From Flavobacteriales bacterium (GTDB taxonomy: Bacteria; Bacteroidota; Bacteroidia; Flavobacteriales_F; PHOS-HE28), in NCBI GenBank assembly GCA_016788485.1, contig JAEUSV010000061.1, forward strand, positions 1 to 36,038: DNA of 36,038 bases, read 5' to 3'. The position numbers were made by a program, and so were the translations under genes. Under the pieces are notes generated by a model that worked only from the letters and a program-made list of their open reading frames with translations, was not told the DNA's origin and ran no database searches. Positions 1 through 36,038 of the stretch are shown here, piece after piece. Position 1 is the first letter of the stretch. Each line of letters opens with the position of its first letter.

Positions 1-3000
1 GGCGATCACCACGCCGGTGGGCAGCCAGTCCACCTTGTCGCACTTGCTCAGCAGCAGCACATCGTTGCCCACGGGGCTGCAGAAGGGCAGGGGGGCCTGC
101 ACCGTGCCGGCGAACACGCCATCGCCCGCGTTGTCGATCACCCGGCGACCGTTGTTGTCACGCAGCACCCAGCCACCGGTGGTGCCGCTGCTCATGCCAT
201 TGGCATCGGTCACGATCAGGTTGAAGCAGGCGCCGGTGGGCACCGTCACGGGGATCGTGGTGGTGGTGTTGCTGGCGTAGGGGCCGCCGCTGGCCAGCAC
301 GAAGGGGCTGGAGGCGTCCACGATCTGCCAGGTGCTCTCGCTGCCCGCGTTGTCCGTGGTGAACTCCAGCGTCCAGGTGGTGCTCGGTGCGGGCGTGCCC
401 ACACAGCTGCAATCGTTCTGGGTCAGGTCACCCGTGGTGAAGGGGTTGTTGTCGTTGCAGGGCAGGCCGGGGTTGGGGCCCAGTGGGCACACATCGCACA
501 CATCGCCGATCAGGTCACCGTCGGTGTCCTCCTGGCCGGGGTTGATGTCATTGACGCAGTTGTCGATGCAGTCGCTGATGAGGTCGCCGTCGGTGTCCAC
601 ATCGGGGTTGCCGCAGCCGCAATCACCGGGCGCGATCTTGAAGGGGTCGGTGGGGCAGAGGTCGTTGCAGTCGGCCACCAGGTCGCCGTCGGTATCGGTG
701 TCGGGCACGCCGCAGCCGCACTGGCCGGGGGCCTGCTTGGCGGGGTCGAGCGGGCAGCCGTCGAGGCAGTCGAGGAAGGTGTCACCGTCGGTGTCGACCC
801 CAAGGGTGTTCGAGGCGCCGGGCGTGCTGTTGCAGGCCAGGGCCCAGTCGGTGGTGTTGTTGTCCGTGTCAGCACCGTCGGGGAAGCGGACGATGCTGGC
901 GCTGGTGGCGGCAGCGGTGCCCGGATCGGCCAGGGTGGTGCCACCGCCTTCCTGGTAGGGGGCACCGCTGGTGCCCTCGTAGCTGATGGCGTCGAGCAGG
1001 TTGTTGCTCGCGTCACGCAGGCCGATGGCGTCGGGCGCACCGTTCTGGATCATGTCCGCAGCAGGCGTCTGGATCAGGTTGATGTTGGGCGTGGCAGCGT
1101 TGTTGCCGATCACGTAGTAGGCGCCGGGGGCCAGGCTGAAGCTGGGCAGCACGATGGTCTTGTACACCGCAGCGCCACCGGCGGAGCCGTTCACCAGCTC
1201 CACCTTGTAGCCGTTGAGGTCCACGGCCGTGGCGCCGTTGTTGCGCAGCTCGATCCACTCGGCGTTGTCGGTGCCGGCCTGGTCGTAGTCGACCTCGTTG
1301 ATCACCACTTCAGGGAGGGGCTCGCAGGCCGGGGCGCTGCCGCTCTTCACGAGGGCGCCGCACGGGGCCGAGAAGGTGATGCTGTAAGGGGTGCCCTCGG
1401 TGATGCCGCTCACCACGATGGTGCCGTTCACCACCACGGCGGGGTCGTCGCCACCCACGGTGCCGCTGCCGCTGTTGTTCACCACGGTAACGCCGGGCTC
1501 ACTGCCGGTGTAGGGGATGCTCACGCTGTAGGTGTCGCCCGGACCCGGGGTCACGGTGGTGCACACCACGCTCTCGCTGCCGAGCGCAAGGTCGCAGGTG
1601 TTCACGTTGGTGGCGCCCGGCGTGGCGCCCTGCACCACGTAGGTATCGGTGTTGCGGAGGGTGCCGCCATCGGGCACACGGCTCATGGTCTGCGTGGCCG
1701 AGAGCAGGTTGGCGTTCTCGTTGATCTGGGCCTGGCCACCGTTCAGCAGCACCAACAGACCGGCGTCATCGGCATCGTCGGTGTCGTACACCAGCGCGTC
1801 GATCAGGTCGGTGGTGGTCACCGCCGTGTTGAGGGGGAAGCTGGTGGCGTCGGCGTAGTACAGGGCCACCGCATCGGCACCGTTCTGGAGGATGTTGTCG
1901 GTGAACACGAGGTCCACGCCGGGCACCGCGGTGTTGCCGACCACGAAGAAGCCGTTGGCATCGAGCGTGAAGCCGTCGAGGTCGAAGGAGGCGTAGGAGA
2001 GGTCGTTGCTTCCGTTGTAGAACACCAGGGTGGTGCCGGTGAGCGAGGCGTTCGGGGTGCCGTAGAGCTCGATGAACTCCTGGTTGTCGGTGCCCGTCTG
2101 GTCGGCATCCACCTCGTTGATGAAGATGGTGGGCACGTCGTCGTTCACGATCGTGAGGGTGCCGGTGGAAAGGCCGAGCACCGCCGGGCCGGAGGTGATG
2201 CCGAGGGTGTAGTTCACCGTTTCATTGGGCTCCACATCGGTGTCGCCGAAAACGGGGATGGTCACGCTCTGGGCGAAGGGATAGGTATCGGTGGGGGTGA
2301 AGGTGAGGCTGGCCGGGGTGAAGGTGCCGTAGTCGGTTACGCTGGTCGCCGTGCCGGTGAGCGCATCGGTCAGGGCCACCACCACGTTGCTGGCGGGCGG
2401 TGCGTTCATGGTCACGCTCACCACGGCGTTAGTGGTGCCGGAGTTCCCCTCCGCGAGGGTCACGCTGTTCACGCTCACCACAGGGGGCGAATCGTTGTCG
2501 GTGACGGTGAGGGTGTAGGTGGAAGGGCTGAAGATCTGCGCGGGGGCCGTGCCGCCGGCGACGTTCTGCAGCTGGAACACCAGGGTGGCGTCGCCGTCGT
2601 TCACGCCATTGTCCGTCACCGTGATGGTCACGTTCTGGGCGGCGCCGCTGTTGGCCGGGAAGGTGACGGTCTGCGTGGTGTAGTTGTTGATGCGGGCGGC
2701 ATTACCGCTGGTGAGCACCAGGTCCACCGTAGTGGCGTTGACGGGGTCGGGGTTGGTGATGTTGACGGTGATCGGCGTGGTGCCCACGTTCTCGGCCACG
2801 GTGAGGGCCGTGCTGGCGAGGCTCACCGAGGTGCTGGTGCTCACCACGGAGCCGTTCACCACCAGGTTGCCCGCGAGGCCGCCGGTACCAGCGGAAGCCT
2901 CCGAATTGAACCCGTACACCCGGAACGTGAGGGTGGAAGTGAGGCCCGTGAACCCGGGACCGCTCACGGCCATGCTTGCACCGGTGTGGTTGGAGGACAG

Positions 3001-3492
3001 ATCCACATCAATGGTGTAAACGCCTCCGGAGAACGTGAGGCCTGTGGCCCCCGTACCTCCGGCCAGGTTCGTGGCGAAGCCGTCCGCACTGGAACGGATC
3101 GCGAACTGGCGAGGTCCGGTGGCGCTACGTCCTGCTCCGAAGGAGATCGAGGTCACGTCCATCGCATAGCCCGCGTTCGGGGTGAGCGAGAACTGGATGT
3201 ATTTGCCCGCATCGATCACGCCGGTGAACGTGTTGGACCCGTTGGTCGCACCAAGCGGCCAGTTGGAGGCGCGGAAGTTGCCGGTGCTGCTACCCGCTGT
3301 AACGCCCACGCGGGTCATGTTGCCCACGGTGAGCCCCGTTACGTTGGCCGTTCCGACCAGCGGGTCGGCCGCGTTGGCACCTGCACTGATGTTATAGGTG
3401 GCGATCTGCGCGCTCGATACGGCTGCCAAGGCCATGGCCACCGCAGCCAGGAGGGTGCGCGGTCGGCCGGATAGGGTCGTACTTCCGATCAT
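1..3492 (-). CDS. secreted Calx-beta / lamin-tail / thrombospondin type 3 repeat protein (C-terminus outside window)
   Basis: The frame is open from an ATG at 3492 to base 1, giving 1164 codons with no stop, so the gene is 3'-partial. A signal peptide ends near residue 30 (LAAVSSAQ). A beta-rich N-terminal region follows. Residues ~200-450 hold two Calx-beta-like domains (VTDNGVNDGDATLVFQ, VTDNDSPP). Residues ~454-620 and ~727-890 are two lamin-tail domains, each opening with INEVD (INEVDADQTGTDN, INEVDYDQAGTDN). Residues ~890-1005 are calcium-binding thrombospondin type 3 repeats (DTDGDTFLDC, DTDGDLVADC, DTDGDLISDC). This architecture is typical of large exported Bacteroidota proteins that are usually T9SS cargo, but the C-terminus cannot be seen. 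The role is unknown; calcium-stabilised adhesin or surface protein is an inference. Only out-of-frame fragments exist on the opposite strand. Confidence 0.9.
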   Translation of the reverse strand, partial: MIGSTTLSGRPRTLLAAVAMALAAVSSAQIATYNISAGANAADPLVGTANVTGLTVGNMTRVGVTAGSSTGNFRASNWPLGATNGSNTFTGVIDAGKYIQFSLTPNAGYAMDVTSISFGAGRSATGPRQFAIRSSADGFATNLAGGTGATGLTFSGGVYTIDVDLSSNHTGASMAVSGPGFTGLTSTLTFRVYGFNSEASAGTGGLAGNLVVNGSVVSTSTSVSLASTALTVAENVGTTPITVNITNPDPVNATTVDLVLTSGNAARINNYTTQTVTFPANSGAAQNVTITVTDNGVNDGDATLVFQLQNVAGGTAPAQIFSPSTYTLTVTDNDSPPVVSVNSVTLAEGNSGTTNAVVSVTMNAPPASNVVVALTDALTGTATSVTDYGTFTPASLTFTPTDTYPFAQSVTIPVFGDTDVEPNETVNYTLGITSGPAVLGLSTGTLTIVNDDVPTIFINEVDADQTGTDNQEFIELYGTPNASLTGTTLVFYNGSNDLSYASFDLDGFTLDANGFFVVGNTAVPGVDLVFTDNILQNGADAVALYYADATSFPLNTAVTTTDLIDALVYDTDDADDAGLLVLLNGGQAQINENANLLSATQTMSRVPDGGTLRNTDTYVVQGATPGATNVNTCDLALGSESVVCTTVTPGPGDTYSVSIPYTGSEPGVTVVNNSGSGTVGGDDPAVVVNGTIVVSGITEGTPYSITFSAPCGALVKSGSAPACEPLPEVVINEVDYDQAGTDNAEWIELRNNGATAVDLNGYKVELVNGSAGGAAVYKTIVLPSFSLAPGAYYVIGNNAATPNINLIQTPAADMIQNGAPDAIGLRDASNNLLDAISYEGTSGAPYQEGGGTTLADPGTAAATSASIVRFPDGADTDNNTTDWALACNSTPGASNTLGVDTDGDTFLDCLDGCPLDPAKQAPGQCGCGVPDTDTDGDLVADCNDLCPTDPFKIAPGDCGCGNPDVDTDGDLISDCIDNCVNDINPGQEDTDGDLIGDVCDVCPLGPNPGLPCNDNNPFTTGDLTQNDCSCVGTPAPSTTWTLEFTTDNAGSESTWQIVDASSPFVLASGGPYASNTTTTIPVTVPTGACFNLIVTDANGMSSGTTGGWVLRDNNGRRVIDNAGDGVFAGTVQAPLPFCSPVGNDVLLLSKCDKVDWLPTGVVIA

Positions 3493-3772
3493 GTTCGTTG
3501 GGGTTACGCTGCAAAGCTGGCGGAAGCGCGCCGTTCCCTTGTTACCGCCGGATGAAGCATCCGTGATGTTCATGAGCCAGGCCAGGCCCCCCTGCTTCCG
3601 GAGGCCATGCCGCGCTAGGTCCCGTGCCGCTGGAGGCCGCGCCGATCGCGGACTTGGGAGCGCCCCATGGACCAGCCGCCTCCTGGCCGGATACCCCGAT
3701 CGTGGATGGATCGTGGAGAAATTGTGGAAAAGACAAGCGGTTTTCCACCGCTTCCGGGAAGTGCGCGCCCGG

Positions 3773-3780
3773 TAGTTTCG
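3773..3780 (+). promoter_or_regulatory. -7 box (TAGTTTCG) upstream of the candidate ncRNA
   Basis: TAGTTTCG matches the Bacteroidota -7 element TAnnTTTG at 7 of 8 positions. The first hairpin of the candidate RNA begins three bases downstream, so a start near 3785 is expected. No clear -33 TTG is visible, as for most boxes in this window. Confidence 0.4.
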
Positions 3781-3784
3781 CTGC

Positions 3785-4044
3785 GCAGGCCGGTCCATCG
3801 GCCGCTTGCGCCAACGGGTCCTTCCACCCATGTCCGCCGCAAGGCGGGCGCGGGGCTTGGTAAGAAGCAGGAGGGATACCCGCTCCGGGTGCCAGATCCC
3901 GGGGAGGCGGTAGCGGAAGCTGGTCGGCGGGGGGCTTCGGCCCAACGTCGGCACCGGTGCGGCAGGCATGTCATGGAGGACCGGCGCAAGCCGGGATCTC
4001 GATGGGAACGGGGAGCATCCAACGTTGCTCCCCGTTTCGTTTTT
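3785..4044 (+). ncRNA. candidate structured non-coding RNA of unknown family
   Basis: This stretch lies in a 620-bp gap without a convincing protein gene, starts just after a -7 box and ends at an intrinsic terminator. It contains consecutive GC-rich hairpins: GCGCA+GGCCG (3783-3792) pairs with CGGCC+TGCGC (3799-3811); CCGCC-GCAA-GGCGG at 3834-3847; CTCCGGG (3883-3889) with CCCGGGG (3898-3904), extendable by an ACC-GC/GCGGT helix; GGGC-TTCG-GCCC at 3932-3943; and CCGGC-GCAA-GCCGG at 3981-3994. The GNRA and UUCG tetraloops are hallmarks of folded RNA. I do not find the conserved sequences of RNase P RNA, tmRNA, SRP RNA or a known riboswitch. It could be a trans-acting RNA, or a long attenuated leader of the T9SS gene at 4113. 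Confidence 0.5.
4007..4044 (+). terminator. intrinsic terminator of the candidate ncRNA
   Basis: An 11-bp perfect stem (AACGGGGAGCA 4007-4017, TGCTCCCCGTT 4026-4036) is followed by the T-rich tail TTTCGTTTTT. The tail exists only on the plus strand, while the protein gene to the left is on the minus strand. It therefore ends a plus-strand transcript that starts in the gap. It lies 68 bp before the next start codon. Confidence 0.75.
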
Positions 4045-4112
4045 CCACCCTGCCGCCCCCCCTTGCCACCACCGGGCGCTCCGCTACCTTACGGGTCCAA
4101 CACCACCGGACC

Positions 4113-6089
4113 ATGCGCCATTCGCTGCTGACCCTCGCGTTGATGCCGTTCGCGCTCAGCGCGCAGGTCACCCTGTTCCAGACCGGCTTCGACACGGCCC
4201 CGTTCGCCTTCGACCTCAACACCACTGACGCGGGATCATCCGCCTCGGGCTCCAACACGTGGCTCATCAACAACGTGTACAGCGGCGGCACGGGCGATGT
4301 GCTCTGCAGCGGCATCCCGCTCAATTACACCATCCCGTCGGTCGCCGGTCAGCCCGTGGGCATCAACGCCCCCAACGGCAACTACCTCCACACCGCCAGC
4401 AGCGAGGCCGTCACTGACGGGATCCTGTGCTGCTCCTTCGCGGCGGCCGATGGCTTCTGCACCAACCCCGGCAACCACTTCGCGCGCATGAACAGCGACG
4501 TGAGCACCGTGGGCCTCACCAACGTCACGCTCGGCTTCTGGTGGCTCTGCAACGGTGGCGCGCAGAACTACGGAGAGGTGTACTACAGCACCAACGGCGG
4601 CAGCAGCTGGAACCTGATCACCACGCCGGTGACGCAGTACAACGGGGGATCGAACTGGTCCCAGCAGAGCATCGCGCTGCCCGCCTTCGATGGCCAGGCC
4701 ACCCTGCGCTTCGGCTTCCGTTTCGTGAACGGCACTTCGCTCTTCGGCGGTTCGGACCCCGGCTTCGGGGTGGACGACGTGGTGATCACCGGCCAGCAGG
4801 GCGTTGGCAACAGCATCAGCTGCCAGCCGACGGCATCGCAGTTCTGCGAAGGCGGCCTCGTCCAGGTGCAGTACAGCATCCAGGGCGTGTTCACGGCAGG
4901 CAATGTGTTCACGCTGCAATTGAGCGATGCGCTCGGAAGCTTCGCCGCGCCGGTCGACATTGGCTCGGTCACCACCACCAGTGCGGGCTTCATCACCGGG
5001 TCCATTCCGCCGGGCACGCCGCCGGGCACGGGTTACCGTGTGCGCGTGGTGGGGTCCGCGCCGTCCACCATCGGAACGGCATCGGGCTTTCCGCTCACCA
5101 TCACCGCTGCGGCGAACGCGGGAAGCAACAGCGTGGCCACGGTGTGCAGCAACAGCGCACCGTTCAGCCTCATCACCTTGCTCGGCGGCTCGCCGGACCC
5201 CGGTGGCACCTGGACGGACCCCAATGGCGGACCCTTCAGCGGCACCTTCACCCCGGGCACATCGGCCCCGGGCTGCTATGTGTACACCGTGGGCACCGGT
5301 ACCAACTGCGCCCCGGCGAGCGCGGTGCTCTGCGTGCAGGTGGTGAACGCGCCCGACGCCGGCACCAGCTTCAGTGGCACGGTGTGCGACGACGGCAGCG
5401 TGATCCCCATGCTGCCCCTGCTCGGCGGCAATCCACAACCCGGCGGCGCGTGGACCGCGCCCGGCGGCGCACCGCACGGGCCGGACTTCGTGGTGGGGGT
5501 GGATCCTGCAGGGTGCTACACCTACACGGTGATGGGCATCCCGCCTTGCCCGAGCGCCACGGCCCAGGTGTGCATCACCGCGGTGCTGCCAGAGGCCGAT
5601 GCGGGCGCGGACAGCACCGTGATCATCTGCGCCAACAGCGGACCGGTCGACCTCTTCTATGAGCTCGGTGGCACCCCTGACACCGGTGGCACCTGGCTCA
5701 CCTTCGGTGGTGCGCCCTTCAGCGGCATCTTCGATCCGCAGGTGAACACGCCCGGGCCGTACATCTACCAGGTGGACGGAACGTCGCCCTGCCCGGACGA
5801 CCAGGCCATCGTCACCGTGGTGGTCGATCCCTGCTCGGGCATCGACGAAGCGGTCGCGGAGGATGCGCTGCGCATCCTTTCGCACGATGGCAACGGCACG
5901 TACCGGATCGCGGCTCCCTGGACCGTGGAGAATGCGCGTGTGCTCGACATGCTCGGTCGCGTTGCGGGCCTGGTGGTGCGCAACGGCAGCACCCTTGCGG
6001 TGGACCTTTCGCAGGCACCGGCGGGCAGCTATGTGGTGCATGTGGTCGGCGAGGGCAGGGGTGCCATGCTGCGGCTCGTGCGTCCCTGA
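4113..6089 (+). CDS. T9SS-sorted secreted protein with MAM/jelly-roll-like domain and three repeats
   Basis: The 658-aa protein starts at ATG 4113, which gives a clean signal peptide (MRHSLLTLALMPFALSAQ); the frame stays open upstream to 3957 without a signal-like sequence. Residues ~25-235 resemble a lectin-like jelly-roll domain (FGFRFVNGTSLFGGSDPGF, GVDDVVITG). Three repeats of about 80 aa follow near residues 335, 414 and 495, each with a Cys-containing start (VCSNSAPF, VCDDGSV, ICANSGPV), an LGG-P-GG-W core and a YxYxV strand. The last ~72 residues (RILSHDGNGTYRI to MLRLVRP) form a type A T9SS sorting domain. It is probably released or anchored at the cell surface; adhesion or glycan binding is a guess. 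A TACCTTAC box lies near 4085-4092. Confidence 0.9.
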   Translation: MRHSLLTLALMPFALSAQVTLFQTGFDTAPFAFDLNTTDAGSSASGSNTWLINNVYSGGTGDVLCSGIPLNYTIPSVAGQPVGINAPNGNYLHTASSEAVTDGILCCSFAAADGFCTNPGNHFARMNSDVSTVGLTNVTLGFWWLCNGGAQNYGEVYYSTNGGSSWNLITTPVTQYNGGSNWSQQSIALPAFDGQATLRFGFRFVNGTSLFGGSDPGFGVDDVVITGQQGVGNSISCQPTASQFCEGGLVQVQYSIQGVFTAGNVFTLQLSDALGSFAAPVDIGSVTTTSAGFITGSIPPGTPPGTGYRVRVVGSAPSTIGTASGFPLTITAAANAGSNSVATVCSNSAPFSLITLLGGSPDPGGTWTDPNGGPFSGTFTPGTSAPGCYVYTVGTGTNCAPASAVLCVQVVNAPDAGTSFSGTVCDDGSVIPMLPLLGGNPQPGGAWTAPGGAPHGPDFVVGVDPAGCYTYTVMGIPPCPSATAQVCITAVLPEADAGADSTVIICANSGPVDLFYELGGTPDTGGTWLTFGGAPFSGIFDPQVNTPGPYIYQVDGTSPCPDDQAIVTVVVDPCSGIDEAVAEDALRILSHDGNGTYRIAAPWTVENARVLDMLGRVAGLVVRNGSTLAVDLSQAPAGSYVVHVVGEGRGAMLRLVRP

Positions 6090-6197
6090 TCCGGTCGCGC
6101 TGGAACGCTCGTCCGACAAGGCTTTCAGGCATTGCCGCACGATCGATCGTGGATAAGTGCGATCCCCTGCGGTCCGTTCACCCCCCGGGTGCTCCGA

Positions 6198-6205
6198 TAG
6201 CTTTG
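6198..6205 (+). promoter_or_regulatory. -7 box TAGCTTTG for the PhoH gene
   Basis: TAGCTTTG is a perfect match to TAnnTTTG and lies 22 bp before the start codon at 6228, giving a predicted leader of about 16 nt. No -33 TTG is apparent. Confidence 0.55.
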
Positions 6206-6227
6206 GGCAAGCACGTTCCTTGATCGG

Positions 6228-7562
6228 ATGAAGAAGAAAGACCGGAAGATCTTCGTACTCGATACCTCAGTGATCCTGTACGACCACTCGGCCATTGAAT
6301 GCTTCGAAGAGCACGACGTGGCGATCCCCATACAAGTCCTCGAAGAGCTCGATACGTTCAAGAAAGGGAATGACACCATCAACTTCGAAGCCCGCGAGTT
6401 CATCCGCCACCTGGATGCCATCGCGGCGCGCGACGTGATCACGGACTGGACCCCGCTGAACGGGCCCACCAAGGGCAAGTTCAAGGTGGTGGCCAAGCAT
6501 GACCTGAACGGGGTCGATGCCACCAAGGTCTTTCAGGACGGCAAGAACGACCACCAGATCCTCAATGCCGCGCTCACACTGCAGCGGCAGAACAAGGACC
6601 GCAAGGTGGTGCTCGTCACCAAGGACGTGGCCCTGCGCCTGAAGGCCAAGAGCCTCAACATCCTCGCCGAGGATTACCTCACCGGCAAGGTGAAGGACGT
6701 GCAGGACAAGCTGTACACGGGCCGCACGGTGCAGGACGAGTTCAGCGAGGAGCTGATCGACGAGCTGTTCGAGAAGGGCAACATGCCCGTGGAGGACCTG
6801 GGCATCAAGCGGCCCAAGGGCAACCACTTCTACATCCTCAAGCACAAGAAGAAGAGCATCCTCGCCAAGTACGACCCGCGCACCGACCAGGTGGACCGCG
6901 TGGAGAAGCACAGCGTGTTCGGCATCGGCCCCAAGAACGCCGAGCAGGCCCTGGCCATGAGCGCGCTGCTCGACCCGGAGATCAAGCTGGTGACCCTGCA
7001 GGGCGCGGCCGGCACGGGCAAGACGCTGCTGGCCCTGGCCTGCGCCCTCGAGCAGCGCCGCCTGTACCGGCAGATCTACGTCACGCGTCCGGTGGTCCCC
7101 CTCAGCAACAAGGACATCGGCTACCTGCCCGGCGACATCCAGAGCAAGCTCGACCCCTACATGCAACCGCTGTGGGACAACCTGAAGCTGATCAAGGGCC
7201 AGTTCGAGAAGCACGACAACACCCCCAAGCGCATCGACGAGATGCTCGAGAACGAGAAGATCGCGATCGCGCCGCTGGCCTACATCCGAGGCCGCAGCCT
7301 CAGCAACATCTTCTTCATCGTGGACGAGGCGCAGAACCTCACGCCGCTCGAGATCAAGACGGTGATCAGCCGCGCTGGCGAAGGCACCAAGATCGTCTTC
7401 ACGGGCGACATCCACCAGATCGACACGCCGTACCTGGACACCGAGTCCAACGGCCTCAGCTACCTCATCGACAAGGCCAAGGGCGACCCCATCTTCGCGC
7501 ACATCACGCTGGAGAAGGGCGAGCGCAGTGCCCTGGCCAACCTGGCGAACGATCTTCTTTAG
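6228..7562 (+). CDS. PIN domain-PhoH family ATPase
   Basis: This 444-aa cytoplasmic protein has the full PIN-PhoH (YlaK-type) architecture. Residues ~8-145 form a PIN ribonuclease fold opening with FVLDTSVILYD and containing further acidic residues. Residues ~245-444 form the PhoH ATPase, with Walker A GAAGTGKT at 259-266 and Walker B FFIVDEAQ at 362-369. These fusions are thought to be ATP-dependent RNA helicase/nucleases acting in RNA turnover or toxin-antitoxin-like control; the substrate here is unknown. The start is supported by the -7 box just upstream, and an intrinsic terminator follows the stop, so the gene is probably transcribed alone. Confidence 0.95.
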   Translation: MKKKDRKIFVLDTSVILYDHSAIECFEEHDVAIPIQVLEELDTFKKGNDTINFEAREFIRHLDAIAARDVITDWTPLNGPTKGKFKVVAKHDLNGVDATKVFQDGKNDHQILNAALTLQRQNKDRKVVLVTKDVALRLKAKSLNILAEDYLTGKVKDVQDKLYTGRTVQDEFSEELIDELFEKGNMPVEDLGIKRPKGNHFYILKHKKKSILAKYDPRTDQVDRVEKHSVFGIGPKNAEQALAMSALLDPEIKLVTLQGAAGTGKTLLALACALEQRRLYRQIYVTRPVVPLSNKDIGYLPGDIQSKLDPYMQPLWDNLKLIKGQFEKHDNTPKRIDEMLENEKIAIAPLAYIRGRSLSNIFFIVDEAQNLTPLEIKTVISRAGEGTKIVFTGDIHQIDTPYLDTESNGLSYLIDKAKGDPIFAHITLEKGERSALANLANDLL

Positions 7563-7579
7563 GCCCCGCGAACGTTGGT

Positions 7580-7615
7580 GGAACGCGGTCCCCAGGGGCC
7601 GCGTTCCGCTTTTTC
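7580..7615 (+). terminator. intrinsic terminator after PhoH gene
   Basis: A stem of GGAACGCGG (7580-7588) with CCGCGTTCC (7599-7607), extended by CCC/GGG across the loop, is followed by GCTTTTTC. It lies 18 bp after the stop. Confidence 0.8.
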
Positions 7616-7637
7616 ACCCGTTGGCGGCATGCCGCAA

Positions 7638-7664
7638 CGAAAAGCCCCGGCAGGGCCGGGGCTT
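7638..7664 (-). terminator. terminator of the SiaC-like gene
   Basis: The perfect 10-bp stem AAGCCCCGGC / GCCGGGGCTT (7642-7664) has a 3-nt loop and, read on the minus strand, continues into TTTTC. It lies 21 bp beyond the stop of the minus-strand gene ending at 7685. Confidence 0.7.
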
Positions 7665-7684
7665 GCTCAGGTGGATGGTGCCGG

Positions 7685-8077
7685 TCAGAACAGCTCCTTC
7701 ACCTCCACGAAATCGAAATCGATGCCGAAGAAGCTCTGGTAATCCTTGCCGGTCTCGGCCATCTCCTCGTCGCCGGTCTCGTAGTGCCACTTCACACAGA
7801 CCTTCTGGCCGCGCTCGGTGACCGTGTTGAGCTTGTCGAAGATGTTGAAGAAATGCTTGCTGGAGCTGGTATCGAGGTAGTCCAGCTTCATGTGCACCGT
7901 GGTCTCTGGCTGCGGGCGGCGCACATACTCGTCGAGCCAGCGGTACACGCGTCCGTAGAACTCCTCGCTGTTGGCGGGCAGGCTGCGTCCGGTGAACTCG
8001 ATCACCCCGTGCTCCAGATCGATGTCGATCTCGGGCGAGGTCTCGGTGCGGTCGATGTGGAGGTGCTTGGTGGCCAT
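7685..8077 (-). CDS. DUF1987 / SiaC family regulatory phosphoprotein
   Basis: The 130-aa protein starts at the ATG at 8077, behind a -7 box; this gives the normal SiaC length. It has the family's signature order: TETSPEIDIDLEHG, then GRSLPANSEEFY, a WLDEYV segment and the LDYLDTSSSKHFFNIFDKL block. The Thr/Ser in that last block corresponds to the site reversibly phosphorylated by SiaB-type kinases and SiaA-type phosphatases in Pseudomonas. SiaC proteins switch partners, such as a diguanylate cyclase, to control biofilm formation. No siaA, siaB or siaD homologue lies next to it, so the partners must be elsewhere. Confidence 0.9.
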   Translation of the reverse strand: MATKHLHIDRTETSPEIDIDLEHGVIEFTGRSLPANSEEFYGRVYRWLDEYVRRPQPETTVHMKLDYLDTSSSKHFFNIFDKLNTVTERGQKVCVKWHYETGDEEMAETGKDYQSFFGIDFDFVEVKELF

Positions 8078-8094
8078 GGCGCGGGAACTTGGGC

Positions 8095-8102
8095 CGAAGC
8101 TA
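8095..8102 (-). promoter_or_regulatory. -7 box TAGCTTCG for the SiaC-like gene
   Basis: Read on the minus strand, TAGCTTCG matches TAnnTTTG at 7 of 8 positions and lies 17 nt before the start codon. Confidence 0.45.
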
Positions 8103-8167
8103 CCCGCGTGCACAAGGGGGCCGAGCGGCGTGGTGGGGCGCCTGTCCACACCGGCCGGTTGAAAGCG

Positions 8168-8194
8168 GCACGGGCCGGCATGGCCGGCCCGTGC
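8168..8194 (-). terminator. hairpin terminator of the 8212-9635 cluster
   Basis: This is a perfect 12-bp inverted repeat (GCACGGGCCGGC / GCCGGCCCGTGC) with a 3-nt loop. On the minus strand it is followed by the weakly U-rich CGCTTTCAA. It starts 17 bp past the stop at 8212. Confidence 0.55.
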
Positions 8195-8211
8195 GATGGA
8201 CGTATCCGAGC

Positions 8212-8613
8212 CTAGCGCTCGCGCAGCTCGGTGATGATCTCCCGGTCGCTGGGCATCACCACTTCGGTGTCGTTCAGGCGGCGCACCCAGTACATGTACT
8301 TGCCGGTGCCTTGGCAGGCGAAGGCGGTCATGCGTTCGTTGGCGGCCAGCGCCTTGATGGGGAAGGTACGCCAGGTGCCGTTGGCCTCCTGCATGGCCAC
8401 CTTCACCTCCACCGTCTCGGTGCAGTTGTTGGTGAGCTCCACCTGGTAGGTGCCGCTGTGGTCGCGCTTGTAGCCTTCCTTGTACAGCTCGCACTTCTCG
8501 CAGGCCTTGCCCCAGCTGCTGCTGGACTTCACCACGCACTCGTCGTAGTTGCGGTCCTGGGCCGCCAGCGCCAGGGAGAAGGAGAGGAACAGGGTGGAAA
8601 CGATGGTTCGCAT
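8212..8613 (-). CDS. small exported protein of unknown function
   Basis: The protein has 133 aa from the ATG at 8613; a GTG at 8622 is in frame and overlaps the upstream stop, but adds only three residues. The signal peptide is MRTIVSTLFLSFSLALAAQ. The mature part is cysteine-containing (ECVVKSS, ACEKCELYKEG, NNCTETV, FACQGTG) and reads as a small beta-rich domain (VELTNNCTETVEVKVAMQ, ANGTWRTFPI, YMYWVRRLND). No family is recognised. It is the last gene of a three-gene minus-strand cluster, with 5 bp separating it from the TPR gene, so it is very likely co-transcribed and perhaps translationally coupled. Confidence 0.8.
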   Translation of the reverse strand: MRTIVSTLFLSFSLALAAQDRNYDECVVKSSSSWGKACEKCELYKEGYKRDHSGTYQVELTNNCTETVEVKVAMQEANGTWRTFPIKALAANERMTAFACQGTGKYMYWVRRLNDTEVVMPSDREIITELRER

Positions 8614-8618
8614 GGTGG

Positions 8619-9158
8619 TCACTTGCAGCGGTTGTTCTCGAGGATGATCTTGGCCTCACCATTGCCCAGCTTCTTGCTGGTGCGCCAGTCCTGGCAGGCA
8701 CCGGTGATGTCGCCGAGCGATTTCTTCGCCCAGCCCCGGTTGTTGTAGGCCTCCTGGTTCTTGGGGTCGAGCCCCAGCACGGTGTCGAAGTCGCGCATGG
8801 CCAGGTCGTACTTCCCGAGCCTGTTGTAGGCGCTGCCGCGGCTGGTGTAGGCCCAGAGGTGGTCGTTCTTGCGCTCGATCACCGCGGTGAGATCGGCCAC
8901 GGCGAGCTCGTACTCGCGCTGCAGGCTGTGGCAGAAGCCGCGCTGGAGGTAGGCGTTGATGTGCTCGGGGTCCCTGGCCAGCACCTGGTCGTACAGGCCG
9001 ATGGCCTTGGCGTAGGCGCCGCTGTTGTAAGCCTTCTCGCCTTCGCGGAAGAGATGCTCCACATCGGCGTCGGGTGCCTTGGCCTGCGCCAGGTCCTGGG
9101 CGTTCAACACGGTGGCGCAGCTCAACAGCAGCGCGGCGATGCAGTTGTTCAGGGTCAT
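8619..9158 (-). CDS. exported TPR repeat protein
   Basis: The 179-aa protein has a signal peptide (MTLNNCIAALLLSCATVLNAQ) followed by about four TPR units between residues 33 and 170. Visible repeat cores are GEKAYNSGAYAKAIGLYDQV, AYLQRGFCHSLQREYELAV, AYTSRGSAYNRLGKYDLAM and AYNNRGWAKKSLGD. The final unit ends in the GACQDWRTSKKLGN pattern, common at the end of small Bacteroidota TPR proteins. It is presumably a periplasmic protein-protein scaffold. It lies 24 bp downstream of the gene at 9183 and 5 bp upstream of the next, so the three are likely one operon. Confidence 0.88.
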   Translation of the reverse strand: MTLNNCIAALLLSCATVLNAQDLAQAKAPDADVEHLFREGEKAYNSGAYAKAIGLYDQVLARDPEHINAYLQRGFCHSLQREYELAVADLTAVIERKNDHLWAYTSRGSAYNRLGKYDLAMRDFDTVLGLDPKNQEAYNNRGWAKKSLGDITGACQDWRTSKKLGNGEAKIILENNRCK

Positions 9159-9182
9159 GGTCGTTCGGGTCGCGTTGCGTTG

Positions 9183-9635
9183 TTACGGACGCTTGGGCCC
9201 GGAGGTTCCACCCGCGTTGACGAGCCGTTCCTGTGCGCTGCCGATCAAGGCGCGGAGGGCGGCGATGCTGCGCGCGCCGTCGGCATCGCCCGGTGCGGGC
9301 GGCAGGTTGCTGCGCCCCGTGTGCCGGATGGTGTTGAGCTTGAAGAGCTCCTTGTCGATGCACTGGCCGTTGCCTTCGGTGCACGTGAGCATCACGGCGC
9401 CCTCCTCCGCATTGAAGGCGATGGCCCCGGGGTCGAGGTGCTCCAGGTAGGCCACGTCCTGGCGGTAGTGCGTTGCACCGTCGAAGAAGTCGGCGACGAG
9501 CCTGTCGTGCTTGTCGATCTTGAAGCGCACCACGCCTCCGTACAGGTCGTTGAGCGCCTGGAGCTCGGCCGGGGGGGCCTGGGCGACCAGGAGCAGGGGG
9601 GCGAGGAATGCGAAGAGAACGGGGATGTGCCGCAT
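9183..9635 (-). CDS. exported protein of unknown function
   Basis: The protein has 150 aa from the ATG at 9635, chosen because it begins the signal peptide MRHIPVLFAFLAPLLLVAQ; an upstream in-frame extension to 9689 is not signal-like. The mature region is a compact beta-rich sequence (LYGGVVRFKIDKHDRLVADF, FDGATHYRQDVAYLEHLDP) with an acidic stretch and two Cys (TCTEGNGQC). The C-terminal third is helical (ARSIAALRALIGSAQERLV). I recognise no family. It is the first gene of the 9635-8212 cluster and diverges from the small membrane gene at 9693 across 57 bp. Confidence 0.8.
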   Translation of the reverse strand: MRHIPVLFAFLAPLLLVAQAPPAELQALNDLYGGVVRFKIDKHDRLVADFFDGATHYRQDVAYLEHLDPGAIAFNAEEGAVMLTCTEGNGQCIDKELFKLNTIRHTGRSNLPPAPGDADGARSIAALRALIGSAQERLVNAGGTSGPKRP

Positions 9636-9692
9636 GAGGTAACCTGTTGCGGCCGTCCTACGTAACACGAGCGGACCAAGTTCTCCCACCCC

Positions 9693-9812
9693 ATGGAACG
9701 CGTAGACAATGTTGCCAAGCGCACCCTGCTGATGGCGGGCTGCCTGATCCTCGTGATCCTTGTTGCCGTGGCCGCGAAGGCCGCCACCGTACAGCCCGTC
9801 ATCGCACCGTGA
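9693..9812 (+). CDS. 39-aa single-pass membrane peptide, translationally coupled to next gene
   Basis: A 40-codon ORF starts at ATG 9693. It encodes a short charged N-terminus (MERVDNVAKR), one hydrophobic helix (residues ~11-31, LLMAGCLILVILVAVAA) and a short tail. Its stop overlaps the start of the next gene in TGATG (9810-9814), a classic coupling arrangement. Positive charge before the helix suggests N-in/C-out topology. No homologue is recognised, and it could be a leader peptide that only controls translation of the downstream gene. Confidence 0.55.
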   Translation: MERVDNVAKRTLLMAGCLILVILVAVAAKAATVQPVIAP

Positions 9813-11041
9813 TGGCAGGGCTGAAGCGCATGCTGGCCCTGGCCGTGGTGATCGCCACGGCCTCGGCCGCGTTCGCCCAGGGGGGCACGTTCACCATCAG
9901 CGGTCGTGTGAAGATCGATGGCGGTGGCATGGACGGCACCAAGGTGGTAGTGTACCGCAATGGCCAGAAGGACCGCGTGATCACCAACGGCCTCAGCAAG
10001 TTCAGCCTGGAGCTCGACCTGGGCCAGAACTACACGTTGAGCTTCGAGAAGGACGGCTTCGTGACCAAGAAGCTGAGCTTCGACACGCATGCACCGGCCG
10101 AGGCCGCGGCCAACGGCTTCACGCCGTTCGAATTCGCCGTTTCCCTGTTCAAGCAGTACGACGACGTGAACACCGTGGTGTTCAACCAGCCGGTTGGCAT
10201 GATCCGTTACGATGCCACCCTGGACGATTTCGACTACGACACCGACTACACCAAGTCGATCCAATCGCAGTTGCAGAAGGCGCAGGACGAGGTGGCGCAG
10301 AAGCAGAAGGAGGAGGCCGAGAAGGACGCCGCCGAGGCGCGCCAGAAGGCCGAGGCCGAGAAGCAGAAGGCCAAGGCCGACGCGGAGGCCAAGGCCCGCG
10401 AGGCCGAGGCCGCCAAGGCCCAGGCCCGCCAGCAGAAGGAGCAGGAGGAGGCCGCGAAGAAGGCCGAGGCCGAGCGCGTGAAGGCCGAGCAGGCCGCGAA
10501 GAAGGCGGAGGAACAGCGGCTCGCCGAGGAGGCCCGCAAGGCGAAGGAGGCGGCCAAGCCCGCGCCGAAGCCCAAGCCCGAGCCGGCCCCCAAGCCCGAT
10601 CCGCCCGCGCCCGTGGCCAAGGCCGACCCACCGAAGCCCAAGCCCGCGCCGGTCCCCAAGGCCGAGGCCCCCAGGCCGCCGCCACCGCCGCCGCCCGTGC
10701 AGCGCAATACGCTCAGCGCGAAGGCCCATTCCGGCGACGACGGCCGCCGCGCCCTCGCTCCACGCGTGGCCGAAGAGGCCAGTCCGGTGCGCAAGGCGGC
10801 GCCCGTGAGCCAGCAGGAGCAGCGCCCCGAGGTGAAGACCGTACCGGCCGATGTGGTGCGCAAGGAGGAACTGATCGTGGAGCCCAACCAGGTGGTGACC
10901 GTGGTGCTGCTGGAGACCGACGCCCAGAAGGCCGAGTACCGCAAGGTGGTGCGCAAGTACGGCGCCGTCCACTACTTCAAGAACGGCCAGCCCTGCAGCC
11001 AGCTCGTGTACGAGAGCGAGGCCATGGCCGAGGTGCGCTGA
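9812..11041 (+). CDS. exported coiled-coil / proline-rich envelope protein (TolA-like composition)
   Basis: The 409-aa protein starts at the ATG overlapping the 39-aa gene's stop. The signal peptide is MAGLKRMLALAVVIATASAAFAQ. Residues ~25-135 form a carboxypeptidase-regulatory-like beta domain (FTISGRVKIDGGGMDGTKVV, YTLSFEKDGFVTKKLSF). Residues ~150-250 are a Lys/Glu/Ala-rich helix resembling TolA domain II (KAEAEKQKAKADAEAKARE). Residues ~250-300 are Pro/Lys/Ala-rich (KPAPKPKPEPAPKPDPPAP, RPPPPPPPVQ). A small C-terminal domain follows. It may span the periplasm, with both ends contacting envelope partners, but the function is unknown. Only 4 bp separate it from the convergent gene. Confidence 0.85.
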   Translation: MAGLKRMLALAVVIATASAAFAQGGTFTISGRVKIDGGGMDGTKVVVYRNGQKDRVITNGLSKFSLELDLGQNYTLSFEKDGFVTKKLSFDTHAPAEAAANGFTPFEFAVSLFKQYDDVNTVVFNQPVGMIRYDATLDDFDYDTDYTKSIQSQLQKAQDEVAQKQKEEAEKDAAEARQKAEAEKQKAKADAEAKAREAEAAKAQARQQKEQEEAAKKAEAERVKAEQAAKKAEEQRLAEEARKAKEAAKPAPKPKPEPAPKPDPPAPVAKADPPKPKPAPVPKAEAPRPPPPPPPVQRNTLSAKAHSGDDGRRALAPRVAEEASPVRKAAPVSQQEQRPEVKTVPADVVRKEELIVEPNQVVTVVLLETDAQKAEYRKVVRKYGAVHYFKNGQPCSQLVYESEAMAEVR

Positions 11042-11045
11042 CCGC

Positions 11046-12365
11046 TCAGAAGCCGTAGGTGAACCCGATGCCGAGGGCCTTGCCCTTGGCCGAAGGCGAC
11101 ACAAGGCCTACGAGGTTGGGCACGTCCGCCCACAAGGCCCCGCGCTTCAACTGCAGCCAGGCCCCGGCACCGAGGCGCAGGCCCCCGAATCCACCATAGG
11201 CCAGCGACCCGTTCACGCTCCACCGGCGCGACAGGTTCAGCGAGCGGGTAAGGGTGATGCGGGGGATGTAGCCCGGAACCACCAGGTGATCGATGGTCAG
11301 GTCGGCCGGGCCCGGACGCGGCTTGACCTTGCCGCGGTGCAGCGTGTACCAAAAGGCGGCCTGCAAGCGTGCCGGAAGCCAGCGGGTGAAAGCGGCCTCC
11401 TCCGCGTTCAGCGCCAGGGAATCACGCAGCTGACCTTCCTCGAAGAAGCTTCCCTCGAAGTCGAGCACATCGTCGATCGTGAGCCCATCGTACACCACCA
11501 CTTCCTGCTTGGTGAGGCCGAGGGCACGGTCGTTCCAGCGCACGAGCCCGAGGTCGTCGACGCGAAGCCGGGTGGTGAGCGGTCGTCCGAAGAAGGTGCC
11601 ACGCAGCTCCAGCCCCAGGTCGAGCGCGGCGCCCATGCCGTTCACGAAGCCCGTGGTGGAACCGGTGTCGCTGCTCAGCCAGGTGCCGTCGAGATCGGCC
11701 GTGAGGGAGGTGCCGTCCGGTGCGGTGTAGAGGTCCGCCTTGTCCAGGTGCACGCTGCTCAGGTACTGGCCGCTTACGAGGTCGAGCCGCGCATAGGTCG
11801 CACGGCCGGCGAGCTGAACACCGAAGCCCAGGGTCTGGTAGCGCTGCTGTTCCTGGGCCGATGGGGCCAGCACTGCGGTGGTGCCCACATAGTCCTTGTT
11901 GCCGAAGAAGGTGAGGTCGTAGACCGCATCGGTGAAGCGCATGCCCATCACCGTGCGCGAGGAAAGGCCGATCACTGCGCGGAGGGTGCTGTCCCCGAAA
12001 AGGCCGCGCCCGAAGCTCAGGTCGAGCTCGGCGCTCGCCTCGTAACCCGCGCGGTTGCGGCCCGTGAGCGCATCGCGCGTGCGCTGCCGCAGGTCGCGGT
12101 CCAGGTACTCCCCGCGCCACAGGCCCATCACCAGCTCGTTCAGCAGGGCATTGCTGTCGTAGCCGCCACGCGCCTCGAAGCGCAGTCTTGGGCCGGGCAG
12201 GGGGCCGGTGAAGCGTGGCGGGGGGGCCGGCGGCCGCACCAGGCGATGCAGGGCCGCGTAGCGCGAGGTGTCGGTCGGCGTAAGCGGCGCGAGGGCGGTG
12301 TCGGACTGGCCATGGCCCAGCAAGGACAGGGCAGTGGCGGCAAGAAGCACGAGGACCCTACTCAT
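11046..12365 (-). CDS. predicted outer-membrane beta-barrel protein (DUF5723-like)
   Basis: The 439-aa protein has the signal peptide MSRVLVLLAATALSLLGHGQ. The rest is an alternating series of amphipathic strands and polar turns (YEASAELDLSFGRGLFG, ATYARLDLVSGQYLSSVHL, PRITLTRSLNLSRRW) ending in an aromatic GIGFTYGF, typical of an outer-membrane barrel C-terminus. Length and features such as FFGRPLTTRLRVDDLGLVRW resemble DUF5723 proteins of Bacteroidota; this is recollection, not a search. Its start overlaps the end of the upstream lipoprotein gene by 8 bp, so the two are expressed together and may form one envelope complex. Confidence 0.8.
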   Translation of the reverse strand: MSRVLVLLAATALSLLGHGQSDTALAPLTPTDTSRYAALHRLVRPPAPPPRFTGPLPGPRLRFEARGGYDSNALLNELVMGLWRGEYLDRDLRQRTRDALTGRNRAGYEASAELDLSFGRGLFGDSTLRAVIGLSSRTVMGMRFTDAVYDLTFFGNKDYVGTTAVLAPSAQEQQRYQTLGFGVQLAGRATYARLDLVSGQYLSSVHLDKADLYTAPDGTSLTADLDGTWLSSDTGSTTGFVNGMGAALDLGLELRGTFFGRPLTTRLRVDDLGLVRWNDRALGLTKQEVVVYDGLTIDDVLDFEGSFFEEGQLRDSLALNAEEAAFTRWLPARLQAAFWYTLHRGKVKPRPGPADLTIDHLVVPGYIPRITLTRSLNLSRRWSVNGSLAYGGFGGLRLGAGAWLQLKRGALWADVPNLVGLVSPSAKGKALGIGFTYGF

Positions 12366-13962
12366 CGCCGTTCACCAGGTAGTTCACGTCCACGGTGAGC
12401 TTCAGGTCCAGCCGGTAGCTGTCGAGGATGCGCAGGTGCTGTGTCTGGTCCGCGGTGGTGAAGGCCGCGCGGATGCGGGCGCGGCCCGTGGCATAGAGCA
12501 GGTCGAGGGCCTCGGGCGGCACCGACACATCGATCCGGGAGGAGGTGGGGGCGCTCACCAGGCCATCCGCGCCCAGCACACCGCTGGCGATGGTGCCCAG
12601 CACGGGGAAGGAGCCGACCACCGTGCCACCGCCATCGACCACATCGAGCGAGATCACGGCATCAAAGGGAAAGCCGTTGGTGGCGAACAGGTGCAGCGTT
12701 CCGCCCTGGATGGCATGGCCTTCGGAGGACCCCGGAAGATCAGGCGTCACCAGTTGTTCCAAGGTAAGGCCCGTGGCGATCAGGCGCAGGGGCACCTCCA
12801 GGTCGAGCTGCACGCGCACCTCGCTCTCGTAATAGAGGAAGTCGTTGCCGTTGCTCACGTTCCCCAGCGGGTTCACGCGAAGGCTGCCGGCATAGCTGAT
12901 GCTGTCGGGCAGGTTCTCGATCCACGCGTCGAGGTTGCTGTTGCCGTTGTTCAGCACGGCGGTGTACGTGGAAGGCGCCGGAGAACCGCCCTGGTCGAGG
13001 GCCCGGTTGAGGTTGAGCGGGGCCGAGGTGATGGTGTGCGCGAGGTCGACCGCCGTGCCGGTGCGGGTGTTATGGCCGGTCAGGTGGTCCAGCTCGATGC
13101 GCATGTCGGCCCCCACGCCGTTGGTGATCGACAGGGTGGCCGCCACCTGGTCCAGGTCCAGCGTGCCGGCGATCAGGCTGCCGAAGATGTCGAGCGTGGA
13201 GCCGTCGGGCCCCAGGTCGATCACCCGCGAACCGAAGTACCCCTTGGCGTAGGCGGGCACCACGTCGTTGTAGCCCACGCGCGCCACGATGCTGTCGCCC
13301 GCGTTGACCGCCACGTCCGAGGTGGCCTGAGGATCCACCTGGTAGGCGAGCTGGGTGCTCAGGGTGTTCACGTCGTCGGCATCGGGCCCGCGCAGGTCGA
13401 AGTCGAAACCGGCGAGGTCGAAGCTCTCCACGTGGCTGCCGGGCACCCCACCGGCCGCCGCAGGGATCAGCCGCTCCACGCTGAAGGGGACGTTGGCGGG
13501 CGTGGTGCAGCCGGGCAGGGAGAAGGTGCCCAGGAAGCGGCCGGCGTTCTGGTTGCTCACCGCGAGGGCGAGCGTGCCGGAACGGACGCGCAGGCGCGAA
13601 AGCTCCAGGTCGTCGAGGTCGAAGCGCGTCACATCGTTCGTGGCAGGCAGGGTGAACCCGGGCGGCAGGTAGCCGTCGATCGGCATCACCAGGGAATAAT
13701 TGAAGCTGGTGTCCGGACCGGTGAGCACGGTGTCCAGCTTCAGGCCGAAGAGCTCCGAACGGTACACCAGTGTCACATCGCCGTTCGCCGAGGTCTCCAG
13801 CAAGCTGTCGGGGACGATGTCGGCGATGGTGAGGCTGGTGTTCACCACCGGTGCCACCAGTTCCACATCCCAACGCGGACCGTCCGGGTCGCGGCGGCAC
13901 CCGGACACCAGGAATATCATCAACAGGCAGGCAACCGTACCGGACCTTGCTGCGTACTTCAT
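12358..13962 (-). CDS. large lipoprotein of unknown function
   Basis: The 534-aa protein has a lipoprotein signal with lipobox LVSGC (Cys22). The mature chain is beta-rich, with many Asp/Asn/Gly turns and no recognised domain: an N-terminal block (WDVELVAPVVNTSLTIADIV) resembling cell-surface beta-sandwich proteins, central repeats of hydrophobic strands, and a C-terminal stretch ending in LKLTVDVNYLV. The next gene, an outer-membrane barrel, starts inside its last codons (8-bp overlap). A minus-strand TAAATTAC box lies 8 nt before the ATG, again implying a very short leader. Lipoprotein-barrel pairing suggests a surface-exposed or periplasmic partner of the barrel. Confidence 0.85.
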   Translation of the reverse strand: MKYAARSGTVACLLMIFLVSGCRRDPDGPRWDVELVAPVVNTSLTIADIVPDSLLETSANGDVTLVYRSELFGLKLDTVLTGPDTSFNYSLVMPIDGYLPPGFTLPATNDVTRFDLDDLELSRLRVRSGTLALAVSNQNAGRFLGTFSLPGCTTPANVPFSVERLIPAAAGGVPGSHVESFDLAGFDFDLRGPDADDVNTLSTQLAYQVDPQATSDVAVNAGDSIVARVGYNDVVPAYAKGYFGSRVIDLGPDGSTLDIFGSLIAGTLDLDQVAATLSITNGVGADMRIELDHLTGHNTRTGTAVDLAHTITSAPLNLNRALDQGGSPAPSTYTAVLNNGNSNLDAWIENLPDSISYAGSLRVNPLGNVSNGNDFLYYESEVRVQLDLEVPLRLIATGLTLEQLVTPDLPGSSEGHAIQGGTLHLFATNGFPFDAVISLDVVDGGGTVVGSFPVLGTIASGVLGADGLVSAPTSSRIDVSVPPEALDLLYATGRARIRAAFTTADQTQHLRILDSYRLDLKLTVDVNYLVNGDE

Positions 13963-14037
13963 TCAGGGGGGTAATTTAGCCACCGATACCCGGCGGGACC
14001 GACCCTGCCGCTGGCGATCGGTAGATCCGTGGAGGCG

Positions 14038-14487
14038 ATGTTGATCGGTAGACGTGCGTTCCTGTTGCCTTGGCTGCTTGCCAGTGTGGTGATGTACGCA
14101 CTTTCCTACCTGTGGCACGGTATCGCGCTCACCGACCTCAAGGAGCTGAAGATCCCCCTGGGCCTGTACCTGGCCCTGAGCGCATTGGTCTACCTGCTCA
14201 TCGGGCTGGGGACGAAACTGGCGGTGCATCACGCCATCGTGCACGAGTGGATCAGCCTGAAGCGGGCCTTCCCGCTGGCCTCGATGGCCATCGGCGCGGC
14301 CATCGGCTTCGTGGTCTACCTCATCGTCTTCATCCTTGGCATGTCGTTCGCCAGCCGCGACGCCATGCACATCGCGGTCGACCTCCTCTGGCAGATGGTG
14401 GAGCAGGGGGTGGGCGGCCTGATGGTGAGCCTGGGCGTGATCTATGACATGCACCGCAGCTTCATGGAGAGCGAGCGGGCCCGCTGA
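14038..14487 (+). CDS. four-helix integral membrane protein of unknown function
   Basis: The protein has 149 aa from ATG 14038; an in-frame GTG at 14029 is possible. A GGAGG sits only 2 nt before the ATG, an unusual spacing in a genome that mostly lacks Shine-Dalgarno sequences. Four hydrophobic segments are visible: residues ~8-25 (FLLPWLLASVVMYALSYL), ~40-60 (LGLYLALSALVYLLIGLG), ~82-105 (MAIGAAIGFVVYLIVFILG) and ~120-140. Short charged loops contain His pairs (AVHHAIVHEW). No family is recognised. The gene converges with rarA, leaving 3 bp. Confidence 0.75.
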   Translation: MLIGRRAFLLPWLLASVVMYALSYLWHGIALTDLKELKIPLGLYLALSALVYLLIGLGTKLAVHHAIVHEWISLKRAFPLASMAIGAAIGFVVYLIVFILGMSFASRDAMHIAVDLLWQMVEQGVGGLMVSLGVIYDMHRSFMESERAR

Positions 14488-14490
14488 GGA

Positions 14491-15774
14491 TCAGGCCTTG
14501 TCGTACCGGTCCTTCCAGAGCTTCCTGATCAAGGCGGCGTAGGCCTGTTCCCGGGGCGAGTCGCCCGGGGTGAAGAACACCGTGCCGCTGATGGCCTCGG
14601 GCAGGAACTCCTGTTCGATGAAGTGGCCTTCTCCCTCGTGGCTGTATTGATAGGCCTTGCCGTAGCCCAGTTCCTTCATGAGCTTGGTGGGGGCGTTGCG
14701 GAGGTGGAGCGGCACGGGCAGGTCGCCGGTGGCCTGCACCTTGGCCTGCGCCGCCCCGATGGCCATGTAGCTGGCGTTGCTCTTGGGGGCGCAGGCGAGG
14801 TACACCGCGCATTGGCTCAGGATGATGCGCCCCTCCGGCCAGCCGATGAGCTGCACGCCCTGCATGGCGGTGGTGGCCATGAGCAGCGCGTTCGGGTCGG
14901 CCAGGCCCACGTCCTCGCTGGCCAGGATCACCATGCGCCGCGCGATGAAGAGCGGGTCCTCGCCACCCTCCACCATGCGCGCCAGCCAGTACACGGCGGC
15001 GTTGGGGTCGCTGCCGCGCATGCTCTTGATGAAGGCGCTCACGATGTCGTAGTGCTGCTCGCCTTGCTTGTCGTACCGGGCGGCGTTGCTCTGCACCACC
15101 TCCTTCACCAGCGCATCGGTGATCACCACATCGCCGCCGTCCGCGGGCGCGGCCTTCACACACAGCTCGAAGGTGTTGAGCAGCCGGCGCGCATCACCAC
15201 CGCTGGCCCGCATCAGGGCATCGGTCCCTTGAAGCGCGATGCGCCGCGAACGCAGCTCGGGGTCCTCGCGCATCGCGCGCTCCAGCAGGCCCAGGAGCTG
15301 GCCTTCGTCCAACGACCTCAGGGTGTAGACCTGGCAGCGGGAGAGGAGCGCGTTGATCACCTCGAAGCTGGGGTTCTCGGTGGTGGCGCCGATCAGGGTG
15401 ATGGTGCCTTTCTCCACCGCCCCGAGGAGGCTGTCCTGCTGCGCCTTGCTGAAGCGGTGGATCTCGTCGATGAACAGCACGGCGCTGCGGGCGAAGAGCC
15501 CCTTGCCACCGGCCTGCTCGATCACCTCGCGCACGTCCTTCACGCCGCTGCTGATGGCGCTGAGGGTGAAGAAGGGACGCTGCAGCTTCTCGGCGATGAG
15601 GCGGGCCAGGGTGGTCTTGCCCACGCCCGGCGGCCCCCACAGGATCATGCTGGGCAGCATGCCGCCGGCCAGGGCCTTGCGCAGGATGCCACCGGGGCCC
15701 ACGAGGTGCTCCTGGCCCACGACCTGGTCGAGGTCTAGGGGGCGCATGCGTTCGGCAAGGGGGGCGTGCTCCAC
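14491..15774 (-). CDS. rarA: replication-associated recombination protein A (RarA/MgsA, AAA+ ATPase)
   Basis: This 427-aa protein is a full-length RarA of the clamp-loader-like AAA+ family, which acts at stalled replication forks. It shows the N-terminal PLAERMRP motif and QVVGQEHLVG, Walker A GPPGVGKTT at residues 47-55, Walker B LFIDEIHRF around 100-108, sensor 1 in IGATTENPSFEV, and the C-terminal tetramerisation region (SAFIKSMRGSDPNAAVYWLA, ASEDVGLADP, YSHEGEGHFIEQEFLP). The start is at ATG 15774, just after a TACCTTCG box, so the mRNA may be leaderless. Confidence 0.97.
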   Translation of the reverse strand: MEHAPLAERMRPLDLDQVVGQEHLVGPGGILRKALAGGMLPSMILWGPPGVGKTTLARLIAEKLQRPFFTLSAISSGVKDVREVIEQAGGKGLFARSAVLFIDEIHRFSKAQQDSLLGAVEKGTITLIGATTENPSFEVINALLSRCQVYTLRSLDEGQLLGLLERAMREDPELRSRRIALQGTDALMRASGGDARRLLNTFELCVKAAPADGGDVVITDALVKEVVQSNAARYDKQGEQHYDIVSAFIKSMRGSDPNAAVYWLARMVEGGEDPLFIARRMVILASEDVGLADPNALLMATTAMQGVQLIGWPEGRIILSQCAVYLACAPKSNASYMAIGAAQAKVQATGDLPVPLHLRNAPTKLMKELGYGKAYQYSHEGEGHFIEQEFLPEAISGTVFFTPGDSPREQAYAALIRKLWKDRYDKA

Positions 15775-15778
15775 GGCG

Positions 15779-15786
15779 CGAAGGTA
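15779..15786 (-). promoter_or_regulatory. -7 box TACCTTCG almost touching the rarA start
   Basis: On the minus strand, TACCTTCG ends 4 nt before the rarA ATG. With transcription beginning about 4-6 nt after such a box, the message would have no or almost no leader. Confidence 0.45.
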
Positions 15787-15799
15787 TCCCCATAACGCA

Positions 15800-15829
15800 G
15801 CGCCCCCCTCCGTTGCGGGAGGGGGGCGC
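15800..15829 (-). terminator. hairpin terminator of the giant T9SS gene
   Basis: A 12-bp perfect stem (GCGCCCCCCTCC / GGAGGGGGGCGC) has a 6-nt loop and lies 18 bp past the stop codon of the minus-strand gene ending at 15848. The U tail is poor (TGCGTTATG). It also lies just upstream of the rarA promoter. Confidence 0.55.
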
Positions 15830-15847
15830 GCGGGGTCGGGTCGTCGA

Positions 15848-18800
15848 TCAGCGGGTGCTGGTCAACCGCAGGTGCGTCACGGTGTTGGTGCCCGTAAGGC
15901 GCACGAGGTAGCTGGCGAAGGGATCGCCCTTCGCATCGAAGGTCAGCGTGCGCTCCTCACCGGCGGCGATGGAGCCCTGGTACAGGCGCTGCACCAGGCG
16001 GCCATCGGCCGTGAGCACGTCAAGCGTCACCTGGTCGGCGATGTCGCTCTGGAGGGTGATGCGCGACTGGCCGGCGAAGGGGTTCGGTGCGGCGAAGAGG
16101 CGCTGGGCGCTTTCCAGGCGCAGCACGTCGAACTTGCTGCAGCCCTCCACGATCACCTGCTCGTGCACGGTGGTGTTGCCGCAGTCGTCCGTCGCGGTCC
16201 AGGTTCGCACGATGCGGTTGCTGCCGTCAAGCTGCTTCGTCACCGTTTCGTTGAACTCCACCAGGGGCTCGGCGGTGCAGTTGTCGGTCACCTTGCACTC
16301 CTCCACGGGAGGAACCTCACCGCAGGGCACCTTGATCTGGTAGGCCTCGCACTGGAATTGCGGACCCTCGGTGTCCTCCACGGTCACCAGTTGCTGGGCG
16401 AAGGCGGTGTTGCCGCAGGCATCGGTGGCGGTCCAGGTGCGCAGGATCACATAGCTGCACTTGGCCTCGCCCTTGCCGTATTTCACCACCTCATCGTACA
16501 CCACGTCGGTGGCACCGTTGCAGGCGTCCATGGCCTCCACCTTCGGGGCCGGGTCGACCTTGCCGCACTGCGCGGTGATGTCCTCAGGCACGTTCACGAG
16601 CATCGGGGCCTCGGTGTCCACCACGGTGATCACCTGGGTGGCCGTGGCCATGTTGCCGCAATCGTCCCAGGCCCACCAGGTGCGCTCGATGGTGTAGTAG
16701 CACTTGTCCTCGCCCTTGGTCACGTCCTCCATGTACACCTGGATGCCGTCCTTCTTGCAGCCGTCCTCGGCCCACACGCCGTCGGGGGCCCCAGGCACCT
16801 GGCCGCACTCCACCGTCACATCGGCGGGGATGCCGACGAGCACGGGCGCGGTGGTATCCACGATGGTCACGGTCTGCACACAGGTGGCGGTGTCACCGGA
16901 CGCGTCGGCGATGATCCAGGTGCGGGTCAAGGTGTAGGGGCAGTCGCCGCTGTACACGTCCAGGTAGGTGTAGTAGTTCACCTCGGGGCAGTCCTTGTCC
17001 TTGCGGGTCAGGGGGAAGCCCAGGTGGAACTCATCGAGGTTGGTGCCGCATTGCACGGTGGTGTCGGGCGCACAGGCAAGGATGATCGGGGTCTCGCACT
17101 TCTTCCCGCACTCCTGGGTGCTCACCAGCGCGGTGTCCGTTCCCGTGCAGCCATTGGCGGCGATCACGGTCAGGGTGTAGATGCCGGCCTCGGTCACAAG
17201 CGGGTCGAGGTCCTGGCTGGAGAAGCCGTTCGGGCCGGTCCAGCCGTAGGAAGCCTGTTCGGTGCCGATGGTACCGTTCAGCGAAACACCGCTTTCATCG
17301 CAGGGAAGCACTCCGCCGGTGGCTTCCACAGCGGGAACATCGACGTCCTCCGTCACGAAGGCCATGGCCGTGCTGGTGCAACCGTTCGCACCGGTCACGG
17401 TGAGGATGTACATGCCGGGCGTGGTCACCGTGGGGTTCTGCAGGATGCTGCTGAATCCGGGACCGCTCCAGTTATAGGTGCCGTTGCCGGTGCCGGTGAG
17501 CATCACGCTGGTGTTCGTGCAGGTGAGCACGCCACCTTCGGCCGTGGCACCGGGCGCCTCGCTGTCCTGGATCACCTCGGCATTGGCGGTGCTCGTGCAA
17601 CCGTTGCTGCCGGTCACCGTCAGCACATAGATGCCAGCGGCGCACACCGTGGGGTTCTGCTCGCTGCTCGTGTAGTTGTCAGGGCCGCTCCAGCTGTAGC
17701 TGCCGTTGCCGCTGCCGCTGAGCTCCACGCATTCGTTGTTGCAGGTGATCGTACCACCGGCCGCCTGGGCGCCAGGAGCCGTGGTGTCAAGGAGCACCTC
17801 CGCGTTGGCGGTGCTCGTGCAACCGTTGCTGCTGGTCACCGTCAGCACGTAGATGCCAGCGACGGTAACGGTCGGGTTCTGGTCGTTGCTGGTGAAGCCG
17901 TTCGGGCCGGTCCAGCTGTAGCTGCCATTACCGCTGCCATTGAGCGTGATGCTCGTGGTGGAGCAGGTGAGGGTGCCACCGGCAGCCTGGGCACCAGGAG
18001 CCGTGGTGTCAAGGAGCACTTCCGCGTTGGCGGTGCTCGTGCAACCGTTGCTGCCGGTCACCGTCAGCACATAGATGCCGGGGGCGCACACCGTGGGGTT
18101 CTGCTCGCTGCTCGTATAGTTGTCCGGGCCGCTCCAGTTGTAGGTGCCGTTGCCGCTGCCGCTGAGCTGCACGCACTCGTTGTTGCAGGTGATGACACCA
18201 CCTGCCGCCTGGGCGCCAGGGACGTTCTCGTCCTCGAGCACTTCCGCATTGGCCGTGCTCGTGCAACCGTTGCTGCCGGTCACCGTCAGCACGTAGATGC
18301 CAGCAACGGAAACGGTCGGGTTCTGGTCGTTGCTGGTGAAGCCGTTCGGGCCGGTCCAGCTGTAGCTGCCATTACCGCTGCCATTGAGCGTGATGCTCGT
18401 GGTGGAACAGGTGAGAGTGCCACCGGCAGCCTGGGCACCAGGAGCCGTGGTGTCAAGGAGCACCTCCGCGTTGGCCGTGCTCGTGCAGCCGTTGCTGCCG
18501 GTCACCGTCAGCAAATAGATGCCGGGGGCGCACACCGTGGGGTTCTGCTCGCTGCTCGTGTAATTGTCCGGACCGCTCCAGCTGTAGCTGCCGTTGCCGC
18601 TGCCGCTGAGCTCCACGCATTCGTTGTTGCAGGTGATCGTGCCACCGGCCGCCTGGGCGCCAGGGGCCGTGGTGTCGAGGAGCACTTCCGCGTTGGCGGT
18701 GCTCGTGCAACCGTTGCTGCCGGTCACCGTCAGCACGTAGATGCCTGCAACGGAAACGGTCGGGTTCTGGTCGTTGCTGGTGAAACCGTTCGGGCCGGTC

Positions 18801-21800
18801 CAGCTGTAGCTGCCATTACCGCTGCCGCCCAGCGTGATGCTTGGGGTGGCGCAGGTGAGGGTGCCACCCGTGGCGGAAGCGCCCGGGAGGGAGGTCCCAC
18901 CGATCTGCACCGGGACCACGACGGAACACTGGTTGGCATCCGTGATCGTCACCGAGTAGGAACCGGCCGCCACACCAGCGAGCACAGGACCCGTGGAGCC
19001 CTCGCTCCACAGGTAGGTGTATCCCGGGGTGCCACCGGCACCGTTCACGTTGGCGGATCCGTTCGCGTTACCGCAAGTGGCGGGGGTCACCTGCACGGAA
19101 CCGCCCAGGGCGGTAGGCTGCCCCAGGTTGAACGTGGCGGAGGCTTCGCAACCGTTGTTGTCCGTCACCGTGACCGTGTAGGACCCAGCGGCCAGACCCG
19201 TAGCGGTCTGTCCGGTCTGTCCGTTGCTCCAAGCATAGGTGAAAGGAGCTTCCCCGTCGGCATTGGCCGTGATGCTGCCGTTGGAAGCACCATTGCATAA
19301 GGGTTGGACCAGCGTACCGGTCACGCTCATGATGCTCACGGTCACCACCTGGTCCGCCGCACCTGCGAGCACACAGGCGTCACCGCCGATGATGCGGCGC
19401 ACATAGGTCTTCTGGTTCACCACACCGATCTGCGCACCACTGAGGTCCTGGCCGGTGGCTCCTGAGATGTCTGTCCAGTTCACGCTATCGGTGCTGATCT
19501 GCCATTGGTACGTGGCCGCACTGCCGAAGCTGGGATAGGTCGATGCCACGTTGTTGCGAACGAGCGTGGGGAGCACATAGCTCGGCACGGAACCCGTGAT
19601 GTCGCCGGGGATGGAACCTGCGCAGATGGCCGTCCCCTGGTACGTGATGGTGTTGCCGAGCAGGTCCGGCGGATTGGCCCATACCACGAGCCCGGGTTCG
19701 TAGATGCTGGTGGAGCTGTTCTTCGTGGTGTTCAGCGAACCCTGGCTCAGGGGGATGTTATTGCTCTCCGCGGTGACGATGGTGTAGATACGGCAGTTGC
19801 TGAACTTGATGCCGCGCTCGCCCACGGGATCGTAGTCGTCGTTGGAACCACCGTAGTACGTGCTGAACTCAAGAGCGGAGAGGTCGCTCTCGAGCTTGAG
19901 GAAGACCTTGTCGTTGCTGCCGTTGTTGGTGGTCTGTAGCGGAACGTTCGGTGAAGCGCTCACCGGGAAGTTGGTGCTGCTCGTGTACCCGAACACGTAC
20001 ACATCGTTGTTCAGGTCAACGTTCAGGCCCATCATGTTCACCTCATTGCCCGAACCGCCCACGTACGTACCGGCGAGGAAGGTCTGGTCGATGCCCATGC
20101 GGCCCACATAGAAGTCATTGCTTCCGTTGTGGCCCGTGTCGTACGCCCCAGCGCTGAGGTTCGCGCTGTTCAGGCCCGAGGTAACACCGCCGAAGTAAAG
20201 CTCGGTGCGCGCCGCATTGAACTCCATGCAGAGCAGGTTGGCGCTCTGGTTGGTGGCGCTGGAGTAATAGCTGCTCCAGGTGGTGGCTGCCGTGGCCCCG
20301 TTGAGGCGCTGGAGGAAGCCGGCGCTAGTGCCGCCTCGCGCGCTCTGGCGGGGGCTGACGGTGGGGAAGTTGTTGCTGCTGGTGTTGCCGCCCACGAACA
20401 GGTCACCGCTCACCGGGTCGTGCAGCATGATGCTGGCCCGGTCGGCGCTCGACCCGCCATAGTTGCGCATCCAGGCCAGTGCGCTCAGGTCCTGGTTGAT
20501 GCGGAAGAGCAGCACATCGCTGCCGCCGTTGTTGGTGTTGCTGGCCCCGCTGCCCGCGTTCAACGTGGACAGGTTGGTGCTGGTGGTACTGCCGCAGACG
20601 AACACGTCACCGTTGGCAGCGATGCGCACGTCGTAATTGTCGTCGGCACCATTGCCACCGACCACGGCGGCCTTGATGCTCTGGCCGTCGGGCGTGATCT
20701 TCAGCACGAACACATCAATGTCGCTCTGGGCCTGCTGGTTGATGCTGCTTCCGCTGAAGGCGCTGCCGCCCAGGAGCGGAAAGTCGGTGCTGCTGGTCTG
20801 GCCCGTGATGTACAGGTTCCCATCCGGGCCCTGCTCCATGGCGTACGGGTTGTCGTCGCCAGCGCCGCCGATGTAGGTCTGCCATACCCGGGTGCCCTGG
20901 CCACCCACGTTGGCAGGTTCCAAGTACTTGCCCACGATGGTCTCCAGGTTGCCGTTGGCGGTCTGGTCGAAGGCGCCCAGGGTGATGTTGTCCGTTGTAC
21001 CGACCACACGGGCCACCACATAGATCGCTCCATCGTTCGGGTCCACCCAGATGGCGTGGCCGTGGTTGTCGCCCGAGCTGTTGGTGTTCACCCACGTGGC
21101 CCAGCGCATGGCGATGGGGTCGATGACCAGCGGCTGCGAGGAATCGTACGCGCCAAGCTCGAAGCCCAGCACCTGGCCGTCACGCAGCTCATAGCGCGAC
21201 CGCACGAGGCGGGGATGGGCGGCATCGCCTTGGTACACCACGGGCGCCGGGAAGGTCATGTCGCCAAGGCTCGTGGTGAGCACCAGTTCGCCCGCCTCGT
21301 TCACTCGCAGGCCATCGATGCCCTTGAAACGGATGCCGATGCGACGGGGATCGGCGCCGGGCCGGCAGATGATGTCGTATTCCAGCGAACCATCGGTGGC
21401 CGGGTAGTAACGGACATCGGTACCGTCGTAGACATTGGTGTACCAGACCTCCTGGTGGCTGGCGACGTTGTGCGCCGCTCGTCCGCCGAGGAAGTAGTTG
21501 GTCGGTTCCGGATGTGCGCCCCGGGCGCTCACGCGCATGTAGGGCGAAGCGCCAACGAACTGGAGCATCCAGCCATGGCCGCGCTCACGCCATACCAGCG
21601 GGCGGGCAGGAAGGCCATCGTGCATCTCCTGCTCGATGCGCATGCCCTCCTCCTGGCGCGCACGCACCGAGGCCGGATCGAAGGCCTTCATCACCATGCC
21701 CTCGCGGGTGGCCATGGCCTGCCCGGCAGGGAACTGGGCGAGGTAGAGGATGCCGTCGGAGAACTGGCCCTTGTTCTCCATGAACTCGATGCGCTGCTCG

Positions 21801-21937
21801 TGATGGTGCAGCAGCGCTTCCAGACTTTCGGAGGTGGCACCAGCGTGGTGCTGCGCTCGCAGAAGTCCGGCCGTGCACAACGCAAGGAGCGCCGAGCACC
21901 AGCGTGTTATCGTACCGTTCGTCTTCATGGTTCGCAT
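15848..21937 (-). CDS. giant T9SS surface protein: DUF7948, SBBP propeller, SprB repeats, A/B Ig-like array, HYR domains
   Basis: The protein has 2029 aa from ATG 21937 (a second ATG three codons on is possible); the signal peptide ends at GLLRAQ. Residues ~45-280 match DUF7948 (IEFMENKGQFSDGILYLAQF). Residues ~281-760 are SBBP-type propeller repeats (TYIGGAGDDNPYAMEQGPDG, YVFGYTSSTNFP). Residues ~873-1018 are two SprB-type repeats (CNGASNGSITANADGEAPFT). Residues 1019-~1610 are eight tandem Ig-like repeats (see repeat entry). Residues ~1612-1935 are four HYR-like domains (DTTAPVLVGIPADVTVECG). The C-terminal ~95 residues, beginning near LFAAPNPFAG, are the T9SS sorting domain. It is probably a long surface adhesin. 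A 43-aa ORF and a promoter lie upstream on the same strand. Confidence 0.93.
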   Translation of the reverse strand: MRTMKTNGTITRWCSALLALCTAGLLRAQHHAGATSESLEALLHHHEQRIEFMENKGQFSDGILYLAQFPAGQAMATREGMVMKAFDPASVRARQEEGMRIEQEMHDGLPARPLVWRERGHGWMLQFVGASPYMRVSARGAHPEPTNYFLGGRAAHNVASHQEVWYTNVYDGTDVRYYPATDGSLEYDIICRPGADPRRIGIRFKGIDGLRVNEAGELVLTTSLGDMTFPAPVVYQGDAAHPRLVRSRYELRDGQVLGFELGAYDSSQPLVIDPIAMRWATWVNTNSSGDNHGHAIWVDPNDGAIYVVARVVGTTDNITLGAFDQTANGNLETIVGKYLEPANVGGQGTRVWQTYIGGAGDDNPYAMEQGPDGNLYITGQTSSTDFPLLGGSAFSGSSINQQAQSDIDVFVLKITPDGQSIKAAVVGGNGADDNYDVRIAANGDVFVCGSTTSTNLSTLNAGSGASNTNNGGSDVLLFRINQDLSALAWMRNYGGSSADRASIMLHDPVSGDLFVGGNTSSNNFPTVSPRQSARGGTSAGFLQRLNGATAATTWSSYYSSATNQSANLLCMEFNAARTELYFGGVTSGLNSANLSAGAYDTGHNGSNDFYVGRMGIDQTFLAGTYVGGSGNEVNMMGLNVDLNNDVYVFGYTSSTNFPVSASPNVPLQTTNNGSNDKVFLKLESDLSALEFSTYYGGSNDDYDPVGERGIKFSNCRIYTIVTAESNNIPLSQGSLNTTKNSSTSIYEPGLVVWANPPDLLGNTITYQGTAICAGSIPGDITGSVPSYVLPTLVRNNVASTYPSFGSAATYQWQISTDSVNWTDISGATGQDLSGAQIGVVNQKTYVRRIIGGDACVLAGAADQVVTVSIMSVTGTLVQPLCNGASNGSITANADGEAPFTYAWSNGQTGQTATGLAAGSYTVTVTDNNGCEASATFNLGQPTALGGSVQVTPATCGNANGSANVNGAGGTPGYTYLWSEGSTGPVLAGVAAGSYSVTITDANQCSVVVPVQIGGTSLPGASATGGTLTCATPSITLGGSGNGSYSWTGPNGFTSNDQNPTVSVAGIYVLTVTGSNGCTSTANAEVLLDTTAPGAQAAGGTITCNNECVELSGSGNGSYSWSGPDNYTSSEQNPTVCAPGIYLLTVTGSNGCTSTANAEVLLDTTAPGAQAAGGTLTCSTTSITLNGSGNGSYSWTGPNGFTSNDQNPTVSVAGIYVLTVTGSNGCTSTANAEVLEDENVPGAQAAGGVITCNNECVQLSGSGNGTYNWSGPDNYTSSEQNPTVCAPGIYVLTVTGSNGCTSTANAEVLLDTTAPGAQAAGGTLTCSTTSITLNGSGNGSYSWTGPNGFTSNDQNPTVTVAGIYVLTVTSSNGCTSTANAEVLLDTTAPGAQAAGGTITCNNECVELSGSGNGSYSWSGPDNYTSSEQNPTVCAAGIYVLTVTGSNGCTSTANAEVIQDSEAPGATAEGGVLTCTNTSVMLTGTGNGTYNWSGPGFSSILQNPTVTTPGMYILTVTGANGCTSTAMAFVTEDVDVPAVEATGGVLPCDESGVSLNGTIGTEQASYGWTGPNGFSSQDLDPLVTEAGIYTLTVIAANGCTGTDTALVSTQECGKKCETPIILACAPDTTVQCGTNLDEFHLGFPLTRKDKDCPEVNYYTYLDVYSGDCPYTLTRTWIIADASGDTATCVQTVTIVDTTAPVLVGIPADVTVECGQVPGAPDGVWAEDGCKKDGIQVYMEDVTKGEDKCYYTIERTWWAWDDCGNMATATQVITVVDTEAPMLVNVPEDITAQCGKVDPAPKVEAMDACNGATDVVYDEVVKYGKGEAKCSYVILRTWTATDACGNTAFAQQLVTVEDTEGPQFQCEAYQIKVPCGEVPPVEECKVTDNCTAEPLVEFNETVTKQLDGSNRIVRTWTATDDCGNTTVHEQVIVEGCSKFDVLRLESAQRLFAAPNPFAGQSRITLQSDIADQVTLDVLTADGRLVQRLYQGSIAAGEERTLTFDAKGDPFASYLVRLTGTNTVTHLRLTSTR
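17110..18883 (-). repeat. eight tandem ~222-bp coding repeats arranged as an alternating A/B array
   Basis: Repeat units start at 18883, 18661, 18439, 18217, 17995, 17773, 17551 and 17332 (minus strand). Units 1, 3 and 5 (type A) contain SYSWTGPNGFTSNDQNPTV. Units 2, 4 and 6 (type B) contain YTSSEQNPTVCA and the cysteine pair CNNEC. All end in TGSNGCTSTANAEVL or close variants. Units 7 and 8 are divergent. The higher-order unit is about 444 bp, showing that an A-B pair was duplicated as a block. Confidence 0.92.
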
Positions 21938-21975
21938 GTTGGTTGCGTGATTGAGGGTCTTGGCTCCAGGGGGGA

Positions 21976-22107
21976 TCAGGCGCACCAGATCAGCACCCCG
22001 ATGAGGATCAGGCACCAGAGCTCGCCGTCGGCGAGCTGCACGCGCAGGTCGCGCATGATCGACCGGGACCAAATGGTCTTGCGGTCGGTGGGGTTCAGGC
22101 TCTTCAT
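21976..22107 (-). CDS. possible 43-aa small protein or leader peptide upstream of the giant T9SS gene
   Basis: An ORF of 44 codons from ATG 22107 starts MKSLNPTDRKTIWSRSIMRD and ends in a hydrophobic ELWCLILIGVLIWCA. It lies between a predicted promoter (22159-22190) and the T9SS gene, ending 38 nt before the latter's ATG. The hydrophobic C-terminal tail suggests a membrane-tail peptide. No homologue is recognised, and chance cannot be excluded. Confidence 0.35.
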   Translation of the reverse strand: MKSLNPTDRKTIWSRSIMRDLRVQLADGELWCLILIGVLIWCA

Positions 22108-22158
22108 GGCTGGCGGCTTCTTCTGTCCAAGTAGCCCGGTCAGCCTGTGAGAGGAGCA

Positions 22159-22190
22159 CAAAGCAACGGCGATGCCCCTTCGGAAGTCAA
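22159..22190 (-). promoter_or_regulatory. promoter for the small ORF / giant T9SS gene
   Basis: On the minus strand, TTG at 22190-22188 is followed after 21 nt by TTGCTTTG at 22166-22159, which matches TAnnTTTG at 7 of 8 positions. The spacing fits the Bacteroidota -33/-7 arrangement. The predicted start is near 22154, giving a leader of about 47 nt to the small ORF. Confidence 0.45.
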
Positions 22191-22479
22191 GGTTCGTCGA
22201 GCAGAAAAAGACATTCGTCGACACTTGACAAGACTTCATCCGAGCAGAAGACCCCTATGTATCGGCCATATCTCCCTCGTCACCAGGTCGCGCCATCTCG
22301 GCCCATGAAGGGGCTGTTCCACCCCCGACAGCCCCCTCCGGAGGAGGATCGTTGAAAACTTGGCGCCGAAAAATTTGGCGATCCGCGGGTCGTGATGCTT
22401 AATTGTCCGTCGAAGAATTGACAACAATCTCGTCAGCTGATCGAACGACCTGACGGACAACCACTAACAACCAACGACC
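22191..22479 (+). promoter_or_regulatory. recA upstream region with nested inverted repeats
   Basis: This stretch has no gene and is lower in GC than its surroundings. It holds GGGGCTGT/ACAGCCCC (22310-22335), GGATCG/CGATCC (22346-22384) and a -7-like AAAATTTG at 22370-22377, with TTG 15 nt upstream. In the predicted leader, TTGTCCGTC (22403-22411) pairs perfectly with GACGGACAA (22452-22460). Competing local helices are TTGTC/GACAA (22403-22424) and CGTCAG/CTGACG (22431-22455), and a TCAGCTGA palindrome lies at 22433-22440. CGTCGA occurs three times (22195, 22216, 22408), twice followed by TTGACAA. A damage-response operator or a switching leader is plausible. Confidence 0.45.
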
Positions 22480-23499
22480 ATGGCCAACGAGGTGAACAAG
22501 GAGAAGCTGAAGGCGCTTCAGCTGACGATGGACAAGCTGGAGAAGACCTTCGGCAAGGGGGCGATCATGAAGCTGGGGGATGAGGCGGTGGAGCAGGTGG
22601 AGGTGATCCCCACGGGATCCATCGGCCTGGATACCGCCTTGGGCGTGGGAGGCTACCCGAAGGGCCGCATCGTCGAGATCTTCGGTCCCGAATCCTCAGG
22701 GAAGACCACCCTGGCGATCCATGCGATCGCGGAGGTGCAGAAGAAGGGTGGCATCGCGGCCATCATCGATGCGGAGCACGCGTTCGACCGCTTCTATGCC
22801 GAAGCCCTTGGCGTGGACACCGAGAACCTGCTGATCAGCCAGCCCGACAACGGCGAACAGGCCTTGGAGATCGCCGACAACCTCATCCGCTCGGGCGCCA
22901 TCGACCTGCTCGTGGTGGACAGCGTGGCCGCGCTCACCCCGCGTGCGGAGATCGAAGGGGAGATGGGCGACAGCGCCGTGGGCATGCAGGCCCGCCTGAT
23001 GAGCAAGGCCCTCCGCAAGCTCACCAGCACCATCGGCAAGACCGGCTGCTGCTGCATCTTCATCAACCAGCTGCGCGAGAAGATCGGGGTGATGTTCGGC
23101 AACCCCGAGACCACCACCGGTGGCAACGCCTTGAAGTTCTACGCCAGCATCCGCCTCGACATCCGCCGCTCCACCCAGCTGAAGGAGGGCGAGACCGCCG
23201 TGGGCAACCGCGTGAAGGTGAAGGTGGTGAAGAACAAGGTGGCCCCGCCTTTCCGCAAGGCCGAGTTCGATATCCTGTTCGGCAAAGGCATCAGCAAGAC
23301 CGGCGAGATCATCGACATGGGCGTGGAACTGGGGATCATCAAGAAGAGCGGCAGCTGGTTCTCCTACCAGGACAACAAGCTGGGCCAGGGCCGCGACATG
23401 GTGCGCCAGCTGCTCGACGACAACATCGAGCTCTGCGAGGAACTTGAACTGAAGATCAAGGAGTCGGCTTCCAAGCTGGAGTCGGTCCCGACCGAGTAA
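22480..23499 (+). CDS. recA: RecA recombinase
   Basis: The 339-aa protein is a complete RecA, the ATP-dependent strand-exchange protein of homologous recombination and the SOS response. It shows the [18 protein letters not shown] start, Walker A GPESSGKT at residues 69-76, the IIDAEHAFD segment near 95-103, Walker B LLVVDS around 143-148, loop L1 ([15 protein letters not shown]), [14 protein letters not shown], and loop L2 ([20 protein letters not shown]). The C-terminal tail is acidic, as usual. The start is at ATG 22480, with no Shine-Dalgarno sequence but an elaborate upstream region. An intrinsic terminator follows. Confidence 0.99.
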
Positions 23500-23533
23500 C
23501 GGTATTTCGCAGCTTTCGACTACCGTTTACTTT

Positions 23534-23572
23534 GGAGCCCCGGTGTCTGGAGCATCGGGGCTCCTGCTTTTC
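23534..23572 (+). terminator. intrinsic terminator of recA
   Basis: GGAGCCCCG (23534-23542) pairs with CGGGGCTCC (23555-23563), extendable by TG/CA, followed by TGCTTTTCC. It lies 34 bp after the recA stop. Confidence 0.8.
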
Positions 23573-23586
23573 CGTACGATCCGCGC

Positions 23587-24645
23587 ATGCACATCCGATC
23601 CCTTCTGCCTGCCATCCTCGTTCTGGTCATCAGCGCCTGTGGGGGCGACCCGGCGCCTTCCACGCCCGCCACGCCGTCCGGCCCGGTGGACAGCCTGGCC
23701 CTCGCCATCAAGGCCATCGAGCAGCGCATGGTGCAGGATCCGGGCAACGCATCCCTCTATGCCGAGCGCGCCACGCTCCACGAAAGGGCCGACAGCCTGA
23801 AGCTGGCCATCAACGACCTGCTGAGGGCCGTGGCGCTCGACAGCCTGAACACCGGCTACCGCAACCGCCTGGGAGGCCTGTACTACACCACGGTGCAGGT
23901 GGACAAGGCCACCACCGCTTTCGAAGAGGTGGTACGGATCGACCCGGCCAACACCGAGGCCCTGTTGAAGCTCGCCGAGATCAAGCTGGTGTTGCGCGAC
24001 CACCCGGGCAGCATCGAGCTGGTGAACAAGGCGTTGCGCATCGACCCGGACCTGGCGAAAGGCTACTACCTCAAGGGCTTCGTATACATGGAGACGGGCG
24101 ATACGGCCACGGCCATCAGCAGCTTCCGCACGGCGGTGGAGCGCGACCCGCGCGACTACAACAGCTACATGCAGCTCGGCCTCTTGAGCGCCGGACGCAA
24201 GGACCCGCTGGCCCTGGACTACTTCAACACGGCGATCGAACTGCGCCCGCGCAGCATGGAAGCCCTGTATGGCAAGGCGATGTACCTGCAGGAGGTGGGG
24301 GAGGACAGCGCCGCCCTGGAGACCTATGCGCGGATGGTGGACATCGACAGCACCAATGCCGTGGCCTATCACAACAGCGGCTTCGTGCGCATGGAGTACC
24401 TGCGCGACCTGGAAGGCGCCAAGCGTGACCTGGGCAAGGCGATCGCCATGAACCCCAACTACCAGCAGGCCTGGTACAACCGCGGCGTGGCCATGGAACG
24501 GAGCGACCAGCTCGACAGCGCCGCGGCCAACTACCAGATGGCCCTGATGATCGATCCGGGCTACCACGATGCCGCCGTGGCCTTGGACCGGCTCGCGCGT
24601 AAAGGCGTGCGCATCAAGACGCGCGAACGGAAGAAGACCCCTTAA
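23587..24645 (+). CDS. TPR repeat lipoprotein
   Basis: The 352-aa protein has a lipoprotein signal (MHIRSLLPAILVLVISAC) with the acceptor Cys at residue 18, then a Pro/Thr linker. Residues ~38-335 are about eight TPR units; clear cores are GGLYYTTVQVDKATTAFEEV, KGFVYMETGDTATAISSFR, YGKAMYLQEVGEDSAALETY and AWYNRGVAMERSDQLDSA. The C-terminus is basic (GVRIKTRERKKTP). It is probably periplasmic, outer-membrane anchored, and acts as a protein-interaction scaffold; its partner is unknown. It is separated from recA by a terminator and so is likely transcribed alone. Confidence 0.92.
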   Translation: MHIRSLLPAILVLVISACGGDPAPSTPATPSGPVDSLALAIKAIEQRMVQDPGNASLYAERATLHERADSLKLAINDLLRAVALDSLNTGYRNRLGGLYYTTVQVDKATTAFEEVVRIDPANTEALLKLAEIKLVLRDHPGSIELVNKALRIDPDLAKGYYLKGFVYMETGDTATAISSFRTAVERDPRDYNSYMQLGLLSAGRKDPLALDYFNTAIELRPRSMEALYGKAMYLQEVGEDSAALETYARMVDIDSTNAVAYHNSGFVRMEYLRDLEGAKRDLGKAIAMNPNYQQAWYNRGVAMERSDQLDSAAANYQMALMIDPGYHDAAVALDRLARKGVRIKTRERKKTP

Positions 24646-24648
24646 TGC

Positions 24649-24674
24649 ATGAGGTCCTCCGAAGAGGACCTCAT
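24649..24674. terminator. bidirectional hairpin between TPR lipoprotein and tRNA-Ala
   Basis: An 11-bp perfect stem (ATGAGGTCCTC / GAGGACCTCAT) with a CGAA loop (UUCG on the minus strand) begins 3 bp after the lipoprotein stop and 2 nt beyond the tRNA 3' end. It could end both transcripts or aid tRNA 3' processing. U tails are poor on both sides. Confidence 0.55.
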
Positions 24675-24676
24675 CG

Positions 24677-24750
24677 TGGAGCGAAAGGGAGTCGAACCCT
24701 CGACCTCGTCATTGCGAACGACGCGCTCTGGCCAACTGAGCTACCGCCCC
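24677..24750 (-). tRNA. tRNA-Ala (anticodon CGC)
   Basis: The 74-nt cloverleaf on the minus strand has acceptor GGGGCGG/TCGCTCC containing the G3-U70 pair that identifies alanine tRNAs. The D stem is GCTC/GAGC. The anticodon stem is CGTCG/TGACG with loop TTCGCAA, giving anticodon CGC (reads GCG). The T arm is GAGGG-TTCGACT-CCCTT and the discriminator is A. CCA is not encoded. Confidence 0.95.
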
Positions 24751-24760
24751 GATACGGCCG

Positions 24761-24768
24761 CGAATATA
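24761..24768 (-). promoter_or_regulatory. -7 box TATATTCG for tRNA-Ala
   Basis: TATATTCG on the minus strand, 10 nt before the mature tRNA 5' end, matches TAnnTTTG at 7 of 8 positions. A TTG lies 14 nt further upstream, closer than usual. Confidence 0.4.
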
Positions 24769-24781
24769 GAGCGCCGCACGA

Positions 24782-25171
24782 TCAAGCGTGAAGGCCGTAC
24801 GCCGCCCGCACCTCGGGATCGCTCAGGGTGATGAAGGTGTAGATGCCGAGCACCAGACCGAGCGGGATGCTCAGGCAATTGAAGGCCCCCGTGACCATGC
24901 TGAGCGTTCGTGCCTGCTGGCGTGCGAGGTTCATGCCGCTTACCAGGTTCAGGACACCCCAGGCCTCCACGAACACGAAGAGCACCCAGCCGAGCCCTTG
25001 CAGCAGGCCACCGATCCAGACCGGCGGGGCCTCACCGGAGGTCTCCGCAAGCCAGTCGCTGTTGAGGAAGCCGCCGAGCAGTACGATGAACAGCAAGGCC
25101 AGCCCACCGATAGTAAGCACCGCGCCATACACCAGGTGCAGGACGCTGAGAATGGGAAGATGGCGTATCAT
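24782..25171 (-). CDS. four-helix membrane protein of unknown function
   Basis: The protein has 129 aa from ATG 25171; an in-frame TTG at 25186 adds only five residues. Hydrophobic segments are at ~9-32 (LHLVYGAVLTIGGLALLFIV), ~50-70 (WIGGLLQGLGWVLFVFVEAW), ~72-82 (a short GVLNLVSGMNLA turn/helix) and ~95-118 (FNCLSIPLGLVLGIYTFITL). It ends with the cytoplasmic-looking SDPEVRAAYGLHA, a tail seen in many small uncharacterised membrane proteins (the FITLSDPEV motif recurs in them). No function can be assigned. It sits just upstream of tRNA-Ala on the same strand. Confidence 0.75.
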   Translation of the reverse strand: MIRHLPILSVLHLVYGAVLTIGGLALLFIVLLGGFLNSDWLAETSGEAPPVWIGGLLQGLGWVLFVFVEAWGVLNLVSGMNLARQQARTLSMVTGAFNCLSIPLGLVLGIYTFITLSDPEVRAAYGLHA

Positions 25172-25256
25172 GACCGAAAGTTGCAACGGTACGCAACGCT
25201 TCGGTGGCCGGATGGGAGGAACGGCTTTACGCCCTGTACGAACGGCCGGCGCGCTG

Positions 25257-25290
25257 GAAAAGAGGAACGCCCCTCGGTGGGAGGGGCGTT
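25257..25290 (-). terminator. intrinsic terminator of the OmpA-like barrel gene
   Basis: On the minus strand, AACGCCCCT pairs with AGGGGCGTT (arms 25282-25290 and 25266-25274), followed by CCTCTTTTCC. It lies 22 bp past the stop at 25312. Confidence 0.8.
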
Positions 25291-25311
25291 CGCACGAGGA
25301 GGGGCTCGACG

Positions 25312-25923
25312 TTAGTCGTCGTTGCCGATGTTGATACCGAGCGTGAGGCCGTAGGTGATGTAGCGGCTGTCGATGTCCTTCACCGCGATCACGTCCTGGT
25401 CGAACACGCGGCTCACACCGAAGCTCACGCTGGGCTCCATCGTCACAAGGCCCATGTCGAAGCCCAGCGCTGCATCGATGTTGAGCAGGCCCTTGTTGAA
25501 GTCGCCTTCGTTGGCCACGATCAGGCCGTTCTTGTCCTTGATGTTGAGCAGCACATCGTAGGTGGGGCCCACGGCGAAGCGCAGATCGAACTGATAGGAG
25601 TCGATGATGCGGTAGCCCACCATGGCTTTCAGGCGCAGGTTCTGGCGGATGAGGTTGTCCTCGGCGCTGATCGTGTCCCCACCGGAGGACGTCACGTAGG
25701 TCTTGTAGCTGCCGAAGAAGGCGCCGGGTTGCACGTACAGGCGGTCACCGAAGCGCAGGTCGGCACCGAGCTGCCAGCCGGCGGCGGCACGGAACTCCAC
25801 GCCCGGCGAGGCGTTCGTGAGGTTCTGGAAGGTGAGGCCGGCCTGGGGGTTCACCTGGAACTGGGCCTTGGCCGTCATTACGCACGCGCTGCTGGCGAGC
25901 AGGGCGATCACAAGCTTCTTCAT
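25312..25923 (-). CDS. OmpA-like / porin-family outer-membrane beta-barrel protein
   Basis: The protein has 203 aa from ATG 25923, chosen because it begins the signal peptide MKKLVIALLASSACVMTAKAQ. The mature chain is an eight-strand-type barrel: QVNPQAGLTFQNLTNA, the long loop TSSGGDTISAEDNLI, LRLKAMVGYRIIDSYQFDLR, VGPTYDVLLNIKDKNG, LGFDMGLVTMEPSVSFGVSR and the final YGLTLGINIG. It belongs to the common Bacteroidota 'porin family protein' group with an OMP beta-barrel domain. The role is probably structural, or as a small-molecule pore. A -7-like box GAACTTTG lies 25 nt upstream. Confidence 0.9.
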   Translation of the reverse strand: MKKLVIALLASSACVMTAKAQFQVNPQAGLTFQNLTNASPGVEFRAAAGWQLGADLRFGDRLYVQPGAFFGSYKTYVTSSGGDTISAEDNLIRQNLRLKAMVGYRIIDSYQFDLRFAVGPTYDVLLNIKDKNGLIVANEGDFNKGLLNIDAALGFDMGLVTMEPSVSFGVSRVFDQDVIAVKDIDSRYITYGLTLGINIGNDD

Positions 25924-25948
25924 GGTTTCGTTCGGTTGATCCGGGCCG

Positions 25949-25956
25949 CAAAGTTC
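25949..25956 (-). promoter_or_regulatory. -7 box GAACTTTG for the barrel gene
   Basis: GAACTTTG on the minus strand matches TAnnTTTG at 7 of 8 positions, 25 nt before the start codon. A TTG lies 24 nt further upstream, slightly beyond the usual spacing. Confidence 0.4.
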
Positions 25957-26074
25957 CAATCCCCGTGCCATACATGCGAACAACCTGATCCACAGACGAT
26001 TTCAGGGTGTTCGTCGAAGCGCGTCGGGCATGAAGCCCATTTCCATGTACGTTGAGGCCCACCAAACCCAACAC

Positions 26075-27292
26075 ATGCTCCGCACATCGACCCTTGCATT
26101 GCTGTTCGCGCTCGGTACCCTGGCCATGGCCCAAGGCGAATGCGGCACCGGCCGCTACACGGACCCCGCCTTCTTCGACAGCGTGGTGGTGCAGCCGGGC
26201 ATCCTCTTCGGCAACAACAACGGTGTAGCCGGCACGCCCCAGGACCTTTACCTCGATGTATACATGCCGGCAGGTGACACGCTCACGGACCGCCCGGTGG
26301 TGATCGTGGCCTTCGGTGGTTCGTTCGTGGCCGGCACACGTCAGGATGTGGCGCCGATCTGCGAACGGTTCGCGCGCCGTGGCTTCGTGGCCGTGGCACC
26401 GGACTATCGCGTGGGCTTCTTCTTCCCCTCGGAGGCCACCACCACGCGCGCCGTGGTGCGAAGCATGCACGACATCAAGGCCTGTGTGCGCTTCCTGCGT
26501 AAGAGCGTGGACGTGGACGGCGATCCGTACGGCATCGACCCGTCGCGGATCATCGTGGGCGGCGTGAGCGCCGGCGCCATCGGTGCGATCCACGCCACCT
26601 ACCTCGACCAATCATCGGAGATCCCGCCCGTGATCTATGGCGATACCGCCAGCATCGGTGGCATCGAGGGCAACAGCGGCAGTCCCGGCTACAGCAGCGC
26701 GGTGCTCGCCTGTTACAGCTTCAGCGGTGCCATCGGCGACTCGGCCTGGATCCAACCGGGCGATGAGCCCTTGGTGAGCGTGCATGAGGTGGGCGACGGC
26801 GTGGTGCCGTACTACACCCAGATGGTTAGCGTGCTCGGTATCCCCACCGGGCTCACAGCGAGCGGCAGCCACGACATCCATGTGCGCTGTGTGAACTCCG
26901 GTCTCACCAACTGTCTCCTGACCTACCCGGGGAATGGCCACGTCGGCTATCTCACGTCCGACCCGGTCACGAGCTTCAACTACGTGGCCGACTTCCTTGC
27001 GGCCATGGCCTGCAATTCGCCGGTCGCCTGTACAACAGGCACGGTATCGGTGGCCGAAGCGGAGGACGTGGCCGCCTTGCTAGCCTACCCCAATCCCACG
27101 GCAGGCACCGTGGTGATCGAGAGCGCTGTCATGCAGCAAGGGTACCTGCTGGCATCCGACGGCCGGCTCGTTCGCGCCTTACGACTTGTACCCGGCCCGA
27201 ACCCCATCGACCTTGGCCAGCTCGCCGATGGCCTCTACACGCTGCGCACGTCCCAAGGTGCATCCGTACGCGTGGTGAAGGCCTCGGAATAA
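26075..27292 (+). CDS. secreted alpha/beta hydrolase with T9SS sorting domain
   Basis: The protein has 405 aa from ATG 26075, which begins the signal peptide (MLRTSTLALLFALGTLAMAQ). The alpha/beta-hydrolase core shows the oxyanion-hole segment VIVAFGGSFVAG, the strand GFVAVAPDYRVG, the nucleophile elbow GGVSAGA with Ser165, and a late LTYPGNGHVGY carrying a possible catalytic His. This fits carboxylesterase/feruloyl-esterase-like or peptidase-like enzymes; the substrate is unknown. The last ~75 residues (LLAYPNPTAGTVVIESAV to VRVVKASE) are a T9SS type A sorting domain, so the enzyme is exported to the surface or medium. A TACGTTGA box sits at 26048-26055. Confidence 0.9.
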   Translation: MLRTSTLALLFALGTLAMAQGECGTGRYTDPAFFDSVVVQPGILFGNNNGVAGTPQDLYLDVYMPAGDTLTDRPVVIVAFGGSFVAGTRQDVAPICERFARRGFVAVAPDYRVGFFFPSEATTTRAVVRSMHDIKACVRFLRKSVDVDGDPYGIDPSRIIVGGVSAGAIGAIHATYLDQSSEIPPVIYGDTASIGGIEGNSGSPGYSSAVLACYSFSGAIGDSAWIQPGDEPLVSVHEVGDGVVPYYTQMVSVLGIPTGLTASGSHDIHVRCVNSGLTNCLLTYPGNGHVGYLTSDPVTSFNYVADFLAAMACNSPVACTTGTVSVAEAEDVAALLAYPNPTAGTVVIESAVMQQGYLLASDGRLVRALRLVPGPNPIDLGQLADGLYTLRTSQGASVRVVKASE

Positions 27293-27305
27293 GGTCCGCC
27301 CCGAA

Positions 27306-27341
27306 CGCACGAAGCCCCCGGGATGCCGGGGGCTTCGTGCG
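27306..27341. terminator. 16-bp perfect hairpin between convergent genes
   Basis: CGCACGAAGCCCCCGG (27306-27321) and its exact complement (27326-27341) flank a 4-nt loop. It sits 13 bp after one stop and 14 bp before the other, convergent, stop. T tails are lacking, so strong pairing alone must act on both transcripts. Confidence 0.65.
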
Positions 27342-27355
27342 TCAACCAGGTGCGT

Positions 27356-29629
27356 TCAACGACCACGACCACCGCCGCTGCGGGGCGTGGCCTGGCGCGT
27401 GCCACCACCGCCACCACCACGCGGTGCCTGGGCCGGCGCACGGTTCTGGTACTGGTTGAAGTTGTTGCTGCGCTGCTGGCCCCGGGCGCGGTCCTGCTGC
27501 ATGCGGTAGGGATCGCCGGTGGAAGGGCGGGTCTGGGGCTGCGCTGGGCGAGTGGACGGTTGGGCGGGGCGGGTGGAGGGCTGTGTGGCACCACCGCCTC
27601 GGGATACGTCGTAACCGCCCTTGTTCTGCGGCACGTTGTTCCACTTGCCGTTGTCGTATTGCTGCGTTCCCTTGCCTTCTCCGCGGTACACGTTGCCCTT
27701 CGGGTCGGCGTACACATCGCGCCCACCTCCGGCCGGTTGTGTCGAAGGCCGCGTGGCGCCCCCCTGGGCCGGCTTGCCGGCCGGTTGTGTGGAAGGACGG
27801 CTGGCGCCAGCTTGATCGCGGCCCGCCGTGGGTTGGGAGGGCTTCACACCGGGGCGGTCGGAGCGGTTGTAGATGTTGCCGTTGCCCACATTGATGTTGG
27901 TGCTGTTGTCGATGTTGATGGTGTTGCCGCCACCACCGTACGGGGGACGATGCCCGTAGTAGCCCCCGGGCGGGTGATAGGGCGGGTACGGGGGATGGTA
28001 CATCGGCGGGCCCCACCAGCCGCCGCAGTGGTAGGGGGCACCCCAACCACCGTAGGTACTGAAGTGGAACCAGCCCGCGCTGTAATGGAAGCCCATGCTC
28101 CAGCCCGTCCACGGGTTGTAATGCACGCTGAAACCATAGGTGCAGGGGCGGGGGTAGTAGTACACGGGCGGCGGTGGCGGATAGTACCAGCCAGTTCCGT
28201 AGATGACAGTGCCGCCGTATACGTAGCTGCCCGTATAGCCGGGGGTGTAGCCCACGTAGACCACGTCTGGCGTGCTGTCGTACACCTGTACGTACTTCAC
28301 ATTGTACACCGGGCTGCTGGGTTCGATCGTTCTCACCGCCTCGGGCACGCTGGTGCTCACCGACCACGGGCCGTTCGGCGACGGGCCATCGTACCACACG
28401 GCGTTGTCGCACACATGGTAGCGGTCGCCCACCTTGAGCACGGTGGTGCTGGCGTTGATCGCGTAGCTCATGTTCGTGCCATCGACCTTCTTCCACTCCG
28501 GCTCGCCCTTGTAGGTCACCTTCAACGTCACGTTCTTGCGGTCCACGGTGGCCGTCTGCGGGATCATCGCATCACGCGCGGCCTCGGTGGCCGCTGCGGT
28601 GCCCGGCACGCTGGCGAGCACCTCATCCTCGTCCGTGCCCTCGGGGATCTTGGCGAAGTCGGCTGGCAGGTCCGCGCCCTTCACGTATTTCCATGGCCCC
28701 TTGACCAGGTCCCCGCTCGCGAACCACCGGCCGCTCAGGAGAACGTAGTACTGCTGGGAGCCGATGTCGAGGAAGATGGGGGTGGAGGCGTTGCGCGCGC
28801 TCAGAAGGTTGGTGCCCGAGACCGGCTTCATGTCCACCACGCCATCGGTCTGCAGCAGCTCCGCAGGCGTGGTGCGCACGATGATCTCCGGCACCTTGCC
28901 GTCGGGCGCGGTGTAGCGCCCCTCGGCCTTCGCAGCGCTGTCCACCTTGTGGCTCACCTGCAACAGGTCCTGCGGCACGTTCGTGGCCGGCTGGTAGGGC
29001 CCCTTGGCGTCGGAGGCGGTGTACCAGCTGGGCATGGCGTAGAGGTAGTGCGTGCCACCCTTTGCCTTCACCAGCACCAGGGCGCTGTTCAGCACGCGCT
29101 CGTAGCCGCTGTTCGGCACCGGGTCGTAGATCGGCTCACCATCGAGGAACAGCAGCAGACCGGGCTTGTCGCGGTAGATGATCTCGGGCGGGTTGTTCGC
29201 GTACTCACCATCCTGATGCACCTCGCTCTCCAAGGCGGCCACAATGAGATCGATGGAGACCGGCGCCAGGCGCTTGGGGATCTCCGTGGTCAGGTACTCC
29301 TTGAACCGGCGCACCTTGGCGGTGTCCGCCACGCTCGGGAAGCGCACATCGGTCACGGTGAACTGCTTCAGCACGCCCATGCGCGAGTCGCGGTCCACCT
29401 CAAGGAAGCCGTTGGCCCACATGGCCCCGAACACCGGGCTCTTGTCCTGCGCGCCCTTCACCGAGATGGCCGCACGCGCGGTGAAGCGTCCATCCCTGTA
29501 CGATTCGGGCTGCGGCGTGTAGATGGTGGTGGTGTACCCGCTGGTCTCGAGCACCATGGGCCATTGCTCCTGGGCGGTAAGAAGGCCCGCGGAGAACAGC
29601 GTGAAAAGCAGGAAAAGGGATCGACGCAT
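27356..29629 (-). CDS. exported protein with low-complexity Tyr/Pro/Gly-rich C-terminus
   Basis: The protein has 757 aa from ATG 29629; the signal peptide is MRRSLFLLFTLFSAGLLTAQ. Residues ~25-440 are a globular region with repeated short motifs (PEIIYRDKPGLLLFLDGEPI, YYVLLSGRWFASGDLVKGPW, HVCDNAVWYDGPSPNGPW), where a 'W...GPW' element recurs. Residues ~450-485 contain VYVGYTPGYTGSYVYGG, a block I recall from proteins loosely annotated as carbohydrate-binding V/XII-like. Residues ~490-560 are Tyr/Pro/His/Trp-rich (YYPPPPPVYYYPRP, YHPPYPPYHPPGGYY). The rest is disordered, with PSTQPAG and QPSTRPA repeats and a basic Gly-rich end. No T9SS domain. The function is unknown; wall-like, adhesive or metal-binding roles are guesses. 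Confidence 0.85.
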   Translation of the reverse strand: MRRSLFLLFTLFSAGLLTAQEQWPMVLETSGYTTTIYTPQPESYRDGRFTARAAISVKGAQDKSPVFGAMWANGFLEVDRDSRMGVLKQFTVTDVRFPSVADTAKVRRFKEYLTTEIPKRLAPVSIDLIVAALESEVHQDGEYANNPPEIIYRDKPGLLLFLDGEPIYDPVPNSGYERVLNSALVLVKAKGGTHYLYAMPSWYTASDAKGPYQPATNVPQDLLQVSHKVDSAAKAEGRYTAPDGKVPEIIVRTTPAELLQTDGVVDMKPVSGTNLLSARNASTPIFLDIGSQQYYVLLSGRWFASGDLVKGPWKYVKGADLPADFAKIPEGTDEDEVLASVPGTAAATEAARDAMIPQTATVDRKNVTLKVTYKGEPEWKKVDGTNMSYAINASTTVLKVGDRYHVCDNAVWYDGPSPNGPWSVSTSVPEAVRTIEPSSPVYNVKYVQVYDSTPDVVYVGYTPGYTGSYVYGGTVIYGTGWYYPPPPPVYYYPRPCTYGFSVHYNPWTGWSMGFHYSAGWFHFSTYGGWGAPYHCGGWWGPPMYHPPYPPYHPPGGYYGHRPPYGGGGNTINIDNSTNINVGNGNIYNRSDRPGVKPSQPTAGRDQAGASRPSTQPAGKPAQGGATRPSTQPAGGGRDVYADPKGNVYRGEGKGTQQYDNGKWNNVPQNKGGYDVSRGGGATQPSTRPAQPSTRPAQPQTRPSTGDPYRMQQDRARGQQRSNNFNQYQNRAPAQAPRGGGGGGTRQATPRSGGGRGR

Positions 29630-29646
29630 GGGGGACGGATGAAAGC

Positions 29647-29654
29647 GAAAGGTA
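29647..29654 (-). promoter_or_regulatory. -7 box TACCTTTC for the Tyr/Pro/Gly-rich protein gene
   Basis: TACCTTTC on the minus strand matches TAnnTTTG at 7 of 8 positions, 17 nt before the ATG at 29629 and 26 bp after the previous stop. It suggests this gene can be transcribed apart from the DUF4421 gene upstream. Confidence 0.4.
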
Positions 29655-29680
29655 CTTGCCCCGCGCCACATCCTCGGTGA

Positions 29681-30754
29681 TCAGAGGCCGATGCTGCGCA
29701 GGAACCCGCTCTTGGGCGGACGCACCCGCAGACCCACCGCGAAGCGCACCTGGGTGTAGCGCGTGCCGATGGAGACCGCGTCGTTCACTTCGCCGCTGTT
29801 GACGAAGGTGGCCAGGCTCAGGCCGGCGTACCAACGCGGACCGTTGTAGCCGGCCCCGGCGCGAAGCTCGCTCACGCTGCAGCCCTGCCAGTCCGTGCTG
29901 CGCTCATCGCTCCCCACCGGACGCAGCAGGAGGCGTTGCACCCCGAAGCCCGGCAACAGCAGCAGGTTGATGTAGCCGCGCTGCCAAAAGGTGAAGGTGT
30001 GCGTGTACCCGCCCTTCACCGCCACGATGTAGCGGTCCAGGCGGTCGAAGAGCAGCGCGGGGTCGTAGTCCTGCTCCTGTGCCTGCGGCACCAGGCTGCC
30101 TTCACTGGCCAGGCGCGAGAACCAGAAGCTGCCGCCGATCACGCCCGTGCCCGCGCTGCGCCGCTGCCGTTCCACCTGGCTCCAGGCCGCCTGATGCGAG
30201 TAGCGGTGCCGCTTGTTGAAGCCGTAGTTCACCGAGGCCACGAAGGTGTTGCTCACCAGGTCGGTGCGTTGCGGGTAGGGGTCGCCCGGCACCCAGGCGC
30301 TATCGACCCGCAGGGGATCCATGGCGTAGAAGCCCTTGCTGCTGTTCCACAGCGCCTTGCCCCACAGGTGACGCCCCGTGGTGCTCAACCCGAAGGAGCG
30401 GCTCTCCGTTACGCCCTTGCGCGCATCCGCCGGGTCGATGGCGGGCACGGCGAAGGTGGCCTCGAACGACAGCCAGTTCAACGCCACCGCGAAGCCGTAC
30501 TGCGTGGCGTTGTTGGTGGAGTAGCCCAGGGTGCCGCCCAGGCTGTCGGTGATGTCCACGCCGAAGGCCTGACCGGTGACCACGCCGCTCAAGGCCAGTG
30601 CATCGCGCACCCGCTGCACGTACAGCGTGTCGTATTTGGCCGGGGCCAGGCTGTCGCCGTTCAGCAGGGCACGCGCCTTGTCGAAGACCTGGGCACGCAC
30701 CGCTCCGGCCTGCACCAGGCAGGCGAACGTTGCGATCAGCCACCTCCGGGCCAT
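29681..30754 (-). CDS. DUF4421 family outer-membrane protein
   Basis: The protein has 357 aa from ATG 30754, which opens the signal peptide (MARRWLIATFACLVQAGAVR); the open frame further upstream is antisense noise. Amphipathic strands and the block HRYSHQAAWSQVERQRRSAG (compare Q-x-x-SAG in DUF4421) point to the DUF4421 family, predicted barrels found widely in Bacteroidota. It ends with SIGTRYTQVRFAVGLRV followed by a short basic tail. The function is unknown. It starts 7 bp after the stop of the endonuclease gene, so the two are probably co-transcribed. Confidence 0.85.
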   Translation of the reverse strand: MARRWLIATFACLVQAGAVRAQVFDKARALLNGDSLAPAKYDTLYVQRVRDALALSGVVTGQAFGVDITDSLGGTLGYSTNNATQYGFAVALNWLSFEATFAVPAIDPADARKGVTESRSFGLSTTGRHLWGKALWNSSKGFYAMDPLRVDSAWVPGDPYPQRTDLVSNTFVASVNYGFNKRHRYSHQAAWSQVERQRRSAGTGVIGGSFWFSRLASEGSLVPQAQEQDYDPALLFDRLDRYIVAVKGGYTHTFTFWQRGYINLLLLPGFGVQRLLLRPVGSDERSTDWQGCSVSELRAGAGYNGPRWYAGLSLATFVNSGEVNDAVSIGTRYTQVRFAVGLRVRPPKSGFLRSIGL

Positions 30755-30761
30755 GGCCTGT

Positions 30762-31778
30762 TCAGCGGACGATGCGTACCGCCTGCCGTCCGACACGCAC
30801 GATGTAGGCGCCCGCTGGCAGTGCGGGGAGCACAAGCAGGTTGCTGGTGAAGCGTCCCTGCCACACCGGGCGCCCGAGCAGGTCGAGCACCTGCACAGGA
30901 GAGCCGTCCGCGGCGGCGCCATCGAGGTGCAGTCCATCGTCGCCGCTCCAGATGCGCAGGGCAGGCAGGTCGTCCTCACCGATGCCCGCGGTCGGCCCCC
31001 AGATGCTCACCACCCACTCCGGATGGTCGATGAAGGGGTTGCGGTTGCCCTGGATGGCGAAGATCGCGTTGTTGCGGTCGACCTCCTTGGTGCTCACGGG
31101 GTCGTTCGCGTGCCACTGCAGCAGCAGGTTGGTGGCCCAGATGTTGAGGTCGCCGGCCGCGATCATGTCGCTCGTCCAGCCCGGCACCTGCGGCATGTAG
31201 CGCGTCATCATATAGAAGTAGGTGCGCGCGATGTCGCCCTTGAAGGCATCGATGGGCTCGCACACCGTGTTGGAATAGCCCGTCCAGTTGCTCGGGCCCA
31301 CCTTGGTGCCGTTCTGCGAGGTCCACGTGGCGCTGCCCACCCGGCCGTACGGCAGGTCGCCACGCCGGTTGTTGACGTAACCGTCGGTGGGGTAAATGTG
31401 GAACAGGTCGCTGCTCATGGGCGCCGCGCTGTTGAACCAGTTCTGCGGGAAGCTGTGCTCGCGGTTGTAGCAGTCGCCCTCGTTGCTGTACGTGCCGCAC
31501 TGGTCCACCGTGAAGGTGAAGCTGTACGGCGCCGTGCCGCCCGGGATGTCGCTGTAGATGTCCCAGACCTTGCCGTCGGGGCGGTCGTCGGTGGAGGGGA
31601 AGTAGTTCCACAGCTGGCTGTACTGGTACACCGTGTGGTCGTTGATGATGTTGTACAGCGCCACCTTCAGCGGCTGGCCGTACAGCCCTGCGGCCGGGTC
31701 GTAATACCCGGGCGGTGGTTGGGCATGGGCAAGGAGCGGGGCGGCCAGAAAGAAGGAGAGGAGGGAGCGGAACAGCAT
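30762..31778 (-). CDS. secreted endonuclease I (EndA/NucM family) with T9SS sorting domain
   Basis: The protein has 338 aa from ATG 31778; the signal peptide is MLFRSLLSFFLAAPLLAHAQ. Catalytic-region motifs of the family are present: NREHSFPQNWF (105-115) and DLFHIYPTDGYVNNRRG (124-140), then the conserved GNRNPFIDHPEWV. Such enzymes cut DNA and RNA non-specifically and need a divalent cation. The C-terminal ~80 residues (LRIWSGDDGLHLDGAAADGS to RQAVRIVR) are a T9SS sorting domain, so the nuclease acts outside the cell, perhaps for phosphate or nucleotide scavenging or degrading extracellular DNA. It diverges from the flavoprotein gene and likely has a leaderless mRNA. Confidence 0.95.
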   Translation of the reverse strand: MLFRSLLSFFLAAPLLAHAQPPPGYYDPAAGLYGQPLKVALYNIINDHTVYQYSQLWNYFPSTDDRPDGKVWDIYSDIPGGTAPYSFTFTVDQCGTYSNEGDCYNREHSFPQNWFNSAAPMSSDLFHIYPTDGYVNNRRGDLPYGRVGSATWTSQNGTKVGPSNWTGYSNTVCEPIDAFKGDIARTYFYMMTRYMPQVPGWTSDMIAAGDLNIWATNLLLQWHANDPVSTKEVDRNNAIFAIQGNRNPFIDHPEWVVSIWGPTAGIGEDDLPALRIWSGDDGLHLDGAAADGSPVQVLDLLGRPVWQGRFTSNLLVLPALPAGAYIVRVGRQAVRIVR

Positions 31779-31783
31779 CGCTT

Positions 31784-31791
31784 CAAAGGTA
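31784..31791 (-). promoter_or_regulatory. -7 box TACCTTTG for the endonuclease gene
   Basis: A perfect TAnnTTTG match on the minus strand, ending 5 nt before the start codon at 31778, so the transcript would be leaderless or nearly so. Confidence 0.6.
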
Positions 31792-31797
31792 GACCGC

Positions 31798-31805
31798 GAC
31801 CTTTG
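31798..31805 (+). promoter_or_regulatory. -7 box GACCTTTG for the flavoprotein gene
   Basis: A 7 of 8 match to TAnnTTTG on the plus strand, ending 4 nt before the ATG at 31810. It is arranged back-to-back with the endonuclease box, 6 bp apart. Confidence 0.5.
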
Positions 31806-31809
31806 CTCC

Positions 31810-33015
31810 ATGCGCGTGGCGGTGATCGGTGGGGGTGCGGCGGGGTTCTTCGCCGCCATCAGTGCGAAGCAGCACCACCCCCAGGCCGCGGTGGTGCTGC
31901 TGGAGAAGAGCGACAAGCTGCTCGCCAAGGTGCGCATCAGCGGCGGCGGACGCTGCAACACCACCCACGCCTGCCACGGCATCAAGGAGCTCGCGCGGCA
32001 TTACCCGCGGGGCGAGCGCTTCCTGCGCAAGGCCTTCGAGCAGTGGAGCGTGCCCGACACCATCGCCTGGTTCGCGGCGCAGGGCGTGCGGCTGAAGACC
32101 GAGGCCGATGGACGGATGTTCCCCGACACCGATTCCTCGGAGACCATCATCGACGCGTTGCAGGGCGCTGCGCAGCGCAGTGGGGTGGAGGTGCGCCTCC
32201 ATTGCCCCGTGCTTGGCCTGGAGCGCCGTGGCGAAGGCTGGTCGCTGCGCACCCACGCGGGGGCGGAGAGCTTCGACCGCGTGATCGTGGCCACCGGGGG
32301 AAGCCCCAAGCGCGAGGGCCTGCAATGGCTCGCGGACCTCGGCCATCGCATCGTGGACCCCGTGCCCTCGCTCTTCACCTTCAACCTACCCGGCGAGCCG
32401 ATCCGGGCGCTCATGGGCGTGGTGGCCGATCCGGCGCAGGTGCGCATCGCCGGTACCAAGCTGGAGAGCATCGGCCCGCTGCTGGTGACCCACTGGGGCT
32501 TCAGCGGTCCGGCCGTGCTGCGCCTCAGCGCCTGGGGCGCGCGCGAGCTGGCGGCCTGCGATTACCGGTTCACCGCGCTCGTCAACTGGACCGGTGGCCT
32601 CGCCGAGGAGCCCGTGCGCGAGGAACTGCGGGCACTCCGCGACCAGCAGCCCGACCGCAAGCTGCGCAACGCCGTCCCCTTCAAGCTGCCCGCGCGCCTT
32701 TGGGAGCACCTGCTGCGCAAGGCCGGCGCCGACCCCGAGGCCCCGTGCCGCATGCTGGACCGCAAGGCGCTCAACCGCCTGGTGAACACGCTCACCAACG
32801 ATTCCTACGCCGCGCACGGCAAGACCACCTTCAAGGAGGAGTTCGTCACCGCTGGGGGCGTGGCGTTGGACGATGTGGACCCGGCGACCATGCGCAGCCG
32901 CGTGGTGCCCGGCCTGCATTTCGCGGGCGAGGTGCTCGACATCGACGGCATCACCGGGGGCTTCAACTTCCAGGCCGCCTGGACCACCGGCTGGATCGCG
33001 GGCAAGCTGGGGTAG
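31810..33015 (+). CDS. HI0933/BaiN-type NAD(P)/FAD-dependent oxidoreductase
   Basis: The 401-aa flavoprotein begins immediately with the Rossmann FAD motif VAVIGGGAAGFFAA (residues 3-16). It shows the family signature KVRISGGGRCNTTH near 41-54, an ATGGSPKREG segment (~162-171), GPLLVTHWGFSGPAVLRLSA and the C-terminal FAD-binding block GLHFAGEVLDIDGITGGFNF. The family (HI0933, YhiN, BaiN) is large and mostly uncharacterised; one member takes part in bile-acid dehydroxylation. It is cytosolic. The start follows a -7 box by 4 nt, so it is probably a leaderless message. The gene converges with the GNAT gene, with 2 bp between stops. Confidence 0.93.
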   Translation: MRVAVIGGGAAGFFAAISAKQHHPQAAVVLLEKSDKLLAKVRISGGGRCNTTHACHGIKELARHYPRGERFLRKAFEQWSVPDTIAWFAAQGVRLKTEADGRMFPDTDSSETIIDALQGAAQRSGVEVRLHCPVLGLERRGEGWSLRTHAGAESFDRVIVATGGSPKREGLQWLADLGHRIVDPVPSLFTFNLPGEPIRALMGVVADPAQVRIAGTKLESIGPLLVTHWGFSGPAVLRLSAWGARELAACDYRFTALVNWTGGLAEEPVREELRALRDQQPDRKLRNAVPFKLPARLWEHLLRKAGADPEAPCRMLDRKALNRLVNTLTNDSYAAHGKTTFKEEFVTAGGVALDDVDPATMRSRVVPGLHFAGEVLDIDGITGGFNFQAAWTTGWIAGKLG

Positions 33016-33017
33016 CC

Positions 33018-33875
33018 TTACAGTGTATCGAAATCCAGCGCCTGGAACCGCACCATCGCGGGATCCAGCGTGCGCCCCTGGCCGGTGAGGTCCTTGAAGA
33101 TCAGGTTGAGGGGGGAGGGGCGCAGCCGCATGGGGATGTTGAGATAGGGCCTACCGCCCCAGCGCAGCCCCTTGTCCAGGCCCACCCAGATGCGGAAGGG
33201 CAGGGCGCCCCGGTGCTCCGGCAGGTCGACGCCCTGCAGCTGCGCCGGAGGCATCGCGCCCAGCAGCAGGCGCGCGCCGAACTGGCTGCGTTCGCTCACC
33301 AGCACATCGAGGCGCCCATCGTGCTTCACGCTGTAGCGGTACAGCGGGTGCGCCAGGCGCCAATTCAGCGCGTCGCGGTGCCACACCCGCTCGTACTGCA
33401 CCGCCCCCGGGTCGCGCGGCGCCAGAGGCCCCACGCCGGCCATGGCCTTCAGGGGGCTCACCAGCTGGAAGCCGAGCTTCCGGATGAAGCCGTGCGTGCT
33501 GTTGGCGTTGGTCACGCCGACCACGAAGCCGTAACCGTGCTTCGCGGCGTAGGTGTAGGTGCTGTCGGCCAGCTTGGTGAAGAGCCCCTTGCCCTGGTGC
33601 TCGGGCGCGGTGGCCGTGTTCAGCGAGAGCAGCCCCTTCTCCTGCATGCCGTTCACGCGGGCCACGAGCGGGATGGTGACGTAGTGCGCGGCAAGCTCGT
33701 CGCCCATCCATGCGTTGAAGCCCACCGCAGGCCCGTCGGGGTTGTCCACGTACTCCCAGCGCACCACGGCCTCGGTGAAGTGCTGCGCCTCGGGGAACAC
33801 GCGTTGCAGCAGGGCCGTGATCGCGGCGATGCCGGCGGGGGAGAGGTCGAGCAGGCGCAGGTCGTAGGCGCTCAT
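33018..33875 (-). CDS. GNAT family N-acetyltransferase
   Basis: The protein has 285 aa from ATG 33875, chosen because it leaves the normal MSAYDLRLLDLS opening; the frame extends upstream to 33896. The acetyl-CoA-binding motif is in LNTATAPEHQGKGLFTKLAD (Q-G-K-G), followed by FVVGVTNANSTHGFIRKLGF, which matches motif B of the fold. The extra ~130 residues after the GNAT core (from about residue 150) are not recognised and may bind the acceptor. The size resembles the GNAT_9 group, acting on polysaccharide or amino-sugar acceptors. A TATCTTGC box ends 6 nt before the start, on the opposite side from the riboswitch promoter. Confidence 0.88.
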   Translation of the reverse strand: MSAYDLRLLDLSPAGIAAITALLQRVFPEAQHFTEAVVRWEYVDNPDGPAVGFNAWMGDELAAHYVTIPLVARVNGMQEKGLLSLNTATAPEHQGKGLFTKLADSTYTYAAKHGYGFVVGVTNANSTHGFIRKLGFQLVSPLKAMAGVGPLAPRDPGAVQYERVWHRDALNWRLAHPLYRYSVKHDGRLDVLVSERSQFGARLLLGAMPPAQLQGVDLPEHRGALPFRIWVGLDKGLRWGGRPYLNIPMRLRPSPLNLIFKDLTGQGRTLDPAMVRFQALDFDTL

Positions 33876-33881
33876 GGCGGG

Positions 33882-33889
33882 GCAAGATA
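33882..33889 (-). promoter_or_regulatory. weak -7 box (TATCTTGC) for the GNAT gene
   Basis: On the minus strand, TATCTTGC shares TA-NN-TT with the -7 consensus but not the final TG. It ends 6 nt from the start codon, like other leaderless candidates here. Confidence 0.25.
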
Positions 33890-33909
33890 GAAGCAAGGCA
33901 CGGCGCGCC

Positions 33910-33917
33910 TACCTTCG
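33910..33917 (+). promoter_or_regulatory. -7 box TACCTTCG driving the cobalamin riboswitch transcript
   Basis: TACCTTCG on the plus strand, 5 nt before the first base of the riboswitch P1 helix (33922), so transcription would start at the aptamer itself. Confidence 0.5.
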
Positions 33918-33921
33918 CACC

Positions 33922-34095
33922 GCGCGATGGTTCCGCGGCACGCCGCAAGGCGGACCGCGGATGAAAAGGGAATCCCGTGTGAACCGGGAGCTGTTCCCGC
34001 AGCTGTGAACCCTGACGACCGCCGCACACGCCACTCCGCACCAGCGGGGGAAGGCGCGGCGGTATGGGGGTGAGCCAGAAGACCTGCCACCGCGC
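33922..34095 (+). promoter_or_regulatory. cobalamin (B12) riboswitch aptamer
   Basis: Conserved elements occur in the right order: AAAAGGGAA (33963-33971), the GAGCTGTTCCCGCAGCTGTG core (33989-34008), GCCACT (34030-34035), GGGGAAGG, and the B12 box GCCAGAAGACCTGCC (34074-34088). P1 forms from GCGCGATGG (33922-33930) and CCACCGCGC (34087-34095), with one mismatch. Binding of adenosyl- or other cobalamin is expected to repress the downstream gene. Confidence 0.93.
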
Positions 34096-34096
34096 C

Positions 34097-34160
34097 GGTC
34101 CCCTCGGGGGCCGCGAACACCAAGGCCCCGGGAAAGGGCCGGTGCGCCTGCGGTACAGGC
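34097..34160 (+). promoter_or_regulatory. riboswitch expression platform with mutually exclusive helices
   Basis: GGTCCC (34097-34102) can pair with GGGGCC (34107-34112), which can instead pair with GGCCCC (34124-34129). The latter can also pair with GGGCC (34136-34140). GCCTG-CGGTA-CAGGC (34146-34160) follows. No U tract is present, so control is more likely translational or Rho-dependent than through an intrinsic terminator. Confidence 0.5.
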
Positions 34161-34233
34161 CGCCGTTCCGTTCCCGTGGTTTCACCACCGATCACGCCGT
34201 GCGGTGAACACGGCAGCAACAACCTCCCGTTCC

Positions 34234-35499
34234 ATGTACCGATCACTGCTCCCTGCGGGCCTGCTGGCCCTGGCCCTCCAGGCCGGCGCACAATCCACCG
34301 TGCACCGCGTGCTCGTGCTCAACGAAGGCTACTACAACATGGCCACCCAGACCCAGGTGGTGCCCGTGAGCCTCGGCAGCTACGACCCCGCCACCGGCAC
34401 CTACCAGACCATCGCCAACATCGCTGATGCGCGCTTCGGCAACCACGTGGCCGTGGAGGACGGCATTGTCTATGTTGCCGCCGACTCCTTCCTGCTCGCC
34501 TACGATGCGGACAGCTACCAGCTGCTCGACCAGACGGTGGTGCACGGCATCCGACGTTTCGCCGTGGGCGACGGCCGCATCGTGTGCACCAAGGGCGAGG
34601 TGGGCGGCCTGCCCACCTACGTCGACGTGCTCGACCAGGCCACGCTCGACCTGCTGTACAGCATCGACCAGACCACGCTGCCCTACAGCTGCGAGGATGT
34701 GGAGATCGCCGACGGCAAGGCTTGGATCGCGGTGAACAACGGCTTCGACTGGGGCAATGCCGTGGGCCAGGTGGGCGTGCTCGACCTGGGCACCGACACT
34801 TGGGCCGGAACCATCGACCTGGGGCCCGACGGCATCAACCCCGAGAACCTCATGGTGACCGCCGACGCCGTGTACGCCTTCAACAACAAGGACTTCAGCG
34901 GCAGCAGCATCAGCAAGATCGGGCGCAGCAGCGGCACGCTCACCTACACCACCGATGTGGCGGTGAACAGCGGCTGCGCCTCCAGCGCTTTGGCCGACGG
35001 CGACATCTTCTTCCTGGAGTACGCGCAGAACGAGCTGGCGCGCTTCGACCTGGGCAGCGATGCCGTGGTGGACACCCTGGGCGGCTCGCCCTCCATCTAC
35101 GGCCTGCTCGACGACCCGGTGAACGGCGTGCTGTACGCCACCACCACGGACTTCCTCACCAGCGGCACCCTGCACGTGCTCGGCTACGGCGGCAACGTGC
35201 TCAGCAGCGTGGCCGTGGGCGTGGCCCCGGGCCGCCTGGCGCTCGACCTGCGCAGCGCCACCGGTGTTGACGAGGAGCTGGAGGCCGCCGTGCGCACCTG
35301 GCCGAACCCCGCCACCGACGTGCTGCACCTGCAGCTGCCCACCGCCGCCACCTACGAAGTGATCGACGCCACCGGGCGCACCGTGCTGGCCGGCCGCGCG
35401 GCAACGGGCATCACCACCCTCGGCGTGGAGGCCCTGCGCCCCGGCCTGTACCACCTGCGCAGCAACGGTCGCCTAGCCGCCCGCTTCACCAAACAGTGA
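34234..35499 (+). CDS. B12-riboswitch-controlled, T9SS-sorted beta-propeller protein (BtuG-like)
   Basis: The protein has 421 aa from ATG 34234, which begins a signal peptide (MYRSLLPAGLLALALQAGAQ). The body is a YncE/BtuG-type seven-bladed propeller, with recurring blades such as ARFGNHVAVEDGIVYVAADS, TLPYSCEDVEIADGKAWIAV, LMVTADAVYAFNNKDF and DDPVNGVLYATTTDFLTSG. The last ~80 residues (VRTWPNPATDVLHLQLP to AARFTKQ) are a T9SS type A sorting domain. Its message carries a cobalamin riboswitch, which points to B12 uptake; in Bacteroides the surface lipoprotein BtuG, also a propeller, binds B12 and passes it to BtuB. Here T9SS sorting would replace the lipid anchor. No btuB or transporter gene is adjacent within the window. 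Confidence 0.9.
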   Translation: MYRSLLPAGLLALALQAGAQSTVHRVLVLNEGYYNMATQTQVVPVSLGSYDPATGTYQTIANIADARFGNHVAVEDGIVYVAADSFLLAYDADSYQLLDQTVVHGIRRFAVGDGRIVCTKGEVGGLPTYVDVLDQATLDLLYSIDQTTLPYSCEDVEIADGKAWIAVNNGFDWGNAVGQVGVLDLGTDTWAGTIDLGPDGINPENLMVTADAVYAFNNKDFSGSSISKIGRSSGTLTYTTDVAVNSGCASSALADGDIFFLEYAQNELARFDLGSDAVVDTLGGSPSIYGLLDDPVNGVLYATTTDFLTSGTLHVLGYGGNVLSSVAVGVAPGRLALDLRSATGVDEELEAAVRTWPNPATDVLHLQLPTAATYEVIDATGRTVLAGRAATGITTLGVEALRPGLYHLRSNGRLAARFTKQ

Positions 35500-35518
35500 T
35501 CCGTAACGGGGGCGTTCC

Positions 35519-35546
35519 TTGGATATGTCTCCGCTGCCTACATTTG
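35519..35546 (+). promoter_or_regulatory. canonical Bacteroidota promoter for tRNA-Thr
   Basis: TTG at 35519-35521 and the perfect -7 box TACATTTG at 35539-35546 are separated by 17 nt. The tRNA starts 48 nt downstream. Confidence 0.65.
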
Positions 35547-35594
35547 CCGCCCCGCTGACACCCCGAGCACAACGACGGTGCCAGCGTGGCGAAG

Positions 35595-35666
35595 GCCTCC
35601 TTAGCTCAGCGGTAGAGCAGCTCATTCGTAATGAGCAGGTCGTCAGTTCAAATCTGACAGGAGGCT
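35595..35666 (+). tRNA. tRNA-Thr (anticodon CGT)
   Basis: The 72-nt cloverleaf has acceptor GCCTCCT/AGGAGGC, D stem GCTC/GAGC, anticodon stem GCTCA/TGAGC with loop TTCGTAA (anticodon CGT, reads ACG), T arm GTCAG-TTCAAAT-CTGAC and discriminator T. CCA is not encoded. Confidence 0.95.
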
Positions 35667-35669
35667 CCG

Positions 35670-35699
35670 AAAAGGGATCGCGCAAGCGGTCCCTTTTTC
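35670..35699 (+). terminator. intrinsic terminator after tRNA-Thr
   Basis: GGGATCGC-GCAA-GCGGTCCC, extended by AAAA/TTTT, then CG. The loop is a GNRA tetraloop and the tail TTTTT is clear. Confidence 0.85.
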
Positions 35700-35777
35700 G
35701 TTGGCAGGTGTTCGAACGCCGTGGTGAACCCCGGTCCTAGGGGATGAGGGCAGGAAGGGCGGACCGCCAGAGGCGGT

Positions 35778-36038
35778 GTGCGATGAATGCACTCGTAACA
35801 CCCGAGCGCTGGGTGGCCAAAGTCCCCTTCACCTCAAGTAATGAATGGCCGAACAATGGGGAAGCTTACATTACAAGGAAGGCGTTGCGGCAGGGGTGAA
35901 TTTGGATTATGCATGACAAGACATACCTATAAATACAGAGGTAATATCAATAAGAATATTGTCAATGCAAAATATACAGCAGCAATAACAATGGAATAGT
36001 AATGATCTGAATTATTCATGTATTCAGAAACAATCTCA
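35778..36038 (+). mobile_element. possible 5' end of a group II intron (continues beyond window)
   Basis: The stretch begins GTGCGATGAATGCAC, fitting the GUGYG 5' end of group II introns, immediately after a small stem (ACCGCC-AGA-GGCGGT, 35763-35777). It then folds like domain I: CTCG/CGAG with loop TAACACC (35792-35806), TTCACCTC (35828-35835) with GGGGTGAA (35893-35900), and inside it GTAATG (35838-35843) with CATTAC (35869-35874). The sequence turns AT-rich after ~35900, unlike the rest of the window. No catalytic domain V or reverse transcriptase is visible because the window ends. It could instead be another structured RNA or an island edge. Confidence 0.45.

Follow-up and report, generated by a model that had tools for sequence, protein, structure and literature searches.

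What does a cobalamin riboswitch control when the gene behind it encodes neither BtuB nor a recognised BtuG? This question is raised by a locus in a stretch of 36,038 nt, referred to here as the window, which comprises positions 1 to 36,038 (forward strand) of contig JAEUSV010000061.1 from a Flavobacteriales bacterium of the PHOS-HE28 lineage (assembly GCA_016788485.1; 3.58 Mb, 84.47% complete). According to a published statement, Bacteroidetes B12 loci include BtuB, and the window-type locus is an exception to it. We propose, with a probability of about 0.7, that a T9SS-tagged remote homologue of BtuG, controlled by a B12 riboswitch, captures corrinoids at the cell surface without a recognised BtuB.

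A Cobalamin Riboswitch Precedes the Propeller Gene

The features of the locus are compiled in Table 1. The B12 aptamer, considered clear in an initial annotation made from the sequence alone, was indeed matched by RF00174 over model positions 1–189 (E 9.8e-27, gathering score 31.5), and no second cobalamin riboswitch was found in the 84.47%-complete assembly. It does lie shortly before the gene, as previously noted; the distance of about 140 nt given at that time has to be corrected, since 128 nt separate the aptamer 3' end from the ATG at 34234. The frame may also be read from a GTG at 34204 to 35499 (431 aa). The ATG was taken as the start because the proteins of relatives begin at the MYRS that it encodes and because the GTG sits inside a conserved leader hairpin. 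In the genus of the window genome the propeller gene stands alone; in the window it is followed by a tRNA, and the contig ends 539 nt past the gene.

Table 1. Coordinates, within the window, of the features of the riboswitch–propeller locus.
Feature	Position	Strand	Basis or remark
Cobalamin riboswitch aptamer (RF00174)	33911..34105	+	109.4 bits, whole model
UUUCACC segment, complementary to hairpin loop GGUGAA	34180..34186	+	Read from the sequence
Leader hairpin GCCGUG-CGGUGAA-CACGGC	34196..34214	+	20 nt before ATG; covariation in genus
Gene for T9SS-tagged BtuG-like propeller, 421 aa	34234..35499	+	Open frame; start from relatives
Sec-type signal peptide, residues 1–20, ending AGAQ, no lipobox	34234..34293	+	Sequence, alignment
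Predicted propeller, residues 21–342	34294..35259	+	Model; fold matches cover 20–342
Cys248 codon	34975..34977	+	Same in 105/106 aligned rows, X in the remaining row
T9SS type A sorting domain, residues 356–409	35299..35460	+	TIGR04183, 22.2 bits, cut-off 23

The Riboswitch–Propeller Pair Recurs in Relatives

To place the locus among its relatives, 58 genomes were searched, 35 of the same genus and 23 of the same class, and a cobalamin riboswitch was present in 54 of them. Clear propeller homologues, some cut by contig ends, were detected in 23 genomes (19 of the genus and four of other families), in all of which the homologue lay just downstream of a riboswitch. A scan of species representatives yielded 58 loci, whose records carry the labels Flavobacteriales, Chitinophagales, Saprospiraceae and others. 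Seventeen of these were left out since their contigs agree in length with genomes of the first set, and two more (L174 and L177) since they came without upstream sequence. Among the 39 loci tested, a riboswitch was located upstream in 28, at 50–388 nt from the chosen start, and none was detected in 11 (L141, L147, L155, L160, L161, L162, L166, L168, L170, L171 and L175). The combination of riboswitch, propeller and T9SS, which the initial annotation suggested looking for in relatives, is a recurrent one.

In three distant loci (L139, L145 and L176), the genes behind riboswitch and propeller encode a PF01497 periplasmic binding protein and a FecCD permease, importer components of the BtuF/BtuC type; the accompanying ABC ATPase was assigned by domain search in L139, and by size and place in L145 and L176. 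The L139 binding protein was weakly related to solved BtuF (E about 1e-3). In NCBIfam, it was matched better by IsdE (haem; E 8.7e-8) than by BtuF (1.6e-4), both far below cut-off, and its sequence does not single out a ligand. Several other neighbours in distant loci, among them PPDK, gyrase B, IF-3 and SecDF, showed no B12 link.

Upstream of the riboswitch–propeller pair, L148:4274-5587 encodes a T9SS-tailed protein containing a Kazal domain, and just after the riboswitch of L117 (G050) there is a more distant T9SS protein of 451 aa that belongs to the propeller's BLAST cluster.

A Covarying Hairpin Lies in the Leader

Shortly before the ATG, each of the 19 propeller-type leaders in the genus carries a hairpin of the form GCCGNN-CGGUGAA-NNCGGC, with the closing cell unpaired in G030. 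Across the 12 distinct hairpins, four of the six pairs change on both sides and 98.6% of the cells are paired; the covariation score was reached by 0 of 500 shuffles. Of 28 further loci, five (L122, L129, L135, L157 and L178) show the pattern as well. It was absent from the 43 other leaders that were scanned, of which the 12 BtuB genomes contributed 17. This covarying element offers a ready reporter for testing.

Upstream of the hairpin, UUUCAC recurs in most propeller-type leaders of the genus, and its complementarity to the loop sequence GGUGAA suggests a switchable pairing. The hairpin is likely part of the expression platform, for which the UUUCACC segment could provide an alternative pairing. 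No terminator was present on the + strand between aptamer and ATG, which makes translation control the likelier mode. The riboswitch would probably turn the propeller gene on when B12 is scarce: low B12 would free the mRNA for translation, with the hairpin acting as expression platform.

Predicted Fold and Relation to BtuG

The predicted model of the window protein is a propeller (pLDDT 89.8, pTM 0.76), in line with the initial annotation, and it has the seven-bladed fold of BtuG. When this model was employed in a structure search, as had been recommended, BtuG filled the top 15 PDB matches. At the sequence level, the relation was strong in profile–profile comparison only (E 1.9e-32 over 310 columns, along the propeller): phmmer against solved BtuG gave E 0.94–0.97, a profile search gave E 0.002 on the last blade only, and identity was 14–18%. 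SAKe/Kelch entries, the best PDB matches by sequence, shared one short repeat motif only and were dropped after the fold search.

BtuG1, BtuG2 and BtuG3 of Bacteroides thetaiotaomicron (DUF5074, PF16819), as described in the available parts of PMC10404256 and PMC6143338, resemble the window protein in predicted fold, in profile homology over the whole propeller, in most of the named aromatic pocket sites and in the B12 riboswitch in front. With regard to the pocket aromatics named there for BtuG2, the propeller family alignment (106 rows, 104 distinct; 11 of the 58 scan loci left out, mostly as cut short) showed an aromatic at four of the five sites; NEG is kept and Trp272 is not. Unlike these proteins, which bear a lipobox and a lipoprotein export signal, the window protein ends in a T9SS tail, is unmatched by DUF5074 (PF16819), has no btuB beside its gene and gives no BLASTP match to BtuG1-3 at 1e-10, the cut-off for BtuG in the available part of PMC6143338. 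Since it departs from BtuG in three published marks (sequence cut-off, lipobox and btuB neighbour), we do not file it as BtuG. The term "BtuG analogue" had been used initially; the likeness to BtuG holds, and a remote homologue fits the 310-column profile alignment better than an analogue. On these comparisons, we consider the window protein a remote homologue of BtuG that likely works like it.

A gene under B12 control need not encode a B12 binder: the propeller could, for instance, be an enzyme or surface protein that the cell requires once a B12-dependent step no longer works, and cobalamin riboswitches often govern B12-independent isozymes. We regard this explanation as unlikely, given that BtuG provided all of the top 15 structure matches, that the named pocket aromatics persist at four of five sites, and that importer-type genes come after the propeller in the three distant loci. 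If the protein captures corrinoids, as we favour, its conserved aromatic pocket would bind the corrin ring.

Signal Peptide, T9SS Tail and Export

A signal peptide and a T9SS sorting domain had both been assigned to the protein beforehand, and both assignments stand. The former is a Sec-type signal, as judged by sequence and alignment. The tail of the window protein, judged by its own sequence alone, is borderline: TIGR04183 (cut-off 23) scored 23.1 bits for the 431-aa reading and 22.2 bits for the 421-aa reading, and PF18962 scored 24.5 bits, under its cut-off of 27. However, 52 of 59 aligned relatives matched TIGR04183 at E ≤ 0.001, and SprA of the T9SS translocon is present in the window genome (TIGR04189, 2526 bits, cut-off 200). 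With a C-terminal sorting domain and the translocon in the same genome, the protein has the marks of a putative type A cargo, and its predicted destination is the cell surface. Sec and then T9SS would carry it out, and the type A tail would keep it there, a task that falls to the lipid anchor in BtuG.

No lipobox was found in the window protein, in contrast with 14 of 18 BtuG-type sequences that matched the pattern. This, together with the fact that some T9SS cargo is released, would also suit a protein that binds corrinoids and is shed into the medium as a soluble carrier. Type A tails, however, commonly lead to surface attachment, and a released carrier would require a receptor of its own, so that we judge a soluble carrier very improbable and retain attachment at the surface as the preferred reading.

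Propeller-Type and BtuB-Type Loci in the Genus

In other species of the genus (e.g., L070), the riboswitch is followed by genes for a T9SS protein with no known domain, a BtuB-like receptor (E 7.5e-62 against solved BtuB) and a DUF5074 lipoprotein (E 1.4e-75 against solved BtuG). These loci share with the window the kind of riboswitch and a T9SS-tagged first protein; unlike the window, they possess BtuB and the BtuG lipoprotein, and lack the window-type propeller and the leader hairpin. Among the 35 genomes of the genus, the propeller was found in 19, BtuB in 12, both in none and neither in four (Fisher p 2.2e-6, or 7.6e-6 for the 24 genomes at least 90% complete). The riboswitch was likewise not seen in the four genomes with neither, three of which are 66–72% complete (G001, G014 and G029) and one 99% (G023). 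Full-length DUF5074 was present in 10 of the 12 BtuB genomes and absent from all 19 propeller genomes, and weak partial matches occurred in G005, G013 and G034, two of them over cut-off. In G006 and G031 the contig breaks off inside BtuB, and in G011 BtuB lies on a different contig from the riboswitch.

In agreement with the initial annotation, which set the propeller apart from any btuB operon, no BtuB gene adjoins it in the contig or in propeller-type relatives: behind the 19 propeller-type riboswitches of the genus, BtuB-cluster genes were absent over a distance of 9 kb or as far as the contig reached. The search for btuB elsewhere, also advised there, found no BtuB orthologue in the 84.47%-complete assembly of the window genome, nor was a DUF5074 BtuG found in it. 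The propeller stands where related species have BtuB–BtuG. When a tree was built from a single receptor gene common to these genomes, the BtuB group fell inside the propeller group in two places; the exclusion therefore rests on about two replacements, and the propeller is likely the older state in the genus.

A BtuB might nevertheless have been missed, either because it lies in the absent part of the assembly or because it is too divergent, in which case the propeller would be a detached BtuG partner. The completeness of the genome and the contig end so close behind the gene are compatible with the first possibility. As for the second, riboswitch-linked receptors of G040, G047, G048 and G051 match the genus BtuB in the plug region at E 1.7e-9 to 5.5e-8, and a divergent BtuB could be among the 18 plug-domain matches of the window genome. 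This is countered by the 14 propeller-type genomes of the genus that are at least 90% complete and have no orthologue, and by the scores of all 12 BtuB genomes (E 1.4e-188 or better). In addition, 12 of the 19 propeller genomes gave no match at E ≤ 0.001 and the other seven only short ones (best E 2.8e-10). We consider an overlooked BtuB rather unlikely, and capture without a recognised BtuB the better reading.

Outside the genus, the exclusion may not hold. Just after the riboswitch of L090 (G038), a 492-aa T9SS protein of the propeller's BLAST cluster precedes BtuB- and BtuG-cluster genes, a layout indicating that one locus can hold both BtuB and a T9SS propeller-like protein. The absence of BtuB is also less sure in the four other-family propeller genomes, as riboswitch-linked receptors there can score as weakly as E 5.5e-8.

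In BtuB-type loci, the gene that opens the series behind the riboswitch (L070:3297-4412) encodes a protein that bears a T9SS tag, contains a duplicated domain and, apart from the tail, matches no Pfam family. Homologues are present in 10 other BtuB-type genomes (L062-L065, L067-L069 and L071-L073). Its predicted model was poor (pLDDT 49.7), and it is possibly another secreted B12 binder. In four of the 12 BtuB genomes (G002, G017, G028 and G032), the cobalamin riboswitch was matched two or three times, and in three of these one match was of low score (27.7–39.5 bits); the 19 propeller-type genomes have a single match each.

A Putative Route for B12 into the Cell

B12-binding domains were found in 58/58 genomes, and in the window genome they include a B12-domain–MeaB fusion. 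CobS was over cut-off in 0/58 genomes, as compared with 10 of 14 in the control set. FecCD permeases occurred in 41/58 genomes and in 17 of the 19 propeller genomes; the window genome has one, with an ABC-type ATPase, read by eye, directly behind. Such a gene content is in keeping with cells that take up B12 and do not assemble it themselves. Passage through the outer membrane would be provided by a TonB-dependent receptor that is not a BtuB orthologue, and the single FecCD-type ABC importer would bring the vitamin into the cell.

A CarboxypepD_reg TonB receptor is encoded upstream of the riboswitch in L139, L156, L176 and L179, and one of the 18 plug-domain matches of the window genome is a homologue (L206:1901-4297, 38–40% identity). 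As the specific receptor partner of the propeller it is a candidate only, with an orthologue in 35/35 genomes of the genus.

An extended scheme, which we offer as tentative and rather doubtful, is a BtuB-free B12 route across the outer membrane in which the T9SS-displayed propeller, behind the same riboswitch, replaces BtuB–BtuG. It would grip the corrinoid in part through a cobalt-thiolate bond or other contact of the invariant Cys248, close to the upper-ligand cavity, and hand it to a non-BtuB TonB receptor; this older system of the genus would have been displaced at least twice by a BtuB–BtuG operon.

Comparison with Other Known Systems

BtuH and BtuJ/DUF4465 are extra surface B12 binders in riboswitch loci, as is proposed for the window protein; unlike it, they have other folds and are described as lipoproteins in the available part of PMC13398666, where T9SS has 0 occurrences. 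In Flavobacterium psychrophilum, a flavobacterium that also has a T9SS, an uptake gene is under a cobalamin riboswitch; in contrast to the window, that riboswitch regulates the TonB receptor itself, near cob genes, and no propeller (PMC9723704, available part). Within open-licence PubMed Central, to which the search was confined (no subscription papers or preprints), no publication was found joining BtuG, or a cobalamin-riboswitch propeller, with T9SS.

In uncultured relatives, a B12-riboswitch locus here holds a BtuG-type protein with no recognised BtuB, and a T9SS tail replaces the lipid anchor. If our reading is true, corrinoid capture and transport can be uncoupled, T9SS would be a display route for vitamin binders, and an outer-membrane B12 receptor would still have to be found in these bacteria.

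Other Features of the Window

On the − strand, positions 30762-31985 encode an Endonuclease I family protein (PF04231, 274 bits), and positions 27356-29671 a 771-aa protein without a Pfam match, whose C-terminal part is Gly/Tyr/Pro-rich by eye. The G+C content is 0.50 at 35700-35999, compared to 0.61–0.74 in the other stretches from 33000 on, and the contig ends there; positions 35700-36038 are possibly a mobile or foreign stretch.
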